Origin: Labilibaculum sp. DW002
GTDB lineage: Bacteria > Bacteroidota > Bacteroidia > Bacteroidales > Marinifilaceae
Direction: 5' to 3'
Assembly: GCF_029029525.1 (NCBI RefSeq)
Contig: NZ_JAKJSC010000006.1
Coordinates: forward strand, 124,001 to 188,000
DNA length: 64,000 nucleotides
Positions 1 to 64,000 of this stretch are shown piece after piece (the first letter of the stretch is position 1; each line of letters opens with the position of its first letter). Under the pieces are notes generated by a model. It was given only the letters and a program-made list of their open reading frames with translations, was not told the origin of the DNA and did no database searches. Both the position numbers and the translations under genes were made by a program.

Positions 1-537
1 TCAAGCGATTTGAACCGCTTAAATAGCCTCTTAAAGGTAAATCCACTCAAGTTTAAGGACAGAGGTGTTCGATCGATTAGAAGTCGTGTAACTAACATCA
101 GTGATCACCTATCCTCTCCTCTATCGCTCGATGCTTTTAGTAAACTGATTATTGAGGAGCTTCGATCCAATTTTCCTGATGCCAAAGCATTTGAACTAAA
201 TAATTCTGATAAAGAAAAGATAGAAGTGCTCATGACAGAAAAATATAATAATTGGGAATGGAACTATGGCTACTCTCCTAATTATAGTTTTGAGAAACTT
301 TCGAATTTTCCTGGCGGTAATATTTTAGAGGTAAAACTTAAAATTGAGAAAGGACTGATTCAAAAAGTTGAACTTGATGGTAATTGCATCCAATTTGATC
401 AAATAAAATCCTTTGAAAACTTACTTCAGGACAACAAACACAACAAAAACACTGTTTTAAAGACACTTAAAGGACTCGATTTAGATGAATACTTTAATAA
501 TTTAGATGAAAATCAGTTAATTAATGCACTTTTTTAG
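1..537 (+). CDS. lplA: Lipoate-protein ligase A, C-terminal part (gene cut by window edge)
   Basis: This is the 3' end of a gene that enters from outside the window; the frame is open from base 1, so any internal start is artificial. LplA-type ligases activate lipoate with ATP and attach it to lipoyl domains of 2-oxoacid dehydrogenases and GcvH. The visible part has the family's VRSRVTNISDHL segment, which follows the catalytic core, and the C-terminal accessory domain with the WEWNYGYSPNYSFEK stretch (compare the usual WEWxxGxSPxYxF). The catalytic lysine and the RRxxGGG motif would lie upstream and cannot be checked. It converges on uvrC with a gap of about 60 bases. The identification rests on these two segments and is fairly secure. 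Confidence 0.82.
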   Translation, partial: SSDLNRLNSLLKVNPLKFKDRGVRSIRSRVTNISDHLSSPLSLDAFSKLIIEELRSNFPDAKAFELNNSDKEKIEVLMTEKYNNWEWNYGYSPNYSFEKLSNFPGGNILEVKLKIEKGLIQKVELDGNCIQFDQIKSFENLLQDNKHNKNTVLKTLKGLDLDEYFNNLDENQLINALF

Positions 538-596
538 AAAATTTCGTCACTTCTTAGAAGACATTTTCACATAAACTTTTCAATTAACTAAACTGG

Positions 597-2399
597 TTAA
601 TTGAAATATTTATAGACAGTTAAGGCCTTAGATTTTCCTAATTCTGTTTCCAGTTCTGCGATTGTGGCAATCCTCACATTATCTACCGACTTAAACCTTT
701 GGATTAACTTCTGAACTGATTTTGGTCCAATTCCTTCAATTTTGTCCAATTCTGAGCTAATAAACGCTTTTGACCGTTTTTGTCGATGGAAAGTAATTGC
801 AAAACGGTGCGATTCATTTCGCAGATGTTGAATGGTTTTAAGGGTTTCTGAATTCTTATCCAAATACAATGGATATGGATCACCGGGAAAATAGATCTCC
901 TCCAATTTTTTAGCAATACCAATAACCGATATCTTTCCTCTAAGATCTAGCTTATCTAAACTATTTAAAGCTGCACCCAACTGTCCTTTTCCACCATCAA
1001 TTAAAATCAATTGTGGTAAGCTCTTTCCTTCTTCAAGTAATCTTCGATATCTTCTGTAAATAATTTCTTCCATGGAAGCAAAATCATTTGCTCCAACAAC
1101 GGTCTTAATATTAAAATGGCGATAGTCTTTTTTGAATGGTCGCGCGTTCCTAAATACAACACAAGATGCAACCGGGTGTGTTCCTTGAATATTAGAATTA
1201 TCAAAACATTCAATATGTACTGGTGCATCCTTTAGGCGCAAATCAGTTTTCATAGTTTGAACAATTCTATCAGAATGGGACTGTTTTAATGATTTATCAC
1301 CCTTCTTTAACTTCTCGAGACGGTAATATTTCACATTCCGAAGCGAAAGGTCAAGTAATTTTCGCTTGTCACCACGTTGAGGAACTATAAAACGTATATT
1401 CTGAATTGGCAAATCCAATTCAAATGGAACCAATATCTCTTTTGCAGTACTAAATATTTTCTGACGAATTTCGGTTATTGCCAAAGCCAATAAATCTTCT
1501 TTCGATTCATCCAGCTTTTTCTTCATCTCGATTGTGTGTGCTTGGATGATGGCACCATTTACAACTTTCAAGAAATTAACGTAAGCAAAATTCTCATCAT
1601 CTAGAATTGAATAAATATCAATATTATTAATTGAGGGATTTACAATGGTAGATTTACTTTGATATTTTGCTAGTAGTTCAAGTTTTTCTTTAATGATATG
1701 AGCTTCCTCAAATTTAAAATCAGCAGCAAGAATTTGTATCTTTTCCTTTAAATGAGAAGTAACAGTTCCAATATTACCTTTTAAAATATTACGAATATCT
1801 TGAATCGTTTGCTCATAGTTTTCTCTGCTCTCCTTCCCTACACATGGCGCCTTACAATTACCGATATGGTATTCTAAACAAACTTTAAACTTTAAATCGC
1901 TAATGCCTTCATCTGTTAATCGCAAGTTACACGTTCGCAATTGATATAAAGAACGAATCATATCCATCAAAATTCGAACCATCTTAACACTTGTATAGGG
2001 ACCGAAATATTCCGAACCATCTTTCACCAAATGACGTGTTACCTGTACCCTTGGATAAGCTTCTTTCTTAATACAAATCCAAGGAAATGATTTGTCATCC
2101 TTTAAAAGAACATTGTAACGAGGTTGGTGTTTTTTTATCAGATTATTCTCTAATAATAACGCATCCTCTTCCGTCTCTACAACAATGTGTTTTATATCCA
2201 CAATTTTCCGAACCATGATATTGGTTTTCGCTGAATCGTGAACTTTATTAAAATAGGAAGCAACTCTTCTTTTGAGTCGCTTTGCTTTTCCTACATATAT
2301 AATCGTATTGTTCTCATCAAAGTATTGATATACGCCTGGCTCTTCAGGCAAAGCTGAAACCAGAGACTTTAAATGATCTATATTTTTGTTTTTTATCAC
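597..2399 (-). CDS. uvrC: UvrABC excinuclease subunit C
   Basis: UvrC makes both incisions around a bulky DNA lesion in nucleotide excision repair, after UvrA/UvrB mark the damage. The 600-residue product has the full family layout: an N-terminal GIY-YIG nuclease (PGVYQYF then IIYVGKAKRLKRR, residues about 19-45), a cysteine cluster near 175-190 (CLEYHIGNCKAPC), a UvrB-interacting UVR helix (FEEAHIIKEKLELL, about 230), an RNase H-like second nuclease (ECFDNSNIQGTHPVAS, about 398) and C-terminal helix-hairpin-helix repeats (IEGIGPKSVQKLI). Length is normal. It starts 26 bases after the stop of ade, so the two are probably cotranscribed, although the functions are unrelated. Confidence 0.97.
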   Translation of the reverse strand: MIKNKNIDHLKSLVSALPEEPGVYQYFDENNTIIYVGKAKRLKRRVASYFNKVHDSAKTNIMVRKIVDIKHIVVETEEDALLLENNLIKKHQPRYNVLLKDDKSFPWICIKKEAYPRVQVTRHLVKDGSEYFGPYTSVKMVRILMDMIRSLYQLRTCNLRLTDEGISDLKFKVCLEYHIGNCKAPCVGKESRENYEQTIQDIRNILKGNIGTVTSHLKEKIQILAADFKFEEAHIIKEKLELLAKYQSKSTIVNPSINNIDIYSILDDENFAYVNFLKVVNGAIIQAHTIEMKKKLDESKEDLLALAITEIRQKIFSTAKEILVPFELDLPIQNIRFIVPQRGDKRKLLDLSLRNVKYYRLEKLKKGDKSLKQSHSDRIVQTMKTDLRLKDAPVHIECFDNSNIQGTHPVASCVVFRNARPFKKDYRHFNIKTVVGANDFASMEEIIYRRYRRLLEEGKSLPQLILIDGGKGQLGAALNSLDKLDLRGKISVIGIAKKLEEIYFPGDPYPLYLDKNSETLKTIQHLRNESHRFAITFHRQKRSKAFISSELDKIEGIGPKSVQKLIQRFKSVDNVRIATIAELETELGKSKALTVYKYFN

Positions 2400-2425
2400 A
2401 GATTATAATTTTCCTCTAAGATAGC

Positions 2426-4069
2426 TTACTCTTCTGAAAAAAGATTAACCACTTTAAATTGATTTACGTCAAATAAGCCTTTATCCGATAATTTTAACTT
2501 TGGAATTACCAACAAAGACATAAATGCTAGCGTCATAAAAGGGGAATGAAAATTCGATCCAAAACCAGAGGCAAAATCACTTAAAACTTCGTAATCTTTA
2601 ATTAGATCCTCTCCTGTTTTATTAGACATTAAACCGGCTACTTCTAAATTGACACTTTCAGTTCTGCCTTCATTTGATGCAACAATCCCTCCCTTTATTT
2701 CTATTAAAGTATTAATCGCCTGTAATAAGTTTTCATCACTTGTTCCTACAGCAATAATGTTATGGCTATCATGTGCTATGCTTTCTGCAATAGCCCCTTT
2801 TTTATATCCAAAGCCTTTAGCAAATCCGACCACAGGTTTTCCATTATCGTAACGACTCATCACAACCATTTTCAGCAAATCATTCTCCACATCAGATATA
2901 ACATTTGAATCCTGAATCTTTGGCTCACACAAAATTGAATCCGTAATCAAATCACCATCCTTTACCAGCATCGTTCGAATTTTTCCATTTTGTGGTTCTA
3001 CTCGAATATCGGATAATTGAATTGGCTTACGACTAAAATTATTTAGAATGATCTCATTATTTACCTCAAATAAAACTTCCTTGTCTTTATAAATGCATTC
3101 CCCTTTTCGATAAGCCTGTTCAACCGAAAAAGAATCAAGATTATCAATTACGATAAAATCTGCGGCATCACCCACCTGAAGCAAACCCAAATTTAGACCA
3201 TAATGATGAATTGGATTATAGCTGGCAGCCCGAAGCAATGAAAACAAATCAAGTCCTTTTTTAAGTCCTTTTTTAATAAGGTAATTAATATGACCTCTTT
3301 CAAATAAATCATCAGGATGAGTATCATCTGTACATAACATGACTTTTTCAGGATGAGAATCAATTAAAGAATATAAAGCTTCAAAATCCTTTGCTGCGCT
3401 TCCCTCTCTAATTTGTATCTTCATTCCCAAATTAAGCTTCTCCAGAGCTTCTTCCATATTTGAACATTCATGATCTGCTGAAACTCCTGCTGCGACATAT
3501 TTCCGCAAGTCGTCCCCTTTTACACCTGGAGCGTGACCATCAATTTTCTTCCCTAACTTCTTTGTGGCAACAATTTTCTTCATCACCTCCAAATCTTCAT
3601 TTATAACACCGGGGTAATCCATTACCTCTGCCAAACAAACCACTTCTTCTCTCTTCAACAAACTTTCAACCTTATTTGCTCCTAACTTAAAACCCGAAGT
3701 TTCGAATGGCGTTGCAGGAACACAAGATGGCACTCCAAATCGAATTTCCAAGGGTGTCTTCCTGGCATCATTAATCATGAAGTCAATTCCAATCTCTCCT
3801 AATACATTTGCTATTTCATGAGGATCCGTAACAACTCCTAAAGTTCCTTTTCTTACAACTAAGTCTGCAAATCGGCTTGGTATTAAAAGAGAACTTTCAA
3901 TATGTACATGTGAATCAACCAAGCCTGGAAGAATATAACAATCCGGAACAGATTCCTTAGGAGTAATACTTACAATTACACCATCCTCCACTTTCACTTC
4001 TGCCTTTCGTATTTCACGAGAAATAACATCAATTACATTTCCTGCTATTGAAAAATTTTTATTTGCCAT
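2426..4069 (-). CDS. ade: Adenine deaminase
   Basis: A cytoplasmic amidohydrolase that converts adenine to hypoxanthine and ammonia in purine salvage. The 547-residue product carries the metal-binding signatures of the family: DSHVHIESS near residue 52, DGHAPG near 177, ADHEC near 198 and CTDDTHPDD near 247, followed by the C-terminal adenine deaminase domain (KGGIVASNEGRTESVNLEVAGLMS split over about residues 457-480). The length is slightly below that of the E. coli and Bacillus proteins. It lies between mnmG, across a parS and inverted-repeat region, and uvrC just downstream. The first codons (MANKNFSIAGNVIDV) fit the usual N-terminal beta-sandwich. Confidence 0.95.
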   Translation of the reverse strand: MANKNFSIAGNVIDVISREIRKAEVKVEDGVIVSITPKESVPDCYILPGLVDSHVHIESSLLIPSRFADLVVRKGTLGVVTDPHEIANVLGEIGIDFMINDARKTPLEIRFGVPSCVPATPFETSGFKLGANKVESLLKREEVVCLAEVMDYPGVINEDLEVMKKIVATKKLGKKIDGHAPGVKGDDLRKYVAAGVSADHECSNMEEALEKLNLGMKIQIREGSAAKDFEALYSLIDSHPEKVMLCTDDTHPDDLFERGHINYLIKKGLKKGLDLFSLLRAASYNPIHHYGLNLGLLQVGDAADFIVIDNLDSFSVEQAYRKGECIYKDKEVLFEVNNEIILNNFSRKPIQLSDIRVEPQNGKIRTMLVKDGDLITDSILCEPKIQDSNVISDVENDLLKMVVMSRYDNGKPVVGFAKGFGYKKGAIAESIAHDSHNIIAVGTSDENLLQAINTLIEIKGGIVASNEGRTESVNLEVAGLMSNKTGEDLIKDYEVLSDFASGFGSNFHSPFMTLAFMSLLVIPKLKLSDKGLFDVNQFKVVNLFSEE

Positions 4070-4127
4070 CTCTTTTCTATTATTGTTTCTTCTGAATGAT
4101 TACTGATTTAAGCCTTTATTGCTTCCC

Positions 4128-4180
4128 AAAACGCCCGAAATCATCTTTTGCGAAAGCAAAAAGGCAATTTCGGGCGTTTT
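4128..4180 (-). terminator. Long hairpin with nested inner stem, between mnmG and ade
   Basis: A perfect 14-bp inverted repeat (AAAACGCCCGAAAT at 4128-4141 against ATTTCGGGCGTTTT at 4167-4180) encloses a second small stem (CTTTTGC, GAAA loop, GCAAAAAG at 4145-4163). It is much more GC-rich than its surroundings. In the minus direction it follows mnmG and ends in a short run of T, so it may end mnmG transcription before ade. A structural or binding role linked to the adjacent parS is possible. Confidence 0.55.
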
Positions 4181-4210
4181 AAGGAGTAAACTTTTTTAAA
4201 ATACTCCTTA
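4180..4210. repeat. 9-bp inverted repeat abutting the parS site
   Basis: TAAGGAGTA at 4180-4188 is repeated inverted as TACTCCTTA at 4202-4210, with a 13-base AT-only-rich loop. It fills the space between the long hairpin and the parS palindrome. No T-run follows on the minus strand, so a terminator is unlikely; function unknown. Confidence 0.5.
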
Positions 4211-4224
4211 GTTCCACGTGGAAC
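4211..4224. other. parS centromere-like site (ParB binding)
   Basis: GTTCCACGTGGAAC is a perfect 14-bp palindrome, flanked by A on both sides in the plus-strand reading. It matches the chromosomal parS consensus (GTTnCACGTGnAAC, with C/G at the variable position as found in many phyla). ParB loads on such sites and, with ParA and SMC, organises and segregates the origin region. The site lies directly after the mnmG stop codon. parS sites cluster around oriC, and mnmG is often origin-proximal, so this is consistent context. parA and parB are not in the window. Confidence 0.82.
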
Positions 4225-4225
4225 A

Positions 4226-6103
4226 TCACCTCCCCATAAGGACTAAAAGAACGTTTATATCACTAGGAGAAACTCCTGGAATACGCGATGCTTGTCCAAT
4301 AGTTTCAGGCTTAATTTTATCTAATTTTTGACGTGCTTCAGTAGATAATGACTGCAGTGTCGTATAATCAAAACGATCTGTTATTACAATCCTTTCTAAT
4401 CTTGTTAACTTATCAGCAATCAATTTCTCTCTTTCGATATAACCAGCATACTTGATCAAGACTTCTGCCGCTTCCACAATTTCTTCCCTCCTATTTGGAA
4501 TAGATTCTACAATTTCTTTCAAAGGTAGAACATCTTCTACTAAATCTAAAATCGTTACCTGAGGACGTAAAATTATATCATGTAATTTAACTCCTTGCTT
4601 CAAAGGTGAAGTTCCTAATTTTTCTAAAACAGGATTTAAGAATTTTGGTTTACAGCTAAACTCTTTACAAAAGGTAACTAATTTATCTCTATAAGCAATC
4701 TTCTCTTCTAATAAATCAATACGCTTTTGCTCCACCAAACCAAGCTTAAATGCTTTTGGTGTCAACCTTACATCAGCATCATCCTGACGCAATAGAATTC
4801 TATATTCGGCACGAGAGGTAAACATTCGGTAAGGCTCGTCCACTCCTTTTGTTACAAGATCATCAATTAAAACACCGATATAAGCTTCATCCCTTTTTAA
4901 CGTAAAAGCATCACGATTCTGAACTTTCAAACTTGCATTTATTCCGGCAAGCATTCCTTGAGCTCCAGCTTCCTCATATCCCGTAGTTCCATTTATCTGA
5001 CCTGCAAAATATAGATTCTCAATCAGCTTTGTTTCTAATGTATGATGCAGTTGTGTTGGAGCAAAATAATCGTATTCAATAGCATATCCCGGACGATACA
5101 TTTTGACATTTTCTAAGCCAGGAACTTTTTTTAATCCATTCAACTGAATGTCCCAAGCCAAACTAGAAGAAAAACCATTGATGTAATACTCACGTGTTGT
5201 TTCTCCTTCCGGTTCAAGAAACAAAAGGTGTTCTTTTTTCTCGGCAAAGGTTGTGAGCTTCGATTCAATACTCGGACAATAACGTGGACCTGTACTCTGA
5301 ATGGTTCCATCGTACATTGGTGATTCTTCAAAACCCAGTTCAAGTTCTGAATGAACTTCAGGGTTTGTATAAGTAATATAACAAGGACGTTGAATCAACT
5401 CCTTATCAACATGATTATCTAAATATGAAAAACGATGAAAATCCTCTTCCCCATCCTGACGTTTCATTACTGAGAAATCAATACTTCTTCCGTCTAAACG
5501 AGCAGGTGTTCCTGTTTTCATTCTACCGACTTCGAAACCAATAGATTTTAACTGCTCACTAATTCCTAATGAAGCTGGCTCTGAAGAACGGCCCCCCATT
5601 TCCTGCTTACGACCAACGTGCATTAAGCCATTAAGGAATGTTCCATTGGTTAAAACAACTGTCTTAGATTTAATATCGATCCCAAGCTTTGTTTTAACAC
5701 CAACAACTTTCTCCCCTTCAAACAAAAGTCCCACGACAGCATCCTGCCACATATCCAGATTATCTGTATTTTCTACAACTGTTCTCCACTCTGCAGAAAA
5801 CACCATACGGTCACACTGAGCTCGTGGACTCCACATAGCTGGTCCTTTGGAACGGTTTAGCATTCTAAATTGAATGGATGATCTATCGGTTACAATACCA
5901 GTGTAGCCCCCTAGTGCATCAATCTCTCTTACAATTTGCCCTTTAGCAATACCACCTATAGCAGGATTACAAGACATTTGAGCGATCTTATTCATATCCA
6001 TAGTGATTAAAAGCACTGAGGATCCCAGATTGGCAGCTGCAGTTGCTGCCTCACAACCTGCATGACCAGCACCAACTACTATTACATCATATTTAGCTAA
6101 CAT
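4226..6103 (-). CDS. mnmG: tRNA uridine-5-carboxymethylaminomethyl modification enzyme MnmG (GidA)
   Basis: With MnmE, this FAD protein installs the carboxymethylaminomethyl group on U34 of tRNAs that read split codon boxes. The 625-residue product shows the N-terminal FAD-binding [10 protein letters not shown] motif (residues 11-20), the cysteine segment [18 protein letters not shown] (about 45-62), the family segment [16 protein letters not shown] (about 190), a second FAD motif [19 protein letters not shown] (about 365), and the helical C-terminal domain that contacts MnmE. The length is normal. The start is an ATG with the usual [11 protein letters not shown]. The stop codon abuts a parS palindrome. 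It is probably transcribed on its own: 149 bases separate it from ybeY upstream. Confidence 0.97.
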
Positions 6104-6252
6104 ATAATAAAAGATATATATATTCGTAATTCTTTATCTATCTACAAAGATAATTATTTTATCTACAATACTGAATATCAATAAAATACAAAACGCCACA
6201 AAGCGTTAAATCGCTATAATTCAGTTTGATAGATTAAAAAAATTTCACAAAC

Positions 6253-6678
6253 TTAATGAATCTTGGAAAGTAAAGCTAATGATTCATCTTCCTTTTGGGT
6301 CATTATTTCCTGATCCTCATCACACTTATCATCAATCCCAAGCAAGTGAAGTACGCCATGCACTATCACTCTATGTAGCTCTTCAAAGAAATCAACTTGA
6401 TAGTCTTTGGCATTATCACGAACGGTATCAACAGAAATAAATAAATCTCCTGATATGATATCCGCAATAGTGTAGTCAAACGTAATGATATCTGTAAAAT
6501 AATCGTGATTTAAATGTTCACGATTCATCTCTAACAAATAATCATCAGAACAAAAATAATAATTAATCTCCCCTATTTCGAAACCATTATTAACAACAAC
6601 GCGATTGACCCAATTGCTTATACGCTCTTGATCAATCGCGGGAATACTAGTTTCACACGAATCATATGTAATCAACAT
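6253..6678 (-). CDS. ybeY: Endoribonuclease YbeY (rRNA maturation factor)
   Basis: YbeY is a small metal-dependent RNase needed for 16S rRNA 3' end maturation and ribosome quality control. The 141-residue product has the family's metal motif HGVLHLLGIDD near residues 110-120. The first two histidines are present; the third ligand position, His in E. coli (HGxLHLxGYDH), is Asp here. As far as I recall, this is usual for Bacteroidota members, so it should not be read as inactivation. It is the last gene of a long minus-strand operon and begins one base after the stop codon of the RsbW-like gene. Confidence 0.93.
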   Translation of the reverse strand: MLITYDSCETSIPAIDQERISNWVNRVVVNNGFEIGEINYYFCSDDYLLEMNREHLNHDYFTDIITFDYTIADIISGDLFISVDTVRDNAKDYQVDFFEELHRVIVHGVLHLLGIDDKCDEDQEIMTQKEDESLALLSKIH

Positions 6679-7086
6679 TTATACTAATCTAAATTTCATT
6701 TCAACCAATGCACCATTTTCATTAAATTCAATGTCATCAGCCAAGTGGTTCATTAAAAAGATACCACGACCATGTGTTTTTTCAAGATTTTCAGGAAGTG
6801 TTGGATCAGGTATGCTTGCAAAATCAAAACCTTTCCCTTCATCTTCAATTAAAAAGCTAATTGCTTCGTCGTCAATATCGTATTCTATCTTTACTTTTTT
6901 AGAAATATCTAATTGGTTCCCATGCAAGATTGCATTGTTAACAGCCTCGATTATGGCAACAGAGATTTTTCCATATATCTCAGCACTTAAATTGTGAGAT
7001 GATGAAATGTCGTCGATGAGTTTTTCTACTCTAGTTATGTTCTCTAATTCGGATGGAAAGATTAGCAATTTTTCAGATTTAGTCAT
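6679..7086 (-). CDS. RsbW-like ATP-binding protein (anti-sigma/serine kinase family)
   Basis: A 135-residue stand-alone GHKL ATPase domain of the HATPase_c_2 type, related to SpoIIAB and RsbW. It has the N-box EAVNNAILHGN (about 48-58), the G1-type DEGKGFDF (about 82-89), and GRGIFLMNHLADD (about 107-119). Such proteins usually bind a sigma factor or phosphorylate an anti-sigma antagonist of the STAS family. No STAS protein or sigma-B-type factor lies nearby, so its partner is unknown. It overlaps the end of the DUF4175-like gene by 8 bases and touches ybeY, so the three are translationally linked. Confidence 0.85.
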   Translation of the reverse strand: MTKSEKLLIFPSELENITRVEKLIDDISSSHNLSAEIYGKISVAIIEAVNNAILHGNQLDISKKVKIEYDIDDEAISFLIEDEGKGFDFASIPDPTLPENLEKTHGRGIFLMNHLADDIEFNENGALVEMKFRLV

Positions 7087-10000
7087 TGTTAATATTAATC
7101 ATGTAGTCCAAATACAATTTGTTATAATAATCGAACATCTTTACATAAGAGTCATTGAAAACGCCTTCAAAATCTGTTCGTACTCTTTTATACTTAAATA
7201 TTGCTTTAGGGTTACTCAATTTATGACTTTGCCCCGATTTACTTTCTCTTTTTTTATCAAAATCTTTTTCCCTCTGGGCGTTTTCGGCCTTTAACAAACG
7301 CGAAATAATTCTATTTTGTCTTTTAAGAGTATTCGAATTTATAGAAAAATTTGATACTTCTACTTCCGTTTTATCAATCATTTTCATTATTTCACGTAAT
7401 ATATTCTCGCTTTCATCTCCAATCCCTCCTTTTTGAAGAATTTCACGCAAATTTTGCTGAAACATTTCCTGTTTTTGCAAAAACTTGCCTAGCTTCTCTT
7501 TTGAACCTGGTTTTCCATTTCCATCTTTCATTTCCTGAATCATCTGTTCAAGCATCTTTTTTAAAGATTCCTGTTGCGACTTCATACCAGAAAAGGAAGG
7601 TTGATTACCTTTCTTATCCCCCATCTGACTCCCCGGCATTCCGTTAGCCATTTGTTCCATCAATTGCTTCAATGCCTCCGATAAGAAAACTGCTAACTCA
7701 TTAATTTCAGTCATCGATTTTTGTTGTGCAATATTGGCCTGAACTTTTCTTCTATTATTCGCGAACTCTAATATTTGATCTAAGTAATCGCTAATGTCAA
7801 AAATTCTGTTTCCTATTAAAGCTGCCACTTGAGGAGAATGAGAAGATAAAGAAAGTAAGGAATCCTGAATTAAAATATATTCCTCTTTTAAGACAGCTTG
7901 CTGCTCAATCATTTTTACAAACAAAGGATTTCGATAATCTATCCTTTTGTAATCTGTTATTAGATCTTCCTGTTGAAAAGAGAAATCTATCAAATTATTC
8001 ATTAAACGAATTAAATTGTCAATGTCAACACTTAATTGTGCTCCTACCGATTGTGCAAGATTATTCTTTAATTTTTGAGAAAGGGCTTTTTGCATTTTTG
8101 AAGTACCCTTCATATTTTTTGTCGCCTTAGAATTTTTTCCATTCTCCAATAGATTTTCAGTTTCTTTCATTTTCTCTGAAATTTCCTGAACATCATCTGA
8201 AGAATCATCAAATTGATATGGGTCATTAATACCAGAATTCTTTTCTAATAATTTTTTTAAGTCATTTTGTAAATCGTCCCATTTTTTCTTATCCTCAAGT
8301 TGCTGAGATTTCATTTTTTCGCCCTCTTTCTTGGCTAGGGTACTGATTTCGTCTTGATGATCAGCTAATTTCTCAATTCTATCGGCGATTTGATTCATAC
8401 GTATCTCAATATCATAACGTTCCAACAAACTAAGGTTGCGATCCATTTGTTTCTGAAAATCGTCGAAAGACATCTGAATTTTGTTTCCAAGCTTATTTAA
8501 TTCTTCTGGTTTGAATTCTTCGGCCAATTTATTGAATTCTTCGAATAATTTTTTCAAATCATCATCCATCACATTTTCCAGAAGCTGATCGATCTGTTTT
8601 TGTTTTTCAAGAAGAAGAGAATCTTTTTTACCCATTGAATTCATCAATTGATTTTTCTTCCCATTCTCATTTTTTATCTGATTTAATAATTGGTCTAAAT
8701 TTTTCTTCTTTTCTTCAATTTCTTGAAACATTTGTTGCTGTTGCCATTTATCTCCCATACCGTCAAGAAGATTTTTTTGCATACGCTTAATGTCATCTTG
8801 TATCGATTGACTCAAATCAATTCCTTGTTCAATTTGATTGGCAATGCTATCTTGAATGGTCGTATTTAAATCATACAACTGTTTCGAATCTGGAATTAAA
8901 AAAGAATATTGTTGAGAACGTGTCATTTTAGGACTGTTCACAGCATCATTATCAAAAACTTCGAAATAATACTGGATTTGACTTCCTTCGGAAAAATCAA
9001 CACTCGTAAAATCGAAAGCAAAATAAAACTCTTGCGAACTCAATTTTCGATTAATCGATATTGGAATGTAAACGGGAATTTGGTCGTTCAAAATATAACA
9101 AAAGCGCAATTTTGAAAAAGCATAATCATCCTTAATGATACCTTTAAAATAATAACCTGATGTTAGAACAGAATCTTGCAAGGAAGACACATTTATTTGT
9201 GGATACAAATCAGGAATTACATCTATTTTATAATTGGCATATTGTAAATTCTTAAAATGATCATTGTCGAGATAGATTCGATAAGAGGTTTTTTGTCTTA
9301 TCTCCTTTGAAAATTGATAGTTTAGAGATGCCTTTTTAGAATTGATTAAGCGCACAGAATCTTTCAGAAACATTTGAATATTACTAGCATCGTCAGCTTC
9401 AAAAGACCATTGCAGCAAAGAGCCTTCTGGCACGCTAACATCTCCTAAACTTTCTTCCTTTTTGGAAGGGATATTTGTATATGCAGGAGCCTTAATCAGT
9501 AAATTAAATGCGTTAATTCCGGGCTTAGATAGGAGTTCAATCTGATAGGTTTTCGAAATGACTTTACCTGCCTTTAAATAAAAAGACACATCTGAATTTA
9601 AGTTTCTAAAGGCATAAGAAAAAGTATTCCCTTTTTCCTTTTTCAGTAAAAATTGATTTCCACCATAGATAAGGTAAACATCAGCTGGAACATATTTTCC
9701 CTCTGTTGCTACTTTTAAATTAAAATCTGAGCCTCTAACTACTTTCATTAATGATGTATCCATCACAAATTTAAAGTCAGCAGGCGGGCTATATTCTTGT
9801 CTGAAATGCACTAACCTATTTGTGCTAGCAGAATACATATCAGGCATAAAAATATAACCAGATACAATAGCAATCGCGATAATTAGCAAGTATTTTACAA
9901 AGCTGATATTAGACTTAAATGAAATGGCTTTTCGAAATGGAATTAATCGAATGGATTCTATTCTTTGGTTAATACTTGCAACCAAAAGTGAATTATTAAG

Positions 10001-10372
10001 CGTTCCATTTTTCTCTGATAATTCAGTAAGCTCTAAAGTATTCACCAAGCGATCCTGTACTTCAGGAAAATGATTTGTTATAATCCCAATTGCTTGTCGA
10101 TAAGAAATTCTTTTGCCAATTCGTAACAATCCAACCAGTGGTAATAAAATAAGACGGAAAAGAAGGATTCCGAAAAACACACAAGAAAAGATGGCTAAAA
10201 AGGTTCGAAAGGGAACCGAGAAGTAAAGTAAATATTCAGAATAGGAAATAATTATAAAGTAGGAAAATGCAAGAATAATACCCAAAAGCGAACCTCTTAG
10301 AAGCTGATTTTGATAGTATTTTCGAATAAATCGATCTAATTTTTCAATGAAAATGTCTTGACTGGTCTCCAT
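7079..10372 (-). CDS. Large DUF4175-like membrane protein with coiled coils
   Basis: An uncharacterised 1097-residue protein. The N-terminus holds hydrophobic helices at about 25-50, 52-80 and 155-175. An Ig-like extracytoplasmic region follows (about 180-500), then a very long, charged, Gln/Lys/Glu-rich coiled-coil region (about 500-1000) with low-complexity MQQ and GNGKPGSKEKLG-like patches. The layout matches DUF4175-type proteins of Bacteroidota, whose function is unknown to me beyond a likely envelope location. It sits between the EnvC-like gene (23 bases upstream) and the RsbW-like gene (8-base overlap), so a role in cell wall or division is a reasonable inference. There is no frameshift. 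Confidence 0.75.
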   Translation of the reverse strand: METSQDIFIEKLDRFIRKYYQNQLLRGSLLGIILAFSYFIIISYSEYLLYFSVPFRTFLAIFSCVFFGILLFRLILLPLVGLLRIGKRISYRQAIGIITNHFPEVQDRLVNTLELTELSEKNGTLNNSLLVASINQRIESIRLIPFRKAISFKSNISFVKYLLIIAIAIVSGYIFMPDMYSASTNRLVHFRQEYSPPADFKFVMDTSLMKVVRGSDFNLKVATEGKYVPADVYLIYGGNQFLLKKEKGNTFSYAFRNLNSDVSFYLKAGKVISKTYQIELLSKPGINAFNLLIKAPAYTNIPSKKEESLGDVSVPEGSLLQWSFEADDASNIQMFLKDSVRLINSKKASLNYQFSKEIRQKTSYRIYLDNDHFKNLQYANYKIDVIPDLYPQINVSSLQDSVLTSGYYFKGIIKDDYAFSKLRFCYILNDQIPVYIPISINRKLSSQEFYFAFDFTSVDFSEGSQIQYYFEVFDNDAVNSPKMTRSQQYSFLIPDSKQLYDLNTTIQDSIANQIEQGIDLSQSIQDDIKRMQKNLLDGMGDKWQQQQMFQEIEEKKKNLDQLLNQIKNENGKKNQLMNSMGKKDSLLLEKQKQIDQLLENVMDDDLKKLFEEFNKLAEEFKPEELNKLGNKIQMSFDDFQKQMDRNLSLLERYDIEIRMNQIADRIEKLADHQDEISTLAKKEGEKMKSQQLEDKKKWDDLQNDLKKLLEKNSGINDPYQFDDSSDDVQEISEKMKETENLLENGKNSKATKNMKGTSKMQKALSQKLKNNLAQSVGAQLSVDIDNLIRLMNNLIDFSFQQEDLITDYKRIDYRNPLFVKMIEQQAVLKEEYILIQDSLLSLSSHSPQVAALIGNRIFDISDYLDQILEFANNRRKVQANIAQQKSMTEINELAVFLSEALKQLMEQMANGMPGSQMGDKKGNQPSFSGMKSQQESLKKMLEQMIQEMKDGNGKPGSKEKLGKFLQKQEMFQQNLREILQKGGIGDESENILREIMKMIDKTEVEVSNFSINSNTLKRQNRIISRLLKAENAQREKDFDKKRESKSGQSHKLSNPKAIFKYKRVRTDFEGVFNDSYVKMFDYYNKLYLDYMININND

Positions 10373-10395
10373 ACCAATATCTTACGTAAAAAGAA

Positions 10396-11622
10396 TCAAT
10401 TACGATACAACCACAAAGAAGGGTTTAGCTTAGTACTGCCTTTCCACAACTGGAATTTTAGAACCGTTTGACTTTGCGCTTGATCTGTGTAAACAACTCC
10501 AATTTTCTCTTTCGCAGTAACTGTATCTCCTTTTTTAACGACTACACTAGACAAGTTCGAATACACCGAAAAGAATTCTCCATGACGAATAATTATTACA
10601 TTATTCAAGCCTGGCATGGATAAGATATGCGTTACTTCACCTTTAAAAATAGATCGACATTCTGACTTGGCATCAGTCGTAATGTTAACACCATCGTTTC
10701 GAACGTTAACATGCTTAAGTACTGCATGTTTGTGCTCGCCAAATTTTTCTGAGATGAAGCCTGTTTTCGTTGGCCAAGGCAATTTACCTTTATTTTTATC
10801 GAAGGAGGCCGATAAAACTTTCTCTTCTGGCGTTAAACCAAATTTACCTGTTCCCGTTTTTTTCTTAGAAGCCAACTTCGCTGCGCGAGCAATAATTCGT
10901 TGAATTTCCTTCTCTAATTTTTTTGAATACTGCTGTTGCTTTCTCAGGTCGTTTCTTAATTGCTTTTCTTTTTTCTTTAGCTTAGAAACAATTGCCGCTT
11001 GCTGCGATTTTTCTTGTGTTAAACTATTGTTCTCTTTTGTTTTTTCTGATAAAAGAACCAGTTTTTCCTTTTTCGCCAAGTTCAAGCTGTTCAATTTAAC
11101 CTCTAAGCTCTCCCTTTTAAGAGCTATTGTTTTGCCTTGCTTTCGGCTGTATTCTGAAAATTGTTGCAAATATTTGTACCTCTTATAGGCCTGATTAAAA
11201 TCTTTCGAAGAAAGCAAAAACATCAACTTTTCGTATGAATTCTTTTGCTTGTACGCATACAATATCACCTTGGCGTATTGATCCTTTAATTTAAGCAACT
11301 CACTCTCTAGAGTTTTTACTTCTTTATTCGTTTTATCAATCTGAGATCCCATGTAAGAAATCTCATTTTCTATTGATTTTAGAAGTGCTTGTCTAGCCTT
11401 AATTCTTTGATTTAACAGATTTAACTGGCCAAGACTTACACTTTTGGTTTTTAAAGTATTCTTTAATAGAGTATTAGTATAAGCAATGTCTTTCGCATTT
11501 TGCTCTTTCCTTTTTTTAAGGGTAGAAATACTGGTTTGAGCATGCATGTCTACCGAAATGAATAACAGTAGTACAAAAACAATGTAGTATATTTTGCTGA
11601 TAATTAATCTATTATTGCCCAT
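10396..11622 (-). CDS. EnvC/NlpD-like murein hydrolase activator with degenerate LytM domain
   Basis: A 408-residue secreted protein: signal peptide (about 1-28, ending near MHAQ), a long coiled coil (about 30-270), and a C-terminal LytM/M23 domain (about 285-408). The zinc ligands of active M23 peptidases are gone. The usual GxxxHxGxD reads VRNDGVNI, the HxH-type segment reads YSNL instead of YxHL, and HFE reads KFQ. This is the EnvC pattern: a non-catalytic protein that activates amidases at the division site. It follows the DUF4292 gene by 7 bases and precedes the DUF4175-like gene in one operon. No amidase gene is present in the window. Confidence 0.88.
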   Translation of the reverse strand: MGNNRLIISKIYYIVFVLLLFISVDMHAQTSISTLKKRKEQNAKDIAYTNTLLKNTLKTKSVSLGQLNLLNQRIKARQALLKSIENEISYMGSQIDKTNKEVKTLESELLKLKDQYAKVILYAYKQKNSYEKLMFLLSSKDFNQAYKRYKYLQQFSEYSRKQGKTIALKRESLEVKLNSLNLAKKEKLVLLSEKTKENNSLTQEKSQQAAIVSKLKKKEKQLRNDLRKQQQYSKKLEKEIQRIIARAAKLASKKKTGTGKFGLTPEEKVLSASFDKNKGKLPWPTKTGFISEKFGEHKHAVLKHVNVRNDGVNITTDAKSECRSIFKGEVTHILSMPGLNNVIIIRHGEFFSVYSNLSSVVVKKGDTVTAKEKIGVVYTDQAQSQTVLKFQLWKGSTKLNPSLWLYRN

Positions 11623-11629
11623 ATATGTT

Positions 11630-12493
11630 TTATGGATAAATTCTTTCGTATTTGTCTGAGATTCTAAATGAAAATCTTAATTTTTCATCAAAACTTATCT
11701 TGTTAAACTTAACGTTACAAGATAATAAATGTTTTGGATCCTTAACCTCAAAACTTAGGCGTTGAGGAAACTTCTTATTTTCAAAAGGCTTAAAATCTCG
11801 ATACTTAATGGATATATTTCTAGCATCATCAAACTCTTTCACCAGAACATCTGTAATTCTCATTAAAGATGGGTCGATATCAAAGCGTTGATAGCCAAAT
11901 CGATTTAATTTACGAATCTTATCTTTTTTTAATTTACGATCTATCTTCCTCGCTTTTTCGGATATAAAAACATATTTATTTTCTACTATTTTACCGTCAA
12001 AAGTTCGTTTAAAAGCCTTTTCCTTCTCATTATTAACCACACTAAAAATAGAATTGGTAAGGATGCTTTGAAAAGAATTAAAATCCAGATCCATGTTTAA
12101 CTTATCGGAAAAGAAACTAAAATCATCAACAAAATAACGCTTCTTCATTCTATCAAGCATTTTAACAGAATCTGGCGTTACCAACAATCTAGCTACTTCA
12201 ATACCTCCGACTGCATTTATTGTTATCAATATCAGACTATCTTTTTGGATTTTCATTGAGCCCTTAAAACTCTTCTTTATGCCATCTGCGGTAAAGCTTG
12301 CCGAAAACTTCTTCACGTAAAAACTTGAATAATGAAGGCTACTATCCTGCAAACTATTGTAGAGTTTATTATCAGACATTGGTCTGGCTTTTTCTACACC
12401 TAATTCATAAAATGATTTACATGAAAACTGAAAAAGGGCAATGATAATGATCAAAGCCCTCAATACAATTTTTGAATATATTCTATTGCTCAT
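11630..12493 (-). CDS. DUF4292-type lipoprotein
   Basis: A 287-residue predicted lipoprotein: a hydrophobic N-terminus ends in a lipobox at FSCKS (Cys about 25). The rest is beta-rich, with features of DUF4292, an LolA/LolB-like fold family in Bacteroidota found next to TPR and EnvC-like genes. A role in lipid or lipoprotein handling at the outer membrane is therefore inferred, not shown. Its start overlaps the end of the TPR gene by 11 bases and it ends 7 bases before the EnvC-like gene, so all three are translationally coupled. Confidence 0.82.
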   Translation of the reverse strand: MSNRIYSKIVLRALIIIIALFQFSCKSFYELGVEKARPMSDNKLYNSLQDSSLHYSSFYVKKFSASFTADGIKKSFKGSMKIQKDSLILITINAVGGIEVARLLVTPDSVKMLDRMKKRYFVDDFSFFSDKLNMDLDFNSFQSILTNSIFSVVNNEKEKAFKRTFDGKIVENKYVFISEKARKIDRKLKKDKIRKLNRFGYQRFDIDPSLMRITDVLVKEFDDARNISIKYRDFKPFENKKFPQRLSFEVKDPKHLLSCNVKFNKISFDEKLRFSFRISDKYERIYP

Positions 12494-14255
12494 TTTTATC
12501 CGTCTCTGCAGGAATTGTTCCTGTCTTTATTTTCTCAGCCAAATACTCCGACCCGTCACCTATCTCAATTGCTTTTTTCCACTCTTCTAGAGCCTTTTCT
12601 TCATCACCTAAACGATAAAGAATATCACCGTAATGCTCAACAATAACGGCAGATTCTCCACCTCCAAACTCCAATGATTTCTCCAATACTTTTTTAGCTT
12701 CAGTAAATTCACCTAAACGGTAAAGAACCCATCCGTGAGTATCTAAATAAGTCGAATTTTCAGCTTCCAACTTCACACATAAAGAGCTCATCTTCTTTGC
12801 TTTTTCGAGGTTCACGCCTTTAACCGAAAGATAATAACTATAATTGTTTAACACAATTACATTGTTCGAATCAAAAAGTAAAACTTCATCATAAGCTTTG
12901 AAAGCTTTTTCCGCTTTTCCCATTTGATAATAAGCATCTCCCAAATAAGTCTGGAACTGAATCTTCAAAGCCAAATTTTCACCTATGTATGCCGATCCTT
13001 CTTCTAAGCTTTCAATTGCAGTTTTATAATCTTCTTTTTGAGCTGCAGAAACACCTCTAAAAATGTATAATAATGGCTGACTAGGGAAGTATTTTAAGGC
13101 TTCTGTACTTTCATTGTACATGCTCTCAAAATCCAATAAAGCATTATTAATTAATAATAATTCCTCCCACACCACATAGTTGGTTTTCTCTTCCTCAAGC
13201 ACCTTTCTTAAGTGAAACCTTGCACCTTCATTGTCATTTCTTCTTTTCAGAAAATCAGCATACAAAGCATGCACTCTTACTTCACCAGGATGAATTGCAA
13301 CTAATTTATCCAACAACTCTTTTAAAAACTCATCAGACATACTATCCTTTTCTCCGTTCATAAGAATAGAGATTAGGAATTGTATTTTTTGATCTGAATC
13401 TATTTCTGTTTTTTCAAATGCTTTGGATAAAGCGCTATTTCTCTTTTCAACATCGCCCTTTTGGCGGTAAAAATTAGCTAAATAGAAATGAACTAAACCA
13501 TTGTCTGGATCAATTTTAAGGATTTCCTGGTATTGTTTAAATGCCTTATCCTCCTCTTTATCGGCCAAATATAAATCAGCTAACATTCCATAAAACTCTG
13601 CTCGATATGGATATTTCTTTATTAGCTTCTGAAGTTCAGCATAAGCCATTTTACGATTTCCTAAAGCAATATATAAACGTTCTTTCTCCAATGAAATTCC
13701 CTCTTGAACACCAATCCTTTTTTCCAAACGATTATAAGCCTCAATTGCTTCTTCAAACTTCTCAACTGAAGCATAAAGGCTAGCTTGCAAATAATAAAAA
13801 TCGTTACGCTCAGGATGCAATTCAACCAGCTCACCATAGACCTTACAAGCATGATCTATCATACCCTTTTTTTGGTAAATGTTCGCCAATTGAATTTGAT
13901 ACCACAAATTATGAGGTTGCAATGCAACAGCACTTCGAGCTAACTCTAAGGCGTTGTTATAGTTCTCTTGACTCAGATAAATGTTGGCCAATTCATAATG
14001 AACGACAGCACTCGATGGGTCGATTTTTAAGCATGAAGCATACAAAGAAACCCCTTTTTCTAACTCCCCCAGTAAAACAGCCTTTGTTGCTTCGGTAAAA
14101 GCAAAATCAAATTCTAATTTTTGCTGTTCAGTTAATTTAAGTTCTTTCTGTAGCTTATCCTTTTTTGCACCTGGCACTATTTCACCAGCCGAAACTGGAG
14201 CAGCCATCATGCTTATTAAAAGAATTCCTATCCAAAATTTACGTCCCACCTTCAT
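12483..14255 (-). CDS. Secreted tetratricopeptide-repeat protein
   Basis: A 590-residue protein with a signal peptide (LISMMAAPVSAGE, cleaved near residue 24) and about ten or more TPR units from residue 40 to the end. Typical units are VHYELANIYLSQENYNNALELA and LGDAYYQMGKAEKAFKAYDE, each broken across loops. TPR proteins are scaffolds for protein binding; a periplasmic place is likely here. It is in the middle of the envelope operon, 6 bases after the nucleotidyltransferase and overlapping the DUF4292 gene, an order I recall as conserved in Bacteroidota. No enzyme domain is visible. Confidence 0.88.
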   Translation of the reverse strand: MKVGRKFWIGILLISMMAAPVSAGEIVPGAKKDKLQKELKLTEQQKLEFDFAFTEATKAVLLGELEKGVSLYASCLKIDPSSAVVHYELANIYLSQENYNNALELARSAVALQPHNLWYQIQLANIYQKKGMIDHACKVYGELVELHPERNDFYYLQASLYASVEKFEEAIEAYNRLEKRIGVQEGISLEKERLYIALGNRKMAYAELQKLIKKYPYRAEFYGMLADLYLADKEEDKAFKQYQEILKIDPDNGLVHFYLANFYRQKGDVEKRNSALSKAFEKTEIDSDQKIQFLISILMNGEKDSMSDEFLKELLDKLVAIHPGEVRVHALYADFLKRRNDNEGARFHLRKVLEEEKTNYVVWEELLLINNALLDFESMYNESTEALKYFPSQPLLYIFRGVSAAQKEDYKTAIESLEEGSAYIGENLALKIQFQTYLGDAYYQMGKAEKAFKAYDEVLLFDSNNVIVLNNYSYYLSVKGVNLEKAKKMSSLCVKLEAENSTYLDTHGWVLYRLGEFTEAKKVLEKSLEFGGGESAVIVEHYGDILYRLGDEEKALEEWKKAIEIGDGSEYLAEKIKTGTIPAETDKNEQ

Positions 14256-14261
14256 CCATCT

Positions 14262-15266
14262 TTATTTTGAAAAGCTCGCAAAATCACCAACATTCAACTC
14301 AGATACATCGCCTTGAATTTCAACATGATTACCAATCATTGAATTTTCAAGATTCAGATTCTCCAGGTTTGAATTTCGTTGAATAATAGAATTACGAACC
14401 AAAGTATTACTAACTACTGTATTGGCTCCTACTGAAACGTGAGGTCCAATTACTGAATTTTCAATTTTTACATTCTCCCCAATATAACAAGGAGGAATAA
14501 TAATGGAATTAACAGCATTTGAAGTTGAACAAACTAATTCATCCTCTCGGTGATATTCCAATATTCTTTGATTGGTATGAACTGTTGCGTCTTTATTACC
14601 ACAATCCATCCACTCAATCACTTGACCAGGCTTAAAGCTTAGTCCTTTGTTTTTCATGTTCTCCAAAGCATCTGTAAGTTGGTATTCTCCATTTACAATT
14701 ACTTCATTGTCCATTAAGTATTTTAATTCGTCTCTTAGGTTATCACCATCTTTAAAATAGTAAATCCCAATAATTGCCAAGTCTGATACAAACTCTTTAG
14801 GCTTCTCAACAAAATCAGTAATGTTGTTTTTGTCGTCAATTTTAACAACTCCAAAAGCCGAAGGATCCTCAACTTGTTGTACCCAAATAACACTATCTGC
14901 ATCTGCATCTAAAACAAAGTCTGCTTTGAATAAAGTATCTGCGAAAGCAACTACAACCTTATCGGATAAAGATGGTGCTGCACAATAAATTGCATGAGCT
15001 GTACCCAATGCTTCTTTCTGATAATAAATGCTTGCCTTAGCACCAATTTGTTCTGCAATTACAACCAACTGTTCTTCAACTTCCTTGCCAAAATCACCAA
15101 TAATGTAAGCTATTTCATCAATTGCCTCATCAGATACCTTTGCAATTTCCTCAACTAAACGCTGAACAATCGGTTTTCCTGCAATCGGTATAAGAGGTTT
15201 TGGTACAGTTAAAGTATGAGGACGCATACGTTTCCCCATTCCAGCCATTGGAACAATAATTTTCAT
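14262..15266 (-). CDS. Sugar-phosphate nucleotidyltransferase
   Basis: A 334-residue cytoplasmic enzyme that would activate a sugar-1-phosphate with NTP to give an NDP-sugar. The N-terminus has the pyrophosphorylase signature AGMGKRMRPHTLTVPKPLIP (about 8-27), which binds the nucleotide. The core continues through VVAFADTLF and FVEKPKE. The C-terminus (about 245-334) is a short left-handed beta-helix with hexapeptide-like repeats (CYIGENVKIENSVIGPHVSV), as in GlmU- and RmlA-related proteins. The sugar cannot be told from sequence. It is the first gene of the seven-gene operon, and a TAnnTTTG box lies about 50 bases upstream. Confidence 0.88.
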   Translation of the reverse strand: MKIIVPMAGMGKRMRPHTLTVPKPLIPIAGKPIVQRLVEEIAKVSDEAIDEIAYIIGDFGKEVEEQLVVIAEQIGAKASIYYQKEALGTAHAIYCAAPSLSDKVVVAFADTLFKADFVLDADADSVIWVQQVEDPSAFGVVKIDDKNNITDFVEKPKEFVSDLAIIGIYYFKDGDNLRDELKYLMDNEVIVNGEYQLTDALENMKNKGLSFKPGQVIEWMDCGNKDATVHTNQRILEYHREDELVCSTSNAVNSIIIPPCYIGENVKIENSVIGPHVSVGANTVVSNTLVRNSIIQRNSNLENLNLENSMIGNHVEIQGDVSELNVGDFASFSK

Positions 15267-15314
15267 TTGTAGTATAGATTAGTAGTGTAATTCTAAATTA
15301 GGTAAAAAACGAAT

Positions 15315-15322
15315 CAAATGTA
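15315..15322 (-). promoter_or_regulatory. Bacteroidota -7 box before the envelope operon
   Basis: The minus strand reads TACATTTG, a perfect match to the Bacteroidota -7 consensus TAnnTTTG, 49 bases upstream of the nucleotidyltransferase ATG. No clear TTG -33 element is seen at the best spacing. By chance a match is expected about once per 1.5 kb per strand in DNA this AT-rich, so the call is moderate. Confidence 0.45.
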
Positions 15323-15367
15323 CTGTTTTGGAATTAGTTTTGATCCGATTTAATATATTTTAACGCA

Positions 15368-15802
15368 TTAAGCCTTACCGGTATGTCCAAAACCACCTGC
15401 TCCGCGTTCTGATGCCTCTAGGTCTTCAACAGGTTCCCAATTCACAGTTTCGTGAGCTGCTACCACCATTTGACAAACTCGATCGCCATCTTTAATTTCA
15501 ACATCATTATTTGAAAGATTTGCTAAAATAACACCTATTTCGCCTCGATAATCAGCATCAATCGTACCTGGACTGTTTAAAACTGTAATTCCTTCTTTAA
15601 AAGCCATGCCTGAACGAGGGCGAATTTGCGCTTCGAAACCAGCTGGTAATTCAATAAATAAACCTGTTGGAATAATTCTACGCTCTAAAGATTTTAATAC
15701 AATTGACTCATCTAGGTTTGCTCTAAGATCCATTCCAGCAGATAATTCAGTACTGTATTTTGGTAGATCGTGTTTCGATTTGTTAACGATTTTTACTTTC
15801 AT
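15368..15802 (-). CDS. dut: Deoxyuridine 5'-triphosphate nucleotidohydrolase (dUTPase)
   Basis: Hydrolyses dUTP to dUMP and pyrophosphate, keeping uracil out of DNA and supplying dUMP to thymidylate synthase. The 144-residue product has all five motifs of the trimeric family: AGMDLRANL (about 23), [12 protein letters not shown] (about 62-73), the catalytic-Asp segment [14 protein letters not shown] (about 77-90), a motif around GDRVCQMVV, and the C-terminal [11 protein letters not shown] arm that closes the active site. Length is standard. It lies 83 bases after the flippase and about 100 bases before the nucleotidyltransferase on the same strand. Confidence 0.97.
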
Positions 15803-15885
15803 ATGTATTGTAGCTATTTTTATTTTTTGGAATCGCTAAGATACATTTTTCAAATCTCTTATGAAAGATTGTGATTTACTAATGC

Positions 15886-17379
15886 TTAGTTTAATTTCCT
15901 GTTTATGCCAAGCAATCTGCCCAATGGTAACCACAGCTTCTCTGTTTGAATAAGCACCAATAAAAATAGGACTAAAAGAGGTGTTTTGGCAGCCATTTTC
16001 AACCATTGATTATCCATCTCAATACAAGTACTCACCCAAAAAAGCATCATGGCAAATGTCATGTAAAATAAAATTCTTTTTAGATCATAAGGGACTGGAT
16101 AATGCTTTTGTCCAAGAATATAGGAAACAACTGTCATTGTAACGAAGCATGCCAATACAGCATAAGCCGCTCCATAATATCCAATTCGAGGAACAAGTAC
16201 GATATTCAATACAATTGTAATAACAGAACCAACAATAGCAATATAAGCTCCATATCGGGTTTTATCGGTTAGTTTATACCATAAAGATAAGGAGAAGAAA
16301 ATTCCAAAGAACAAGTTGGCAAGTAATACAAATGGAACAATTCCAAGCCCTTCATGATAGGACGAGTCGATTAATATTTTTACGATATCCAAATAGAACA
16401 TTACTCCTAGGAAAATTAGCAAACCAAAAATCACAAAATATTTTAATACACCAGCATAAACCTGTTTCGAGTTACTCTCTTTAGCTTGCGCAAAAAAGAA
16501 AGGCTCAAAAGCATATCTAAAAGCCTGAATAAAAAGAGTCATGATAACGGCTAACTTGTAATTCGCACCATAGATGCCCGTTTGATACATTGGATTTTGA
16601 TCTGCTGGAATCAATTCAGGCATAGCCAATTTATCCAAATTGATATTTAGCATTCCACAAATACTTACGACCAATATAGGAGCAGAAAACTTTAATACTT
16701 TCCGTAACAACTTGCCATCAAACCTAAGCTTAATTCGATAGAAATCAGGAAGTAACAATACTAAATTCAACAAACTTGAAACAAAAAATGCTACAAATAT
16801 ATAACCAATGCCAAAATCGGGATTCCAGATTTTAGTTATTGGGATAGAAGCGTAATTTTCATGAATCCAAGGACATAACAATAAGAAAAATAGATTAATA
16901 CCAAGATTGGAGAAGATGTTAATTAATTTTAGTCCAGCATATCGCATCGCCCTATTTTCTTGTCGTAATTTGGCAAATGGTAAGGCGGTAATGGCATCAA
17001 AACCCAAAGTTAAAGCCAATAAAACAACAAATTCTTTGTTTTCGCTGGCATTTAAATGTCCTGCTAAAGGACTTAGAAAAGTAAAAATCAGTAACCAGAA
17101 TAAACCTGTTGTTGCTAACAACGAAATAAAACCAGTAGAAAATACAATCGATGAATCCTTCTCTTTACTAACAAATCGGAAATATCCTGTCTCCATTCCA
17201 TATGTAAGTATAACCAGAAAAATGGCAACGTATGACATTAAATTAGTAACAACTCCGTATTCTTCTGGAAAAAACACATTGGTGTATAGTGGTACCAGTA
17301 ACCAGTTAAGTAATCTTCCTAAGATGGAACTAAGACCATAAATAACTGTTTCGCCAGCAAGCTTCTTTAATGGATTCAA
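15886..17379 (-). CDS. Polysaccharide/oligosaccharide flippase (MOP superfamily, Wzx-like)
   Basis: A 497-residue polytopic inner-membrane protein with about 12-14 hydrophobic helices through its whole length. The N-terminus (LAGETVIYGLSSILGRLLNW) is typical of Bacteroidota Wzx/RfbX-like exporters of undecaprenyl-linked sugar repeat units. The substrate is not predictable. Unlike classical polysaccharide loci, no glycosyltransferases surround it; its neighbours are dut and the nucleotidyltransferase operon. A TAnnTTTG box sits 30 bases upstream and a parS-like site about 100 bases upstream. Confidence 0.87.
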   Translation of the reverse strand: MNPLKKLAGETVIYGLSSILGRLLNWLLVPLYTNVFFPEEYGVVTNLMSYVAIFLVILTYGMETGYFRFVSKEKDSSIVFSTGFISLLATTGLFWLLIFTFLSPLAGHLNASENKEFVVLLALTLGFDAITALPFAKLRQENRAMRYAGLKLINIFSNLGINLFFLLLCPWIHENYASIPITKIWNPDFGIGYIFVAFFVSSLLNLVLLLPDFYRIKLRFDGKLLRKVLKFSAPILVVSICGMLNINLDKLAMPELIPADQNPMYQTGIYGANYKLAVIMTLFIQAFRYAFEPFFFAQAKESNSKQVYAGVLKYFVIFGLLIFLGVMFYLDIVKILIDSSYHEGLGIVPFVLLANLFFGIFFSLSLWYKLTDKTRYGAYIAIVGSVITIVLNIVLVPRIGYYGAAYAVLACFVTMTVVSYILGQKHYPVPYDLKRILFYMTFAMMLFWVSTCIEMDNQWLKMAAKTPLLVLFLLVLIQTEKLWLPLGRLLGINRKLN

Positions 17380-17408
17380 AATTTGTGTAATTATTGGATT
17401 AAAAATGG

Positions 17409-17416
17409 CAAATATA
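17409..17416 (-). promoter_or_regulatory. -7 box before the flippase gene
   Basis: The minus strand reads TATATTTG, a perfect TAnnTTTG match, 30 bases upstream of the flippase ATG. A TTG lies 16 bases further upstream, a little short of the usual 19-21, so the -33 part is uncertain. Confidence 0.42.
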
Positions 17417-17480
17417 AACTCTTTTTATTCGCCAATTATAGTAAACTGCTTGAAAATGACTTCGAAATGAATATTTTGAC

Positions 17481-17494
17481 GTTCCACGTGGAGC
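17481..17494. other. Second parS-like site (one mismatch)
   Basis: GTTCCACGTGGAGC matches the parS palindrome found at 4211-4224 at 13 of 14 positions; the mismatch is the A-to-G change at position 13. It lies between genes, in the 386 bases separating the flippase start from the YccF gene end. Two intergenic sites 13 kb apart fit a parS cluster near the origin. Nothing else was recognised in the rest of this gap (17495-17765). Confidence 0.65.
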
Positions 17495-17765
17495 AATTTT
17501 TATTTTGAAAAGGTAAAAAAGACCATTTGGTATTTATATCGAAAATAAATAAGGCCAACACAAACGATTTCGACGGAAATATTTGATAATTTGGGTCTTA
17601 TATCTTTTTAAAAGTTTTCATATTCCAAAAATTTTATTCACTTTTGTTGTCATACGCGTTAAGGAACGTTTATGTTAGTGTTTGTTGTTTAAGTATTTTG
17701 TGAAGATCCTGACCTCTCGGTTGGGATTTTTCTTTTTATACAAACCGTCCATTTAAAGGCTTTAA

Positions 17766-18134
17766 CTACCGAATACTTTTCCCAAAAGGTGTTAGTGCAT
17801 AACCAGCTAATTTTATGTGCTGCGCAGCAAAAGGAATCCCGATAATTGTAATTGCAAACAACAAGGCAAACAACACGTGCGTTAAGGCAATCCACAATCC
17901 TCCAATAAAAATCCAGATGATGTTTAGAATGATGCTTAGGCAACCACCTGCATGCTCATTGTATTCAACCCTTTGTCCAAATGGGGCTAATCCAAGCACT
18001 GATAACTGAATGATTTTCAGCCCAAAGGGTATCCCAACTATGGTTAAACACATTAATAACCCACAAATAATATATTCCAGAAAGATAAAAATTCCTCCAA
18101 AAATTATCCAAATGATATTTCCTATAATACTCAT
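17766..18134 (-). CDS. YccF-domain inner-membrane protein
   Basis: A 122-residue protein made of two similar halves, each with a hydrophobic IIWIxxGGxxI-type segment followed by TIVGIPFG or TIIGIPFA and then an APFGxxV or TPFGKSI ending. This tandem arrangement is the YccF family (DUF307), small inner-membrane proteins of unknown function. The gene starts 6 bases after the stop of the upstream outer-membrane protein gene and is probably in an operon with it and the ROK kinase. The predicted protein has two to four membrane helices. Confidence 0.88.
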   Translation of the reverse strand: MSIIGNIIWIIFGGIFIFLEYIICGLLMCLTIVGIPFGLKIIQLSVLGLAPFGQRVEYNEHAGGCLSIILNIIWIFIGGLWIALTHVLFALLFAITIIGIPFAAQHIKLAGYALTPFGKSIR

Positions 18135-18140
18135 ATTTAT

Positions 18141-19157
18141 CTATTTAAAATGATAAGACACACCGAATTGCAATGTGAAATCTGGCGCAGTGTTTACGAT
18201 TATATCTTCTATAAATGCACCTGTCAATACTAATTTTTCAGTCAACAAATAATCCAAGCCTAATACCAATTGCCCTGAAGCATATCCTAACTGCTTAGTT
18301 TCGGAATCTTTGTAAAAACTAGTATGGAAATCGAATTGCGATTTAAGAAACCATTTATTGTTTAAGTTGTGAGAGAAACCAATGCTTCCAAAACTCACGT
18401 TTCTGGAAATTTTATAGTCCAAAACAGCACCTGTACCAACTCTTAAATAGCCCAAAGAATAAAACCAAGCAAACTGTCCTCTTTCAATAATAGGTTTAAT
18501 AGTACCCGTTAACTGAACACCAAAATCATTCGTTCCACTTCCAACCAGAGTTTCTTTTTTTCCAGTTGCTAATTTAAGAAAAGAGCGTAAAGCTAACTTA
18601 TGATTTTTCCCTCCAAAAATCGGTGTACATAATGAAACAGAAATATCGCCAACACTTAATTTACTTTCATTCATATTAAAAACGAAACTTTCGTTTTCTA
18701 AAAAAAAATAATTTAGGTTATAAGTTGGCATAATCCTTCGAGATTTTTCAGGTAAGTTAAAGGTTTCGTGCCAATCACTTATAAAAGAATCCATTACTCC
18801 TGTAGAGTGTCTAACCATTGGAATGGAAATACCCAACTCCAATTTAGATAAAAATCCGTAGGAAAACTGGAGCTCATTTCTATACATTTCACCATCTAAG
18901 TATATGGCCTCACCTTTCTTTTTTGCACTCGTTGCATTGTTGGCAATATTAAAATAATTGCCAATATAAAATTCCCCTTTCTCTAAAACAATTCCTCCAG
19001 GATTAGTTGGCAATCCAAAAAAATGAACAACAGGACTTTGATTGTGAGTTTGAAAAGGCCTTACCGCCTTTTGTGCCAATAAAGAATTTATGGGAATTAA
19101 AAAAAGGAAGTAAAATAGTAGTTGTAACGCTCTCATGTAATTCTTATAACTAGTCAT
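18141..19157 (-). CDS. Predicted outer-membrane beta-barrel protein, unknown function
   Basis: A 338-residue product with a signal peptide (LLFYFLFLIPINSLLAQKA, cleaved after about residue 29). The mature part alternates polar and aromatic residues in short strands, and the last strand ends in an aromatic-rich FTLQFGVSYHFK, a typical outer-membrane barrel terminus. No named family was recognised. It lies between the ROK kinase gene (26 bases upstream) and the YccF gene (6 bases downstream). The localisation is inferred from the strand pattern only. Confidence 0.7.
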   Translation of the reverse strand: MTSYKNYMRALQLLFYFLFLIPINSLLAQKAVRPFQTHNQSPVVHFFGLPTNPGGIVLEKGEFYIGNYFNIANNATSAKKKGEAIYLDGEMYRNELQFSYGFLSKLELGISIPMVRHSTGVMDSFISDWHETFNLPEKSRRIMPTYNLNYFFLENESFVFNMNESKLSVGDISVSLCTPIFGGKNHKLALRSFLKLATGKKETLVGSGTNDFGVQLTGTIKPIIERGQFAWFYSLGYLRVGTGAVLDYKISRNVSFGSIGFSHNLNNKWFLKSQFDFHTSFYKDSETKQLGYASGQLVLGLDYLLTEKLVLTGAFIEDIIVNTAPDFTLQFGVSYHFK

Positions 19158-19183
19158 TTGATGAAGAAGATCAAATCTACTAA

Positions 19184-20137
19184 TTATTCAAGAACTTTCC
19201 ATACCAAAGCTGCAGCACCCAATAATCCCGAATTCCCTTGTATTTTACTTAGCTCAACTTTGGTTTTACCCTTTAAAACAGAAAGTAAATTATCATCCAT
19301 ATGATACTGGGTAGGTTTTAGAATTAAATCTCCAGCCTTTGCCAAGCCACCTGAAAGAAATATAACTTCAGGATTATTTAGAGCAACAACATTTGCCAAA
19401 GCTAAACCTAAAATTCTTCCAGTAAATTCAAAAGACTCCAATGCAATTTTATCACCAGCATAAGCAGCATCAGCTAGGCGCCTAGCACTCATTTTATTAA
19501 AAGGAAGGTTACGCAATTCGCTTTTATCATGATGTTTAGCAAAAAGTTTGCTAACTGTTCTTTTAATCCCTGTAGCAGAAACGTAGGTCTCCAAACAACC
19601 CAATCGTCCGCAACCACAATGACGACCTTCTGGGCGAACAATTACGTGCCCCAATTCACCTGCAAAGCCAGAATATCCATATAGCAATTCACCATCAATA
19701 ACAATCCCAGATCCTAGACCTGTACCGAGTGTTAAAACCATAAAATGTTTCATTCCAATAGCACCACCAAAAATCATTTCGGCAACAGCAGCAGCATTAG
19801 CATCATTGGTGACGTAAACTGGTATATTCAATTCCCTTTTTAAGAGATCACCCAATTGAAGTTTTCCTTTCCAAGGAAGATTAGAAGCTTCTTCTATACT
19901 ATTATCGCGATAATTTGCATTTGGAGCTCCAACTCCTGCACCTATCAATTCAAATTTAAAGTGTAACTTTTTAGATAAGGATTTTATTTTTTCGGCTAGA
20001 ACTTTTACAAAATCATCAAAATTATCAAACTGTTTGGTAAAAATGGAGTCTTGAACAAGGCAATTCCCTTCCTTGTCAACCAATCCGAAGACCGTGTTCG
20101 TTCCACCAATATCTATACCAACAGCAAGCTTTTGCAT
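19184..20137 (-). CDS. ROK-family sugar kinase (glucokinase-like)
   Basis: A 317-residue cytoplasmic protein of the ROK family. It has the phosphate-binding IDIGGTNTVFGLVD (about 8-21), the sugar-binding region with NDANAAA (about 114-120), the glycine-rich TLGTGLGSGIVIDGEL, and the zinc motif HCGCGRLGCLE (about 175-185), followed by a second nucleotide loop (FLSGGLAKAG). There is no N-terminal helix-turn-helix, so it is a kinase and not a repressor. Glucose or another hexose is the probable substrate. It appears to head a small operon with the outer-membrane protein and YccF genes. Confidence 0.92.
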   Translation of the reverse strand: MQKLAVGIDIGGTNTVFGLVDKEGNCLVQDSIFTKQFDNFDDFVKVLAEKIKSLSKKLHFKFELIGAGVGAPNANYRDNSIEEASNLPWKGKLQLGDLLKRELNIPVYVTNDANAAAVAEMIFGGAIGMKHFMVLTLGTGLGSGIVIDGELLYGYSGFAGELGHVIVRPEGRHCGCGRLGCLETYVSATGIKRTVSKLFAKHHDKSELRNLPFNKMSARRLADAAYAGDKIALESFEFTGRILGLALANVVALNNPEVIFLSGGLAKAGDLILKPTQYHMDDNLLSVLKGKTKVELSKIQGNSGLLGAAALVWKVLE

Positions 20138-20208
20138 ACGAGAATTTATTTGAGTAAAATTATGATTATCTCAAATTAAAAATAATTAAGCTTAAATAAA
20201 AGGAAAAA

Positions 20209-21498
20209 CTATAAACGTTCTTTTAAAAGCGCTCTAATTGGATTAAAAATACGTTGAAGCAATCTAAAATCTTCTGTTATAATTTCTGCTTGCCCCTCAA
20301 TTTGCTGAGCAAATTCGAGCTCAATATCGTAGTTTGTTACCAAACCATTAGGAAAATCAACGTCCAAACTATATTTCTGGTCTTCTGGAACTTTTGAAAT
20401 AGATCTTATGGTTCCTTCCAACATGCCATATTCAAGATAAGGATAATTATCTAATTTTATATTCACCCTTTGCCCGATTTTAACCTTACCAGCTCCTTGT
20501 ACTCCTAATTCAACCCTAGCAACTATTTTGGCAGAATCTGAAGGCAAAACAGTAAAAACCCTCTCTCCCGTCTTTACATTTTGATTGGAGCTGTAAAAAC
20601 GGTTAAAACTAACCTTACCATCAATAGGTGTTGTGAGCACATATTTTTGTTCCCAAATATTAATCTGAGCCTTTAAATTATCGAAGGATTGAATGAGTAG
20701 ATTCTGTAATTCCTTTCTTTCATTTTCTTTATTCAATTCCAAATCTATGATTTGCTGATTGACCTCAGAAATGCTAATCTGAGTAGAGGCCAGCGAAGAG
20801 CGAGAACCATGGAATGCATAACTTTGCTCTAGATATTTCTTACGAGCATTTTGAAAGTCAGACTGGGAAATAACACCCCTAACAAACAAAGATGAATCAC
20901 GAATAAATTGCTTTTTAGCTATTTCCAATTCACTTTCAGAAATAACTTTTTGTTGGTACTGCCGATCGTAATACAAATTGTATTTACTGATCTTATCTCG
21001 ATAAGAAGCAATTTTGCGATCGTAATAGTCTAAATCAAAAAAACGTTGATAGTCAACATATGACTTTAAAAAACCATTGTAGTACGATTGAATTTGTCCC
21101 AAACGAAAATCACCTTCTAACAATTTGGACTTAATTCCATCCACACCAGTAAGATGCTCATGAAATTCTTCCATTTTTGATTTTAAAACAAAAACATCAT
21201 CATTAACAGCTGGATTTTCTATAATGGCTAGCAGCTCTCCCTTTTTCACCTCTTGATTATCTGCAACATACAGATTTTGAATCTGCCCGGATGATCGAGC
21301 AATCAATTCGGCAGGTGGATTCAGGGTTGTCAGCACCAATTTGGAATGTATTATATCCGGATAACGGAAAAACCAACTGCCCACAACAATTAATAAAATG
21401 ATCAGAAAGAACATAGTTGTGCCACTACGAATGATCCAATTCGGCATTCTTTGCAGTATTTCCTTTACTTCATCTGATCGTAATTCAATATTATCCAT
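20209..21498 (-). CDS. HlyD-family periplasmic adaptor of a peptide exporter
   Basis: A 429-residue membrane fusion protein: short cytoplasmic tail, one membrane helix at about 29-48, a biotinyl-lipoyl half-motif (LIARSSGQIQNLYVADNQEV, about 85-104), long coiled-coil hairpin (about 115-270), and the second lipoyl half with the beta-barrel (about 280-400). With the C39-type ABC transporter encoded upstream it would span the periplasm towards a TolC-like channel. The usual order, transporter then adaptor, is interrupted by the four-helix-bundle gene; the ATG follows an AATTAATAATTA repeat that ends that insertion. Confidence 0.92.
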   Translation of the reverse strand: MDNIELRSDEVKEILQRMPNWIIRSGTTMFFLIILLIVVGSWFFRYPDIIHSKLVLTTLNPPAELIARSSGQIQNLYVADNQEVKKGELLAIIENPAVNDDVFVLKSKMEEFHEHLTGVDGIKSKLLEGDFRLGQIQSYYNGFLKSYVDYQRFFDLDYYDRKIASYRDKISKYNLYYDRQYQQKVISESELEIAKKQFIRDSSLFVRGVISQSDFQNARKKYLEQSYAFHGSRSSLASTQISISEVNQQIIDLELNKENERKELQNLLIQSFDNLKAQINIWEQKYVLTTPIDGKVSFNRFYSSNQNVKTGERVFTVLPSDSAKIVARVELGVQGAGKVKIGQRVNIKLDNYPYLEYGMLEGTIRSISKVPEDQKYSLDVDFPNGLVTNYDIELEFAQQIEGQAEIITEDFRLLQRIFNPIRALLKERL

Positions 21499-21533
21499 GA
21501 ATTAATAATTAAAAATGAGTAATTAATAATTAC
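21499..21533. repeat. Terminal repeats of the four-helix-bundle insertion, HlyD side
   Basis: Two near-identical copies, GAATTAATAATTA (21499-21511) and AATTAATAATTAC (21521-21533), lie between the HlyD start codon and the stop of the four-helix-bundle gene. The same sequence occurs inverted on the other side of that gene at 21913-21927. Confidence 0.65.
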
Positions 21534-21538
21534 CTCAA

Positions 21539-21898
21539 CTATTTACTCAAATTAGTTTTGGACGTTTCTAGTATTTTAGATAAAATTTTTAAAATTTCCT
21601 CACAGTCTAATCGTAACGAATCAAATATCTTTTTATCGATATAATCTGTATCATGTAACAACCTAAGCCAATAATGTGCTTCTCTAGCCTCTTTATAAGA
21701 AATTTGCAATTTGGCAATAAAATCTTTTTTGGATATTCCACCTATAGCTTCTTCGATATTCGCTCCAACAGATGTCCCACAGCGCAATATTTGCTTCGAT
21801 AAAACATATTCCTGTTTCTCAGTCTTTAAATACTTATATAAATTAATGATTCTAACTGCAAAATCATAAGCCTTATCTTTTACCAGATTTGATTTCAT
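21539..21898 (-). CDS. Four-helix-bundle protein (S23/Avd-like)
   Basis: A 119-residue all-helical protein of the S23-type family first met in intervening sequences of 23S rRNA genes and related to the bAvd accessory protein of diversity-generating retroelements. Typical segments are KAYDFAVRIINLYKYL (about 8-23), SKQILRCGTSVGANIEEA (about 34-51) and YKEAREAHYWLRLL (about 67-80). Function is unknown; these proteins form pentamers and bind nucleic acid in studied cases. The gene is inserted between the ABC transporter and its adaptor and is bounded by inverted AATTAATAATTAC repeats, so it looks like a movable cassette and not a part of the exporter. Confidence 0.88.
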   Translation of the reverse strand: MKSNLVKDKAYDFAVRIINLYKYLKTEKQEYVLSKQILRCGTSVGANIEEAIGGISKKDFIAKLQISYKEAREAHYWLRLLHDTDYIDKKIFDSLRLDCEEILKILSKILETSKTNLSK

Positions 21899-21912
21899 AG
21901 AATTTTTAATTC

Positions 21913-21927
21913 GTAATTATTAATTCA
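21913..21927. repeat. Terminal repeat of the four-helix-bundle insertion, transporter side
   Basis: GTAATTATTAATTCA is the inverted complement of TGAATTAATAATTAC; it matches the copies at 21499-21533 over 13-14 bases. It lies 3 bases from the transporter stop codon. Confidence 0.65.
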
Positions 21928-21930
21928 CGA

Positions 21931-24138
21931 TTAGCTCCCAAGTTCCAATTGATTCTTAACAAGCTCATAATATTGACCTTTTATTTCAGTCAGATCTTTA
22001 TGATTTCCATACTCAACAATCTTACCTTTATCTAAAACGATAATTTTATCAGCATTTCGAACTGTACTCAATCTATGTGCTACAACCACAACCGTTCTAC
22101 CTTGATTAAACTCGTCCAGATTTTCCATGATCGCTTTTTCATTATTGGCATCCAGCGCATTGGTTGCCTCATCGAAGAAAAGGAATTCCGGATTTTTATA
22201 AACAGCTCGTGCAATCAGTATTCTCTGCTTTTGCCCCTGACTTAACCCGTGCCCATTAGCTCCGATCTTTGTATTATACCTAAGCGGAAGACTATCTATA
22301 AAATCATGAATGCATGCTACCTGAACGGCATATAAAAGACGTTTCTTGTCAATGATCTCATCTCCAACTGCAATATTTTTTGCTATAGTATCAGAGAAAA
22401 TAAAACCATCTTGCATAACCACACCACAGTTTTGTCGCCACATAGCTGAGCTATAGTTCTGAATAGATATACCGCCTAAGTTAATTTTTCCTTTCGTTGC
22501 GGGATAAAAACCTAACATGAGCTTTATTAAAGTTGTCTTTCCAGAGCCTGAAGCACCAACAATAGCAGTTGTTTGTCCTTTAGCTACATTCAAATTGACT
22601 TCATTCAATACCATCTCAGAATGTGGTCCTTCGTATTGGAAACTTACTTTCTCGATATGGATAGACTTATCTTCAGGTAATTCGATTAGCTTTTCATCTT
22701 TTTCAATTTCTTCATCATCCATCTCGTGAATCTCACCCAAACGTTCCAATGAGATTTTAGCATCCTGCCATGAATGAATAAACTGAACCAGATTGTCAAT
22801 AGGCGAATTTAATTGCCCCAGTATATACTGTACAGCCAGCATCATACCCAAAGTCATGCTACCATTAACAACAGCTTGTGCAGCTAAAAAAGTGATAACA
22901 ATATTCTTGGTCTCATTAAAAAATACGGAACCCGATACTTGGTATTGATTCAATGCAAGCCCCTTAGTACGCACTTGGAAAAGTTCTGCTTGTATATTCT
23001 CCCACTCCCAGCGTTTCTGCTTTTCGCAATTATTCAGCTTAATCTCTTGCATACCTGTAATCAGTTGCACCAGAGAATTCTGATTGCTCGAAAGTTGGGC
23101 AAAACGCTTTCCATCTAATTCTCTACGTTTTTTAAGAAAGAGATTAATCCAGATAATATAGAGTGCAGATCCCAAAAGGAAAACACCGAAAATGGTCATA
23201 TTATAAATAGCCAACACAACTCCGAAAATTAGAAGATTCACCATCGAGAATAGGATATTCAAAGTAGATGAAGTTAGGAAGTTCTCAATACGAGTATGAT
23301 CTTGTATTCGCTGTAAAAGGTCACCAATCATTTTAATATCGAAGAAACCAATAGGTAGCTTCATCAACTTAATTAGAAAGTCGGATATCAAGGAAATATT
23401 TATGCGAGTAGAAATATGCAAAAGAATCCACGATCTTATAAACTCGACCGATATACGCGAAATGAAAAGTACCAACTGCGCAATAAGAACCAATGTAATA
23501 AAACTTAAGTTCTTGGTATTGATACCCACATCGACAACCGATTGGGTTAAAAATGGGAAGATTAGCTGTAACAAAGAACCAAACAACATTCCCAAGCCCA
23601 ACTGAACAAGAAATTTTTTGTATGGTTTTAAATATTTTAATAAAAAGCCAATGTTTTTTTTGTTGGATACATCCTCGTCGCTTTGATTGTAAAAATCTGG
23701 TGTTGGTTCCAGTAACAAGCATAAACCTTTTACCTCGCCATCAACTTTAGTAGATGCCCAAGCTTTTATAAACTCCTCCTTAGTGAATTTTAATAATCCA
23801 GATGCTGGATCAGCTACATGTACGATCGTTCTTTTGTTCTTCGTCTCTATTTTATGAACCACTACAAAGTGCGCTTGATTCCAATGGCAAATAGCTGGTA
23901 GTGTAGCTTCATCTTGTAATTGCCTGTAGCTAATTCGAACACCCATAGTTTTCAAACCAATACTTTCCGCTGCATCGGCTATTCCCAACATCGAAACACC
24001 TTCTCGGGTAATGTGCGATTTATCTCGTAAAGATTGAAGACTAAAATTCTTTCCAAAATGAGAAGCAATCATGCGTAAACACGTTGGGCCACAATCCATG
24101 GCATCCAATTGGCGGAAATGGGGGAAATCTTTCTTCAA
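21931..24138 (-). CDS. C39 peptidase-containing ABC transporter (bacteriocin/peptide exporter)
   Basis: A 735-residue exporter that cuts double-glycine leader peptides and pumps out the mature peptide. The N-terminal C39 peptidase is intact: Gln10 and Cys16 in RQLDAMDCGPTC, His near 91 in NQAHFVVVHK, Asp near 108 in HVADPASG. Six membrane helices follow (about 165-440). The ATPase has Walker A VGASGSGKTTLIK (about 527), signature LSQGQKQRI (about 630), Walker B FLFFDEATNALD and the H-loop AHRLST. With the HlyD gene it forms an export pair, but no gene for a double-glycine precursor was found beside it. Confidence 0.94.
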   Translation of the reverse strand: MKKDFPHFRQLDAMDCGPTCLRMIASHFGKNFSLQSLRDKSHITREGVSMLGIADAAESIGLKTMGVRISYRQLQDEATLPAICHWNQAHFVVVHKIETKNKRTIVHVADPASGLLKFTKEEFIKAWASTKVDGEVKGLCLLLEPTPDFYNQSDEDVSNKKNIGFLLKYLKPYKKFLVQLGLGMLFGSLLQLIFPFLTQSVVDVGINTKNLSFITLVLIAQLVLFISRISVEFIRSWILLHISTRINISLISDFLIKLMKLPIGFFDIKMIGDLLQRIQDHTRIENFLTSSTLNILFSMVNLLIFGVVLAIYNMTIFGVFLLGSALYIIWINLFLKKRRELDGKRFAQLSSNQNSLVQLITGMQEIKLNNCEKQKRWEWENIQAELFQVRTKGLALNQYQVSGSVFFNETKNIVITFLAAQAVVNGSMTLGMMLAVQYILGQLNSPIDNLVQFIHSWQDAKISLERLGEIHEMDDEEIEKDEKLIELPEDKSIHIEKVSFQYEGPHSEMVLNEVNLNVAKGQTTAIVGASGSGKTTLIKLMLGFYPATKGKINLGGISIQNYSSAMWRQNCGVVMQDGFIFSDTIAKNIAVGDEIIDKKRLLYAVQVACIHDFIDSLPLRYNTKIGANGHGLSQGQKQRILIARAVYKNPEFLFFDEATNALDANNEKAIMENLDEFNQGRTVVVVAHRLSTVRNADKIIVLDKGKIVEYGNHKDLTEIKGQYYELVKNQLELGS

Positions 24139-24241
24139 GGTAGAATCGTAGTTAGTAATTTATTATAGTCAAGCTAAAAATAGGGAAAATTGTTGGAATG
24201 GACTAAACACAGGATTTATATTAATCAATAGAATGTATTTA

Positions 24242-24273
24242 AATAAAAACCCCATTTGGAAAACCAGATGGGG
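24242..24273 (-). terminator. Terminator after the Crp/Fnr gene
   Basis: Inverted repeat CCCCATTTGG (24250-24259) and CCAGATGGGG (24264-24273) with one mismatch and an AAAA loop. On the minus strand it is followed by a T-rich tract, 25 bases after the Crp/Fnr stop codon. Confidence 0.75.
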
Positions 24274-24297
24274 ATAAAATATTTTAAGAAGTAGCGT

Positions 24298-25002
24298 TTA
24301 CAAAATACCGCCTACCTTTTTAAGTGCTTTACTGTTTAGAATTTTAATTTTTCGACCGTTCAATTCAATCAGTTTATCTGATTTAAATTCTGATAAGAGA
24401 CGAATAACCGATTCTGTAGCTGTACCAACCATATTGGCCAATTCTTCGCGTGTTAATGCAATTTTAAGTGTGTTGTCCTCTGTTAGACCGAAAGTACTCT
24501 CTAAATGCACTAAAATCTCTGCTAAACGTTCACGAACCGTTTTTTGAGCAATATCTGTAATGTAATCGTTCGCTTCATCCAATTCTCTGCAAGTAATTTC
24601 CATTAGTTCCATCGCAAAGTCTGAATTCTCACGTATTAACTTGGTAAGTACATTACCTGGTATAAAACATACAATGGTATCTTCAATTACCTTCGCTGAA
24701 GTACAAGCACGTTCCTTACTTAATACGGATCTAAAACCAATTAAATTACCTGGTTTCGCAAATTTTATAATTTGTTCTTTCCCTTCAATTCCTGTTTTAA
24801 AAACTTTTAAAACTCCTGAGAAAAGAAAATAACATCCCTTTGCTGAATCTCCCTCAGAGTAGATCACACTTCCTCTCTTAAAGAAATGTACATCTTCGTC
24901 CCAGAACAAAAGATTCATATCCTCACGCTGAAGATGCTGAAATCGTTCGCCAAATTTCTCGGCTAATTGATTACAATTTGGAAGAATTTGATTCTGCTTC
25001 AT
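24298..25002 (-). CDS. Crp/Fnr-family transcription regulator
   Basis: A 234-residue regulator with an N-terminal cyclic-nucleotide-binding-like beta roll (about 25-140, including the FKRGSVIYSEGDSAKGCYFLFSG stretch split at about residues 36-58) and a C-terminal winged helix (about 165-225), whose recognition region is REELANMVGTATESVIRLL. It lacks the cysteine set of an FNR-type iron-sulfur sensor, so the effector is unknown. It is divergent from osmC across 215 bases, and a TAnnTTTG box lies about 160 bases upstream. A link to stress or redox control is suggested only by the divergent osmC. Confidence 0.9.
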   Translation of the reverse strand: MKQNQILPNCNQLAEKFGERFQHLQREDMNLLFWDEDVHFFKRGSVIYSEGDSAKGCYFLFSGVLKVFKTGIEGKEQIIKFAKPGNLIGFRSVLSKERACTSAKVIEDTIVCFIPGNVLTKLIRENSDFAMELMEITCRELDEANDYITDIAQKTVRERLAEILVHLESTFGLTEDNTLKIALTREELANMVGTATESVIRLLSEFKSDKLIELNGRKIKILNSKALKKVGGIL

Positions 25003-25163
25003 TCACTTCAAATTAAAACTGAAACTAATACTACCATTTCAACAACTCTTTTTCAATCAGAGCTTTTATATTTTTAAAAGCTACATGAAAAGTTAGATGA
25101 TTAGATGGCTTTTTTATACTTTTAATATAAATCAAAACCGAATTATATTCAGGTTTAAATATA

Positions 25164-25171
25164 CAAATTTA
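25164..25171 (-). promoter_or_regulatory. Possible -7 box for the Crp/Fnr gene
   Basis: The minus strand reads TAAATTTG (TAnnTTTG) in the 215-base divergent region between the Crp/Fnr gene and osmC. It would give a leader of about 155 bases. No properly spaced -33 TTG is seen, so confidence is low. Confidence 0.3.
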
Positions 25172-25217
25172 AGTTTTACTTATACAAGCCTTATAGTAGA
25201 CTAAAAACAACAATAAT

Positions 25218-25637
25218 ATGAAGCATAAAGTAGAAATGTCGTGGTTGGGAAATCTGGCTTACGAAACAGACATGGATGGACACAAAATGATAACCGATGC
25301 AGGAACAGAAGTTGGTGGCGAAGACAGAGGTTTTCGTCCAAAAAAACTAATGTTGACCGCTTTAGCTGGATGTACTGGTATTGATATGGCGCTTATCCTA
25401 AAAAAAATGCGTGTTGATGTGAAGGACATCAAAGTATCAGTTGAAGGTGAACTAACAGAGGAACAACCTAGCTATTACAAAAACATGCATATTGTTTTTG
25501 AATTTTTTGGAACCGATTTACCTCATAAAAAAATTGAAAGAGCCGTAAAATTATCTGAAGAAGAATATTGCGGTGTTAGTGCTTTGTACAAACAGGCAAT
25601 TCCTGTTACTTCGGAGATTATTTATCATGAGGAATAG
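25218..25637 (+). CDS. OsmC-family protein
   Basis: A 139-residue protein of the OsmC/Ohr superfamily, thiol peroxidases that reduce organic hydroperoxides. Both cysteines are there: one in ALAGCTGIDMALIL (about residue 53) and one in EEYCGVSALY (about 116), placed as the peroxidatic and resolving residues. The sequence looks closer to the YhfA-like general OsmC group than to Ohr. It stands alone on the plus strand, divergent from the Crp/Fnr gene, and is followed by a GC-rich palindrome and a terminator shared with pheS. Confidence 0.9.
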   Translation: MKHKVEMSWLGNLAYETDMDGHKMITDAGTEVGGEDRGFRPKKLMLTALAGCTGIDMALILKKMRVDVKDIKVSVEGELTEEQPSYYKNMHIVFEFFGTDLPHKKIERAVKLSEEEYCGVSALYKQAIPVTSEIIYHEE

Positions 25638-25646
25638 TATTTGAAG

Positions 25647-25666
25647 AGACGCACGGCCGTGCGTCT
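25647..25666. repeat. GC-rich 20-bp perfect palindrome (dispersed-repeat type)
   Basis: A perfect palindrome formed by AGACGCACGG and its inverted complement CCGTGCGTCT, just after the osmC stop codon. It is about 70 percent GC in an AT-rich setting. It resembles the AGACGCACGGCCGTGCGTCT elements I recall scattered through many Bacteroidota genomes. It has no T-run of its own. Confidence 0.7.
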
Positions 25667-25673
25667 GTACTTT

Positions 25674-25712
25674 ACAAAAAAATAAAAGTGCCTTTCAAAA
25701 TTGAAAGGCACT
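25674..25712 (-). terminator. Terminator for pheS (convergent with osmC)
   Basis: Perfect 12-bp stem: AGTGCCTTTCAA (25687-25698), two-base loop, TTGAAAGGCACT (25701-25712). On the minus strand the stem is followed by a T-rich run (complement of 25675-25686), which fits the end of pheS. Confidence 0.85.
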
Positions 25713-25743
25713 CTCTATATCATATAATAATCAATCTTTTTGT

Positions 25744-26766
25744 TTAGAATCCTGCTGCTGTAAACTGCTCTAAGAAACGAATATCATTTTCAAAGAACAA
25801 ACGAAGGTCCTTAATACCATATTTTAACATAGTAATACGCTCAATACCCATACCAAGTGCAAAGCCTGTATATTTTTTACTGTCGATACCATTTAAATCC
25901 AAAACATTTGGATCTACCATACCACAACCTAAAATTTCTAACCAACCTGTACCCTTACATACATTACAACCATCACCACCACAAAGTGAACAAGTCACAT
26001 CTACCTCAGCCGAAGGCTCAGTAAACGGGAAATATGAAGGACGCAAACGAATCTCTGTTTTTTCACCAAAGAATTCTTTAGCAAAATAGCTTAGTGTTTG
26101 CTTTAAGTCAGCGAAAGAAACATTCTCATCGATATAAAGACACTCAATTTGATGGAAAATACAATGAGCACGAGCAGAAATTGCTTCATTACGAAATACA
26201 CGACCTGGTGTTAAACAACGAATCGGCAATTCCATTTCTGCCATATCATGTGCCTGAACAGATGACGTATGCGTACGCAATAAGATATCCGGGTTTTTCT
26301 CGATAAAGAAAGTATCCTGCATATCACGTGCCGGATGTTCTTCCGGGAAATTTAATGCTGAGAAATTATGCCAATCATCTTCAATTTCCGGTCCTTCAGA
26401 AATAGTAAATCCTAAACGCGCAAAAATCTCAATAATTTCGTTTTTAACCAATGACAATGGGTGACGAGATCCAAGCTTAACTGAATCAGCTGGAAGACTT
26501 AAATCAAGACCAGACTTATCAAAATCAGAATTGGTAAAACTATCTTTCAATTCGTTCACCTTATCAAGTGCAGTTGTTTTCAACTGGTTTAAAAGTTGTC
26601 CAACAGCCTTCTTTTCTTCATTTGGCACATTCTTAAAATCGCCAAAAAGAGCTGCAATTGTTCCTTTTTTACTCAGGTGTTTAATTCTGAACTGCTCTAC
26701 TTCCTCTAGTGTCGTTGCTGAAAATCCATTCAGCTCCTCAAGTAAATTCTTTATTTTGTCTAACAT
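25744..26766 (-). CDS. pheS: Phenylalanyl-tRNA synthetase alpha subunit
   Basis: The catalytic subunit of the alpha2-beta2 enzyme that charges tRNA-Phe. The product starts MLDKIKNLLEELNG; a longer reading frame upstream adds 28 residues that do not look like the family, so the ATG at 26764-26766 was chosen, giving 340 residues. Seen are the N-terminal coiled coil that binds tRNA (about 1-85), class II motif 2 (GRVFRNEAISARAHCIFHQ), the phenylalanine-binding FPFTEPSAEVDV, a zinc-like cysteine group (CSLCGGDGCNVC) that is common in this phylum, and motif 3 GLGMGIER-type (ALGMGIERITML). pheT is not adjacent. Confidence 0.96.
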   Translation of the reverse strand: MLDKIKNLLEELNGFSATTLEEVEQFRIKHLSKKGTIAALFGDFKNVPNEEKKAVGQLLNQLKTTALDKVNELKDSFTNSDFDKSGLDLSLPADSVKLGSRHPLSLVKNEIIEIFARLGFTISEGPEIEDDWHNFSALNFPEEHPARDMQDTFFIEKNPDILLRTHTSSVQAHDMAEMELPIRCLTPGRVFRNEAISARAHCIFHQIECLYIDENVSFADLKQTLSYFAKEFFGEKTEIRLRPSYFPFTEPSAEVDVTCSLCGGDGCNVCKGTGWLEILGCGMVDPNVLDLNGIDSKKYTGFALGMGIERITMLKYGIKDLRLFFENDIRFLEQFTAAGF

Positions 26767-26856
26767 GTTCTTTATCTTTTGAAATCTAATAGGCGGCAAA
26801 GTTACAAAAAGTTTTTTCTCATTAGCCAAATGATAATAGCTAAATGCCAAAAGCTC

Positions 26857-27681
26857 TTAATACTTCAATATTTTTACTTTCATTTTTACATCCGTGTAAG
26901 GCCGATCGTTAGCATCTGTTTTTAGATTAGCAATTTTATCCAAAACATCGAAACCGCTAATTACTTCGCCAAAAACGGTATAATTATTATCGAGATGTGG
27001 CACGCCACCAACAGTAGTATAGGCCTTTCTTCTTGCCTCGGAAAATTCTAGTTTCTCATTGGTACTGCTGTATTCAAATTCTATCGATCCTTTAATTTGT
27101 TTTGCAATTGTCCTAAACTCATCAACCTTTTTTGCCTTTTTTAAGGAATCCAAAACAGCTCTTTTACTCTTGGTTAAATATTTCTTTACAATCTTCTTTC
27201 TCAATGGTACATTTATCTCCTTCTCCATTAAGGTCAATTCTTCGTCAGAAAAAACTCGACCGTGAGCAATGTAAAACTGAGAAACATCCGATTCTTTAAA
27301 AACATTTACCTTATCGGGCTTTCGAGGAGCAGCGATCGCACCTTTTTTATGAAAAAATCGATCGTTAAACTCTGATTCGATGGTTCGATTTGAATCGCCA
27401 TAACCAATCATTTTTCCAGCGGCAGCATTTCTGGAGTCTTGAGATCCGCCTTGCGCAACAAAACCTTTTATAACTCGATAAAACAAAGTGCCATCGAAAT
27501 GCTTGTTTTCAATTAATTGAAGAAAGTTCTTTCTATGCTTCGGCGTCTCTTTGTAAAGCATCAATTTAATATTGCCAAGATTGGTTTCTATTAAAATGAT
27601 GGAATTTGTAGCTTGTCCAAGTCCAAACTTTACCAGAAAAAGGAATAATATTCCCAATAAGAATTTCTTACTGCTAATCAT
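26857..27681 (-). CDS. Cyclophilin-type peptidyl-prolyl isomerase, secreted
   Basis: A 274-residue exported cyclophilin that would catalyse proline isomerisation during folding in the periplasm. An N-terminal signal sequence (about 1-22) is followed by the cyclophilin core: HRKNFLQLI, GTLFYRVIKGFVAQGGSQD, the SQFYIAHG strand and NYTVFGEVISG near the end. Between SQFYIAHG and VGGVPHLD lies a charged helical insert of about 75 residues that ordinary cyclophilins lack. The next gene upstream encodes a paralogue with an insert in the same place. A 100-base gap with a terminator separates the two. Confidence 0.92.
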   Translation of the reverse strand: MISSKKFLLGILFLFLVKFGLGQATNSIILIETNLGNIKLMLYKETPKHRKNFLQLIENKHFDGTLFYRVIKGFVAQGGSQDSRNAAAGKMIGYGDSNRTIESEFNDRFFHKKGAIAAPRKPDKVNVFKESDVSQFYIAHGRVFSDEELTLMEKEINVPLRKKIVKKYLTKSKRAVLDSLKKAKKVDEFRTIAKQIKGSIEFEYSSTNEKLEFSEARRKAYTTVGGVPHLDNNYTVFGEVISGFDVLDKIANLKTDANDRPYTDVKMKVKILKY

Positions 27682-27732
27682 TACACAATTTTTAAAATTT
27701 TGTCTAAGATAAATAGACCGATTTTGCTAAGC

Positions 27733-27764
27733 AAAAAAAAAGCTTCGTTGATAACGAAGCTTTT
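27733..27764 (-). terminator. Terminator between the two cyclophilin genes
   Basis: Perfect 12-bp stem AAAAGCTTCGTT (27738-27749), three-base loop, AACGAAGCTTTT (27753-27764), followed on the minus strand by a long T-run. It lies 17 bases after the upstream cyclophilin stop codon. Confidence 0.9.
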
Positions 27765-27781
27765 CTAAACCAATCAAGATC

Positions 27782-28594
27782 CTATTTTAATAGTTTAATC
27801 TTCATTTCAATATTGTCCAAAGGTCGATCAAAATCATCTGTTTTAACACCGGCTATGGAATCGATCAAATCCATTCCTTCAACTACTTCACCAAAAACAG
27901 TGTAATTTCTGTCCAAATGTGGAATACCTCCAACAGTAGTATAGGCTTTTATCTGTTCTTCCGTCAAGCGGATTTTTGATTCTTCGAATAAAGAATCTAC
28001 TTCTACTTTAATTTGCTCAATCGCTTCATTTAATTTTTCGATTTCTCCATCCATTTGGCATTTTGAAAGATATTCTGCTTTCTCCATTTGAACCGTTTTG
28101 AAAATAGAGCTTTTTAGCTTCCCATTCATTTTCATCTGCAAAGTATCCAATTCGCCCACAGTATAAACTTTCCCTTGGGCGATATAAAATTGAGATCCAG
28201 ATGATTTTTTCTCAGGATTGTTTTGATCTCCTTCGCGTGCGGCAGCCAAAACCCCTCTTTTATGAAACAACTCCGGAACAAATTCTGCATGAATCTGATA
28301 TCCCGGACCACCTTCACCTAAATGTTCACCTGGTTTTGCTCCTTTAGAATCCGGATCACCACCTTGAATCATAAAACCATCAATTATTCGATGAAAAAGC
28401 GTACCATCAAAAAATTCCTTATGTGCCAGTTTAATGAAATTATCACGATGCCCCGGAGTCTCATCATAAAGTTTAATTTTTATAGCGCCATATTCTGTAT
28501 CAATTTGAACAATACGATTTTTTTTACCCAGTTCCAATTTTGGCTGGCAAGATATTAAGAGTAAACCAAGGCCTAGGTAAAGTAATTTGTTCAT
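27782..28594 (-). CDS. Cyclophilin-type peptidyl-prolyl isomerase, lipoprotein
   Basis: A 270-residue lipoprotein (lipobox LLISCQP, Cys about 16) with a cyclophilin domain: GHRDNFIKLA, GTLFHRIIDGFMIQGGDPDS, GSQFYIAQG and NYTVFGEVVEG. As in the neighbouring paralogue, a helical segment of about 75 residues (KMNGKLKSSIFKTVQ and onward) is inserted before VGGIPHLDRNYTVFGE. The two genes are head-to-tail on the same strand and look like an old tandem duplication that has diverged in anchoring: one soluble, one lipid-anchored. It ends at a strong terminator. Confidence 0.93.
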   Translation of the reverse strand: MNKLLYLGLGLLLISCQPKLELGKKNRIVQIDTEYGAIKIKLYDETPGHRDNFIKLAHKEFFDGTLFHRIIDGFMIQGGDPDSKGAKPGEHLGEGGPGYQIHAEFVPELFHKRGVLAAAREGDQNNPEKKSSGSQFYIAQGKVYTVGELDTLQMKMNGKLKSSIFKTVQMEKAEYLSKCQMDGEIEKLNEAIEQIKVEVDSLFEESKIRLTEEQIKAYTTVGGIPHLDRNYTVFGEVVEGMDLIDSIAGVKTDDFDRPLDNIEMKIKLLK

Positions 28595-28629
28595 ATCTAT
28601 CTGTTCTAATATAATTTTGGTGAGCTAAT

Positions 28630-28980
28630 TTAAACTTCTAAATAGTCATTCTCTTTGAAATATTCTACAATTGAAGACTTCAATAGTAATTCTTCTTTAT
28701 CCTTGGAAAAGGGAGGAATCATCTTATTCTTTTTGAAAATTGGCCAGTTATCATCATCATAACCCTCCATTGAATAATAGTTCCATTTCATCAACAGACG
28801 ACATGTTGCAAGATTAATAAGAGCCATTTTATCATCTTTTGAATAGGATTCTTTAAAGCCTTCTTCGCGTTCTTGAATTCCAATTAGCAACAATGTGCCA
28901 TTTAAATCAGCATCAACATTAAAATCTTCAGAAATTTTATATAAAAGTTTATTCCAGTCACTTTCTAAATTATTGTCCAT
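28630..28980 (-). CDS. Conserved-looking small hypothetical protein
   Basis: A 116-residue soluble, acidic protein, probably mostly helical, with no signal peptide or membrane helix. No domain was recognised. A distinctive core is TLLLIGIQEREEG (about residues 30-42), followed by a conserved-looking KDDKMALINLATCRLL. It lies 35 bases upstream of the lipoprotein cyclophilin on the same strand and could share its transcript. I recall similar short proteins in other Bacteroidota but no function. Confidence 0.6.
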   Translation of the reverse strand: MDNNLESDWNKLLYKISEDFNVDADLNGTLLLIGIQEREEGFKESYSKDDKMALINLATCRLLMKWNYYSMEGYDDDNWPIFKKNKMIPPFSKDKEELLLKSSIVEYFKENDYLEV

Positions 28981-29072
28981 CTAATCAAATTTTTATGAGT
29001 CCTAAAAGTAGAGATTTTCGGCAAAAACAAAGGGCTTTCAAGATCTTTTTTTGTTTTTTTTTCGATTAGGGC

Positions 29073-29103
29073 TTGCGTATAAAATAATTCCCTCCTATAT
29101 TTG
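29073..29103 (+). promoter_or_regulatory. tRNA-Val promoter (-33 TTG, -7 TATATTTG)
   Basis: TTG at 29073-29075 and TATATTTG at 29096-29103, separated by 20 bases, match the Bacteroidota vegetative promoter (TTTG / TAnnTTTG). Transcription would begin near 29110, about a dozen bases before the first tRNA-Val. Confidence 0.75.
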
Positions 29104-29121
29104 CATCGCAATTAAGGGAAA

Positions 29122-29196
29122 GGGCGATTAGCTCAGTTGGTTCAGAGCACTTGGTTTACACCCAAGGGGTCATAGGTTCGAATCCTATATCGCCCA
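29122..29196 (+). tRNA. tRNA-Val (anticodon TAC), copy 1
   Basis: A 75-base cloverleaf: acceptor GGGCGAT pairs ATCGCCC, D arm GCTC/GAGC, anticodon arm CTTGG-TTTACAC-CCAAG with anticodon TAC, T arm ATAGG-TTCGAAT-CCTAT, discriminator A. CCA is not encoded. It is identical to the second copy 29 bases downstream. Confidence 0.97.
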
Positions 29197-29225
29197 CAAT
29201 TGTATAACATACACACCATATTCTC

Positions 29226-29300
29226 GGGCGATTAGCTCAGTTGGTTCAGAGCACTTGGTTTACACCCAAGGGGTCATAGGTTCGAATCCTATATCGCCCA
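29226..29300 (+). tRNA. tRNA-Val (anticodon TAC), copy 2
   Basis: Identical over all 75 bases to the copy at 29122-29196, with the same stems and TAC anticodon. The pair shares the upstream promoter and the downstream terminator, so they form one small tRNA operon. Confidence 0.97.
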
Positions 29301-29302
29301 CG

Positions 29303-29345
29303 AAAAGATCAGTTTTTCACTTGAAAAACTGATCTTTTTTTTTTG
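29303..29345 (+). terminator. Terminator of the tRNA-Val operon
   Basis: A stem of about 14 bp (AGATCAGTTTTTCA at 29306-29319 against TGAAAAACTGATCT at 29322-29335) is followed by a run of ten T. It comes 3 bases after the second tRNA. The following 280 bases up to the sigma factor gene are very AT-rich, and I see no other feature there. Confidence 0.93.
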
Positions 29346-29626
29346 CCTAAAATCTGCATTCACACATCTTAATCTATCATTAATCGCAAACAATTATTAT
29401 TTGGTCAAATAATTTTCACTTCTTGCAAAGCCAAATATCAAAGAAAAGTGTATATTGGATCAGTTTATGTTAAAATTTCATTTTTTACATTAAAAAAATT
29501 CTTTTTTTTAATATCATTATCAATCACTCAATCAGTCTTTTACATGATCAAGTATGTTTTTTTAAAACTTTTTTCACTTTTAGTGGGTTACCTTTTAACC
29601 ATTAAAGGAATAAAGGGGTAGGAAAT

Positions 29627-30184
29627 ATGGATTACACTACGGAGGCGATACTTGAGGGGATCAGCATGAGCAACAATGATGTATTAAATTACATCTATAA
29701 TAAGTTCTTCCCAAGCATTCGCAATTTTATAGAAAACAATAATGGCCAAGAAGAAGATGCAAGAGATCTTTTTCAAGAAGCGATTATCGTTATCTATCGT
29801 AAAATGAAAAAAGAACCACTGGTTCTTAATTGTAATTTTAAAACATACATCTATTCAATTTGCAGGCTTTTATGGCTAAAGCAACTTGAAAAGAGAAAGA
29901 ATAGCAACGAAATTACTTCGGATGCTATTTTAGACAATAGATTGGATGAAGCAACGCAAACCTATGATCAAACAGAAAGATATAGGTTGTATCAAAAGCA
30001 CTTCCAACTTCTAGGTCTTGATTGTAAAAAAGTTCTTCAGCTGTCGCTTGAAAAAACTTCCTTAAAGGAAATAGCCGAAATTATGGGCTACAAAAGCGAG
30101 AAATATGCGAAGAAGAAGAAATATCAATGTAAACAAACATTGATAGAGAGTATTAAAAATGATAATGAATTTAAAGAAGTATAA
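29627..30184 (+). CDS. ECF-type RNA polymerase sigma factor
   Basis: A 185-residue sigma-70-family factor of the extracytoplasmic-function group. Region 2 is at about 17-85 (DARDLFQEAIIVIYRKM, then FKTYIYSICRLLWLKQL) and region 4 at about 130-175 (LKEIAEIMGYKSEKYAKKKKYQC), a helix-turn-helix for the -35 region. The sequence between them is short, as expected without region 3. The next gene begins within its stop codon (TAATG overlap) and encodes a membrane protein with an acidic N-terminus, the likely regulator. Its target genes are unknown. Confidence 0.88.
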   Translation: MDYTTEAILEGISMSNNDVLNYIYNKFFPSIRNFIENNNGQEEDARDLFQEAIIVIYRKMKKEPLVLNCNFKTYIYSICRLLWLKQLEKRKNSNEITSDAILDNRLDEATQTYDQTERYRLYQKHFQLLGLDCKKVLQLSLEKTSLKEIAEIMGYKSEKYAKKKKYQCKQTLIESIKNDNEFKEV

Positions 30185-30936
30185 TGATGGATGAAATGAA
30201 TTTTGACCGTATCGAGGATTTTCTTGACGGCGATCTAAATCAAGAACAATTGAAGGAGTTTGAGCAGAATTTGCTTGATGACTCAGATCTTCAAATGGAA
30301 CTAGATCTTCACCAAGAAATTGACGAAGCCATAATGGAAACAGATATTATGGATTTAAGAAGTAAGCTAGAGGCTATTGAAACACCAACCAATCCTAGCA
30401 AGAAGAGAAAGCTGAAATTTCTAACAAAATGGAATATTGCAGCAGCATCTTTAGCTTTACTTATTGGTTTGGGAAGTTTGATGTATATCTTCAATGATAA
30501 ATCTTCTTACTCTAACGACCAAATATTTAGCAATTACTACAAGCCATATAATGTTGTGGTAAACACTCGTTCTGCAGATGCAACAGTTGACAACATCTTA
30601 ATGAGCGCTGTTAATAGTTATGAATCGAAAGATTATCGTACAGCACTGACTTTATTCAAGCAAATATTGGATAAGGATAGTACAAACATTACGAGTAATT
30701 TTTATTCAGGAATTTCGAATATTGAAATCAATGAATATTCTAAGGCAAATAAAAACTTTACTCGGGTAATAAAGCACAAGAACAATTTATTCATTGAGCA
30801 ATCTGAATGGTATCTTGGCTTCTGTTATCTCATGACAAATGAAAAAGATAAAGCTCTTAAGCAATTTCATGTAATTGCTCAAGGAAATAGTTTCTACAAG
30901 ACAAAAGCTTTAGAAATTATCAATAGACTGGAATAG
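30184..30936 (+). CDS. Membrane TPR protein, candidate anti-sigma factor
   Basis: A 250-residue protein. The N-terminal 80 residues are acidic and helical (FDRIEDFLDGDLNQEQLKEF, a pattern seen at the start of zinc-less anti-sigma domains). One membrane helix follows (about 83-103) and then TPR-like repeats outside the membrane (about 130-245; KDYRTALTLFKQILDKD, EYSKANKNFTRV). The start overlaps the sigma factor stop by one base, so translation is coupled. An anti-sigma role is inferred from position and topology; it has no classical ZAS motif. Confidence 0.75.
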   Translation: MMDEMNFDRIEDFLDGDLNQEQLKEFEQNLLDDSDLQMELDLHQEIDEAIMETDIMDLRSKLEAIETPTNPSKKRKLKFLTKWNIAAASLALLIGLGSLMYIFNDKSSYSNDQIFSNYYKPYNVVVNTRSADATVDNILMSAVNSYESKDYRTALTLFKQILDKDSTNITSNFYSGISNIEINEYSKANKNFTRVIKHKNNLFIEQSEWYLGFCYLMTNEKDKALKQFHVIAQGNSFYKTKALEIINRLE

Positions 30937-30961
30937 ATTACATCATCATTCATCAAAGCAT

Positions 30962-30992
30962 AAAAGCCATCCAATTAGATTGGGTGGCTTTT
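30962..30992 (+). terminator. Terminator of the sigma factor operon
   Basis: Stem AAAAGCCA (30962-30969) against TGGCTTTT (30985-30992), extended inward by CCAAT/ATTGG with a wobble; T-rich exit. It follows the TPR gene stop codon by 26 bases. Confidence 0.85.
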
Positions 30993-31085
30993 CTATGTTT
31001 TAATTGCCTAATAAAATATTATTAATAGAAATACGGCATTTAGATAAAAACATCACTAATGAAAGCGCTTAGTCGCGTTTTACGG

Positions 31086-31190
31086 GCTTATTTCTCACTT
31101 TTAAGGCAATTTGATCTACTTCTAGCTAAAGATCTTAAATTAGCCAATAATACGTTCATAATCCTTATTGTGCTTTGATCAGAAATAAGC
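31086..31190. repeat. Spaced 10-bp inverted repeat in a 220-base gap
   Basis: GCTTATTTCT (31086-31095) returns inverted as AGAAATAAGC (31181-31190), 85 bases apart, in the gene-free stretch between two terminators (30993-31213). The region is less AT-rich than most gaps here. No known RNA family was recognised; a folded small RNA is possible but unproven. Confidence 0.3.
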
Positions 31191-31213
31191 ATCATTCTAC
31201 GAGAGTTAAAAAC

Positions 31214-31244
31214 AAAAAAAAACCAGCGAGAATAGTCTCACTGG
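31214..31244 (-). terminator. Terminator of asnS
   Basis: CCAGCGAGA (31223-31231) pairs with TCTCACTGG (31236-31244) with one mismatch; a nine-T run follows on the minus strand (31214-31222, with one interruption). It is about 57 bases after the asnS stop codon. Confidence 0.85.
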
Positions 31245-31301
31245 ATCTTATATAATTCTAAAATAAAGGAGTTATTTAAAGTAGTCCCCAGTTATATTTT
31301 T

Positions 31302-32747
31302 TTAAAATTCAGCGTTCTTAGGTGTACGTGGGAAAGGAATCACGTCGCGAATATTACCCATACCTGTAACGAATAACATCATACGCTCAAATCCTAAACC
31401 GAAACCAGAGTGAGTAGCCGATCCAAAACGACGCGTATCAAGATACCAATCCATTTCTTCAGCAGGAACACCCATCTCTTTCATGCGAGCTGTTAGTTTA
31501 TCATAATCTTCTTCACGCTGCGATCCACCAACAATTTCACCAATACCCGGGAATAGAATATCCATTGCACCAACAGTCTTTCCATCATCATTCTGTTTCA
31601 TGTAGAACGATTTGATTTCTTTTGGATAATCAGTCAGGATAACTGGCTTTTCGAATTTTTTCTCAACCAAGTATCTTTCATGCTCCGACTGAAGATCTGC
31701 TCCCCAGCCATCAATCAAATATTGGAATTTCTTCTTTTTATTTGGCTTAGAGTTACGAAGAATATCAATTGCCTCAGTATAGGTTAAACGAACAAAATCG
31801 TTATCCAATACAAAACGTAACTTCTCAATTAACTCCATTGAACGCTCGTCAGCTTTTTTACCTTTTTCTTCTTCTTGCAAACGCTTGCTCAAAAATTCAA
31901 GATCTGTCATGCAGTTATCCAAAGCATATTTAATCATATACTTAAGAAACTCCTCAGCCAAATCCATATTATCTTTTAGATCGTAAAATGCCATTTCAGG
32001 CTCAATCATCCAGAATTCAGCAAGGTGACGTGTTGTGTTTGAATTCTCGGCACGGAAAGTAGGACCAAAGGTGTAAATTTCACCTAAAGCCATAGCTCCA
32101 AGTTCACCCTCTAACTGACCGGAAACTGTCAGATTTGTCTCTTTTCCGAAGAAATCTTCTTTATAGTTAATTGTTCCATCCTCGTTTAAAGGTGGATTTT
32201 TAGCATCAAGCGTTGAAACTCTAAACATTTCACCAGCACCCTCGGCATCAGAACCTGTGATAAGTGGCGTGTGCATGTAAAAGAATCCTTTTTTGTTGAA
32301 AAACTCATGCACAGCAAATGCCATGGCATGACGAATACGGAATACCGCCGAAAATGTATTGGTACGAAAACGCAAGTGAGCCTTTTCTCTTAGAAATTCT
32401 AAAGAGTGTTTCTTAGGCTGCAATGGGTATTTCTCAGGATCGGCAACACCTAAAACTTCAATTGTAGTCGCTTCAAGTTCTACGGATTGCCCGCTTCCCG
32501 CTGATTCGATTAGCTTACCTTGAACAGAAATAGCTGCTCCCGTTGTAATCTTTTTCAACAAGTCCTCATTAAAATTAGGAACATCAACAACGATCTGAAT
32601 ATTATTAATAGTAGAACCATCATTTAAAGCAACAAAATTAATTTGCTTATTACCACGCTTGGTTCTTACCCATCCTTTAACATTTACTTCACTGCCGTAC
32701 TCCTTCGAAACCAACAGATCTTTGATCTTAATTCTTTTCTGTTCCAT
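31302..32747 (-). CDS. asnS: Asparaginyl-tRNA synthetase
   Basis: Charges tRNA-Asn with asparagine; a class IIb synthetase of 481 residues. It has the N-terminal OB-fold anticodon domain (about 15-110, [20 protein letters not shown]), class II motif 2 in [21 protein letters not shown] (about residues 230-250; 20-residue core [20 protein letters not shown]) and motif 3 [13 protein letters not shown] (about 451). The ending [15 protein letters not shown] is typical of AsnRS rather than AspRS. It stands alone between a strong terminator and a gap with a -7 box. Confidence 0.96.
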
Positions 32748-32811
32748 TTTTATTCTGACTTAATGAGATTATATAGGTTGATCTTGTAAAGCAAAACCAA
32801 CCACAAGGCTA

Positions 32812-32819
32812 CAAAAATA
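32812..32819 (-). promoter_or_regulatory. Possible -7 box for asnS
   Basis: The minus strand reads TATTTTTG (TAnnTTTG), giving a leader of about 58 bases for asnS. No -33 TTG sits at 19-21 bases. The rest of the 346-base divergent gap (32820-33093) before the cyclase gene shows nothing recognisable. Confidence 0.35.
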
Positions 32820-33093
32820 TAAAAATGCATTCAATTATGAACTGGAAGTCAATATTATTAGAAGATTAGTCTAATTTCTTGACAAAAGAATATCCAATTC
32901 AGAATTAAATCATAAAATAAATAGCGTGTGGAATTCCCAATAATTACCTAACTTACCTATCATTAAATGATAAAAACACAAAACTACTTCATCAATATTT
33001 CACTTGTTTTTATCTACTTAATCAACTTCTTAATTTCCCTTGTAAAGTTGATTGATAAAATATCATGATCGTAATCAAATTAATTAATACTAA

Positions 33094-34206
33094 ATGAGCT
33101 TCACATATTTTCCAACTTCCTATAAATTAAAAAGTCAAATTCTAAAAGTATTTTGGATAACTGTAGCCTGGACATTTATTTCGTTATTTCAATTTTTTAA
33201 CATTTATGCTAACCTACGATCTTTAAACGTAGACATTTCACATATCGATCCAATGATCGCTTTTAAAGGAAGCATTCTAGTTGGAATTCTAGCAGGTATA
33301 TTTGGTGGCAGTGGAATTGTTTTTATTTGGGAAAAATGGCTTCGTACTGAACCTTACGGATGGACCATTATAAGTATTATCCTTTCCTATTTCGTAATTT
33401 ACTTAATGGTTGATATACCTACAACTTTATATGTAACCAGTAATCAATTGGATTTACCGGTATTCTCGGCTAAAATTTGGGAAATAATAATTGCAGAACA
33501 TGCTAATTTTGATCAGTTGCAAAGTTTTATATTCTGGCTTATTGTAGTTATTGGAACGCACATAATTTTACTGGTAAACGACAAATATGGTCCTGGTATG
33601 TTTCGTGCTTTTTTACTCGGTAAATATTTTCATCCAAAAAGAGAAGAACGAGTTTTTATGTTCTTAGACTTACGTTCATCTACAACAATAGCAGAAAAAT
33701 TAGGTGAAGAGCGATACTTTCATTTTCTAAAAGATATTTATAGAGATGCTACAAAGAGTATTTTACTAACAAAAGGAGAAATATATCAATATGTTGGTGA
33801 TGAAATTGTAATTAGTTGGCCTACCTTAAAAGCAACTGAAAATGCAAATTGCCTAAATTGTTTCTTTGATATCAAAAGAAAACTAATAGACAACAACAAA
33901 TACTACCAAGAAACTTATAATGTTATCCCTGAATTTAAAGCAGGATTGCATTATGGGTACGTGATGGCTGGAGAAATTGGGGTTATAAAACGCGACATTG
34001 CATTTTCGGGTGATGTTTTAAATACAACAGCTAGAATACAATCTAAATGTAATGAACTGGGTGTTGATATTCTTTTCTCTAAATACCTTCTCACCAAATT
34101 GAACCTTCCAGATCAATCCTATCAATCCAGAAACATTGGAGAAATTCACTTAAGAGGTAAAGAGCAAAAAGTTGAATTGTATACCTGTTTAAGTGAATCA
34201 ATTTAA
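33094..34206 (+). CDS. Membrane-bound class III adenylate/guanylate cyclase
   Basis: A 370-residue protein with four predicted membrane helices (about 18-40, 55-80, 92-112, 143-165) and a C-terminal cyclase domain (about 185-365). Seen are the first metal-binding Asp in FMFLDLRSST, the second in YQYVGDEIVISW, and the catalytic Asn and Arg in DVLNTTARIQSKC. The base-specifying positions suggest ATP (Lys in FKAGLHYG), but this is uncertain. It would make a cyclic nucleotide second messenger; a Crp/Fnr protein at 24.3-25.0 kb is a possible but unproven receiver. Transcribed alone. Confidence 0.88.
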   Translation: MSFTYFPTSYKLKSQILKVFWITVAWTFISLFQFFNIYANLRSLNVDISHIDPMIAFKGSILVGILAGIFGGSGIVFIWEKWLRTEPYGWTIISIILSYFVIYLMVDIPTTLYVTSNQLDLPVFSAKIWEIIIAEHANFDQLQSFIFWLIVVIGTHIILLVNDKYGPGMFRAFLLGKYFHPKREERVFMFLDLRSSTTIAEKLGEERYFHFLKDIYRDATKSILLTKGEIYQYVGDEIVISWPTLKATENANCLNCFFDIKRKLIDNNKYYQETYNVIPEFKAGLHYGYVMAGEIGVIKRDIAFSGDVLNTTARIQSKCNELGVDILFSKYLLTKLNLPDQSYQSRNIGEIHLRGKEQKVELYTCLSESI

Positions 34207-34356
34207 ATTAGCTACTTTTTTCAAGATTAAATTTCAGCTTGCAAACGATTGATTTTATTAGACTTACTACTACTACTCCTGATTTTACTAGGTTTTAAAT
34301 TATGATTTTTTGATCGAATTAGTATCTTTAATCCCTTCAACCAATTTAGTAAGTAC

Positions 34357-36015
34357 ATGATTCAAAACAAGTTAATTCGTTCCATCGAGGAAAGTATTCA
34401 AAATAACTGGGAGCATACAGCCTTTACAAACTATCAAAAAGACAGTATCACATTTAAAGGAGTAGCCGAAAAAATTCAATGGATTCACCTACTTTATGAA
34501 GAGCTTAATATTAAAAAAGGGGATAAAATTGCACTTATAGGTCGTAACCTAAACAATTGGGCAGTTACTTATTTGGCCACCATTACTTATGGTGCCACAA
34601 TTGTTCCTATTCTACCTGATTTTAATTCAGGCGATATTCACCATATCATAAACCATTCGGAAGCATCTTTACTGTTTTCAACAGAAAATTTATTTAATAA
34701 AATTGATGATTCCAAAATCAAGAAATTGAAAGGAATTATTTCTTTGGGAGATTTTGAAATACTGTGTGCGTGTAATGAAAAATTAGAAAAAGCAGTTAAA
34801 AAAGCCGACGAAAAGGCAAGTAAAACTACATTAGATAAAGATCAACTTGATTACGCAGATCCAAAGAATAGTGATATTGCAGTACTTTCCTACACTTCGG
34901 GAACTTCCGGTTTTTCAAAAGGTGTGATGCTTAGCTACCGCTGTCTGTATTCCAATGTTCAAATTGGTTTCGATCATATCGATTTACGCTCGCAAGATAA
35001 GGTTGTCTCTTTTCTACCATTAGCACATGTTTTTGGTTGCATGTTCGAATTCCTTACCGAATTTTGCTGTGGTTGTCATGTGATTTTTCTATCGCGGGTT
35101 CCAACTCCTCAACTCATCACAAAAGCTTTCCAGGAAGTCAAACCTCGACTGATATGTTTGGTTCCATTAATTATGGAAAAAATTTATAAAAAACGTATTC
35201 TTCCAGCTTTAGAAAGTCGACGTGTAAAACTCATGTTGAAGGTTCCTTTGCTAGAAAAAAAGGTGTATAAGAAGATACGCAACTCACTTATAGAAACTTT
35301 TGGTGGTGAATTTATTGAGGTTATCATTGGAGGGGCAGCCCTAAGTAAAGAGGTTGAAGATTTTCTAAAGAAGATTGAATTTCCATTTACTGTTGGTTAT
35401 GGCATGACCGAATGTGGCCCATTGGTTAGTTATAGTCCAAGTGGACAGTTTCGTCCTCATTCCTGTGGCCAGGTGGTAGATCGTATGCAGGTAAGAATCG
35501 ATTCTAAAGACCCTTTAAATATAGTAGGCGAAATACAAGTAAAGGGTGATAATGTGATGTCGGGTTATTTCAAAAATAAAGAAGCCACAAAGGAATGTCT
35601 AAGTAAAGATGGCTGGTTGGGAACAGGTGATCTTGGAATTATTGACAAAGATGATACGATATATATTAAAGGTAGAAGTAAAAATATGCTTTTGGGCCCC
35701 TCCGGACAAAATATTTACCCGGAAGAAATTGAATCCCGTCTAAATAATCTACCTTTTATACAAGAATCCATTGTCACCGATGATAAGGACCATAAACTAA
35801 TTGCTTTGCTTTATCCCGACTATGAAGTTTGCGATGCTGAAGGTTTAACTAAAAATGAAATTGAGGAAGCATTTGAAAGCGATAGAAAAATATTAAATAA
35901 AGATTTGCCGGCTTATATGAATGTGTCACGTATTATTCTTTTTCCTGAAGAATTTGAAAAAACCCCCAAGCGAAATATTAAGCGATACTTATACACGAGT
36001 TTGTATCATGAATAA
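34357..36015 (+). CDS. AMP-binding acyl-CoA synthetase (long-chain fatty acid-CoA ligase type)
   Basis: A 552-residue adenylate-forming enzyme that would activate a fatty acid with ATP and join it to CoA. Motifs: the phosphate loop SYTSGTSGFSKGVMLSY (about 176-192), the adenine motif GYGMTECGP (about 348-356), the hinge region GWLGTGDLG (about 428), and the C-terminal KTPKRNIKRYLY that carries the catalytic lysine. It resembles the FadD/AMP-dependent synthetase group of Bacteroidota. It stands alone, ended by a clear terminator; fatty acid chain length is not predictable. Confidence 0.9.
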   Translation: MIQNKLIRSIEESIQNNWEHTAFTNYQKDSITFKGVAEKIQWIHLLYEELNIKKGDKIALIGRNLNNWAVTYLATITYGATIVPILPDFNSGDIHHIINHSEASLLFSTENLFNKIDDSKIKKLKGIISLGDFEILCACNEKLEKAVKKADEKASKTTLDKDQLDYADPKNSDIAVLSYTSGTSGFSKGVMLSYRCLYSNVQIGFDHIDLRSQDKVVSFLPLAHVFGCMFEFLTEFCCGCHVIFLSRVPTPQLITKAFQEVKPRLICLVPLIMEKIYKKRILPALESRRVKLMLKVPLLEKKVYKKIRNSLIETFGGEFIEVIIGGAALSKEVEDFLKKIEFPFTVGYGMTECGPLVSYSPSGQFRPHSCGQVVDRMQVRIDSKDPLNIVGEIQVKGDNVMSGYFKNKEATKECLSKDGWLGTGDLGIIDKDDTIYIKGRSKNMLLGPSGQNIYPEEIESRLNNLPFIQESIVTDDKDHKLIALLYPDYEVCDAEGLTKNEIEEAFESDRKILNKDLPAYMNVSRIILFPEEFEKTPKRNIKRYLYTSLYHE

Positions 36016-36021
36016 ACAAGG

Positions 36022-36052
36022 GAGCCATTCAATATGAATGGCTCTTTCTTAT
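36022..36052 (+). terminator. Terminator of the acyl-CoA synthetase gene
   Basis: Perfect 10-bp stem GAGCCATTCA (36022-36031), ATA loop, TGAATGGCTC (36035-36044), then a T-rich tract. It overlaps the end of the convergent hypothetical gene by a few bases. Confidence 0.9.
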
Positions 36053-36954
36053 TTTTTAAACAATCCATTCTGTAATCTCGATTGATGCCTCAACTTAAAT
36101 ACTAAATCTATAACCGGCATGGTAACAAATTGAGTCCCAAAATCGGTATTTACGTATGCTAATTTGTAACCTCCCGATACTGAAAACCTCGAATCTCTAT
36201 GCCAATGAATCTTCCCCTGACTTTCCATTGCCCATTCTCCATTAAAATTAATAGAGTAGTAATCGGCATTAATTGAGAAGTTAAAATTTTTGTAAGCATT
36301 CCCGGCTAATTCTAATCCCATGAAATAAAGCTTTTGACTTTTATGATACGAAGCAGTTCGATGGTATAGAAAATGATAGTCGAGTAGGGGTAATTGAGAA
36401 TCTCCTGAAGAAAGAGAAAAATCGAAACCCAACCTTCCAGTAAGAATTAATTCCGGGATTTTTACAAAACAATCTTTAGGCTGTGGGTTCAATATTCGAC
36501 TTACAATTAGCTCATTTCTAAAAGTAAAAATATGTGGAATCGTAGCAGATTCAGGTATTTGATCCTTAAAGCCACTGTTCCTAGCCCATTTTAATCCTAA
36601 ACTTGGATAATATACAGTATGCTGCGTAGACAAAATGGTATTTTCACCCAACCATTCATGCTTAAACCCAACATTTGGAGCAAAAGGAAATAGTAATAAC
36701 TGAGAATTTATTTCCGTTTTAGGATAATTCCCATACCTACTAACAGCAAGAGCACTTAAATGAATTTCTCCGTAAGGAACTACTTTAGCTCCCCGTTCAG
36801 TCCAGGCACTGTAATAATTTACCCTTTGGTCACCCGGTTGGGAATATCTTATGTTTTCCGTAGATTGAGTAGATTGCAAACTAATCTTTCCTGATTGTTG
36901 AGCTTTTATATGCCCAATGCAAAAAATTAATAGTACAGTTATAATTGCTCTCAT
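36049..36954 (-). CDS. Secreted hypothetical protein, probably outer-membrane beta-barrel
   Basis: A 301-residue product with a signal peptide (AIITVLLIFCIGHIKAQ, cleaved near residue 19). The mature protein is rich in aromatic and alternating polar residues (FNFSINADYYSINFNGEW, FSVSGGYKLAYVNTDFG), suggesting beta strands of an outer-membrane barrel. No named family was recognised. It converges on the acyl-CoA synthetase gene and is divergent from the TetR efflux operon across 260 bases. Function unknown. Confidence 0.6.
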   Translation of the reverse strand: MRAIITVLLIFCIGHIKAQQSGKISLQSTQSTENIRYSQPGDQRVNYYSAWTERGAKVVPYGEIHLSALAVSRYGNYPKTEINSQLLLFPFAPNVGFKHEWLGENTILSTQHTVYYPSLGLKWARNSGFKDQIPESATIPHIFTFRNELIVSRILNPQPKDCFVKIPELILTGRLGFDFSLSSGDSQLPLLDYHFLYHRTASYHKSQKLYFMGLELAGNAYKNFNFSINADYYSINFNGEWAMESQGKIHWHRDSRFSVSGGYKLAYVNTDFGTQFVTMPVIDLVFKLRHQSRLQNGLFKK

Positions 36955-37158
36955 AATGAATTTATTTATTACAAAGATATTAGATTCACAAGTGTTTATT
37001 TAACAATTTATAATATTTAATCTCCATTTACCGATAAAATCATCCCAATTACCTATTTGTAAATAGATATTGCAACTCTGAGTTATACTTTTACTAATGA
37101 TTAATAGACAGATACCTTCAAGCATAATAATCTTGAAACAAATATTAATCCAAAATTG

Positions 37159-37184
37159 GAAACTTTTAACACTTTAAAAGTTTC
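37159..37184. promoter_or_regulatory. Operator palindrome for the TetR efflux operon
   Basis: An 11-bp perfect inverted repeat with a 4-base spacer, GAAACTTTTAA-N4-TTAAAAGTTTC, 30 bases upstream of the TetR start codon. Its right arm covers the expected -33 position of the promoter whose -7 box is at 37203-37210. This is where a TetR dimer would block polymerase. Confidence 0.82.
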
Positions 37185-37202
37185 TCTGGTTTATTATTGC
37201 TT

Positions 37203-37210
37203 TATATTTG
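37203..37210 (+). promoter_or_regulatory. -7 box of the TetR efflux operon
   Basis: TATATTTG is a perfect TAnnTTTG match ending 4 bases before the TetR ATG. Transcription would begin at or just beside the start codon, so the mRNA would be leaderless or nearly so. Confidence 0.7.
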
Positions 37211-37214
37211 CACT

Positions 37215-37823
37215 ATGAGTGAGCAAAAAAATAAAATTTTAGCGGTCAGTTGGGAAATGTTTTTCCAATTTGGTGTTAAAAGTGTAACGATGGATGATAT
37301 CGCTGCAAAAATGGGCATATCCAAAAAAACGCTATATCAATTTTTTCCTAATAAGAAGGAATTGATAAATCAAGCATGCGAGTGGGAAATGGCAAATCCA
37401 GAATTTTCGTTTAAATCAAATGAATTGAAAGAGCTGAATGCATTGGAGCAATATTTTGGATTTTTCAAATTTGTAAATGAAAAAATTAAGCAAAAGTGCG
37501 ATTCAATGGACTACGATTTAAAAAAGTACTATCCTGAAATATGGGCTAAATTTAAAGATGAAAAAATAAAAGCCTTTCAAAATGAAATACTATTTAACTT
37601 ACAAAAAGGAATTGAAGAAGGTTTTTATCGCGAAGAACTGAATATCAATTTTATTAGTAAGAACTTTGTTAGTTTTTATTTAAACCTATCAAGCACGGAG
37701 TATCAAGTATTTACTGAGGAGGAAGTATTTAATATTGATATGCATTTTGAACTTACTCGATATCATCTGCATGGGATATGTACAAATAAAGGAATAGAAT
37801 ATTTTAAAAATAAATTCAAATAG
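37215..37823 (+). CDS. TetR-family repressor of the adjacent RND efflux operon
   Basis: A 202-residue regulator starting MSEQKNKILAVSWEMFFQFG at the ATG at 37215; an upstream in-frame TTG lies inside the promoter and was not used. The N-terminal helix-turn-helix reads VTMDDIAAKMGISKKTLYQFF (recognition helix GISKKTLYQFF, about residues 36-46). The C-terminal ligand domain is divergent, as usual. It is the first gene of a four-gene operon with tolC, adaptor and RND permease, 5 bases before the tolC-like gene, with a palindromic operator in its promoter, so it very likely represses its own operon. Confidence 0.93.
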   Translation: MSEQKNKILAVSWEMFFQFGVKSVTMDDIAAKMGISKKTLYQFFPNKKELINQACEWEMANPEFSFKSNELKELNALEQYFGFFKFVNEKIKQKCDSMDYDLKKYYPEIWAKFKDEKIKAFQNEILFNLQKGIEEGFYREELNINFISKNFVSFYLNLSSTEYQVFTEEEVFNIDMHFELTRYHLHGICTNKGIEYFKNKFK

Positions 37824-37828
37824 ATACA

Positions 37829-39175
37829 ATGAAAAACATCCTACTAACACTGATGGTAATTTTTCTTGGTTCCAGTTTCACTACAAAAGCACAAACTGAT
37901 GGTCCTAAGAAATTTACTTTAGCCGAAGCACAGGAATATGCTTTGGAAAATTCATATTCGGTAAAAGGAACGGATTATGATTTGCAAATTGCTAAAAAGA
38001 AAGTCTGGGAAACAATCGCCGATGGTTTACCACAGGTTGATGCCTCTTTTGATTACAATAACAACCTAGATGTTGCCGTATCTCTTTTACCAGCCGAATT
38101 TTTTGGTGGTGAAGCTGGAAGCTACACTCCCGTAAAATTTGGTCAACAATATGGTAGTACAGCAAGCATAAGCGTGAGTCAGAAAATTTTCGATGGTTCC
38201 TATATTGTTGGAACGATGGCAGCAAAAGTTTTTGTTCAATTATCGAAAGATCAAAAAGAAAAATCTGAAATACAGATTAAAGATGATGTTGCACAAGCCT
38301 ATTTTAATGTTTTGGTAGCAGAAGAAAACTTCAAAACAATAAAAGAGAACTTGTTGATCAATCAAAAACTTTTGAAAGAAACCGATGCTTACTATCAAAA
38401 TGGTTTTAGAGAAGAACTAGATGTTGACCAGATTCGTTTGAATTTAAACCAAACTAAAAACAAATTAGCTGATGCCAAAAGAGCTATCCACACGTCTTTC
38501 ACCATTCTTAAATTTTCTATAGGAATGGACATCGATGAAAATATTCAATTAGCGGAAAATCTTAAGGAACTTGTTGATCCGATACGTTCGGAAGAACCAG
38601 TTATAGGGGATTATCAATCGATAAACCATATTGACTACCGCATTATTGACACCCAATTAAAAGCTCAAAATTTGGTTCTTAAAAATGAAAAAGCAGGTTA
38701 TTTACCAACTATTTCAGCTTTTTATAACTATGGTAAAAATACAAGTACCGATTATTCAAATGTATTTAAATCATCGGTTCCATGGTTTAAATCATCGGTA
38801 GTAGGTTTGCAGGTAAAAATGCCAATATTCTCGGCAGGTAAAAGAAGGTCTAAGGTAAATCAGGAAAAACTAAATTATAGAAGTTTGGAAAATACAAAAC
38901 TCATGACTGAGCAGAATCTTAAAAAGGATTTGACCTTGTCTTTCTCAAATTTATTAAGTGCACAAGAAAAATATGAAAATGATGTTGTTGCTGTAGAAAT
39001 TGCAAAACGAATTTACGATAAAACGCTTATCAAGTTTAATGAAGGTATTTCAACAAGTACCGAATTATCTGAGAACGAGCAACAATATCTAGACTCACAT
39101 TCAGCATATATTAATTCAACATTTAATCTGCTTTATTCAAAAATAGCCTTTAAAAAGGCCTTGGGTAAATTATAA
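37829..39175 (+). CDS. TolC-family outer-membrane efflux protein
   Basis: A 448-residue outer-membrane channel subunit of a tripartite pump. A signal peptide (about 1-22, ending FTTKAQ) is followed by the two long helical hairpin repeats of the OEP family, for example LAEAQEYALENSYSVKGTDY (about residues 31-50) and VAVEIAKRIYDKTLIKFNEG (about 386-405), with beta segments between. It would form the trimeric exit duct used by the adaptor and permease encoded next. It lies 5 bases after tetR and 27 before the adaptor gene. Confidence 0.93.
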   Translation: MKNILLTLMVIFLGSSFTTKAQTDGPKKFTLAEAQEYALENSYSVKGTDYDLQIAKKKVWETIADGLPQVDASFDYNNNLDVAVSLLPAEFFGGEAGSYTPVKFGQQYGSTASISVSQKIFDGSYIVGTMAAKVFVQLSKDQKEKSEIQIKDDVAQAYFNVLVAEENFKTIKENLLINQKLLKETDAYYQNGFREELDVDQIRLNLNQTKNKLADAKRAIHTSFTILKFSIGMDIDENIQLAENLKELVDPIRSEEPVIGDYQSINHIDYRIIDTQLKAQNLVLKNEKAGYLPTISAFYNYGKNTSTDYSNVFKSSVPWFKSSVVGLQVKMPIFSAGKRRSKVNQEKLNYRSLENTKLMTEQNLKKDLTLSFSNLLSAQEKYENDVVAVEIAKRIYDKTLIKFNEGISTSTELSENEQQYLDSHSAYINSTFNLLYSKIAFKKALGKL

Positions 39176-39202
39176 TACTAACATCCTACAAAAATATATA
39201 CA

Positions 39203-40324
39203 ATGAAAAAGATACTAATTGCCTGCATAATTCCATTACTCTTTGCTTGTTCAGCAAAAGAATCGGAGAAAGACGTAAATAAGGCAGAACAGCTGAAGAA
39301 TTACAAAACGGAACTTTCTGCTTTAAAAGCAAAAATATCCGATTTAGAATTAGAAATTCGCAATACAAATCAAGACGAAGAGAAAATAAATGTGGTAGTT
39401 AAGAAATTGACCACATCTAAATTTGAGCACTATATTCAAATTACAGGTAATGTTGAAGCAGATAAAAACATTACGATAACTCCTGAAACTGGAGGTAATA
39501 TTATTTCTATTAATGTAGTTGAAGGGCAAAAAGTAAATAAAGGAGATATTTTAGGAACACTAAATACTTCGCAGATTCAACAACAGATTGATGAAATAAA
39601 AACGAATCTTGAATTGAGCTCGATCCTCTTCGAAAGACAAGAACGTTTATGGAATCAGAAAATTGGTTCTGAAGTTGAATATTTAGAAGCAAAAGCGAAA
39701 AAAGAAGCGCTTGAAAATAATCTAGCAGCACTAAATGCTCAAAAAGAAATGGCTATCATCACAGCACCTTTTAGTGGTATTGTAGATGAAATTCATCAGA
39801 AAAAAGGTGAGATGGCTGGTCCTTCTACCCCATTAGCTCAATTGGTCAATATCAATCGTGTTTATGTTGAAGGTGATGTTTCTGAAACTTTTTTAAATGC
39901 AATTAAGGCAGGTGGTAATGCACAATTAGATTTTCCAGCAATTAACTTTCAAACAAAGGCAAAAATTAATCGCACAAGTAATGTGATCAATCCGGCTAAC
40001 AGAAGCTTTAAGATTAGAATTAACCTTAACAATGCGAATCATATGATCAAGCCGAACCTAATTTCGGTAATGAAAATTAAAGATTATGAGGTTTTAGATG
40101 CTATGGTAGTGCCTTCTATCATCATTAAAAAAGATTTTAAGGGTAACTATTTATACATTGCTAAAAAGGAAAATGGAAAAATGCTTGCTGAAAAAGTATA
40201 TGTTGATGTTTCTAAAACTTACAACAACCTTTCTATGATTGAATCAGGGCTGACTTTAGGTGATTTAATTATTACAGAAGGTTTTTCACAAGTCGTAAAC
40301 GGAGCTTTAATTAGCACCAAATAA
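39203..40324 (+). CDS. RND efflux periplasmic adaptor (lipoprotein)
   Basis: A 373-residue membrane fusion protein with a lipobox (LLFACSA, Cys about 16), a short coiled coil (about 22-52), lipoyl halves (VVEGQKVNKGDILGTL near 111 and TAPFSGIVDEI near 190) around a helical hairpin, and the beta-barrel and membrane-proximal domains to the end. It links the inner-membrane RND pump to the TolC channel. It is part of the TetR operon, with the permease gene starting 11 bases downstream. Confidence 0.93.
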   Translation: MKKILIACIIPLLFACSAKESEKDVNKAEQLKNYKTELSALKAKISDLELEIRNTNQDEEKINVVVKKLTTSKFEHYIQITGNVEADKNITITPETGGNIISINVVEGQKVNKGDILGTLNTSQIQQQIDEIKTNLELSSILFERQERLWNQKIGSEVEYLEAKAKKEALENNLAALNAQKEMAIITAPFSGIVDEIHQKKGEMAGPSTPLAQLVNINRVYVEGDVSETFLNAIKAGGNAQLDFPAINFQTKAKINRTSNVINPANRSFKIRINLNNANHMIKPNLISVMKIKDYEVLDAMVVPSIIIKKDFKGNYLYIAKKENGKMLAEKVYVDVSKTYNNLSMIESGLTLGDLIITEGFSQVVNGALISTK

Positions 40325-40335
40325 TTTTGTTAAAA

Positions 40336-43300
40336 ATGGATGAAATTAAAGATACAAAACCTGCTGGTAATGAAATTACTCGGCAGTTTAAGCCGACTTT
40401 CGCAGCCTTAAAGAATAAGAATTCCATATTTATTCTGACTGCACTTTTATGTTTGTACGGCTTATTTTCATACGTCGGTATGCCAAGGGAATTATTCCCG
40501 GAAGTTGTTATTCCTAATATTTCAATTTCTACACCTTACCCAGGTAACTCACCTGTCGATATAGAAAATCTGGTAACAAGACCTATCGAAAAAGAGTTGA
40601 AATCTTTAAAGAATGTCAAGAAGTTATCTTCTGCTTCATACGAAGATATGAGTTTAATTATTGTCGAGTTCGAAACTGATATCGAGGTTAAACAAGCACT
40701 ACAAGACACAAAAGATAAGGTTGATAAAGCATTAAGCGAATTACCTGATGATTTGCCCAATGATCCTATTGTTGAGGATATTGATATGGCCGATTTTCCT
40801 ATTCTTAATGTGAATTTATCAGGTGACTATGGTTTGAATGATTTGAAGCATTTTGCCGAAGAATTACAAGATAAGTTTGAATCACTAAGTGAAGTTTCCG
40901 AAGCAGATATTAAAGGTATCGATGAACGTGAGATTAAAATCAACGCTGATCTTCATAAGATGGAAGCCAATGGTATTGCTTTTAAAGATATAGAAACAGC
41001 AATTGCTGACGAAAATGTCACCATGAGTGCTGGTACTTTAATTACCGACAAAACCAGAAGAAGTATTCGTACATCTGCTGATTACACATCAATGGAACAA
41101 ATCGAAAATACCATTGTAAAAGTAACAAACAATAAGGTTGTTTATCTTAAAGATGTAGCTGAAGTTGAAGATGGATATGAAGAACTTTCTTCTATTTCCC
41201 GATTAAATAATAACCCGGTTGTATCTCTTTCATTAAGTAAAAAATCAGGAGAAAACCTTCTTGCAGCTACCGATCAGATTTATAAAATTATTGATGAGCT
41301 TAAAGAAAGTGGATTTTTACCAGAGGGATTAACCGTAACAGTTACCAACGATACTTCGGAAGATGTTCGTGGTATGATTAGCGACTTGGAGAATTCTATT
41401 ATCATGGGTATGATCCTGGTTATTCTTATTCTATACTTATTTATGGGATTAAGAAATGCCTTATTTTCAGGTTTAGCTATTCCAATGTCGATGTTTATTT
41501 CCTTCATCGTACTTAATCAAATGGGTTATACCATTAATCAGATGATTCTGTTCTCTCTGATTCTTGCTTTGGGTATGTTGGTAGATAATGCCATTGTCGT
41601 CGTCGAGAATGTTTATCGACTCCACGAAGAAGGTTATTCGCCTCTTGAAGCAACTAAAAAAGGTGTAAGTGAGATTGCAGGACCGATTATTTCATCAACA
41701 GCAACAACTGTAGCAGCCTTTTTCCCTCTTCTTATGTGGGGTGGAATCATGGGTGAGTTCATGAAATATTTACCAATTACCCTGATTATTGTATTAACAT
41801 CATCACTTTTTGTTGCCTTAATTCTAAATCCAGTATTTACAGCAACTTTTGTTAAGATTGATGATGTGTCTAAAAAAATGGATGCAAAGAAATTTGGGAT
41901 TATTTCAGGAGCTTTTTTAATCGCCTCTATTCCATTTTATGCCTTTAAAATTTCAGGAGGTTTAGATACCTTTTTAATGGCAAATCTATTGGCATGCCTT
42001 GGTTTACTAATACTTTTAAACTTATTGGTACTAAAACCATTTGCGCGCTGGTTTCAACTAACATTTTTGGTTGTATTAGAAAATTCATACGAAAAGACCC
42101 TAAGATATGCTCTTAAAGGAATTAGACCATTAGTGTTTTTCCTTGCAACCTTCTTATTAATGATTGGTTCAATAATGTTTTATTTTGGAGGAAATCCATC
42201 AGTTGTTTTCTTTCCCGGATAACGATCCAAAATCGGTTTATGTGACTATGGAATTACCATTAGGTACTGATATTCATAAAACAGATGAAGTTTCAAGCAG
42301 AGTTGAAAAAATTGTTAAGAAAACACTTGAGCCTTATAATGATATTATCCGTTCAGTTGCAACTAATGTTGGTTCTGGTAAAGGTGGTATGTTCGAAGCA
42401 TCTCGTGCAGCAAACAAATCCTTAACTACAATCTCCTTTGTTGAGTTTAAAGAAAGGGGTGGAGTGAGTACTTCGGAATTAATGAAAGAACTGACTGGTA
42501 AGTTTAAAGGATTTGTTGGGGCGAAAATTTTCATTGAAAAGAACTCTGATGGCCCACCTGTTGGATATCCAATTAACATAGAGGTTTCGGGTGATGATTT
42601 TGAGAAATTATTAATCCAGGCAAATCGTTTAAAACAAAAATTAGACGAAGAAAGAATTCCTGGTGTTGAAGAACTAAAATTAGATTTGGATCAAGGTAAA
42701 CCAGAAATGCTAATCAATATTGATAGAGATAAAGTTCGTCGTTTTGGCTTATCAACAAATCAAGTTGCCAGTGCACTTCGTAATTCTCTTTATGGTTTAG
42801 AAGTTTCTAAATTTAAAGATGGAGAAGATGAATATGATATTATGCTTCGATTAAGCGACAAATATCGATATGATGTGCCTGCACTTATGAATCAAAAACT
42901 GAATGTAATGAGTCCGGTAAGCAATCAAATGGTTCAATTACCAATCTCGGCAGTCACAACTTACAGCTACGGTTCTACATATGAGAGAATCAATAGAATT
43001 GAGAATACTCGTGTTGTTACGGTTTATTCAAATGTAGAAGAAGGCTTTAACGCAAATGAAATCAACACAAAAATTAGAGAGGCCTTAGCCGATTTCGAAA
43101 TGCCTAAAGGTTATACACACAAACTAACAGGAGAGCAGGAAGAACAGGAAGAAACATCGGCCTTTTTAACACAAGCTTTATTAATTGCACTTGCATTGAT
43201 AACCCTGATTCTGGTAACTCAATTTAACTCTGCAGTTAAGCCACTTATTATCATGATAACCGTACTATTTAGTACTATTGGTGTTTTCCTTGGATTAGGT

Positions 43301-43783
43301 ACTTTCCAAATGCCATTCGTTATTTTAATGACAGGTATTGGTATTATATCCCTCGCAGGTATTGTTGTAAATAATGGTATTGTTCTGGTCGATTATATCG
43401 ATTTACTTAGAAAAGAAAAAAAGGCTAATACAGATTTACAAGGAAGAAAATATCTGACTCCGCAACAAGAAATTGATTGTATCGCTCAAGCAGGAAAAAC
43501 ACGTTTACGTCCTGTATTGCTTACAGCTATTACCACGGTATTAGGCTTATTGCCTTTAGCTGTTGGTATGAACTTCAACTTTCTAACATTATTTACTGAA
43601 TTCGATCCACAACTTTCATTTGGTAGTGATAGTACGGCTTTCTGGGGACCAATGTCGTGGACAGTAATCTTTGGATTAACTGTAGCAACATTCTTAACAT
43701 TAATTGTTGCACCAGTCATGTTTAGAATTTCGACTCAAATAGAGCATCGATTTTACAATCTATTCTCTAGAAATAAAAAATAA
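40336..43783 (+). pseudogene. RND efflux permease (AcrB/MexB family), split by a +1 frameshift
   Basis: The inner-membrane proton-drug antiporter of the TetR operon. The first frame (40336-42222) covers the N-terminal helix, the first porter half and helices 2-7, with GMLVDNAIVVVENVYRLHEEG around helix 4 (about residues 415-435). It ends at SVVFFPG and TAA. The second frame resumes as FPDNDPKSVYVTMELPLG and runs to 43783 with the second porter half and helices 8-12. Dropping one C from CCC at 42214-42216 restores FFPDNDP and an unbroken product of about 1148 residues. Both halves are otherwise clean, so this is either a very recent mutation, a sequencing error, or a recoding site. The start is the ATG at 40336. 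Confidence 0.88.
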
Positions 43784-43792
43784 TTTAGATCT

Positions 43793-43826
43793 AAAAAAAG
43801 CCGGTAATAATTACCGGCTTTTTTTA
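43793..43826 (+). terminator. Terminator of the efflux operon
   Basis: AAAAAAAGCCGGTAAT is followed directly by its inverted complement ATTACCGGCTTTTTTT (small loop); strong GC core and T-run on both strands. The 315 bases after it, up to the next gene at 44142, are AT-rich and show nothing recognisable. Confidence 0.92.
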
Positions 43827-44141
43827 CAGACTTTCCCTTAAATTAACATAGGTCTCAAATTAATATCTGAAATAAAACTTGAATCGTTTAATTATAAAAA
43901 AAAACTTGCTATTTTTAACATAAATCTTAACCTGCTGATTTTATTGATTTTAGTACTATATTTATAAAAAATTAAAATCGAATTTTAGTCATGAAAAAGG
44001 ATCGTTTAATCTAGAAAATAAGACGATAAATAAAAACAGATACCAAGGTTTTGCGCAGGAACATAATATTTCGTAAATTTTTAAATACTAGATTGTTACT
44101 ACCGTTCAACCATATTAACCATATTAATAAAACTCTTAACC

Positions 44142-44732
44142 ATGGAAATCGCCTCAATCATATTACAGATTATTACCCTAGCGGCACTTGCTTTCCTAAT
44201 TTCTTATTTTATTCAAGATAAGAAAAATACCATAAGGGATAACAGCGAAAAGGATGTTGAAAAAACAAGCTCTGAGATCCCTGCTTCTGCAAATAATAAC
44301 AATGAAAAACGGGAAGAATTCCTTCGAATTAATGCTTTTTTCATGAAAATATTATGCGAAAAGAAGAGTAAGAGTAATTTTAAGAAACTTCAGAAAGAGT
44401 TCCTTGAATTGGGTACTAGATTGTATTATTTGGCGTCAGAACGAACCATTAAGAAATTTTTAGAGTTTAAATCTTTAAGCTCATTTGTAGAAGGTACCGT
44501 GCACGAGCATAAAATTGCATTGCTTTGGTTTTCAGAATTCAATCTGTTACTACGAGAGGATTTAGGTTTAGAAACTTCTCCTGCACTAATTAAAGATTAC
44601 CTAAATATCATTCTTACCTATTGGGATGAAGACGAAATGGAAAAAGAAGAATTGGATGATTTAAAATCACAACTCGCCGATTCAATCGATAATTATTTTA
44701 GTGTATTTAATGTAGGAACCTCATTAAATTAA
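44142..44732 (+). CDS. Membrane-anchored helical hypothetical protein
   Basis: A 196-residue protein with one N-terminal membrane helix (IASIILQIITLAALAFLISYF, about 3-23), a polar linker (about 25-55) and a helical cytoplasmic or periplasmic domain (about 58-190) without a known motif. No family was recognised. It stands alone between the efflux terminator and a bidirectional terminator shared with the convergent GH16-like gene. The start ATG lies after a 315-base gap. Confidence 0.6.
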   Translation: MEIASIILQIITLAALAFLISYFIQDKKNTIRDNSEKDVEKTSSEIPASANNNNEKREEFLRINAFFMKILCEKKSKSNFKKLQKEFLELGTRLYYLASERTIKKFLEFKSLSSFVEGTVHEHKIALLWFSEFNLLLREDLGLETSPALIKDYLNIILTYWDEDEMEKEELDDLKSQLADSIDNYFSVFNVGTSLN

Positions 44733-44761
44733 AAAAGTGCCCTGAGAAAGGGCACTTTTTT
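44731..44761. terminator. Bidirectional terminator between convergent genes
   Basis: Perfect 13-bp stem AAAAAAGTGCCCT (44731-44743) and AGGGCACTTTTTT (44749-44761). It serves the hypothetical gene on the left and the GH16-like gene on the right; it overlaps both stop codons. Confidence 0.92.
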
Positions 44762-46173
44762 TATTCGGTTTTTTTGTAACATCTAACCCAATCTATTTCG
44801 AGGGCTGCGTTAACACTTTGTTGCTCTTTAGTAACACCAAGACTAAAATTCAAATACATTGGTTCCTGTGGAACTCCTTCTGTTTGTGTCTTAACTACAA
44901 CATCATTTATTTTCCAAACCAATTCATTTTGACTCCAATCCAAAGTATAAATAAAATATCCTTTCGAGGTATCAACACCTTTTATTTTAAACTGTTTTAA
45001 GCTCGGTTGAGTGTCCTTGCCCCAATAATTACCCATGAGTAATTTTCCATCAGGAGAGGTCTTTAAAACATCGACATGCGGTGTTTTCTTGTCGGATACC
45101 ATCCAGAATGAATGATCAACTTGATTTGGGTTTGAAAGTTTAATTTTCGCCTCGAAACGACCATATTTTTGACGAAATGACTTTCCTGTATTAATAATGG
45201 CAGATGTGTAATCAAACTCCTTAGGAACAAATCCCATGCTAGGATTCCACATTAAACCTTCTTTCTTTTCTTTTCGAGCTTGAAGAACAATCGATGAACC
45301 TGAATGTTCAATATTCTTTCCATCCGTAAAAATATGCAAGTCAGATTCTAAACTGTAAGATTTATTTAAAAGTTCATCTGCCCAAAAATATTTATTTATC
45401 CACTTTTCAGAATCCAACTGCTTGTTATCAAATTCTTCCGAAAAGCTTAATTCCCATTTTTTTAGTTCGTCAAAAGAATTTTTCTTTTGAAGCGCAAAAT
45501 ACTTTTTAAACTTATCCGAAGCATTCAATCTTGTATATTCCTGAAGTTTTTCGAATTCTTCTGTTTTTTCAAATCGCTTTTTATCCAACAAAAAGTTTTT
45601 CTCTTTTTGGAATTCTTCAGAGGCAATCTTTTCCTCCAATTCCAGATAGGTTTTTAAATCTTTCGAACCATCAACTTCCTGATAAATTTTAAACGCTTTC
45701 GATTTCTCAAACTTGAAATAATCTTTAATTCGTTGCGAATTCTTCATCAATTTGAATTCATTCAATTCCTCTGCTTGTTCCTTTTTATTAAAACCTGCAG
45801 CATGAACAATCTTATCCAATTCTTGATATCGAGAAATCTCCTCTGACTCTTTAGTCATTTCGAAAGCTGAAAGTTCAGAAGAATCTTTTAATCGAAAATA
45901 AGTTTTGAATCGTTTTGACTTTTGAAACCGTTTAAATTTCTTTTCATCCGCAAAAAGATCGCTCTTTTTATAGCTTTTACTTTCTATCGATTTTCGATTT
46001 TTCTTGAAGTTTTCTGACAAGACAAAGGTCTCTAATTCATTAAATTCCTTTAATTCCTCTGATTTAGAAAAAGCTTTAAACTCTTCAAAGTCATTTTTCA
46101 ATCCATCTCTTTTCTTTTCAAGACTAAGAGTATCAGAAGCTTTACGAAGTTTGTATGCTAAAAAAAAGGCCAT
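44761..46173 (-). CDS. GH16-fold protein lacking catalytic acids, with three N-terminal helical repeats
   Basis: A 470-residue protein. Residues about 240-470 resemble the beta-jelly-roll of glycoside hydrolase family 16 (FSEEFDNKQLDSEKW, FRQKYGRFEAKIKLSN, FWMVSD, YFIYTLDWSQNELVWKIND, and a final EIDWVRCYKK). The active-site motif ExDxxE of GH16 reads HVDVLK at about 364-369, so both catalytic glutamates are replaced. Residues 38-241 form three charged repeats of 60-70 residues, each with an L..(F/Y)xELE start and a YFxLxxS-type end (38-110, 111-170, 171-241). No signal peptide is seen. It is most likely a non-enzymatic glucan- or protein-binding protein; its location is unclear. Confidence 0.72.
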   Translation of the reverse strand: MAFFLAYKLRKASDTLSLEKKRDGLKNDFEEFKAFSKSEELKEFNELETFVLSENFKKNRKSIESKSYKKSDLFADEKKFKRFQKSKRFKTYFRLKDSSELSAFEMTKESEEISRYQELDKIVHAAGFNKKEQAEELNEFKLMKNSQRIKDYFKFEKSKAFKIYQEVDGSKDLKTYLELEEKIASEEFQKEKNFLLDKKRFEKTEEFEKLQEYTRLNASDKFKKYFALQKKNSFDELKKWELSFSEEFDNKQLDSEKWINKYFWADELLNKSYSLESDLHIFTDGKNIEHSGSSIVLQARKEKKEGLMWNPSMGFVPKEFDYTSAIINTGKSFRQKYGRFEAKIKLSNPNQVDHSFWMVSDKKTPHVDVLKTSPDGKLLMGNYWGKDTQPSLKQFKIKGVDTSKGYFIYTLDWSQNELVWKINDVVVKTQTEGVPQEPMYLNFSLGVTKEQQSVNAALEIDWVRCYKKTE

Positions 46174-46268
46174 AGTGAATTTATTTTTTTTGATAAAAAC
46201 GAGTTCCCAATTTAAATATTATTGGTTAATAATCAATAATCTATTTTTATGCTTTATTAAAAACAGAT

Positions 46269-47093
46269 TTATTGCTTAACAAACTGATAAGAAATTTTAC
46301 CGGTTTGTTGTTCAGGACTACTAGTACTAACATTAAATCTTGTCCTTTTTGAAGCCTGTAAAGCAGCATCATACAAACAATCATCTTGTACGCCCGATTC
46401 AGTTTCTAAAACCTTCGATTGAATAACTCTACCGGCTCTATTTACCACGATTCTAACCACAATTAATCCTTCTCCTTCGCATTTAAATACAGGAATAGGA
46501 AGATAAATTTTATGACGACCCTCTAAATTGTAATATACACTACTTGGACCACTGTATTCGATACTTTCTAATGAATCCAAAAGCTTTTGTTTTTCCCTTG
46601 CCTCTTCTGCAGAAATACTATCTTTTTTAAACTCATTTAAATCACCAGAACCTTCTGCCGCATCATCAGAACCATATTGCTCCAAATCTTTTCGGATGTC
46701 ATCAATCATTTTATCCAAATTCTTTCTCGGGTCAGAATCGGACTTTTTAACATTTTGGTTTACGGCTATTGAACGAAGAAGTTCGTCTACACTTTTACTT
46801 ATTTCTGAATTTTTTTCTTCAATTGCTTCTTCAATTTTTTCTTGCTCCTCTTTTAAGAATTGCTCTGCCAGCTCTGCAGGGATGTCAATAAATATTTCCG
46901 TCTCCAAAAATTTTGTTTTCGTGCTTAATTGAAAAGCCAATAGCATAATTATAACGACCATATGGAAAGCAATAGTGCCCATTACACCATATTTATTTCG
47001 TTTTAAGAAACCAATAAATTCAAGGTACAGGAATACGAAAAAGGCAAGCAAACCTTTAAATATATTCTTGAATATGCTAACAAGTGAATTCAT
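46269..47093 (-). CDS. TonB-like energy-transducer protein
   Basis: A 274-residue protein with a membrane helix (about 36-57, GVMGTIAFHMVVIIMLLAF), an acidic and helical, not proline-rich, linker (about 70-185), and a C-terminal TonB/AgmX-like domain (about 195-274) with LIVVRIVVNRAGRVIQSKV and the closing KISYQFVKQ. A second hydrophobic stretch precedes the helix (about 13-30). It may couple the proton-motive force to an outer-membrane partner or serve as a periplasm-spanning scaffold. ExbB/ExbD genes are absent here. It is 95 bases upstream of the GH16-like gene on the same strand. Confidence 0.72.
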   Translation of the reverse strand: MNSLVSIFKNIFKGLLAFFVFLYLEFIGFLKRNKYGVMGTIAFHMVVIIMLLAFQLSTKTKFLETEIFIDIPAELAEQFLKEEQEKIEEAIEEKNSEISKSVDELLRSIAVNQNVKKSDSDPRKNLDKMIDDIRKDLEQYGSDDAAEGSGDLNEFKKDSISAEEAREKQKLLDSLESIEYSGPSSVYYNLEGRHKIYLPIPVFKCEGEGLIVVRIVVNRAGRVIQSKVLETESGVQDDCLYDAALQASKRTRFNVSTSSPEQQTGKISYQFVKQ

Positions 47094-47141
47094 TCTTTCT
47101 TCCTCTATTAATTTCGTTTTGCAATATTAACGATTCTAATA

Positions 47142-47149
47142 CAAAATTA
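47142..47149 (-). promoter_or_regulatory. Possible -7 box for the TonB-like gene
   Basis: The minus strand reads TAATTTTG (TAnnTTTG), 49 bases upstream of the TonB-like start codon. No correctly spaced -33 element was seen. Confidence 0.33.
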
Positions 47150-47196
47150 TTAACAATTCTCGGGTATCCATAATATTATTGCAAAAGGTATCGCAT

Positions 47197-47234
47197 AAAA
47201 AAAGCCGCTTAACTATTAAGTAAGCGACTTTTTT
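47197..47234 (-). terminator. Terminator after the MORN-repeat gene
   Basis: AAAAAAAGCCGCTTA (47197-47211) against TAAGCGACTTTTTT (47221-47234), with one C/A mismatch and a 9-base loop; T-run on the minus strand. It follows the MORN-repeat gene stop codon. Confidence 0.8.
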
Positions 47235-47255
47235 GAACTTTTATTATTGAATTTA

Positions 47256-47723
47256 CTAAAACTTCCGTTCTTTTATTAAGTTTCCATCGGCATCCCAAAT
47301 GTACCAGGTTCCAATTTTGTCTCCTTCACTGTATTCCATCTCATATCTTTTAACACCATTATCGTCCCAGATATACCACTTGCCATGTTTCCTATTCCCT
47401 TTGTAATTTGCCTCAGCAATTTTAACAGATTTATCATTCCAAGTAATCCACATTCCATCCATTAAGCCTGCTACATAAGAACGAACTTCCTGAACCTCTT
47501 CGTTTTCAAAAAAAAGGGTAATTTTCCCATTACGTTTTCCCTCTTCCAAGTTCATTTCGATTCTTTTGGTACCACTTTCATAAAATTCAGTATAGGTTCC
47601 CGTATAAAGATCTCCTGCAGTAGTATAATATAATCCTTCGATTTCTTCAATTGCTTGTGAAAAAGAATGGTTAGTCAACAGACAAAATAAAATACCTAAT
47701 ATTACGCTTACGTTTTTAATCAT
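47256..47723 (-). CDS. Secreted MORN/YwqK-repeat protein
   Basis: A 155-residue protein with a signal peptide (ILGILFCLLTNHSFSQA, cleaved near 23) and about five MORN-type repeats (YYTTAGDLYTGTYTEFYESG, GKRNGKITLFFENE, GNRKHGKWYIWDDNG, GDKIGTWYIWDADG). Annotation pipelines often name this type a YwqK-family antitoxin, but there is no toxin partner here and the name should not be taken literally. It starts 9 bases after the carboxypeptidase-regulatory gene and is probably cotranscribed with it. Confidence 0.82.
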   Translation of the reverse strand: MIKNVSVILGILFCLLTNHSFSQAIEEIEGLYYTTAGDLYTGTYTEFYESGTKRIEMNLEEGKRNGKITLFFENEEVQEVRSYVAGLMDGMWITWNDKSVKIAEANYKGNRKHGKWYIWDDNGVKRYEMEYSEGDKIGTWYIWDADGNLIKERKF

Positions 47724-47732
47724 TACGCTTAA

Positions 47733-48104
47733 TTAGTCCTTTTTTAGTACCAAACGGATTACATTGTTTACTCCGCTTACATTTACATTTTTCAGCTTAT
47801 TATCGGTATAAGAAATATAGTTCGATAATACATTGTAATTACCTGGAACTACATTGCTAATTTTAAAATTTCCATCGAAATCAGTATAAACTGTTTCATT
47901 AGAACCCTCGAAACGAATTGCAACTCCAGCAAGAGTTTCACCTGTTTCAGTATCCAAAACAACTCCAGATAAACTTGTGGTGTTAATTGCTGCCATTTCA
48001 GCAGTTTCCATTTCTTTGTCACCCTCAGGTGTTACTACTTTAATTGCCTTACTTTCAAGACCTAAAACAAGTAGTACTGCAAAAAGGAATACAAATTTTT
48101 TCAT
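47733..48104 (-). CDS. Small secreted carboxypeptidase-regulatory-like domain protein
   Basis: A 123-residue protein starting MKKFVFLFAVLLVLGLESKA at the ATG at 48102-48104; a longer frame upstream lacks family features and would hide the signal peptide. The mature part is one CarboxypepD_reg-like beta-sandwich (SGVVLDTETGETLAGVAIRF, then TDFDGNFKISNVVPGNY), as found at the N-terminus of TonB receptors, here as a free domain. It probably binds proteins or sugars at the outer membrane. It forms an operon with the MORN-repeat gene. Confidence 0.82.
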   Translation of the reverse strand: MKKFVFLFAVLLVLGLESKAIKVVTPEGDKEMETAEMAAINTTSLSGVVLDTETGETLAGVAIRFEGSNETVYTDFDGNFKISNVVPGNYNVLSNYISYTDNKLKNVNVSGVNNVIRLVLKKD

Positions 48105-48347
48105 GTTTTTAGTATTTTCAATTTTAATACTGGGAGTTCGTATTAGCAATAACTGAATGCCTTTTTTCTCCTTAATAATTAACTTAATTTTATTACTTTT
48201 AGTGATATAATGATTCGTCAAACCAACTATCATTCTATTACACCAACAAAAATAGATCAGTTTGAACTGATTTGAATTAGAAGAAACTTATCAAACTTTT
48301 AATTTAGCGTTAACTTTTTATTGAGGAAATATTACAAATCGAACACC

Positions 48348-49052
48348 ATGAGTAAAAAACATTCTATTTCAACATGGTTCAGCGCATTCATAAATTTATT
48401 TTATCCACGTTTATGTGAATCGTGCAGTAATTACCTGTTTAAAAGTGAGGTGTGTATTTGTACCAGGTGTTTGTTCCATTTGCCAAAAACCGATTTTCAT
48501 TTGGAAAAAAACAACCCTGTTTCCATATTGTTCTGGGGAAGAGTTAAAATTAAGTATGCAGCATCCTATTATACCTTTAGCAAAGGGAGCCAATTTCAAA
48601 ATCTGATTCACAAATTAAAATACCATAACAAGCAAGAAATTGGAATTGCACTGGGAAGGCATTTTGGAGAAAGTTTGAAAAATTCAGAATTTTTTAAAGA
48701 TATTGATTTGATTATACCTGTACCACTTCATCCTAAAAAGGAAAAAATAAGAGGATATAATCAAGCTAATTTGGTAGCAATAGGCCTAAGTAAATCAATG
48801 CAAAAACCTGTTCAAACAGCTAATTTGATTCGCTTGGTTCATACCGATTCGCAAACGAAGAAAAACAAACTAGAGCGCTGGCAGAATGTGGAGAGTATCT
48901 TTGAACTTATGGATCCAACTTTATTGGAAAACAAACATATTTTATTGGTTGATGATGTGGTTACAACAGGTTCAACACTTGAATCCTGTGCTCATGCAAT
49001 ATTAAAAGCAGAAGGAGCACAGGTTAGTATTGCAACATTGGCTTATGCCTAA
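48348..49052 (+). CDS. ComF-family phosphoribosyltransferase-like protein
   Basis: A 234-residue protein with an N-terminal zinc-finger-like cysteine set (CESCSNYLFKSEVCICTRC, about 21-39) and a type I phosphoribosyltransferase domain whose PRPP loop is ILLVDDVVTTGSTL (about 203-216). ComF is needed for DNA uptake in naturally competent bacteria; other members have unknown roles. The ATG at 48348 was chosen over an in-frame TTG 27 bases upstream. The stop codon overlaps that of the response regulator by 4 bases on the opposite strand. Confidence 0.92.
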   Translation: MSKKHSISTWFSAFINLFYPRLCESCSNYLFKSEVCICTRCLFHLPKTDFHLEKNNPVSILFWGRVKIKYAASYYTFSKGSQFQNLIHKLKYHNKQEIGIALGRHFGESLKNSEFFKDIDLIIPVPLHPKKEKIRGYNQANLVAIGLSKSMQKPVQTANLIRLVHTDSQTKKNKLERWQNVESIFELMDPTLLENKHILLVDDVVTTGSTLESCAHAILKAEGAQVSIATLAYA

Positions 49053-49753
49053 TCTACATCTACAAATTTGTATCCAACACCTTTTACAGTTTGGATAAAG
49101 CGATCGCCAATTTTTTCTCGTAGTTTTCGGATATGAACATCAATGGTTCTATCACCTACAATAATTTTTTCGCCCCAAATAGCAGCGTAAATTTCATCGC
49201 GAGTAAATACTTTTTCCGGACGAGAAACAAGTAAAATTAACAACTCAAATTCTTTCCTTGGTAATGAAAATTCCCTTCCATTTTGAATGATCAAATAACG
49301 TTCTCTATCAATTGAAATGTTGCCAATTGTTATGATACTAGTAGATGGATTTGAATCATCACTTGATATGCGACCAGTTCTTTTTAAAAGTGCTTTTACG
49401 CGACTCAAAAATACCTTTGGCTTGATTGGCTTATTGATATAATCGTCTGCTCCAGCATCAAATCCAGCAATCTGCGAATAATCTTCACCTCTCGCTGTTA
49501 AAAAAGAAATCAAAACATCTGTAAAATCAGGAAGTGATCTTATTTTTTCGCAAGTTTCGATGCCATCCATTTCTGGCATCATTACATCCAAAATAATTAA
49601 ATGAGGATGAAACTTTTTGGCTTTTTCAATCGCTTCTTTACCATTTCCTGCTGTTGATACTTGAAATCCTTCTTTCTTAAGATTGTAACTTAAAAATTCA
49701 AGAATATCCGGTTCATCGTCTACCAATAAAATTTTGTAATTATTACTTTCCAT
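49049..49753 (-). CDS. PhoB/OmpR-family response regulator
   Basis: A 234-residue regulator with a receiver domain (about 6-120; phospho-accepting Asp in HLIILDVMMPEMDG, about residue 55) and a C-terminal winged helix (about 135-232; VGDRTIDVHIRKLREKIGD and VKGVGYKFV). This class binds 11-bp direct repeats. The histidine kinase gene lies 24 bases upstream, making a clear pair of the PhoB/PhoR type. The signal is not certain. Repeats phased at 11 bp in the 600-base region beyond the kinase gene are candidate targets. Confidence 0.94.
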   Translation of the reverse strand: MESNNYKILLVDDEPDILEFLSYNLKKEGFQVSTAGNGKEAIEKAKKFHPHLIILDVMMPEMDGIETCEKIRSLPDFTDVLISFLTARGEDYSQIAGFDAGADDYINKPIKPKVFLSRVKALLKRTGRISSDDSNPSTSIITIGNISIDRERYLIIQNGREFSLPRKEFELLILLVSRPEKVFTRDEIYAAIWGEKIIVGDRTIDVHIRKLREKIGDRFIQTVKGVGYKFVDVD

Positions 49754-49777
49754 CTTACTATTGGTTATTTAGTATTT

Positions 49778-50815
49778 TTATTTCGATTTGTTTAATGTAA
49801 ATGTAAAACTAGATCCTTCACCGTAATTACTACTTACATTAATGTTTTGATTGTGCCCATCAATAATATGCTTAACGATGGCAAGTCCCAATCCAGAGCC
49901 GCCCATATTTCTTGATCTACTTTTATCAACACGATAAAATCGTTCAAAAATTCTGGGTAAATTATCGGCTTCAATTCCAATACCATTATCTCGAACTTCA
50001 ATCAATATGTTTTTATCCATGCTCATTACCTCGATATGGGTTGTTCCTTTGTCTTTGCCATACTTAATGGAGTTAACGATTAGGTTATTTAGTACCTGGA
50101 AAATTTCTTTTTTATCAGCATAAACAAAAATCGAATTGCTATCCTCTTGAGAAAAAATCAACTTAACACCTTGCTTTTTCGCACGCATTTCCTGCATTTC
50201 GAGTACCTCATTTATTAAATCGATAATATTAAAGCGTTCGAAAATTAATTTAAGTTCTCCTGATTCCAATTTAGAAATCACTTCTAAATCTTTTACAATC
50301 GTAATCATTCGATTAATACTCTTCTCTGTTCGTTCCAAGTATGCACGGTTAATCGATTTATCTTCTAAACCACCATCTAATAAAGTAAGAATGTATCCTT
50401 GTATATTGAAGATAGGAGTTTTTAATTCGTGAGAAACATTTCCAATAAACTCTTTTCGATATTTTTCTTGTTTCTTTAATTGAGAAACCAGTGAACCTCG
50501 TGTTTCACTCCATTCTTGTACCTCTTTTTCTACTTTTTCAAGTGCATCTGTATTTTGAACTTTATTCGACAATTCTTTATCGATGACCTGTGTATCATGA
50601 ATTGTTTTGTAAAGCATCCTTATTTTAGAATACAAAAAACGATTTACCAGATATTTACTCATTGCATAAACTGAAGCACCAACAATTGCAGCAAACAAAA
50701 ATAAATACCACACATTATAGGGCAAAAAAGCAATAAAACAGTATTGCAATACGATAAGTGCTATTACAAATATGCTCAGGTAAATATTAACTCTATTTGA
50801 TGAAATCAATTTCAT
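49778..50815 (-). CDS. PhoR-like sensor histidine kinase
   Basis: A 345-residue membrane kinase with two adjacent membrane helices (about 10-30 and 36-52) and almost no periplasmic loop, then a linker (about 55-100), the phospho-accepting FIGNVSHELKTPIFNIQGYI (His about 128), and the ATP-binding domain with N-box NNLIVNSIKYG, G1 DNGIGIE, F-box and G2 GGSGLGLAIVKH. The lack of a sensor domain suggests an indirect signal, as with PhoR acting through the Pst transporter, or membrane sensing. It is the first gene of the pair with the response regulator. Confidence 0.93.
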   Translation of the reverse strand: MKLISSNRVNIYLSIFVIALIVLQYCFIAFLPYNVWYLFLFAAIVGASVYAMSKYLVNRFLYSKIRMLYKTIHDTQVIDKELSNKVQNTDALEKVEKEVQEWSETRGSLVSQLKKQEKYRKEFIGNVSHELKTPIFNIQGYILTLLDGGLEDKSINRAYLERTEKSINRMITIVKDLEVISKLESGELKLIFERFNIIDLINEVLEMQEMRAKKQGVKLIFSQEDSNSIFVYADKKEIFQVLNNLIVNSIKYGKDKGTTHIEVMSMDKNILIEVRDNGIGIEADNLPRIFERFYRVDKSRSRNMGGSGLGLAIVKHIIDGHNQNINVSSNYGEGSSFTFTLNKSK

Positions 50816-50963
50816 TTTAAAAATTCTTATTGGGTTTTCATTCTCAATTCTTCAATTTACAAGCTGTTTAACTACTTATAGAACTCAATTTATAGTTGAA
50901 AAGCACACCTTCTATTTGTTTAGCAAATATTTAAATAAAAGTAAGATAAAAATCAAAATCCAT

Positions 50964-51022
50964 GTTAACTTTTCGTTAATCTTATTGTTATTCAGGACTT
51001 TGAATTTTAACAAAATCTTAAT
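50964..51022. promoter_or_regulatory. 11-bp-phased TTAAC-like repeats near the kinase gene
   Basis: Half-sites GTTAAC (50964), GTTAAT (50975), GTTATT (50987), then TTTAAC (51006) and CTTAAT (51017), spaced 11, 12, 19 and 11 bases. This is the geometry of PhoB/PhoP-type direct repeats, about 150 bases upstream of the kinase start. In AT-rich DNA such words are common, so this is a candidate only. The rest of the gene-free 50816-51412 stretch holds the second array and little else. Confidence 0.42.
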
Positions 51023-51237
51023 ATTTAAGACACAAAAATAGAAAGTTGTATCAGAAAATTAAAGAATCAATTTTCTTTTAATCTCAATTCATTTTTTTCT
51101 AAAAAATCTTCATTATTTAAAAAATCGACTCCAAAAAACTTGTAAAATTAATGCAATATCATTGTAATGAAATCGAAACAAACAAAACCCTTAAATACTC
51201 ATTATGAAATCATTGAATAGGCATGATAGTTTCTTAA

Positions 51238-51295
51238 GTTAACTTTCTATTTAGGTTTTATTTACATACGAGTCATCATCTAACCTTTCCTTAAC
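51238..51295. promoter_or_regulatory. 11-bp-phased TTAAC-like repeats before the TonB receptor gene
   Basis: GTTAAC (51238), ATTTAG (51249), ATTTAC (51260), then TCTAAC (51279) and CTTAAC (51290), spaced 11, 11, 19 and 11 bases. It lies 120-175 bases upstream of the receptor start and has the same 11/19/11 rhythm as the array at 50964-51022. Confidence 0.42.
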
Positions 51296-51412
51296 ACAGG
51301 AGGAGTGTATTGGTAATTTTTACTTAAAACACCCTTATCATTCTGATCATATTTCTTCCCTAACATCGCAGTGTAAAAGAAAGAAAAAAACGTATTGACT
51401 TATTTATTGAAA

Positions 51413-54157
51413 ATGATTAAACAAGTATTCCTAGTTTTAGTATTAACAATTTCTTCGATTGTTGTGTTTGCGCAAAAGGGAAGCGTAAGAGGAAATGTAA
51501 AAGACGGAAAAACCGGAGAAACCTTAATAGGAGCATCAGTTTACATTGATGGTACTACCATAGGTACAGTTACCGATTTTGATGGTAATTATACCTTACT
51601 AAACGTGCCAACGGGAAGTGTAACTGTTAAGTGTTCATTTATATCTTACGAAACATCATTAAAGGAAGACATTACGGTAAACGAGGGAAATTCTGTTTCT
51701 GTTGACTTTATAATGGGAGAATCAACTGTTGCTTTGGCAGATGTTAAAGTTATAGCAAAAGCCAACAGAGAATCAGAAGTGGTTCTATTAATAGATCAGA
51801 AAAAATCAATTGGAATTAAACAATCCATTGGCGCACAAGAATTAGCAAGCCAAGGAGTTTCCAATGCAGCAACTGCAGCTTCAAAAATTTCTGGAGTTAC
51901 CAAAAATGAAAGTTCGGGCAACGTCTACGTAAGAGGATTGGGTGATCGTTACCTATCAACTACGATGAATGGCTTACCAATACCATCTGATGATGTTGAA
52001 AAGAAAAATATCGATCTGAATCTATTTTCGACAGAGCTTATTAAAAATGTTAGCATTAAAAAAACCTATTCTGTTGAGAATTATGGAGATTTAACTTCAG
52101 GTAATATTGATATTGCATCAAAAACATATAGCGACAAGCTAAGTATTAGCCTAAGTACAAAGGCAAATAGCAATGTAATAAAAAGTGGTGTTTTCGATAA
52201 TTTGAAAACGACTAGAAACTACCACGATCAAACTTTAGGCTTTGCAAACAAAAAATACAACACGGCAAATGCTGTTAGCAATCAATCCTGGAATAGTAAA
52301 ACAAGAAAATTTCCTTTAGGATATGATTTTTCAATAATTGCTGGAAAAAAATTCAAACTGTTCCAAAACGATTTATCTGTTTTTGCAACTCTTTCTCACG
52401 AATCAGAATCGGCCTACTCGGATGGTGTATTTAAAAAATATCGTTCGAATGTATTAGATAATTCATTTACTGATGCCGAAACATATAAAACAAAAATCAA
52501 CACAACTGGTCTAGTAAATCTAACCTACGATTTTAACCCAAAAAACAGCATTAGTCTAAATACCGTTTGGGTTCATAAAACTTCAGATGAATTATACGAA
52601 CAAGGAAGAAATGGTGAAGGTTATGTATTCGATCAAGATCCACAAGAAGATGGTGCTTTTGTTAGAGACCAAAATTTGAAAGAGACTGATTTATTAATAA
52701 GTCAATTATTGGGATCGCATAAGATCGGTAAAAAAAACAAAGTGGATTGGGCTGTGGCTTACAATAAGGTAACAGCAGATGAACCTAACCGCATTCGAAA
52801 CGAGGTAAATATTCTTGACGAGAATACTGTTCAATTTGCTCACGTTGGAGATTTTCAACAAAGAAAATCACAGCAAAATATCGAAGATTCTGAAATTAAT
52901 GGCTATTTAAAAGATGAGCTAAAATTCATTGATCAAGACGATAAAAAATTGAAACTAAACTTTGGTGGAAACTTCAGAATGAAGGATAGGGATTTTAATT
53001 CATTATTTATTGGAGTTAGAGCTAAGGGAGTTCAGGTAGCTTCAATTGATAATTTAAATGAAGCCTTGCTCAATACAAGCTTATACAATAACAACACATT
53101 AATTGTTCGCGAAAGAAAACCAGATTTCTACAATGCCAATTTAAATGTTTATTCCGGATATGTAAATGCTGATTTTCAATTGAATAATTTTTCAGGAAAT
53201 ATAGGAGTTCGTTACGAAAAAGATGAGCTTGAAATTGATTGGGATGTGGCCAATTTTGTAGGAAGAATTGGTAATCTTTCAAACAAATACGATAATATTT
53301 TACCAGCCTTAAATTTAAAATATCAGTTAAGCGATAAAACTGCACTCCGACTAGCTGTTAGCAAAACAATTACGCTTCCTGAGTTTAAGGAATTAGCTCC
53401 ATTCGAATACGTATCACCAACTGGTCGTGTAACAAAAGGTAATCCTGATCTTAAAAACTCTGAGAATTACAATTTAGATGTAAAGTGGGAAATGTTTCCA
53501 ACTGCTAAACAATTATTCTCAGCATCGGCATTCTACAAAATGATTAATGATCCAATTAATCTTGCCCTTACAAGAGGTTCGTCGGGAAACTTTATTTACG
53601 AAAACACTGGAGATAAAGCTGATGTTTATGGTATTGAATTAGAGACAAGGTTTGCTTTAATAAAGCCTGAAAATTCGGAAATGCCAGAGTTAAATGTGGT
53701 GTTAAACGCAAGCAAAATGTGGTTCAAACAGGATCTTCTTGAAGATTTCCAATACAATAATAAAACAGAAACCGATCTGCAAGGAGCTTCAGATTTTATC
53801 TTCAATGGTACTGTGAGTTTCTCAAATAACAAAGAAAACGAATTTCAGGGAGCAATTACAGCTAACTATTCGTCAGATAAAATATTTGCCTTGGGTGCAC
53901 CTGAAGATAAAACCTATAGCGACACATTTTTCAATAATGAAATTATTGAAAAGGGATTTGTAACACTTGATATGGTAATCAGCAAACAATTATCAGATCG
54001 ATTCTCTATTAAACTTTCCGGAAAAAATTTATTGAATCCAAAAATAGAACAAACTCAAGAGATTCAACCAACAAACGGAGAGACTTCAAACCAAATAATT
54101 AAGTCTTACAAAAAAGGGATCAGCCTCAGTTTAGGACTTAAAATCAATTTGAATTAA
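51413..54157 (+). CDS. TonB-dependent outer-membrane receptor
   Basis: A 914-residue receptor starting at the ATG at 51413 (an in-frame TTG 18 bases upstream was rejected). Signal peptide about 1-20 (ending VVFAQ), CarboxypepD_reg-like domain (about 21-100, DGKTGETLIGASVYIDG), plug domain (about 125-225, with the YVRGLGDRYLSTTMNGLPIP segment), then a 22-strand barrel ending in a typical aromatic strand (ISLSLGLKINLN). It imports an unknown substrate by TonB coupling. It is not paired with SusD. The next gene, 41 bases downstream, encodes a beta-helix lipoprotein that may be its surface partner. Confidence 0.92.
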   Translation: MIKQVFLVLVLTISSIVVFAQKGSVRGNVKDGKTGETLIGASVYIDGTTIGTVTDFDGNYTLLNVPTGSVTVKCSFISYETSLKEDITVNEGNSVSVDFIMGESTVALADVKVIAKANRESEVVLLIDQKKSIGIKQSIGAQELASQGVSNAATAASKISGVTKNESSGNVYVRGLGDRYLSTTMNGLPIPSDDVEKKNIDLNLFSTELIKNVSIKKTYSVENYGDLTSGNIDIASKTYSDKLSISLSTKANSNVIKSGVFDNLKTTRNYHDQTLGFANKKYNTANAVSNQSWNSKTRKFPLGYDFSIIAGKKFKLFQNDLSVFATLSHESESAYSDGVFKKYRSNVLDNSFTDAETYKTKINTTGLVNLTYDFNPKNSISLNTVWVHKTSDELYEQGRNGEGYVFDQDPQEDGAFVRDQNLKETDLLISQLLGSHKIGKKNKVDWAVAYNKVTADEPNRIRNEVNILDENTVQFAHVGDFQQRKSQQNIEDSEINGYLKDELKFIDQDDKKLKLNFGGNFRMKDRDFNSLFIGVRAKGVQVASIDNLNEALLNTSLYNNNTLIVRERKPDFYNANLNVYSGYVNADFQLNNFSGNIGVRYEKDELEIDWDVANFVGRIGNLSNKYDNILPALNLKYQLSDKTALRLAVSKTITLPEFKELAPFEYVSPTGRVTKGNPDLKNSENYNLDVKWEMFPTAKQLFSASAFYKMINDPINLALTRGSSGNFIYENTGDKADVYGIELETRFALIKPENSEMPELNVVLNASKMWFKQDLLEDFQYNNKTETDLQGASDFIFNGTVSFSNNKENEFQGAITANYSSDKIFALGAPEDKTYSDTFFNNEIIEKGFVTLDMVISKQLSDRFSIKLSGKNLLNPKIEQTQEIQPTNGETSNQIIKSYKKGISLSLGLKINLN

Positions 54158-54198
54158 ACAAACTAAATAACTTTTTATACTTCAAAATTGTAATCAAA

Positions 54199-56184
54199 AT
54201 GAAAAAATTAACGGTTAAAATCTTAGGTCTGGCAATCTTAGCAATGCCTTTTTTATCAAGTTGTTCGGATGATGATGATGATCCAGTTCCTACTCCTGTA
54301 GAAGAGGTAATTGAATTGTTGCAAACTGGTAAAATGAAAGGTAAACTAAGCGAAAATTTTACGCTTAATGCAAGTATGCAATACGAACTTACAGGTTCAT
54401 TTATTGTTCCTGAAGGCTTAACACTTACAATTCCTGCAGGAACTGAAATTATTGCTGATAATGGTGGTACTGATGTTTATATTGCAGTATTAATGGGCGG
54501 AAAAATCAACATTAACGGTACTACATCAAGCCCTGTTGTTATGACTTCGGCGAATAGTAATGCAGGTGACTGGGGTGGATTAACCATTTGTGGTAAAGCT
54601 ACAACTACTGCTGGTGCCAATTCAGAAGCTGAAGTAGGTGGGTTTATATATGGTGGTTCCGATGATGCTGATAATTCAGGTTCAATAAAAAACTTGGTAA
54701 TTACAGGTACTGGAGCTCAGATTAACTCTGAATCGCAATACAATGGTGTTTCTTTTTACGCAGTAGGTTCTGGAACCACAGTTGAAAATGTAGCTGTAAT
54801 TAATGGTGCTGATGATGGTGTTGAATTTTTCGGTGGAACTGTTTCTGTAACGAACTTGTTCTTACAAAATAACGAAGATGACGCTATCGACTGGACCGAA
54901 GGATGGAGCGGAACAATTACCAATGCATATGTCGAGCATACAATTGAAGATTTCTCAACTGTTGTTGAAGGTGATAAAGTAAATAACAATCCAAAAATTA
55001 TAAACCTAACAGCTGTTTCAACAACTGGAGGAACTGCTTTACAATTCAAAAAAGAATCTGGTGCTACAATTACAGGTTTATCTTTAAGTGGATATGCTAA
55101 AAGTATCGATATGAAGGATAATGGTCCTTTAGCAAACGTAATTATTGAAGGCGCTGCAGCAGAAGTTGCAAATAGTTACAATACCGACGCGACGGTAGAT
55201 CCATCAAGTTGGACTTGGGTAGATGTTAAAGTTGCACAAGTTGAAGAATTATCGGGTAATGTAACAAGCGATGTTACTTTGGATGCTTCGAAAGCTTACC
55301 GTTTAACTAGCTCTTACATTGTACAAGATGGTGCTTCTTTAACAATACCGGCAGGAACTAAAATTCATGCCGATGCCGGAGGTACAGAAGTTTATATTGC
55401 TGTATTAATGGGCGGAACAATCAATATTAATGGAACTTCAGATAATCCTGTTGTTATCTCATCTGACCAAGGTCAGCCAGGTGACTGGGGTGGGTTAACC
55501 ATTTGTGGAAAAGCTACAACTACTGCCGGAGCAAACTCTGAAGCTGAGGTTGGCGGATTTATCTATGGTGGAACAACAGATGATGACAATTCAGGATCAA
55601 TTCAGTATTTAGTTATCAAAGGAACTGGTGCTCAAATTAACTCAGAATCACAATACAATGGTGTTTCTCTTTACGCTGTAGGTTCAGGTACAACAATCAA
55701 AAATGTAGCCGTAATTAATGGTTCTGATGATGGTGTAGAATTCTTTGGTGGCACTGTTTCGGTAAGCAATCTTTACTTGGAAAACAACGAAGATGATTCT
55801 GTAGACTGGACTGAAGGTTGGAATGGTACAGTGACTGACACTTACATTTCTCACACAATCGCTGGATTTTCTACTGCTTTCGAAGGAGATAAAATAAACA
55901 ACAATCCTAATTTTGTAAATGTAACAGCCATTTCTACCGTTGGAGGAACAGCTTTGCAATTTAAAAAAGAATCAGGTGCTACAATCACAGGTTTACACCT
56001 TGTAGGTTACGATGTTGATCTTGATATGAAAGATGCAGGCGCTTTAGCTAATGTACAAATTTCCGGTGCTAAGGCTGATGCAACATTACTTGCAGGAGAA
56101 ACTAAAAAATACACTTTAAATAGTGGCAAAGATGCTGCTAAGGTAGATATTTCAGGATGGTCATGGATCGAAGCTGATTTGTAA
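54199..56184 (+). CDS. Surface lipoprotein with two tandem beta-helix-like units
   Basis: A 661-residue lipoprotein: signal and lipobox (MPFLSSCSDDDDD, Cys about 22, followed by an acidic stretch like a surface-export signal), then two near-copies of a unit of about 310 residues (about 38-346 and 347-661; DNA 54310-55239 and 55240-56181). Both carry IPAGTxIxAD, GDWGGLTICGKATTT, SQYNGVSxYAVGSGTT, DDGVEFFGGTVSV and ESGATITGL. The turns rich in G, N and D suggest a right-handed beta-helix or similar repeat fold. Function unknown; a substrate-binding partner of the upstream TonB receptor is likely by context. Confidence 0.8.
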   Translation: MKKLTVKILGLAILAMPFLSSCSDDDDDPVPTPVEEVIELLQTGKMKGKLSENFTLNASMQYELTGSFIVPEGLTLTIPAGTEIIADNGGTDVYIAVLMGGKININGTTSSPVVMTSANSNAGDWGGLTICGKATTTAGANSEAEVGGFIYGGSDDADNSGSIKNLVITGTGAQINSESQYNGVSFYAVGSGTTVENVAVINGADDGVEFFGGTVSVTNLFLQNNEDDAIDWTEGWSGTITNAYVEHTIEDFSTVVEGDKVNNNPKIINLTAVSTTGGTALQFKKESGATITGLSLSGYAKSIDMKDNGPLANVIIEGAAAEVANSYNTDATVDPSSWTWVDVKVAQVEELSGNVTSDVTLDASKAYRLTSSYIVQDGASLTIPAGTKIHADAGGTEVYIAVLMGGTININGTSDNPVVISSDQGQPGDWGGLTICGKATTTAGANSEAEVGGFIYGGTTDDDNSGSIQYLVIKGTGAQINSESQYNGVSLYAVGSGTTIKNVAVINGSDDGVEFFGGTVSVSNLYLENNEDDSVDWTEGWNGTVTDTYISHTIAGFSTAFEGDKINNNPNFVNVTAISTVGGTALQFKKESGATITGLHLVGYDVDLDMKDAGALANVQISGAKADATLLAGETKKYTLNSGKDAAKVDISGWSWIEADL

Positions 56185-56205
56185 TCAAAATATAAGTAAA
56201 AATAA

Positions 56206-56245
56206 GAAAGGCAGATCTTTGGAAGGTCTGCCTTTTGTTTTTATA
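56206..56245. terminator. Terminator between the beta-helix lipoprotein and rhodanese genes
   Basis: AAAGGCAGA (56207-56215) pairs with TCTGCCTTT (56227-56235), with a further GU and GC pair inside; T-rich on both sides. It can end both convergent transcripts. Confidence 0.85.
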
Positions 56246-56259
56246 TTTTTGGTGTACCC

Positions 56260-56646
56260 TTATTCCAATCCTAATCCACTTTGTAACCATGCATCCAATC
56301 CTCCATCCAGAGAGCAGACCTTTATTTTATATTTCTCATAAATCATTTTACCAGCATCTATACTGCGATAACCTTCTTTACAATACAAAAGGTAAATTTT
56401 TGACTTTCCATGGGTATCTATCAAATGAAACAAATCTTTGGAAGTTTGCGCCAAGTGAGCTCCTTTAATATGCCTCATTTTAAAGTCTTTTCTACAACTC
56501 ACATCAATAAGTACAGCATTTTTATTCAGTTGTAAGATCTGGTTGAATTGCTTCGGACCTATCACTTGAATGGTATCAGTTTGCGAATAAGTACTAGCTA
56601 TACCTAACACAAAAAAGAATAGTAAAAAAGTATATATTGATTTCAT
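56260..56646 (-). CDS. Secreted rhodanese-like protein
   Basis: A 128-residue single-domain rhodanese with a signal peptide (FLLFFFVLGIASTYSQ, cleaved near 21). Domain features are VLIDVSCRKDFKMRHIKGA and the active-site loop LLYCKEGYRS, with the sulfur-carrying Cys at about residue 87, then GGLDAWLQSG. It would transfer sulfane sulfur or bind it in the periplasm; its partner is unknown. It lies 53 bases after hemW on the same strand and may share its transcript. Confidence 0.88.
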   Translation of the reverse strand: MKSIYTFLLFFFVLGIASTYSQTDTIQVIGPKQFNQILQLNKNAVLIDVSCRKDFKMRHIKGAHLAQTSKDLFHLIDTHGKSKIYLLYCKEGYRSIDAGKMIYEKYKIKVCSLDGGLDAWLQSGLGLE

Positions 56647-56699
56647 TCCACTAAATATCTAAGAGTTTCTAATCTATTAACGATCAAATTTTTGATCTA

Positions 56700-57836
56700 T
56701 TACTCATCCTCCACCCAAAAAAATTCAGACATTATATCATTTGATATAAAAACCCCTTCATCGCAAAGAATAAGCGAGTTCCCATCTTGTCGAACATGAT
56801 TAGATATTATGTATTTTTCAGCCTTCGCAAGGCAATGATTATACAATTGATCGCCAAAGTCTTTGCGAACAGTTTCCAAATCCATTCCCCAATAAGTACG
56901 TAAAGAAGTTAAGACAAAATCATTAAAACGATCGTAAAAACTCAAATGTTCCTTCTCTGAAAATTCAGCTTCCTCTTTAATTGCTTTTATATACTTGTAA
57001 TTATGGGCAATATTCCACTCTCTCTCCTTTAAATTAAAAGAATGCGCCGATGGTCCAATTCCCAAGTATTTCTCTTGTTTCCAATAACTTGAATTGTGTT
57101 TTGAAATAAATCCTTCTTTAGAAAAATTAGAAATCTCATAATGATGAAATCCATTTTCTCGTGCTTTGTCTATCAAGTATTTAAATTGTTCAAAACTCTG
57201 TTCTTCATCCAACTCTACCAATTGTCCTTTTTCCAATTTTTTGGTGAAAATGGTGTTCGGATCGAACATTAAATGATAAGAAGAGATGTGTTGAATATCC
57301 AATTCAAAAACCAAGTCTAAATTCTCTATCCATTTCTCCATACTTAAGCCTGGAACCCCGTAAATCTGGTCAACAGAGATATTATCAAAGCCAAACTCCT
57401 GAGCCCTGCGAATAGCCTCAAACGCCTCTTTTCCAGTATGCCTTCGATTCATCAAAATCAAATCTTCATCATGAAAAGACTGAATTCCAACACTAAGTCG
57501 GTTTACAGGAGTATTTTGCAAAGCTCTTAAATAAGTTTCGCTTAAATCATCTGGATTAGCTTCTAAGGTAATTTCAGCATCCGAGTCAATAGTAAAGTAT
57601 TTGGCCACTTCATCAATCAAAGATTCAATTTCATGTGGCTGATAAATAGAAGGTGTTCCGCCACCAAAGTAAATAGTAGCAACCGATTCCTCACCCAAAT
57701 AATCTTTTCTGTATTTTAATTCCTTTTTAAAACACTCCAACATCTCTTCTTTTGCCTGTAAAGAGATACTCTTGTGAAAAGCACAGTAGTGGCAAAGTTG
57801 CTTGCAAAATGGAATGTGAAAATATACTCCCGACAT
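56700..57836 (-). CDS. hemW: HemW-type radical SAM protein (heme chaperone)
   Basis: A 378-residue radical SAM protein related to oxygen-independent coproporphyrinogen oxidase but of the HemW type. It starts with YFHIPFCKQLCHYCAF, where the CxxxCxxC cluster ligands sit at about residues 10-17; the extra Cys that HemN has after CxxxCxxC is absent (CAF not CxC), which favours a heme-carrying role over oxidase activity. GGGTPSIY (about 56) is the SAM-binding GGE-like segment, and a C-terminal HemN domain follows (about 300-375). Length is normal for HemW. It is transcribed with the rhodanese gene. Confidence 0.93.
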   Translation of the reverse strand: MSGVYFHIPFCKQLCHYCAFHKSISLQAKEEMLECFKKELKYRKDYLGEESVATIYFGGGTPSIYQPHEIESLIDEVAKYFTIDSDAEITLEANPDDLSETYLRALQNTPVNRLSVGIQSFHDEDLILMNRRHTGKEAFEAIRRAQEFGFDNISVDQIYGVPGLSMEKWIENLDLVFELDIQHISSYHLMFDPNTIFTKKLEKGQLVELDEEQSFEQFKYLIDKARENGFHHYEISNFSKEGFISKHNSSYWKQEKYLGIGPSAHSFNLKEREWNIAHNYKYIKAIKEEAEFSEKEHLSFYDRFNDFVLTSLRTYWGMDLETVRKDFGDQLYNHCLAKAEKYIISNHVRQDGNSLILCDEGVFISNDIMSEFFWVEDE

Positions 57837-58026
57837 ATCTATCTATTTTTCTGCAAGGTAAATTCATTTCGTTTATTTTCCTTCCAGAAAGAAAAATAAA
57901 TAAATTCTTTCTATCTTTTACTATTCACACTTTAAGACAAATTTGATTAAAGGTGCAACAGTTTCCTTCTTTAATCGTCTTTTCTTTAAACAACCTAAGC
58001 TTAAAGTGTAATTAAAAGTGACTGAT

Positions 58027-58746
58027 ATGAAATTAATTCGAAAAATAAGTTCAACATTATTACTTGTATTCATCAGCTTCTTATTCGTGCTACCTGCACA
58101 GGCAGATGGGATAAAAGGAAATGGAAATGTACAATCTGAAGAGAGAGAAGTAAGCAGTTTTGAAACCATTAAAGTAAATGGAGCTTTTACAATTTACCTT
58201 TCACAAGATGATGATTACAGCCTTAAGGTAGTTGCAGATGAAAATTTATTAGACATCATTAAAACCAAAGTAAAAGGTGATGTTCTTTACATCTCAACCG
58301 AGAAAAGCATCTACAAATCGAAAGAAATGAAATTGTATATCGGCTTTAAACACCTTAGCGGATTAAAAGCCAACGGTGCTATTTCTTTAAAAAGTGATCA
58401 AATGCTTCGTTTTGATGAACTCGATATAGAAATTAATGGTGCTTCTACAGCAGAATTACAACTTACTGCGAATCGATTATCGATTGATAACAGCGGTGCA
58501 TCTACCATTAAATTAGCAGGTAAGTGTGAAGAAGTTTCTATCGATATTTCGGGTGCTGGAAGTGTTAGTGCATACGATTTGGTAGCCAAAAAAGGGAGTA
58601 TCGATATAAGTGGAGTTGGCAGCGGAAAAGTTTGTGTAAAAGATGATCTTAGAGTAAATATTTCGGGCATTGGATCGGTAAAATACAAAGGAGAACCTAA
58701 AATTACCAGTGACATTTCTTTCCTTGGAAGTTTGAAAAAGTACTAA
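58027..58746 (+). CDS. Head-GIN domain secreted protein (DUF2807)
   Basis: A 239-residue protein from the ATG at 58027 (a GTG 9 bases earlier was rejected). A signal peptide (LLLVFISFLFVLPAQA, cleaved near 25) is followed by an adhesin-like head-GIN domain (about 35-235), a beta-helix-like fold seen as repeating strands: SSFETIKVNGAFTIYLSQDD, then ISGAGSVSAYD and ISGVGSGKV and ISGIGSVKY near the end. It is exported, probably to the surface or periplasm; function unknown. It stands alone and is ended by a strong terminator shared with the next, convergent gene. Confidence 0.88.
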   Translation: MKLIRKISSTLLLVFISFLFVLPAQADGIKGNGNVQSEEREVSSFETIKVNGAFTIYLSQDDDYSLKVVADENLLDIIKTKVKGDVLYISTEKSIYKSKEMKLYIGFKHLSGLKANGAISLKSDQMLRFDELDIEINGASTAELQLTANRLSIDNSGASTIKLAGKCEEVSIDISGAGSVSAYDLVAKKGSIDISGVGSGKVCVKDDLRVNISGIGSVKYKGEPKITSDISFLGSLKKY

Positions 58747-58769
58747 TAAATGAAATTATATAATTAAGT

Positions 58770-58798
58770 AAAAGGGATCATTTAGATCCCTTTTTTTT
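58770..58798. terminator. Terminator shared by the head-GIN and fusion genes
   Basis: Perfect 9-bp stem AAAGGGATC (58771-58779), ATTTA loop, GATCCCTTT (58785-58793), with a T-run on the plus strand. The stop codon of the convergent glycosyltransferase fusion gene lies inside the stem and loop, and a run of A precedes it for the minus strand only weakly. Confidence 0.85.
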
Positions 58799-61700
58799 AT
58801 AGCCTATAATTGCATTCGAAACTGCTCTTGGTTCAGGCGGTAAAGAGTAAATATTTCGTTCGTACTGAGAATTGTAAGGTGAAATATTAAGTGTTTCCCC
58901 ATTTACGACTAAGGTTGAACTTCCTCCTGGATCAAATCCCATTGCTTTCTGCATGCCATTTTGCAATAGGATATCTGCCATATCATGATGTCTAGCTCCT
59001 ACTGATTCGCGAATTCTACCATTAATAGTTAAAACACTCAAATCCCCTTTTGCATCAATTCCTACGGCAATCTTAGGTCCACGCATATCCGTAAAATCCA
59101 AACGAGCGGCTTGTGTTTTTATCGAATTACTTGTTTTCCAACCTTCCATTTCCATATCAATACATTGCTCACCATTCTCTAATAACATTGGTCCTGCTTC
59201 AACAGCATGAAGTACATGCTCCAATCCGTTTACATGGATTTTTAGTTTGGTATCAACTTCTGGTAGCTTCTTTTTTAGAATGCTTTTGGGTATTGACAGA
59301 GTCAAACCAACTGGTATTTGACAAATTGATTCTTGATCTTTTATTACTTCTTTAACGGTACTTCCAGCCAAACGAATCAAAATACAATTTGCAGCGGGAA
59401 TTGTTTCTTCACCATACATTAAATCAAAATAGCAACAATTTTCCTCGTCCCAATTGTTGTAGTTTTCACTCGAAAACTCGTATTCAATTCCTTCAATTGT
59501 TACTTTCAATCCAGATTTACAATTTACTCTTTGCAGATCGATCTGACCATCTTTTGTAATCAACAAAGCTGGCTTATTAAATAAGGGAGCACTCAACAAT
59601 TCACCATCAGATATCAATAAGCCAAGCGGTGATCCAATATACGATTCTGGTAATCCTAGCTTACCAACCAACTCTGGATTTAAGATATATCCACCGTTCC
59701 AAGCAATTTTTGCTTCTGCTTGATTTTCCAATTCAAAATCCTTCACAAAATCAACTACCGTTTTTGTTTTTGGGGAACTAATGGCTGCAAATTCCCAATC
59801 TTTAGAATCTAAATTTGCCTTAGCCATAACCCCATTCCATGGATTACCATCTTCATAAATTCCAGTAACAAAAGAATAATTGACTTCCTTATTCTCCTTT
59901 TCATTTGAGGAAAGCTTATTCAAAACCAATTTTAGTGGCGACCCACTTGTAAGTGCATCTTCTTTTATTGTTTCAAAAACTTTATCTTCTCCATGCTTTT
60001 CACAAAGTGATTTAAAAAGCTGTGAATGCAATAAGTCTGAAAAATCTTTCGATGTTTGAATTGGAGTTGGGTAGGCCAAGGTAGTTCTTACCCCAGCTGG
60101 CACATACTGAATGTATCCTGTTCCATTCGGAATTCCCATTATATTGGCTGCCAAATCTGTTGTTACCATACCAATGTGAAAACGATCAATATTCAAAATA
60201 TCGGTCATAAAAGTGGCATTCCTTCTATTGGAAATCAGATATCCACCTTGTTCCATTACTTCTCGTAAAACAGCTATTGCTTTCTCTCCCATTTGTGGAA
60301 TATGAATCCCTAATGTTAAAGACTCATTTGTAATTACTTGAAGAATATCATGATCATAGAGTAATTTCAATTCTTCATCAAATCCACTCTCAATAAAATT
60401 CTTAATATCTCTTTTAGTTGTCCAATTGGTAAGGGCTGTTTTAGGAGCAAAAACATAAATATTTGCAATTTTTTTATTTTCAATTACTTCTAAAGTAATT
60501 GGTTCGTGCATATCAATTCCAAATCTATTTTTAATTGAATTCAGCACAAAATACTCCAATTCATACTTCACATATTTACCTGGAAAATATGCCATCGGAA
60601 CATTCTCTTTTAATTTTTCAAATAAAAATTTTCGATCGTCAATGGCTATTTCAGAACATGAGGTTAATTGCGATAAAGCCAAGTTTCTATCTAAAAAGAA
60701 ACGAGATGCACCATTCACTTTACGACCAACCTTCTCTGTTAAAATTTCCGATTGTAAAACGTTAACCATACCAGACAATTCCTGATGTGTTAAATCGTGA
60801 AATGCATAATGATTCTTGTTCCTATGACGATAAGTAAAGGAATGATCATGCCTAATATCCAATTCATTTTTACGAATCAAAAACAAATTATCTACTGCAT
60901 TATAAAAGTCATGAACGATTTCTTCACTTAAGCTATCTCTTTTCGGATGTTCTAAAATTTGCTTTCGCGCAAAGTAAAAAATAAACCCTTTTATTTCTTG
61001 CTCCTCTTTTCGAAATGCACTTGGATCTATCAAAGATTTCAAATAAAGCATTAAACCCAATCGTCCATAACCAGGTAAATAATGCCTATTTTTTGTATTC
61101 AGTAAAGCTTCGGTATCCGCATTTTTGAAGTTCAGTTTTTCAGTAAAATCATCAAATAAAACTTCCACACTAGTTAAATTTTCCGTATTCGACTTTAATT
61201 GATAATGTAGCTTTTCCAAAATGATATTAATACTCAAATCGAGGGAGCTAAAACTATAGCGCTTTGCTAAAACATCCTTATTGTGTCTAACATGCTTATG
61301 ATGAAGATGCGGAAAAAACACTTTCTCAATCACCTCTTGAACATGAGAATCATTAATTTTCTGACCTTCAAATTCAATTACCCGTAAGCGTTCATTTTCT
61401 GGTAAATGTTCACCTATTACTTCTGAATAAACATTTTCTGGTTGATACCTTCTGCAGAAAATTGGAATACCTGCTGCGGCCGATTCAATAATAGGCAAGC
61501 CTCTTCCTTCTGTTTTCGATGGCAAAAGAACCAAAGATGAAATACTATACAATTCTGGAATTCCAATCGGATTTTCAAAATGGTCTTTAAAGCGCTTTTT
61601 ATCCATTTCACTAAACAAGAATCCGAGGTATATTCTTTTCCTAAATTCAATATCTATTGATTCTAATAAGGCTTCAAAACGTTGTACTAATTTCACGTAG

Positions 61701-62941
61701 TAAGGATATTGTCCTGAAGGAATAGGTCCTGTTACTAAAATGGTAATCTTTAAATCATCCGACTCACGAACCTTAGTTTGCAGACTTTTCACTTCGAACA
61801 TTTTCCTAATTAATTCGAAATTTATTTCAATTCGCTTTCTAGAAACAACTCGTGTTGGTTGCAAAAAAATGATATTTTCCGAAAGAAATTTATGCATTGC
61901 TTTCGTCTTGTACCCTATATAAATTGGTTCTGGATTTTTCCGATTGACCAATTTATAATCCAATACATCTTTAACGGAATAGCTAATTAATGCATCCTCA
62001 TTATATCTACTCAGCATTTTTTCCATCTGATACATGGAGTTTATTCTGCTGCGTTTATTAATATTTGAATAATCTCTTATTTCTACAGCTGTTCCAATTT
62101 CAGTAACATTAGCTGGGTTGTGTCCATTCTTATATATTAGATGTTCACTTTGCTTCCTATTGATATTTACATTCATCCACGAACGAGATTCCCATGGATA
62201 CAATACTTCTATTATTGAAAAAACCTCTCCTAAATGTGAATTCATAAAAAAGAAATCACGTGGTCCTTTTTTTAATCCCTTTACTTCTTTATCTATTTCG
62301 GAATTACCACCTTCCCAATAAAAATCATGATTGTTATTAATTACAGGAATACCCATAAATTCCGAAACCAAAACATTTGCCAAGGCCAGAGAAACGTTCC
62401 CAGGATTAGAACAGGCATTGATTAGATATAACATTCCAATGTCATTCTCCTCAATGTATTTTCCTAACTTTTCACAAATTAATAATGTTTGGGACCAAAA
62501 CTTAATAATCAGTTCATTATACTTCTTACTTCCTCTTTCTAATTTTGTAAAAAAGAAATCTTTATACAAAGTCCAATCATCGAAACCTTGTATTTCCTCG
62601 ATAGTAAATGTTTTTGTTTTTGAATCTATCAGTTTATCTGACTCTGGATAAAACTTCCCTGAAATATAATGTACAGGAAGATTTTTGGCTATGTTATTAC
62701 GAAAAGCTTTAGCATACTTTTCTATTTCAATACTAACCCCATCAATTGAAAAATAAAAAGTAATAAAGGCTATTCCTTTTGTATTAAGATTAGATTTAAA
62801 GCTAGTAAATGATTGATTGAACTCAACTACTGGTGTATGTTTATTCTCCTTAAATCGATCAATAAATAAACCTAGATCGAACCAAGTTTTTATTTTTTCA
62901 TTACTTAAAATATGCATCATTTCAGCAGTAGAATTCCTCAT
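58778..62941 (-). CDS. Glycosyltransferase - phosphodiester glycosidase (NAGPA) fusion protein
   Basis: A 1387-residue protein without a signal peptide. Residues about 50-590 look like a GT-B glycosyltransferase of the GT4 kind: an early DGVSIEIEKYAKAFR sugar-donor-type segment, IPVINNNHDFYWEGG, and the C-terminal EGRGLPIIESAAAGIP motif (about 473-490). A helical middle region (about 590-1040) matches nothing I know. The C-terminus (about 1045-1385) is a phosphodiester glycosidase/NAGPA (DUF2233) domain: IAWNGGYILNPE near 1080, VLTINGR, FDPGGSSTLVVNGE near 1336 and the final RAVSNAIIGYK. The combination of making and cutting activities in one chain is unusual. It stands alone; its product cannot be named. 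Confidence 0.8.
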   Translation of the reverse strand: MRNSTAEMMHILSNEKIKTWFDLGLFIDRFKENKHTPVVEFNQSFTSFKSNLNTKGIAFITFYFSIDGVSIEIEKYAKAFRNNIAKNLPVHYISGKFYPESDKLIDSKTKTFTIEEIQGFDDWTLYKDFFFTKLERGSKKYNELIIKFWSQTLLICEKLGKYIEENDIGMLYLINACSNPGNVSLALANVLVSEFMGIPVINNNHDFYWEGGNSEIDKEVKGLKKGPRDFFFMNSHLGEVFSIIEVLYPWESRSWMNVNINRKQSEHLIYKNGHNPANVTEIGTAVEIRDYSNINKRSRINSMYQMEKMLSRYNEDALISYSVKDVLDYKLVNRKNPEPIYIGYKTKAMHKFLSENIIFLQPTRVVSRKRIEINFELIRKMFEVKSLQTKVRESDDLKITILVTGPIPSGQYPYYVKLVQRFEALLESIDIEFRKRIYLGFLFSEMDKKRFKDHFENPIGIPELYSISSLVLLPSKTEGRGLPIIESAAAGIPIFCRRYQPENVYSEVIGEHLPENERLRVIEFEGQKINDSHVQEVIEKVFFPHLHHKHVRHNKDVLAKRYSFSSLDLSINIILEKLHYQLKSNTENLTSVEVLFDDFTEKLNFKNADTEALLNTKNRHYLPGYGRLGLMLYLKSLIDPSAFRKEEQEIKGFIFYFARKQILEHPKRDSLSEEIVHDFYNAVDNLFLIRKNELDIRHDHSFTYRHRNKNHYAFHDLTHQELSGMVNVLQSEILTEKVGRKVNGASRFFLDRNLALSQLTSCSEIAIDDRKFLFEKLKENVPMAYFPGKYVKYELEYFVLNSIKNRFGIDMHEPITLEVIENKKIANIYVFAPKTALTNWTTKRDIKNFIESGFDEELKLLYDHDILQVITNESLTLGIHIPQMGEKAIAVLREVMEQGGYLISNRRNATFMTDILNIDRFHIGMVTTDLAANIMGIPNGTGYIQYVPAGVRTTLAYPTPIQTSKDFSDLLHSQLFKSLCEKHGEDKVFETIKEDALTSGSPLKLVLNKLSSNEKENKEVNYSFVTGIYEDGNPWNGVMAKANLDSKDWEFAAISSPKTKTVVDFVKDFELENQAEAKIAWNGGYILNPELVGKLGLPESYIGSPLGLLISDGELLSAPLFNKPALLITKDGQIDLQRVNCKSGLKVTIEGIEYEFSSENYNNWDEENCCYFDLMYGEETIPAANCILIRLAGSTVKEVIKDQESICQIPVGLTLSIPKSILKKKLPEVDTKLKIHVNGLEHVLHAVEAGPMLLENGEQCIDMEMEGWKTSNSIKTQAARLDFTDMRGPKIAVGIDAKGDLSVLTINGRIRESVGARHHDMADILLQNGMQKAMGFDPGGSSTLVVNGETLNISPYNSQYERNIYSLPPEPRAVSNAIIGYKKKGSK

Positions 62942-63069
62942 ATATCATCTAAATTAGTTTAACAATATTTGTTCAACTAATAATTTACGAAAAACTCTAT
63001 TACTGATCAAAATAAAAGACCACTCATTTAAAATTTAGGTGATAATTAAACAATATTAAAAATGCTTAT

Positions 63070-63077
63070 TACCTTTG
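63070..63077 (+). promoter_or_regulatory. -7 box before the VanZ-like gene
   Basis: TACCTTTG is a perfect TAnnTTTG match, ending 21 bases before the ATG at 63099. No clear -33 TTG at the right spacing. The preceding 130 bases (62942-63069) form the divergent gap with the fusion gene. Confidence 0.45.
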
Positions 63078-63098
63078 GTTGTCATCAAATTTTCACAA

Positions 63099-63527
63099 AT
63101 GAAATCAAAACTGTTTTGGCGCAATATTCTTTGGGCTATCATCATATTTATTCTTTGTTCTATTCCTGGAGATGATCTGCCAAAAACTTCAATGGTAAGC
63201 ATTCCTCATTTCGATAAGCTTGTTCATTTTGGAATGTTCTTTATAATGGGGATCTTTTTAATTGCTGAGATACGATATCAAACTAAATTTAAGAAACCAA
63301 TCAGAGTTGGTATCGCACTTGGTTTAATCGCAATTTATGGAGGCTTTATTGAATACCTACAGCAAAACTTTTTTACAAATAGGAGTGGAGACTTTTTGGA
63401 TTTGTTAGCTGATGTTATAGGAGGTTTGTTAGCAATCCTATTATATCCTTGGATAAAAAAACAAAAGGACTTACTTTTGAATCGTAAGCCCTTTTGTAAT
63501 TATTCTTTTCTTAAGAAGATTTTATAA
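63099..63527 (+). CDS. VanZ-like membrane protein
   Basis: A 142-residue membrane protein with about four helices (about 8-26, 38-58, 70-92, 99-118). It has the VanZ-like pattern DKLVHFGMFFIMG near 36-48 and EYLQQ plus GDFLDLLADVIGGLLA near 86-112, with the conserved acidic and histidine residues. The ATG at 63099 was used in place of an in-frame TTG that overlaps the promoter. VanZ-like proteins have roles in envelope or antibiotic tolerance that are not well defined. The last 20 codons run through a hairpin that fits as the terminator of the convergent Rrf2 gene. Confidence 0.85.
   Translation: MKSKLFWRNILWAIIIFILCSIPGDDLPKTSMVSIPHFDKLVHFGMFFIMGIFLIAEIRYQTKFKKPIRVGIALGLIAIYGGFIEYLQQNFFTNRSGDFLDLLADVIGGLLAILLYPWIKKQKDLLLNRKPFCNYSFLKKIL
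63456..63498 (-). terminator. Terminator of the Rrf2 gene inside the VanZ-like gene end
   Basis: AAAAGGACTTAC (63463-63474) against GTAAGCCCTTTT (63484-63495), one mismatch, with a T-run on the minus strand. It lies 24 bases after the Rrf2 stop codon, within the coding end of the VanZ-like gene. Confidence 0.75.
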
Positions 63528-63965
63528 ACTGATATATTCTTCAGTACCTTCAATTTCAGTAATTAATTTCCCTACTGTTCTGTCGTTAAACAAATCGTAA
63601 AGTTGCTGGCGAATACCACCAAACTGACCGTGTACCGGACATGGATCTTGGTTGTTGGTATCGGTTTTGCAAGGACGCATACCAATTAAACAATTCTCAA
63701 ACATATCAAGTCCATCTACAATCTCAACGATATTCATCAAGCTAATTTCCATAGGATCCTTACCCAAACCAAAACCACCATGTGGTCCTTTAGTTGAGCT
63801 AAGGAGTTTTTGTCTGGCTAAGCTTTGAAGAATCTTACCCAAAAATGGAGTAGGAATTTCTAAATCTTCAGATATCTTTTTAATACCGATCTTCTTACCA
63901 TCCTGAGCATTTAAAGCCAAATAGATAACCGATCGGATTGCGTATTTACAAGTATTCGATAACAT
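63522..63965 (-). CDS. Rrf2-family transcription regulator with conserved cysteines
   Basis: A 147-residue regulator starting MLSNTCKYAIRSVIYLALNA at the ATG at 63963-63965; an ATG nine codons upstream is possible but outside the family's usual N-terminus. The winged helix (about 1-65) has the KISEDLEIPTPFLGKILQSL recognition region. Cysteines at about 92, 99 and 109 (ENCLIGMRPCK, DPCPVHGQF) are placed like the iron-sulfur ligands of IscR and RsrR. It may sense Fe-S cluster status, nitric oxide or redox state. The gene overlaps the end of the VanZ-like gene by 6 bases. Confidence 0.92.
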   Translation of the reverse strand: MLSNTCKYAIRSVIYLALNAQDGKKIGIKKISEDLEIPTPFLGKILQSLARQKLLSSTKGPHGGFGLGKDPMEISLMNIVEIVDGLDMFENCLIGMRPCKTDTNNQDPCPVHGQFGGIRQQLYDLFNDRTVGKLITEIEGTEEYISL

Positions 63966-64000
63966 TCTTATTCTTTCTATTTTACTCCACATTCATCTAA

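Follow-up and report, generated by a model that had tools for sequence, protein, structure and literature searches.

A conserved glycosyltransferase/DUF89-fold/NAGPA-type fusion protein of Labilibaculum and its possible role in glycoside biosynthesis

What might a bacterium do with a protein that joins a glycosyltransferase, a phosphatase-like fold and a phosphodiester glycosidase-type domain on a single polypeptide chain, and with which partner would such a protein work? The question is raised by a gene in the window, a stretch of 64,000 nucleotides from Labilibaculum sp. DW002, whose 1387-residue product (here F) has this architecture. No description of the GT/DUF89-fold/NAGPA combination was found in the open-licence literature searched.

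Gene and domain architecture

An earlier note on this DNA had described a giant fusion at window positions 58778-62941, and the gene is real: the open reading frame is exact at these positions on the minus strand, starts with ATG and is intact, and it has conserved full-length homologues. Its main parts are the following.

58778..62941, minus strand: F gene (GT4/DUF89-fold/NAGPA fusion, 1387 aa), from the ORF, homologue architecture and codon-position bias
61196..62797, minus strand: GT-B domain, residues 49-582 (HepE 4xsu, Z 17.4, rmsd 4.2, 357 aligned)
61484..61510, minus strand: E-x7-E motif of the GT domain, E478-E486 (EGRGLPxxE in 75/75 rows)
60095..61129, minus strand: DUF89-type fold, residues 605-949 (At2g17340, 1xfi, Z 20.4, rmsd 3.7, 296 aligned)
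58781..59896, minus strand: NAGPA-type domain, residues 1016-1387 (PF09992, 63.2 bits; 3ohg Z 24.4, 6pku Z 24.1)

Homologues of F have equal length and domain order in a 75-row alignment consisting of the window gene and full-length homologues from 74 loci, from which ORFs below 1370 aa and two copies of the window gene (L001 and L038) were dropped; where two sources gave near-copies of one species, both were kept. Relative to the homologue at locus L027, codon differences number 334, 160 and 705 at positions 1, 2 and 3, respectively. This codon-position bias, together with the constancy of length and order, indicates that F is neither a chance frame nor a misread one. Near-invariant positions make up 29.6% of the NAGPA segment, the highest share of the four segments, 21.9% of the GT segment, and 17.0 and 12.1% of the two middle segments. 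The missing signal peptide reported previously was borne out, in that the N-terminus, judged by eye, has no evident export signal. In F the most hydrophobic stretch of 19 residues, at residue 183, has a mean of 1.84 (other members reach up to 2.29). In the model it falls inside the GT core, where helix 183-196 and strand 200-204 lie, and owing to this predicted position it was not taken as a membrane helix.

For the N-terminal part, the fold comparison could have returned no glycosyltransferase at all; the structure matches listed over residues 49-582 of the predicted model are GT-B enzymes. The Glycos_transf_1 (PF00534) match covers residues 461-499 only, with 26.6 bits against a cut-off of 26.4. 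E-x7-E and R-x4-K, the donor-site motifs of GT4 glycosyltransferases, are each present in 75/75 rows. By predicted fold and donor-site motifs, the N-terminal domain is of the GT4 glycosyltransferase type, in keeping with the GT4-like transferase of the earlier note.

The intervening ~450 residues had been put down as unknown helical sequence. Helices are present, but the region also contains an alpha/beta domain, confidently modelled with the DUF89-type fold of metabolite phosphatases, an assignment made by fold, from the best 1000 PDB chains of Foldseek, which were realigned. Three DUF89 entries matched at Z 20.4, 18.7 and 17.3 in one model and at 16.3, 15.9 and 15.3 in the other, where At2g17340 again scored (Z 15.9). 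Sequence comparisons gave no such match: none of 44 F members had a Pfam DUF89 (PF01937) hit at E <= 1, PDB sequences searched by profile gave two chance-level matches, neither to a DUF89 protein, and an hhalign comparison with 11 genuine DUF89 proteins (picked from 17 loci, leaving out near-copies and two fragments) gave a probability of 1.5% and E 0.033. DUF89 phosphatases have a D-N...D metal site, and a two-Asp rule for their catalytic site is described in PMC9352595. In the F middle this metal triad could not be recognised across the 75 rows; the candidates, placed by strand order, are D768 (Asp in 70 and Asn in 4 of 75), D769 (Asp 55, Asn 13, His 6) and then E794/E796 in place of Asp. 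Near-invariant polar residues of the middle are D639, R644, D699, H700, R705, R707, E721, D914 and R952. When a split or stand-alone middle domain was sought in 395 Bacteroidota genomes, with up to four candidates scored per genome, only the own genome matched.

An altered NAGPA signature

The PF09992 match covers residues 1241-1364 (E 4.6e-17, 63.2 bits, cut-off 25), and the predicted NAGPA fold runs from ~1016 to the end of F with Z 24-25, so that the phosphodiester glycosidase-type domain proposed earlier is upheld by both profile and fold. The signature of this domain is altered family-wide in the fusions, from PRTA to PKIA, DGR to NGR and DGGGS to DPGGSS, as judged against 33 other NAGPA proteins, drawn from those similar enough to F to be found in the F searches.

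59066..59083, minus strand: RGPKIA (1287-1292), PRTA elsewhere in NAGPA proteins; K1290 in 44/44 fusion rows, Arg in 33/33 others
59015..59023, minus strand: NGR (1307-1309), DGR elsewhere; N1307 in 44/44 fusion rows, Asp in 30/33 others
58916..58936, minus strand: FDPGGSS (1336-1342), xDGGGS elsewhere; P1338 in 44/44 fusion rows, Gly in 33/33 others

H1318 also replaces a residue that is constant or nearly so in the 33 proteins, and the near-invariant polar residues of the domain are R1309, E1312, H1318 and D1337. NGG[FYW] is found in 75/75 fusion rows but in only 8/33 other NAGPA proteins, and is therefore not a common signature in this sample.

The domain could in principle be a hydrolase of a sugar phosphodiester, as the NAGPA fold, the HMM match and the retained D1337, G1339, G1340 and S1341 would allow. 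We consider this improbable: the altered signature, with K1290, N1307, P1338 and H1318 at constant or near-constant positions, argues against an ordinary NAGPA hydrolase, F lacks an export signal by eye, and genes for a lipid carrier, flippase or polymerase were not found as constant neighbours (part of the loci have short flanks). Nor does it seem likely that F is a glycosyltransferase only, its DUF89-fold and NAGPA-type domains serving without catalysis as a scaffold or as regulatory sensors. Near-invariant polar residues are kept in both of these domains and the NAGPA segment has the top share of near-invariant positions, even though the unrecognisable DUF89 triad and the replaced NAGPA residues would be in line with a non-catalytic role.

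A partner glycosyltransferase

P is a separate GT4 enzyme of 430 aa, showing no export signal, encoded on contig C3 of the Labilibaculum genome. Of 59 related genomes, 8 have both P and F, and the 51 without F have no P either. P is found close to F at 55 of the 79 loci, and at 31 of these 55 it is at most 30 bp upstream of F. Outside Marinifilaceae, P is near F at 36 of the 38 loci whose flanks are long enough; L032 and L096 have enough flank and no P. Among Marinifilaceae, the window's own family, P is beside F in 0/8 loci. P distances follow F distances with r 0.97 (52 loci, uncorrected for species history), and the motif HDFYWE is common to the two proteins, with HDFHWE in two MggS-like proteins. 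The earlier note had supposed that F may make and trim one glycan, or transfer a sugar via a phosphodiester; the fixed GT4 partner suggests that F is not an enzyme working by itself but part of a pathway of biosynthesis. Neighbour clustering, in which part of the loci have short flanks, gave lineage synteny only and no third constant gene; two neighbours of P, 316 and 304 aa long, are not related to one another. An inserted domain in F, considered since many loci matched over 5.4 kb and not 4.2 kb, was rejected, as tblastn had joined the separate gene P to F.

By sequence, P is distantly related to mannosylglucosylglycerate synthase (NF041101; P 206.4 bits, F 35.8, cut-off 640). Synthesis of mannosylglucosylglycerate by P and F along the thermophile route is nevertheless very improbable: the match of P is full-length (206/640 bits) and a marine planctomycete, Rhodopirellula baltica, is known to contain the solute (PMC3694870), yet no F or P exceeds the NF041101 cut-off in 59 genomes, MpgS (PF09488) is found in 0/59, GpgS (NF010496) reaches at best 40.5/262 bits (own genome only), and the route, which is thus not supported in its classic form, leaves the NAGPA and DUF89-fold domains unexplained.

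Cultured genera with F include Marinifilum, Winogradskyella, Lutibacter and others, from whose habitats we take its spread to be mainly marine. A wider search of 395 Bacteroidota genomes, with up to two candidates scored per genome, found full-length F in the own genome only. A defence system was rejected, since neither F nor P matched PADLOC at E <= 0.01. Carriage by phages or plasmids was rejected as well, since tblastn at E 1e-5 gave no match among 50,697 phage records or 72,556 plasmid records.

Proposed function

We tentatively propose, at a little short of an even chance, that F acts in the cytoplasm as a multi-domain enzyme of biosynthesis, working with P toward a small soluble glycoside. 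The first glycosidic bond would come from P, the second from the GT domain of F. Working in the cytosol, the NAGPA-type domain would be a modified glycosidase or a transferase with a sugar phosphodiester as its substrate, either a nucleotide sugar or an intermediate of glycosyl-phosphate type, and the DUF89-fold domain may bind or dephosphorylate an intermediate, or only scaffold. The human NAGPA enzyme hydrolyses UDP-GlcNAc (PMC12024695), so that a nucleotide sugar can be accepted at NAGPA sites. The product of P and F is perhaps an osmolyte; given the presumed mainly marine spread, a compatible solute is the most likely kind of product.

Counted for a P/F pathway were the predicted folds, the GT4 motifs, the NAGPA conservation, the coupling of P, the common HDFYWE and the export signal evident in neither; counted against it were the sub-threshold NF041101 scores, the missing glycerate-acceptor enzymes, the lack of a third constant gene and of a recognisable DUF89 triad, the separation of P from F in Marinifilaceae, and L032 and L096 without P.

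A more far-reaching version, which we regard as doubtful, is that the NAGPA fold, once that of an exported hydrolase, has become that of a cytoplasmic enzyme with a synthetic role, passing a sugar from a donor of phosphodiester type, such as a nucleotide sugar, to an acceptor. The same polypeptide would then hold two unrelated centres of glycosyl transfer, one of them GT-B, with a repurposed DUF89 fold as the bridge between them, and would make with P an undescribed marine glycoside. If the proposed P/F pathway is right, many mostly marine Bacteroidota would share a two-gene pathway to which no product has been assigned, and each of the two folds, NAGPA and DUF89, would have a cytoplasmic role new to the open-licence literature searched.

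Comparison with known systems

Fused synthase-phosphatases of glycoside osmolytes exist, e.g. the bifunctional mannosylglycerate synthase, and F resembles them in the idea that a GT and a domain of phosphatase type are joined to produce a soluble glycoside, whereas their GT and phosphatase families are others than those of F and they have no NAGPA domain. With GT4 retaining glycosyltransferases of the mannosylglucosylglycerate-synthase-like type (NF041101), F has in common the GT-B fold, E-x7-E, R-x4-K and HDFxWE, but F is fused to two further domains. The middle region is alike in fold to DUF89/ARMT1-like metabolite phosphatases (PF01937; At2g17340 Z 20.4, PH1575 Z 18.7) and differs from them in having neither a profile match (44 members) nor a recognisable metal triad. 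The NAGPA/DUF2233 phosphodiester glycosidases (PF09992), such as the vertebrate uncovering enzyme (6pku), BACOVA_00430 (3ohg) and Slr0280 (5h3k), have the fold (Z 24-25) and the D-x-G-G-S core in common with F; F is set apart by its changed PRTA, DGR and DGGGS motifs, by the export signal that it lacks by eye and by its fusion to a GT, and the Asp of DGR is missing in the aligned row of Slr0280 too.

Domain architecture of the fusion protein

58778-62941, minus strand: F, an ORF with an ATG start encoding the 1387-aa fusion protein
F residues 49-582: GT-B domain (HepE, Z 17.4, rmsd 4.2, 357 aligned)
F residues 605-949: DUF89 fold (At2g17340, Z 20.4, rmsd 3.7, 296 aligned)
F from residue ~1016: NAGPA domain (5h3k, Z 25.5; 3ohg, Z 24.4; 6pku, Z 24.1)

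Pfam recognized NAGPA in F (63.2 bits) and a short piece of Glycos_transf_1 (26.6 bits, cut-off 26.4). The protein was modelled with AlphaFold2 as two overlapping pieces, with 36 sequences as input for each (mean pLDDT 85.2 for residues 1-1015 and 84.3 for residues 575-1387), and structure comparison of the predicted models, against the PDB only, gave three domains. For the GT-B domain, HepE was followed by a Rickettsia GT, BshA, WaaG, PimB' and trehalose-phosphate synthases, and the ranking is uninformative because these other GT-B enzymes score closely behind. The glycosyltransferase site looks intact from its motifs; NNNHDFYWE, QPTRxxxRK and EGRGLPxxE each occur in all 75 rows of the alignment of full-length homologues, and R-x4-K and E-x7-E are donor-site motifs of GT4 enzymes.

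The middle domain is tied to DUF89 by predicted fold alone. PH1575 also matched residues 605-949 (Z 18.7, rmsd 2.9, 245 aligned), and the fold was recovered in the second model (Z 16.3, 15.9 and 15.3). None of the 44 fusion members matched PF01937 at E <= 1, and an hhalign comparison with 11 bona fide DUF89 proteins returned a probability of 1.5%. DUF89 phosphatases require two conserved Asp residues (PMC9352595), and D155-N156 and N186-D187 are invariant across the genuine DUF89 set. Matched by strand order, F has D768 (D in 70 and N in 4 of 75 rows) and D769 (D in 55, N in 13, H in 6) at the corresponding strand ends; beyond the following strand, Glu (E794 and E796) takes the place of Asp. 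The constancy of D639, S641, R644, D699, R705, R707, E721, D914 and R952 (75/75 each) suggests that the domain has a pocket of its own. A canonical DUF89 gene with GDN...IND motifs is also present in the DW002 genome; in nine loci (L140-L148) such a gene adjoins one for a MinD/Mrp-looking P-loop ATPase (SGKGGTGKTT), as in the pair L142:1465-2322 (-) and 600-1472 (-).

The NAGPA domain carries an altered signature. The 44 fusion rows were compared with 33 other NAGPA proteins, one per locus (L011, L020-L022, L104-L132), which were picked up by similarity to F and are not a random sample. Both groups share P1289, G1308, R1309, G1315, D1337, G1339, G1340 and S1341, whereas every fusion row (44/44) has K1290 (R in 33/33 others), N1307 (D in 30/33), H1318 (L in 26/33), G1335 (N in 32/33) and P1338 (G in 33/33). 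Loss of the DGR Asp is not unique to F, since it is also absent from the aligned row of Slr0280. Many of the 33 other proteins start, as judged by eye, with a hydrophobic leader. A second, ordinary NAGPA gene in the DW002 genome (L021:733-1929 (+), contig C10, 116 bits), at one of the loci compared, encodes a product with such a leader. The human NAGPA enzyme also acts on UDP-GlcNAc as a hydrolase (PMC12024695), and a nucleotide sugar can therefore enter a NAGPA site.

Conservation and distribution

A protein from a Labilibaculum MAG (L038) is 99% identical to F. Compared with the 72% identical L027, codon differences fall 334/160/705 at positions 1/2/3, with 463 codons synonymous-only and 381 changing the amino acid, a pattern matching the expectation for a conserved coding gene.

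Of 115 stretches with a match, the 80 best were retained; they represent 79 distinct loci, labelled Bacteroidota (67), Calditrichota (4), Chlorobiota (2), and Planctomycetota, Pseudomonadota and Thermodesulfobacteriota (one each), with three lacking a name. All of these loci outside Bacteroidota are MAGs, so binning errors are possible there. The named genera with F are known as marine. Among 395 genomes drawn from the phylum Bacteroidota, the middle domain was found in that of DW002 only, and is thus a patchy trait.

A fixed glycosyltransferase partner

G000:C3:71513-72802 (DW002 genome): P, a separate GT4 gene encoding 430 aa

Full-length F occurs in 8 of 59 related genomes, and strong P matches (at least 590 bits) occur in the same eight and in none of the 51 others, although the eight are not independent because six belong to one family. 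Weaker P matches reached 181 bits in G006 (with F) and 143 bits in G011 (without F), the others 56 bits at most. Within the best-80 set, P lies near F in 55 of 79 loci, upstream on the same strand in 41 and downstream on the opposite strand in 14. Outside Marinifilaceae, P is present in 36 of the 38 loci whose flanks reach 1.3 kb or more upstream and 2.7 kb or more downstream (L032 and L096 lack it). The stop-to-start distance in the 41 upstream cases, counted to the first Met of the frame, is -4 to 373 bp, and <= 30 bp in 31. P and F distances correlate across 52 loci (r = 0.97, a figure that retains shared species history). A quick tree with 83 rows sets apart the 44 F domains (SH-aLRT 98) and the 34 P proteins (SH-aLRT 100), each by a single branch; P falls beside MggS-like proteins with a support of only 13 in this tree with long branches.

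None of the eight Marinifilaceae loci has P near F, and P may have been relocated there. In the window, F has a gene for a HemW-like radical SAM protein in its vicinity (56700-57836, minus strand), and in other Bacteroidales loci, e.g. L031, such a gene directly follows F and precedes P. A coiled-coil protein of ~300 aa without clear family adjoins P in several Bacteroidales loci (L031:12608-13519 (-) and eight others, one neighbour cluster). In a Caldithrix MAG, tandem P genes precede F (L086:302-1606 (+) and 1614-2987 (+)), which may imply two successive transfers.

The window also encodes, after a TonB-dependent receptor gene, a secreted-looking 661-aa protein with two similar halves (54199-56184, plus strand), for which Pfam gave no match at E <= 0.001.

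Possible product and relation to known systems

F and P may together make a soluble glycoside, conceivably an osmolyte, and the sequence of steps within F is one that we infer. In the DW002 genome, a gene resembling that of mannose-1-phosphate guanylyltransferase, with NTP_transferase and ManC beta-helix domains (L154:14173-15258 (+)), is located 3.4 kb from P, and GDP-mannose is a possible donor. Mannosylglucosylglycerate made by the known route was dropped as a candidate: P matches the synthase profile (NF041101) over its full length but below threshold (206 of 640 bits), and searches for the known enzymes that supply the acceptor were negative (GpgS in the DW002 genome, MpgS in 59 genomes). 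A further GT4 gene, closer to this synthase, occurs in two family members, one of which lacks F (L157, G006:C1:1959191, 430 of 640 bits; L158, G011:C1:2456187, 421 of 640 bits).

F and P share the motif HDFYWE, and HDFHWE is present in two closer MggS-like proteins. The individual domains of F all have known folds, but searches of open-licence papers turned up no description of the domain combination, the altered NAGPA signature or the fixed partner.
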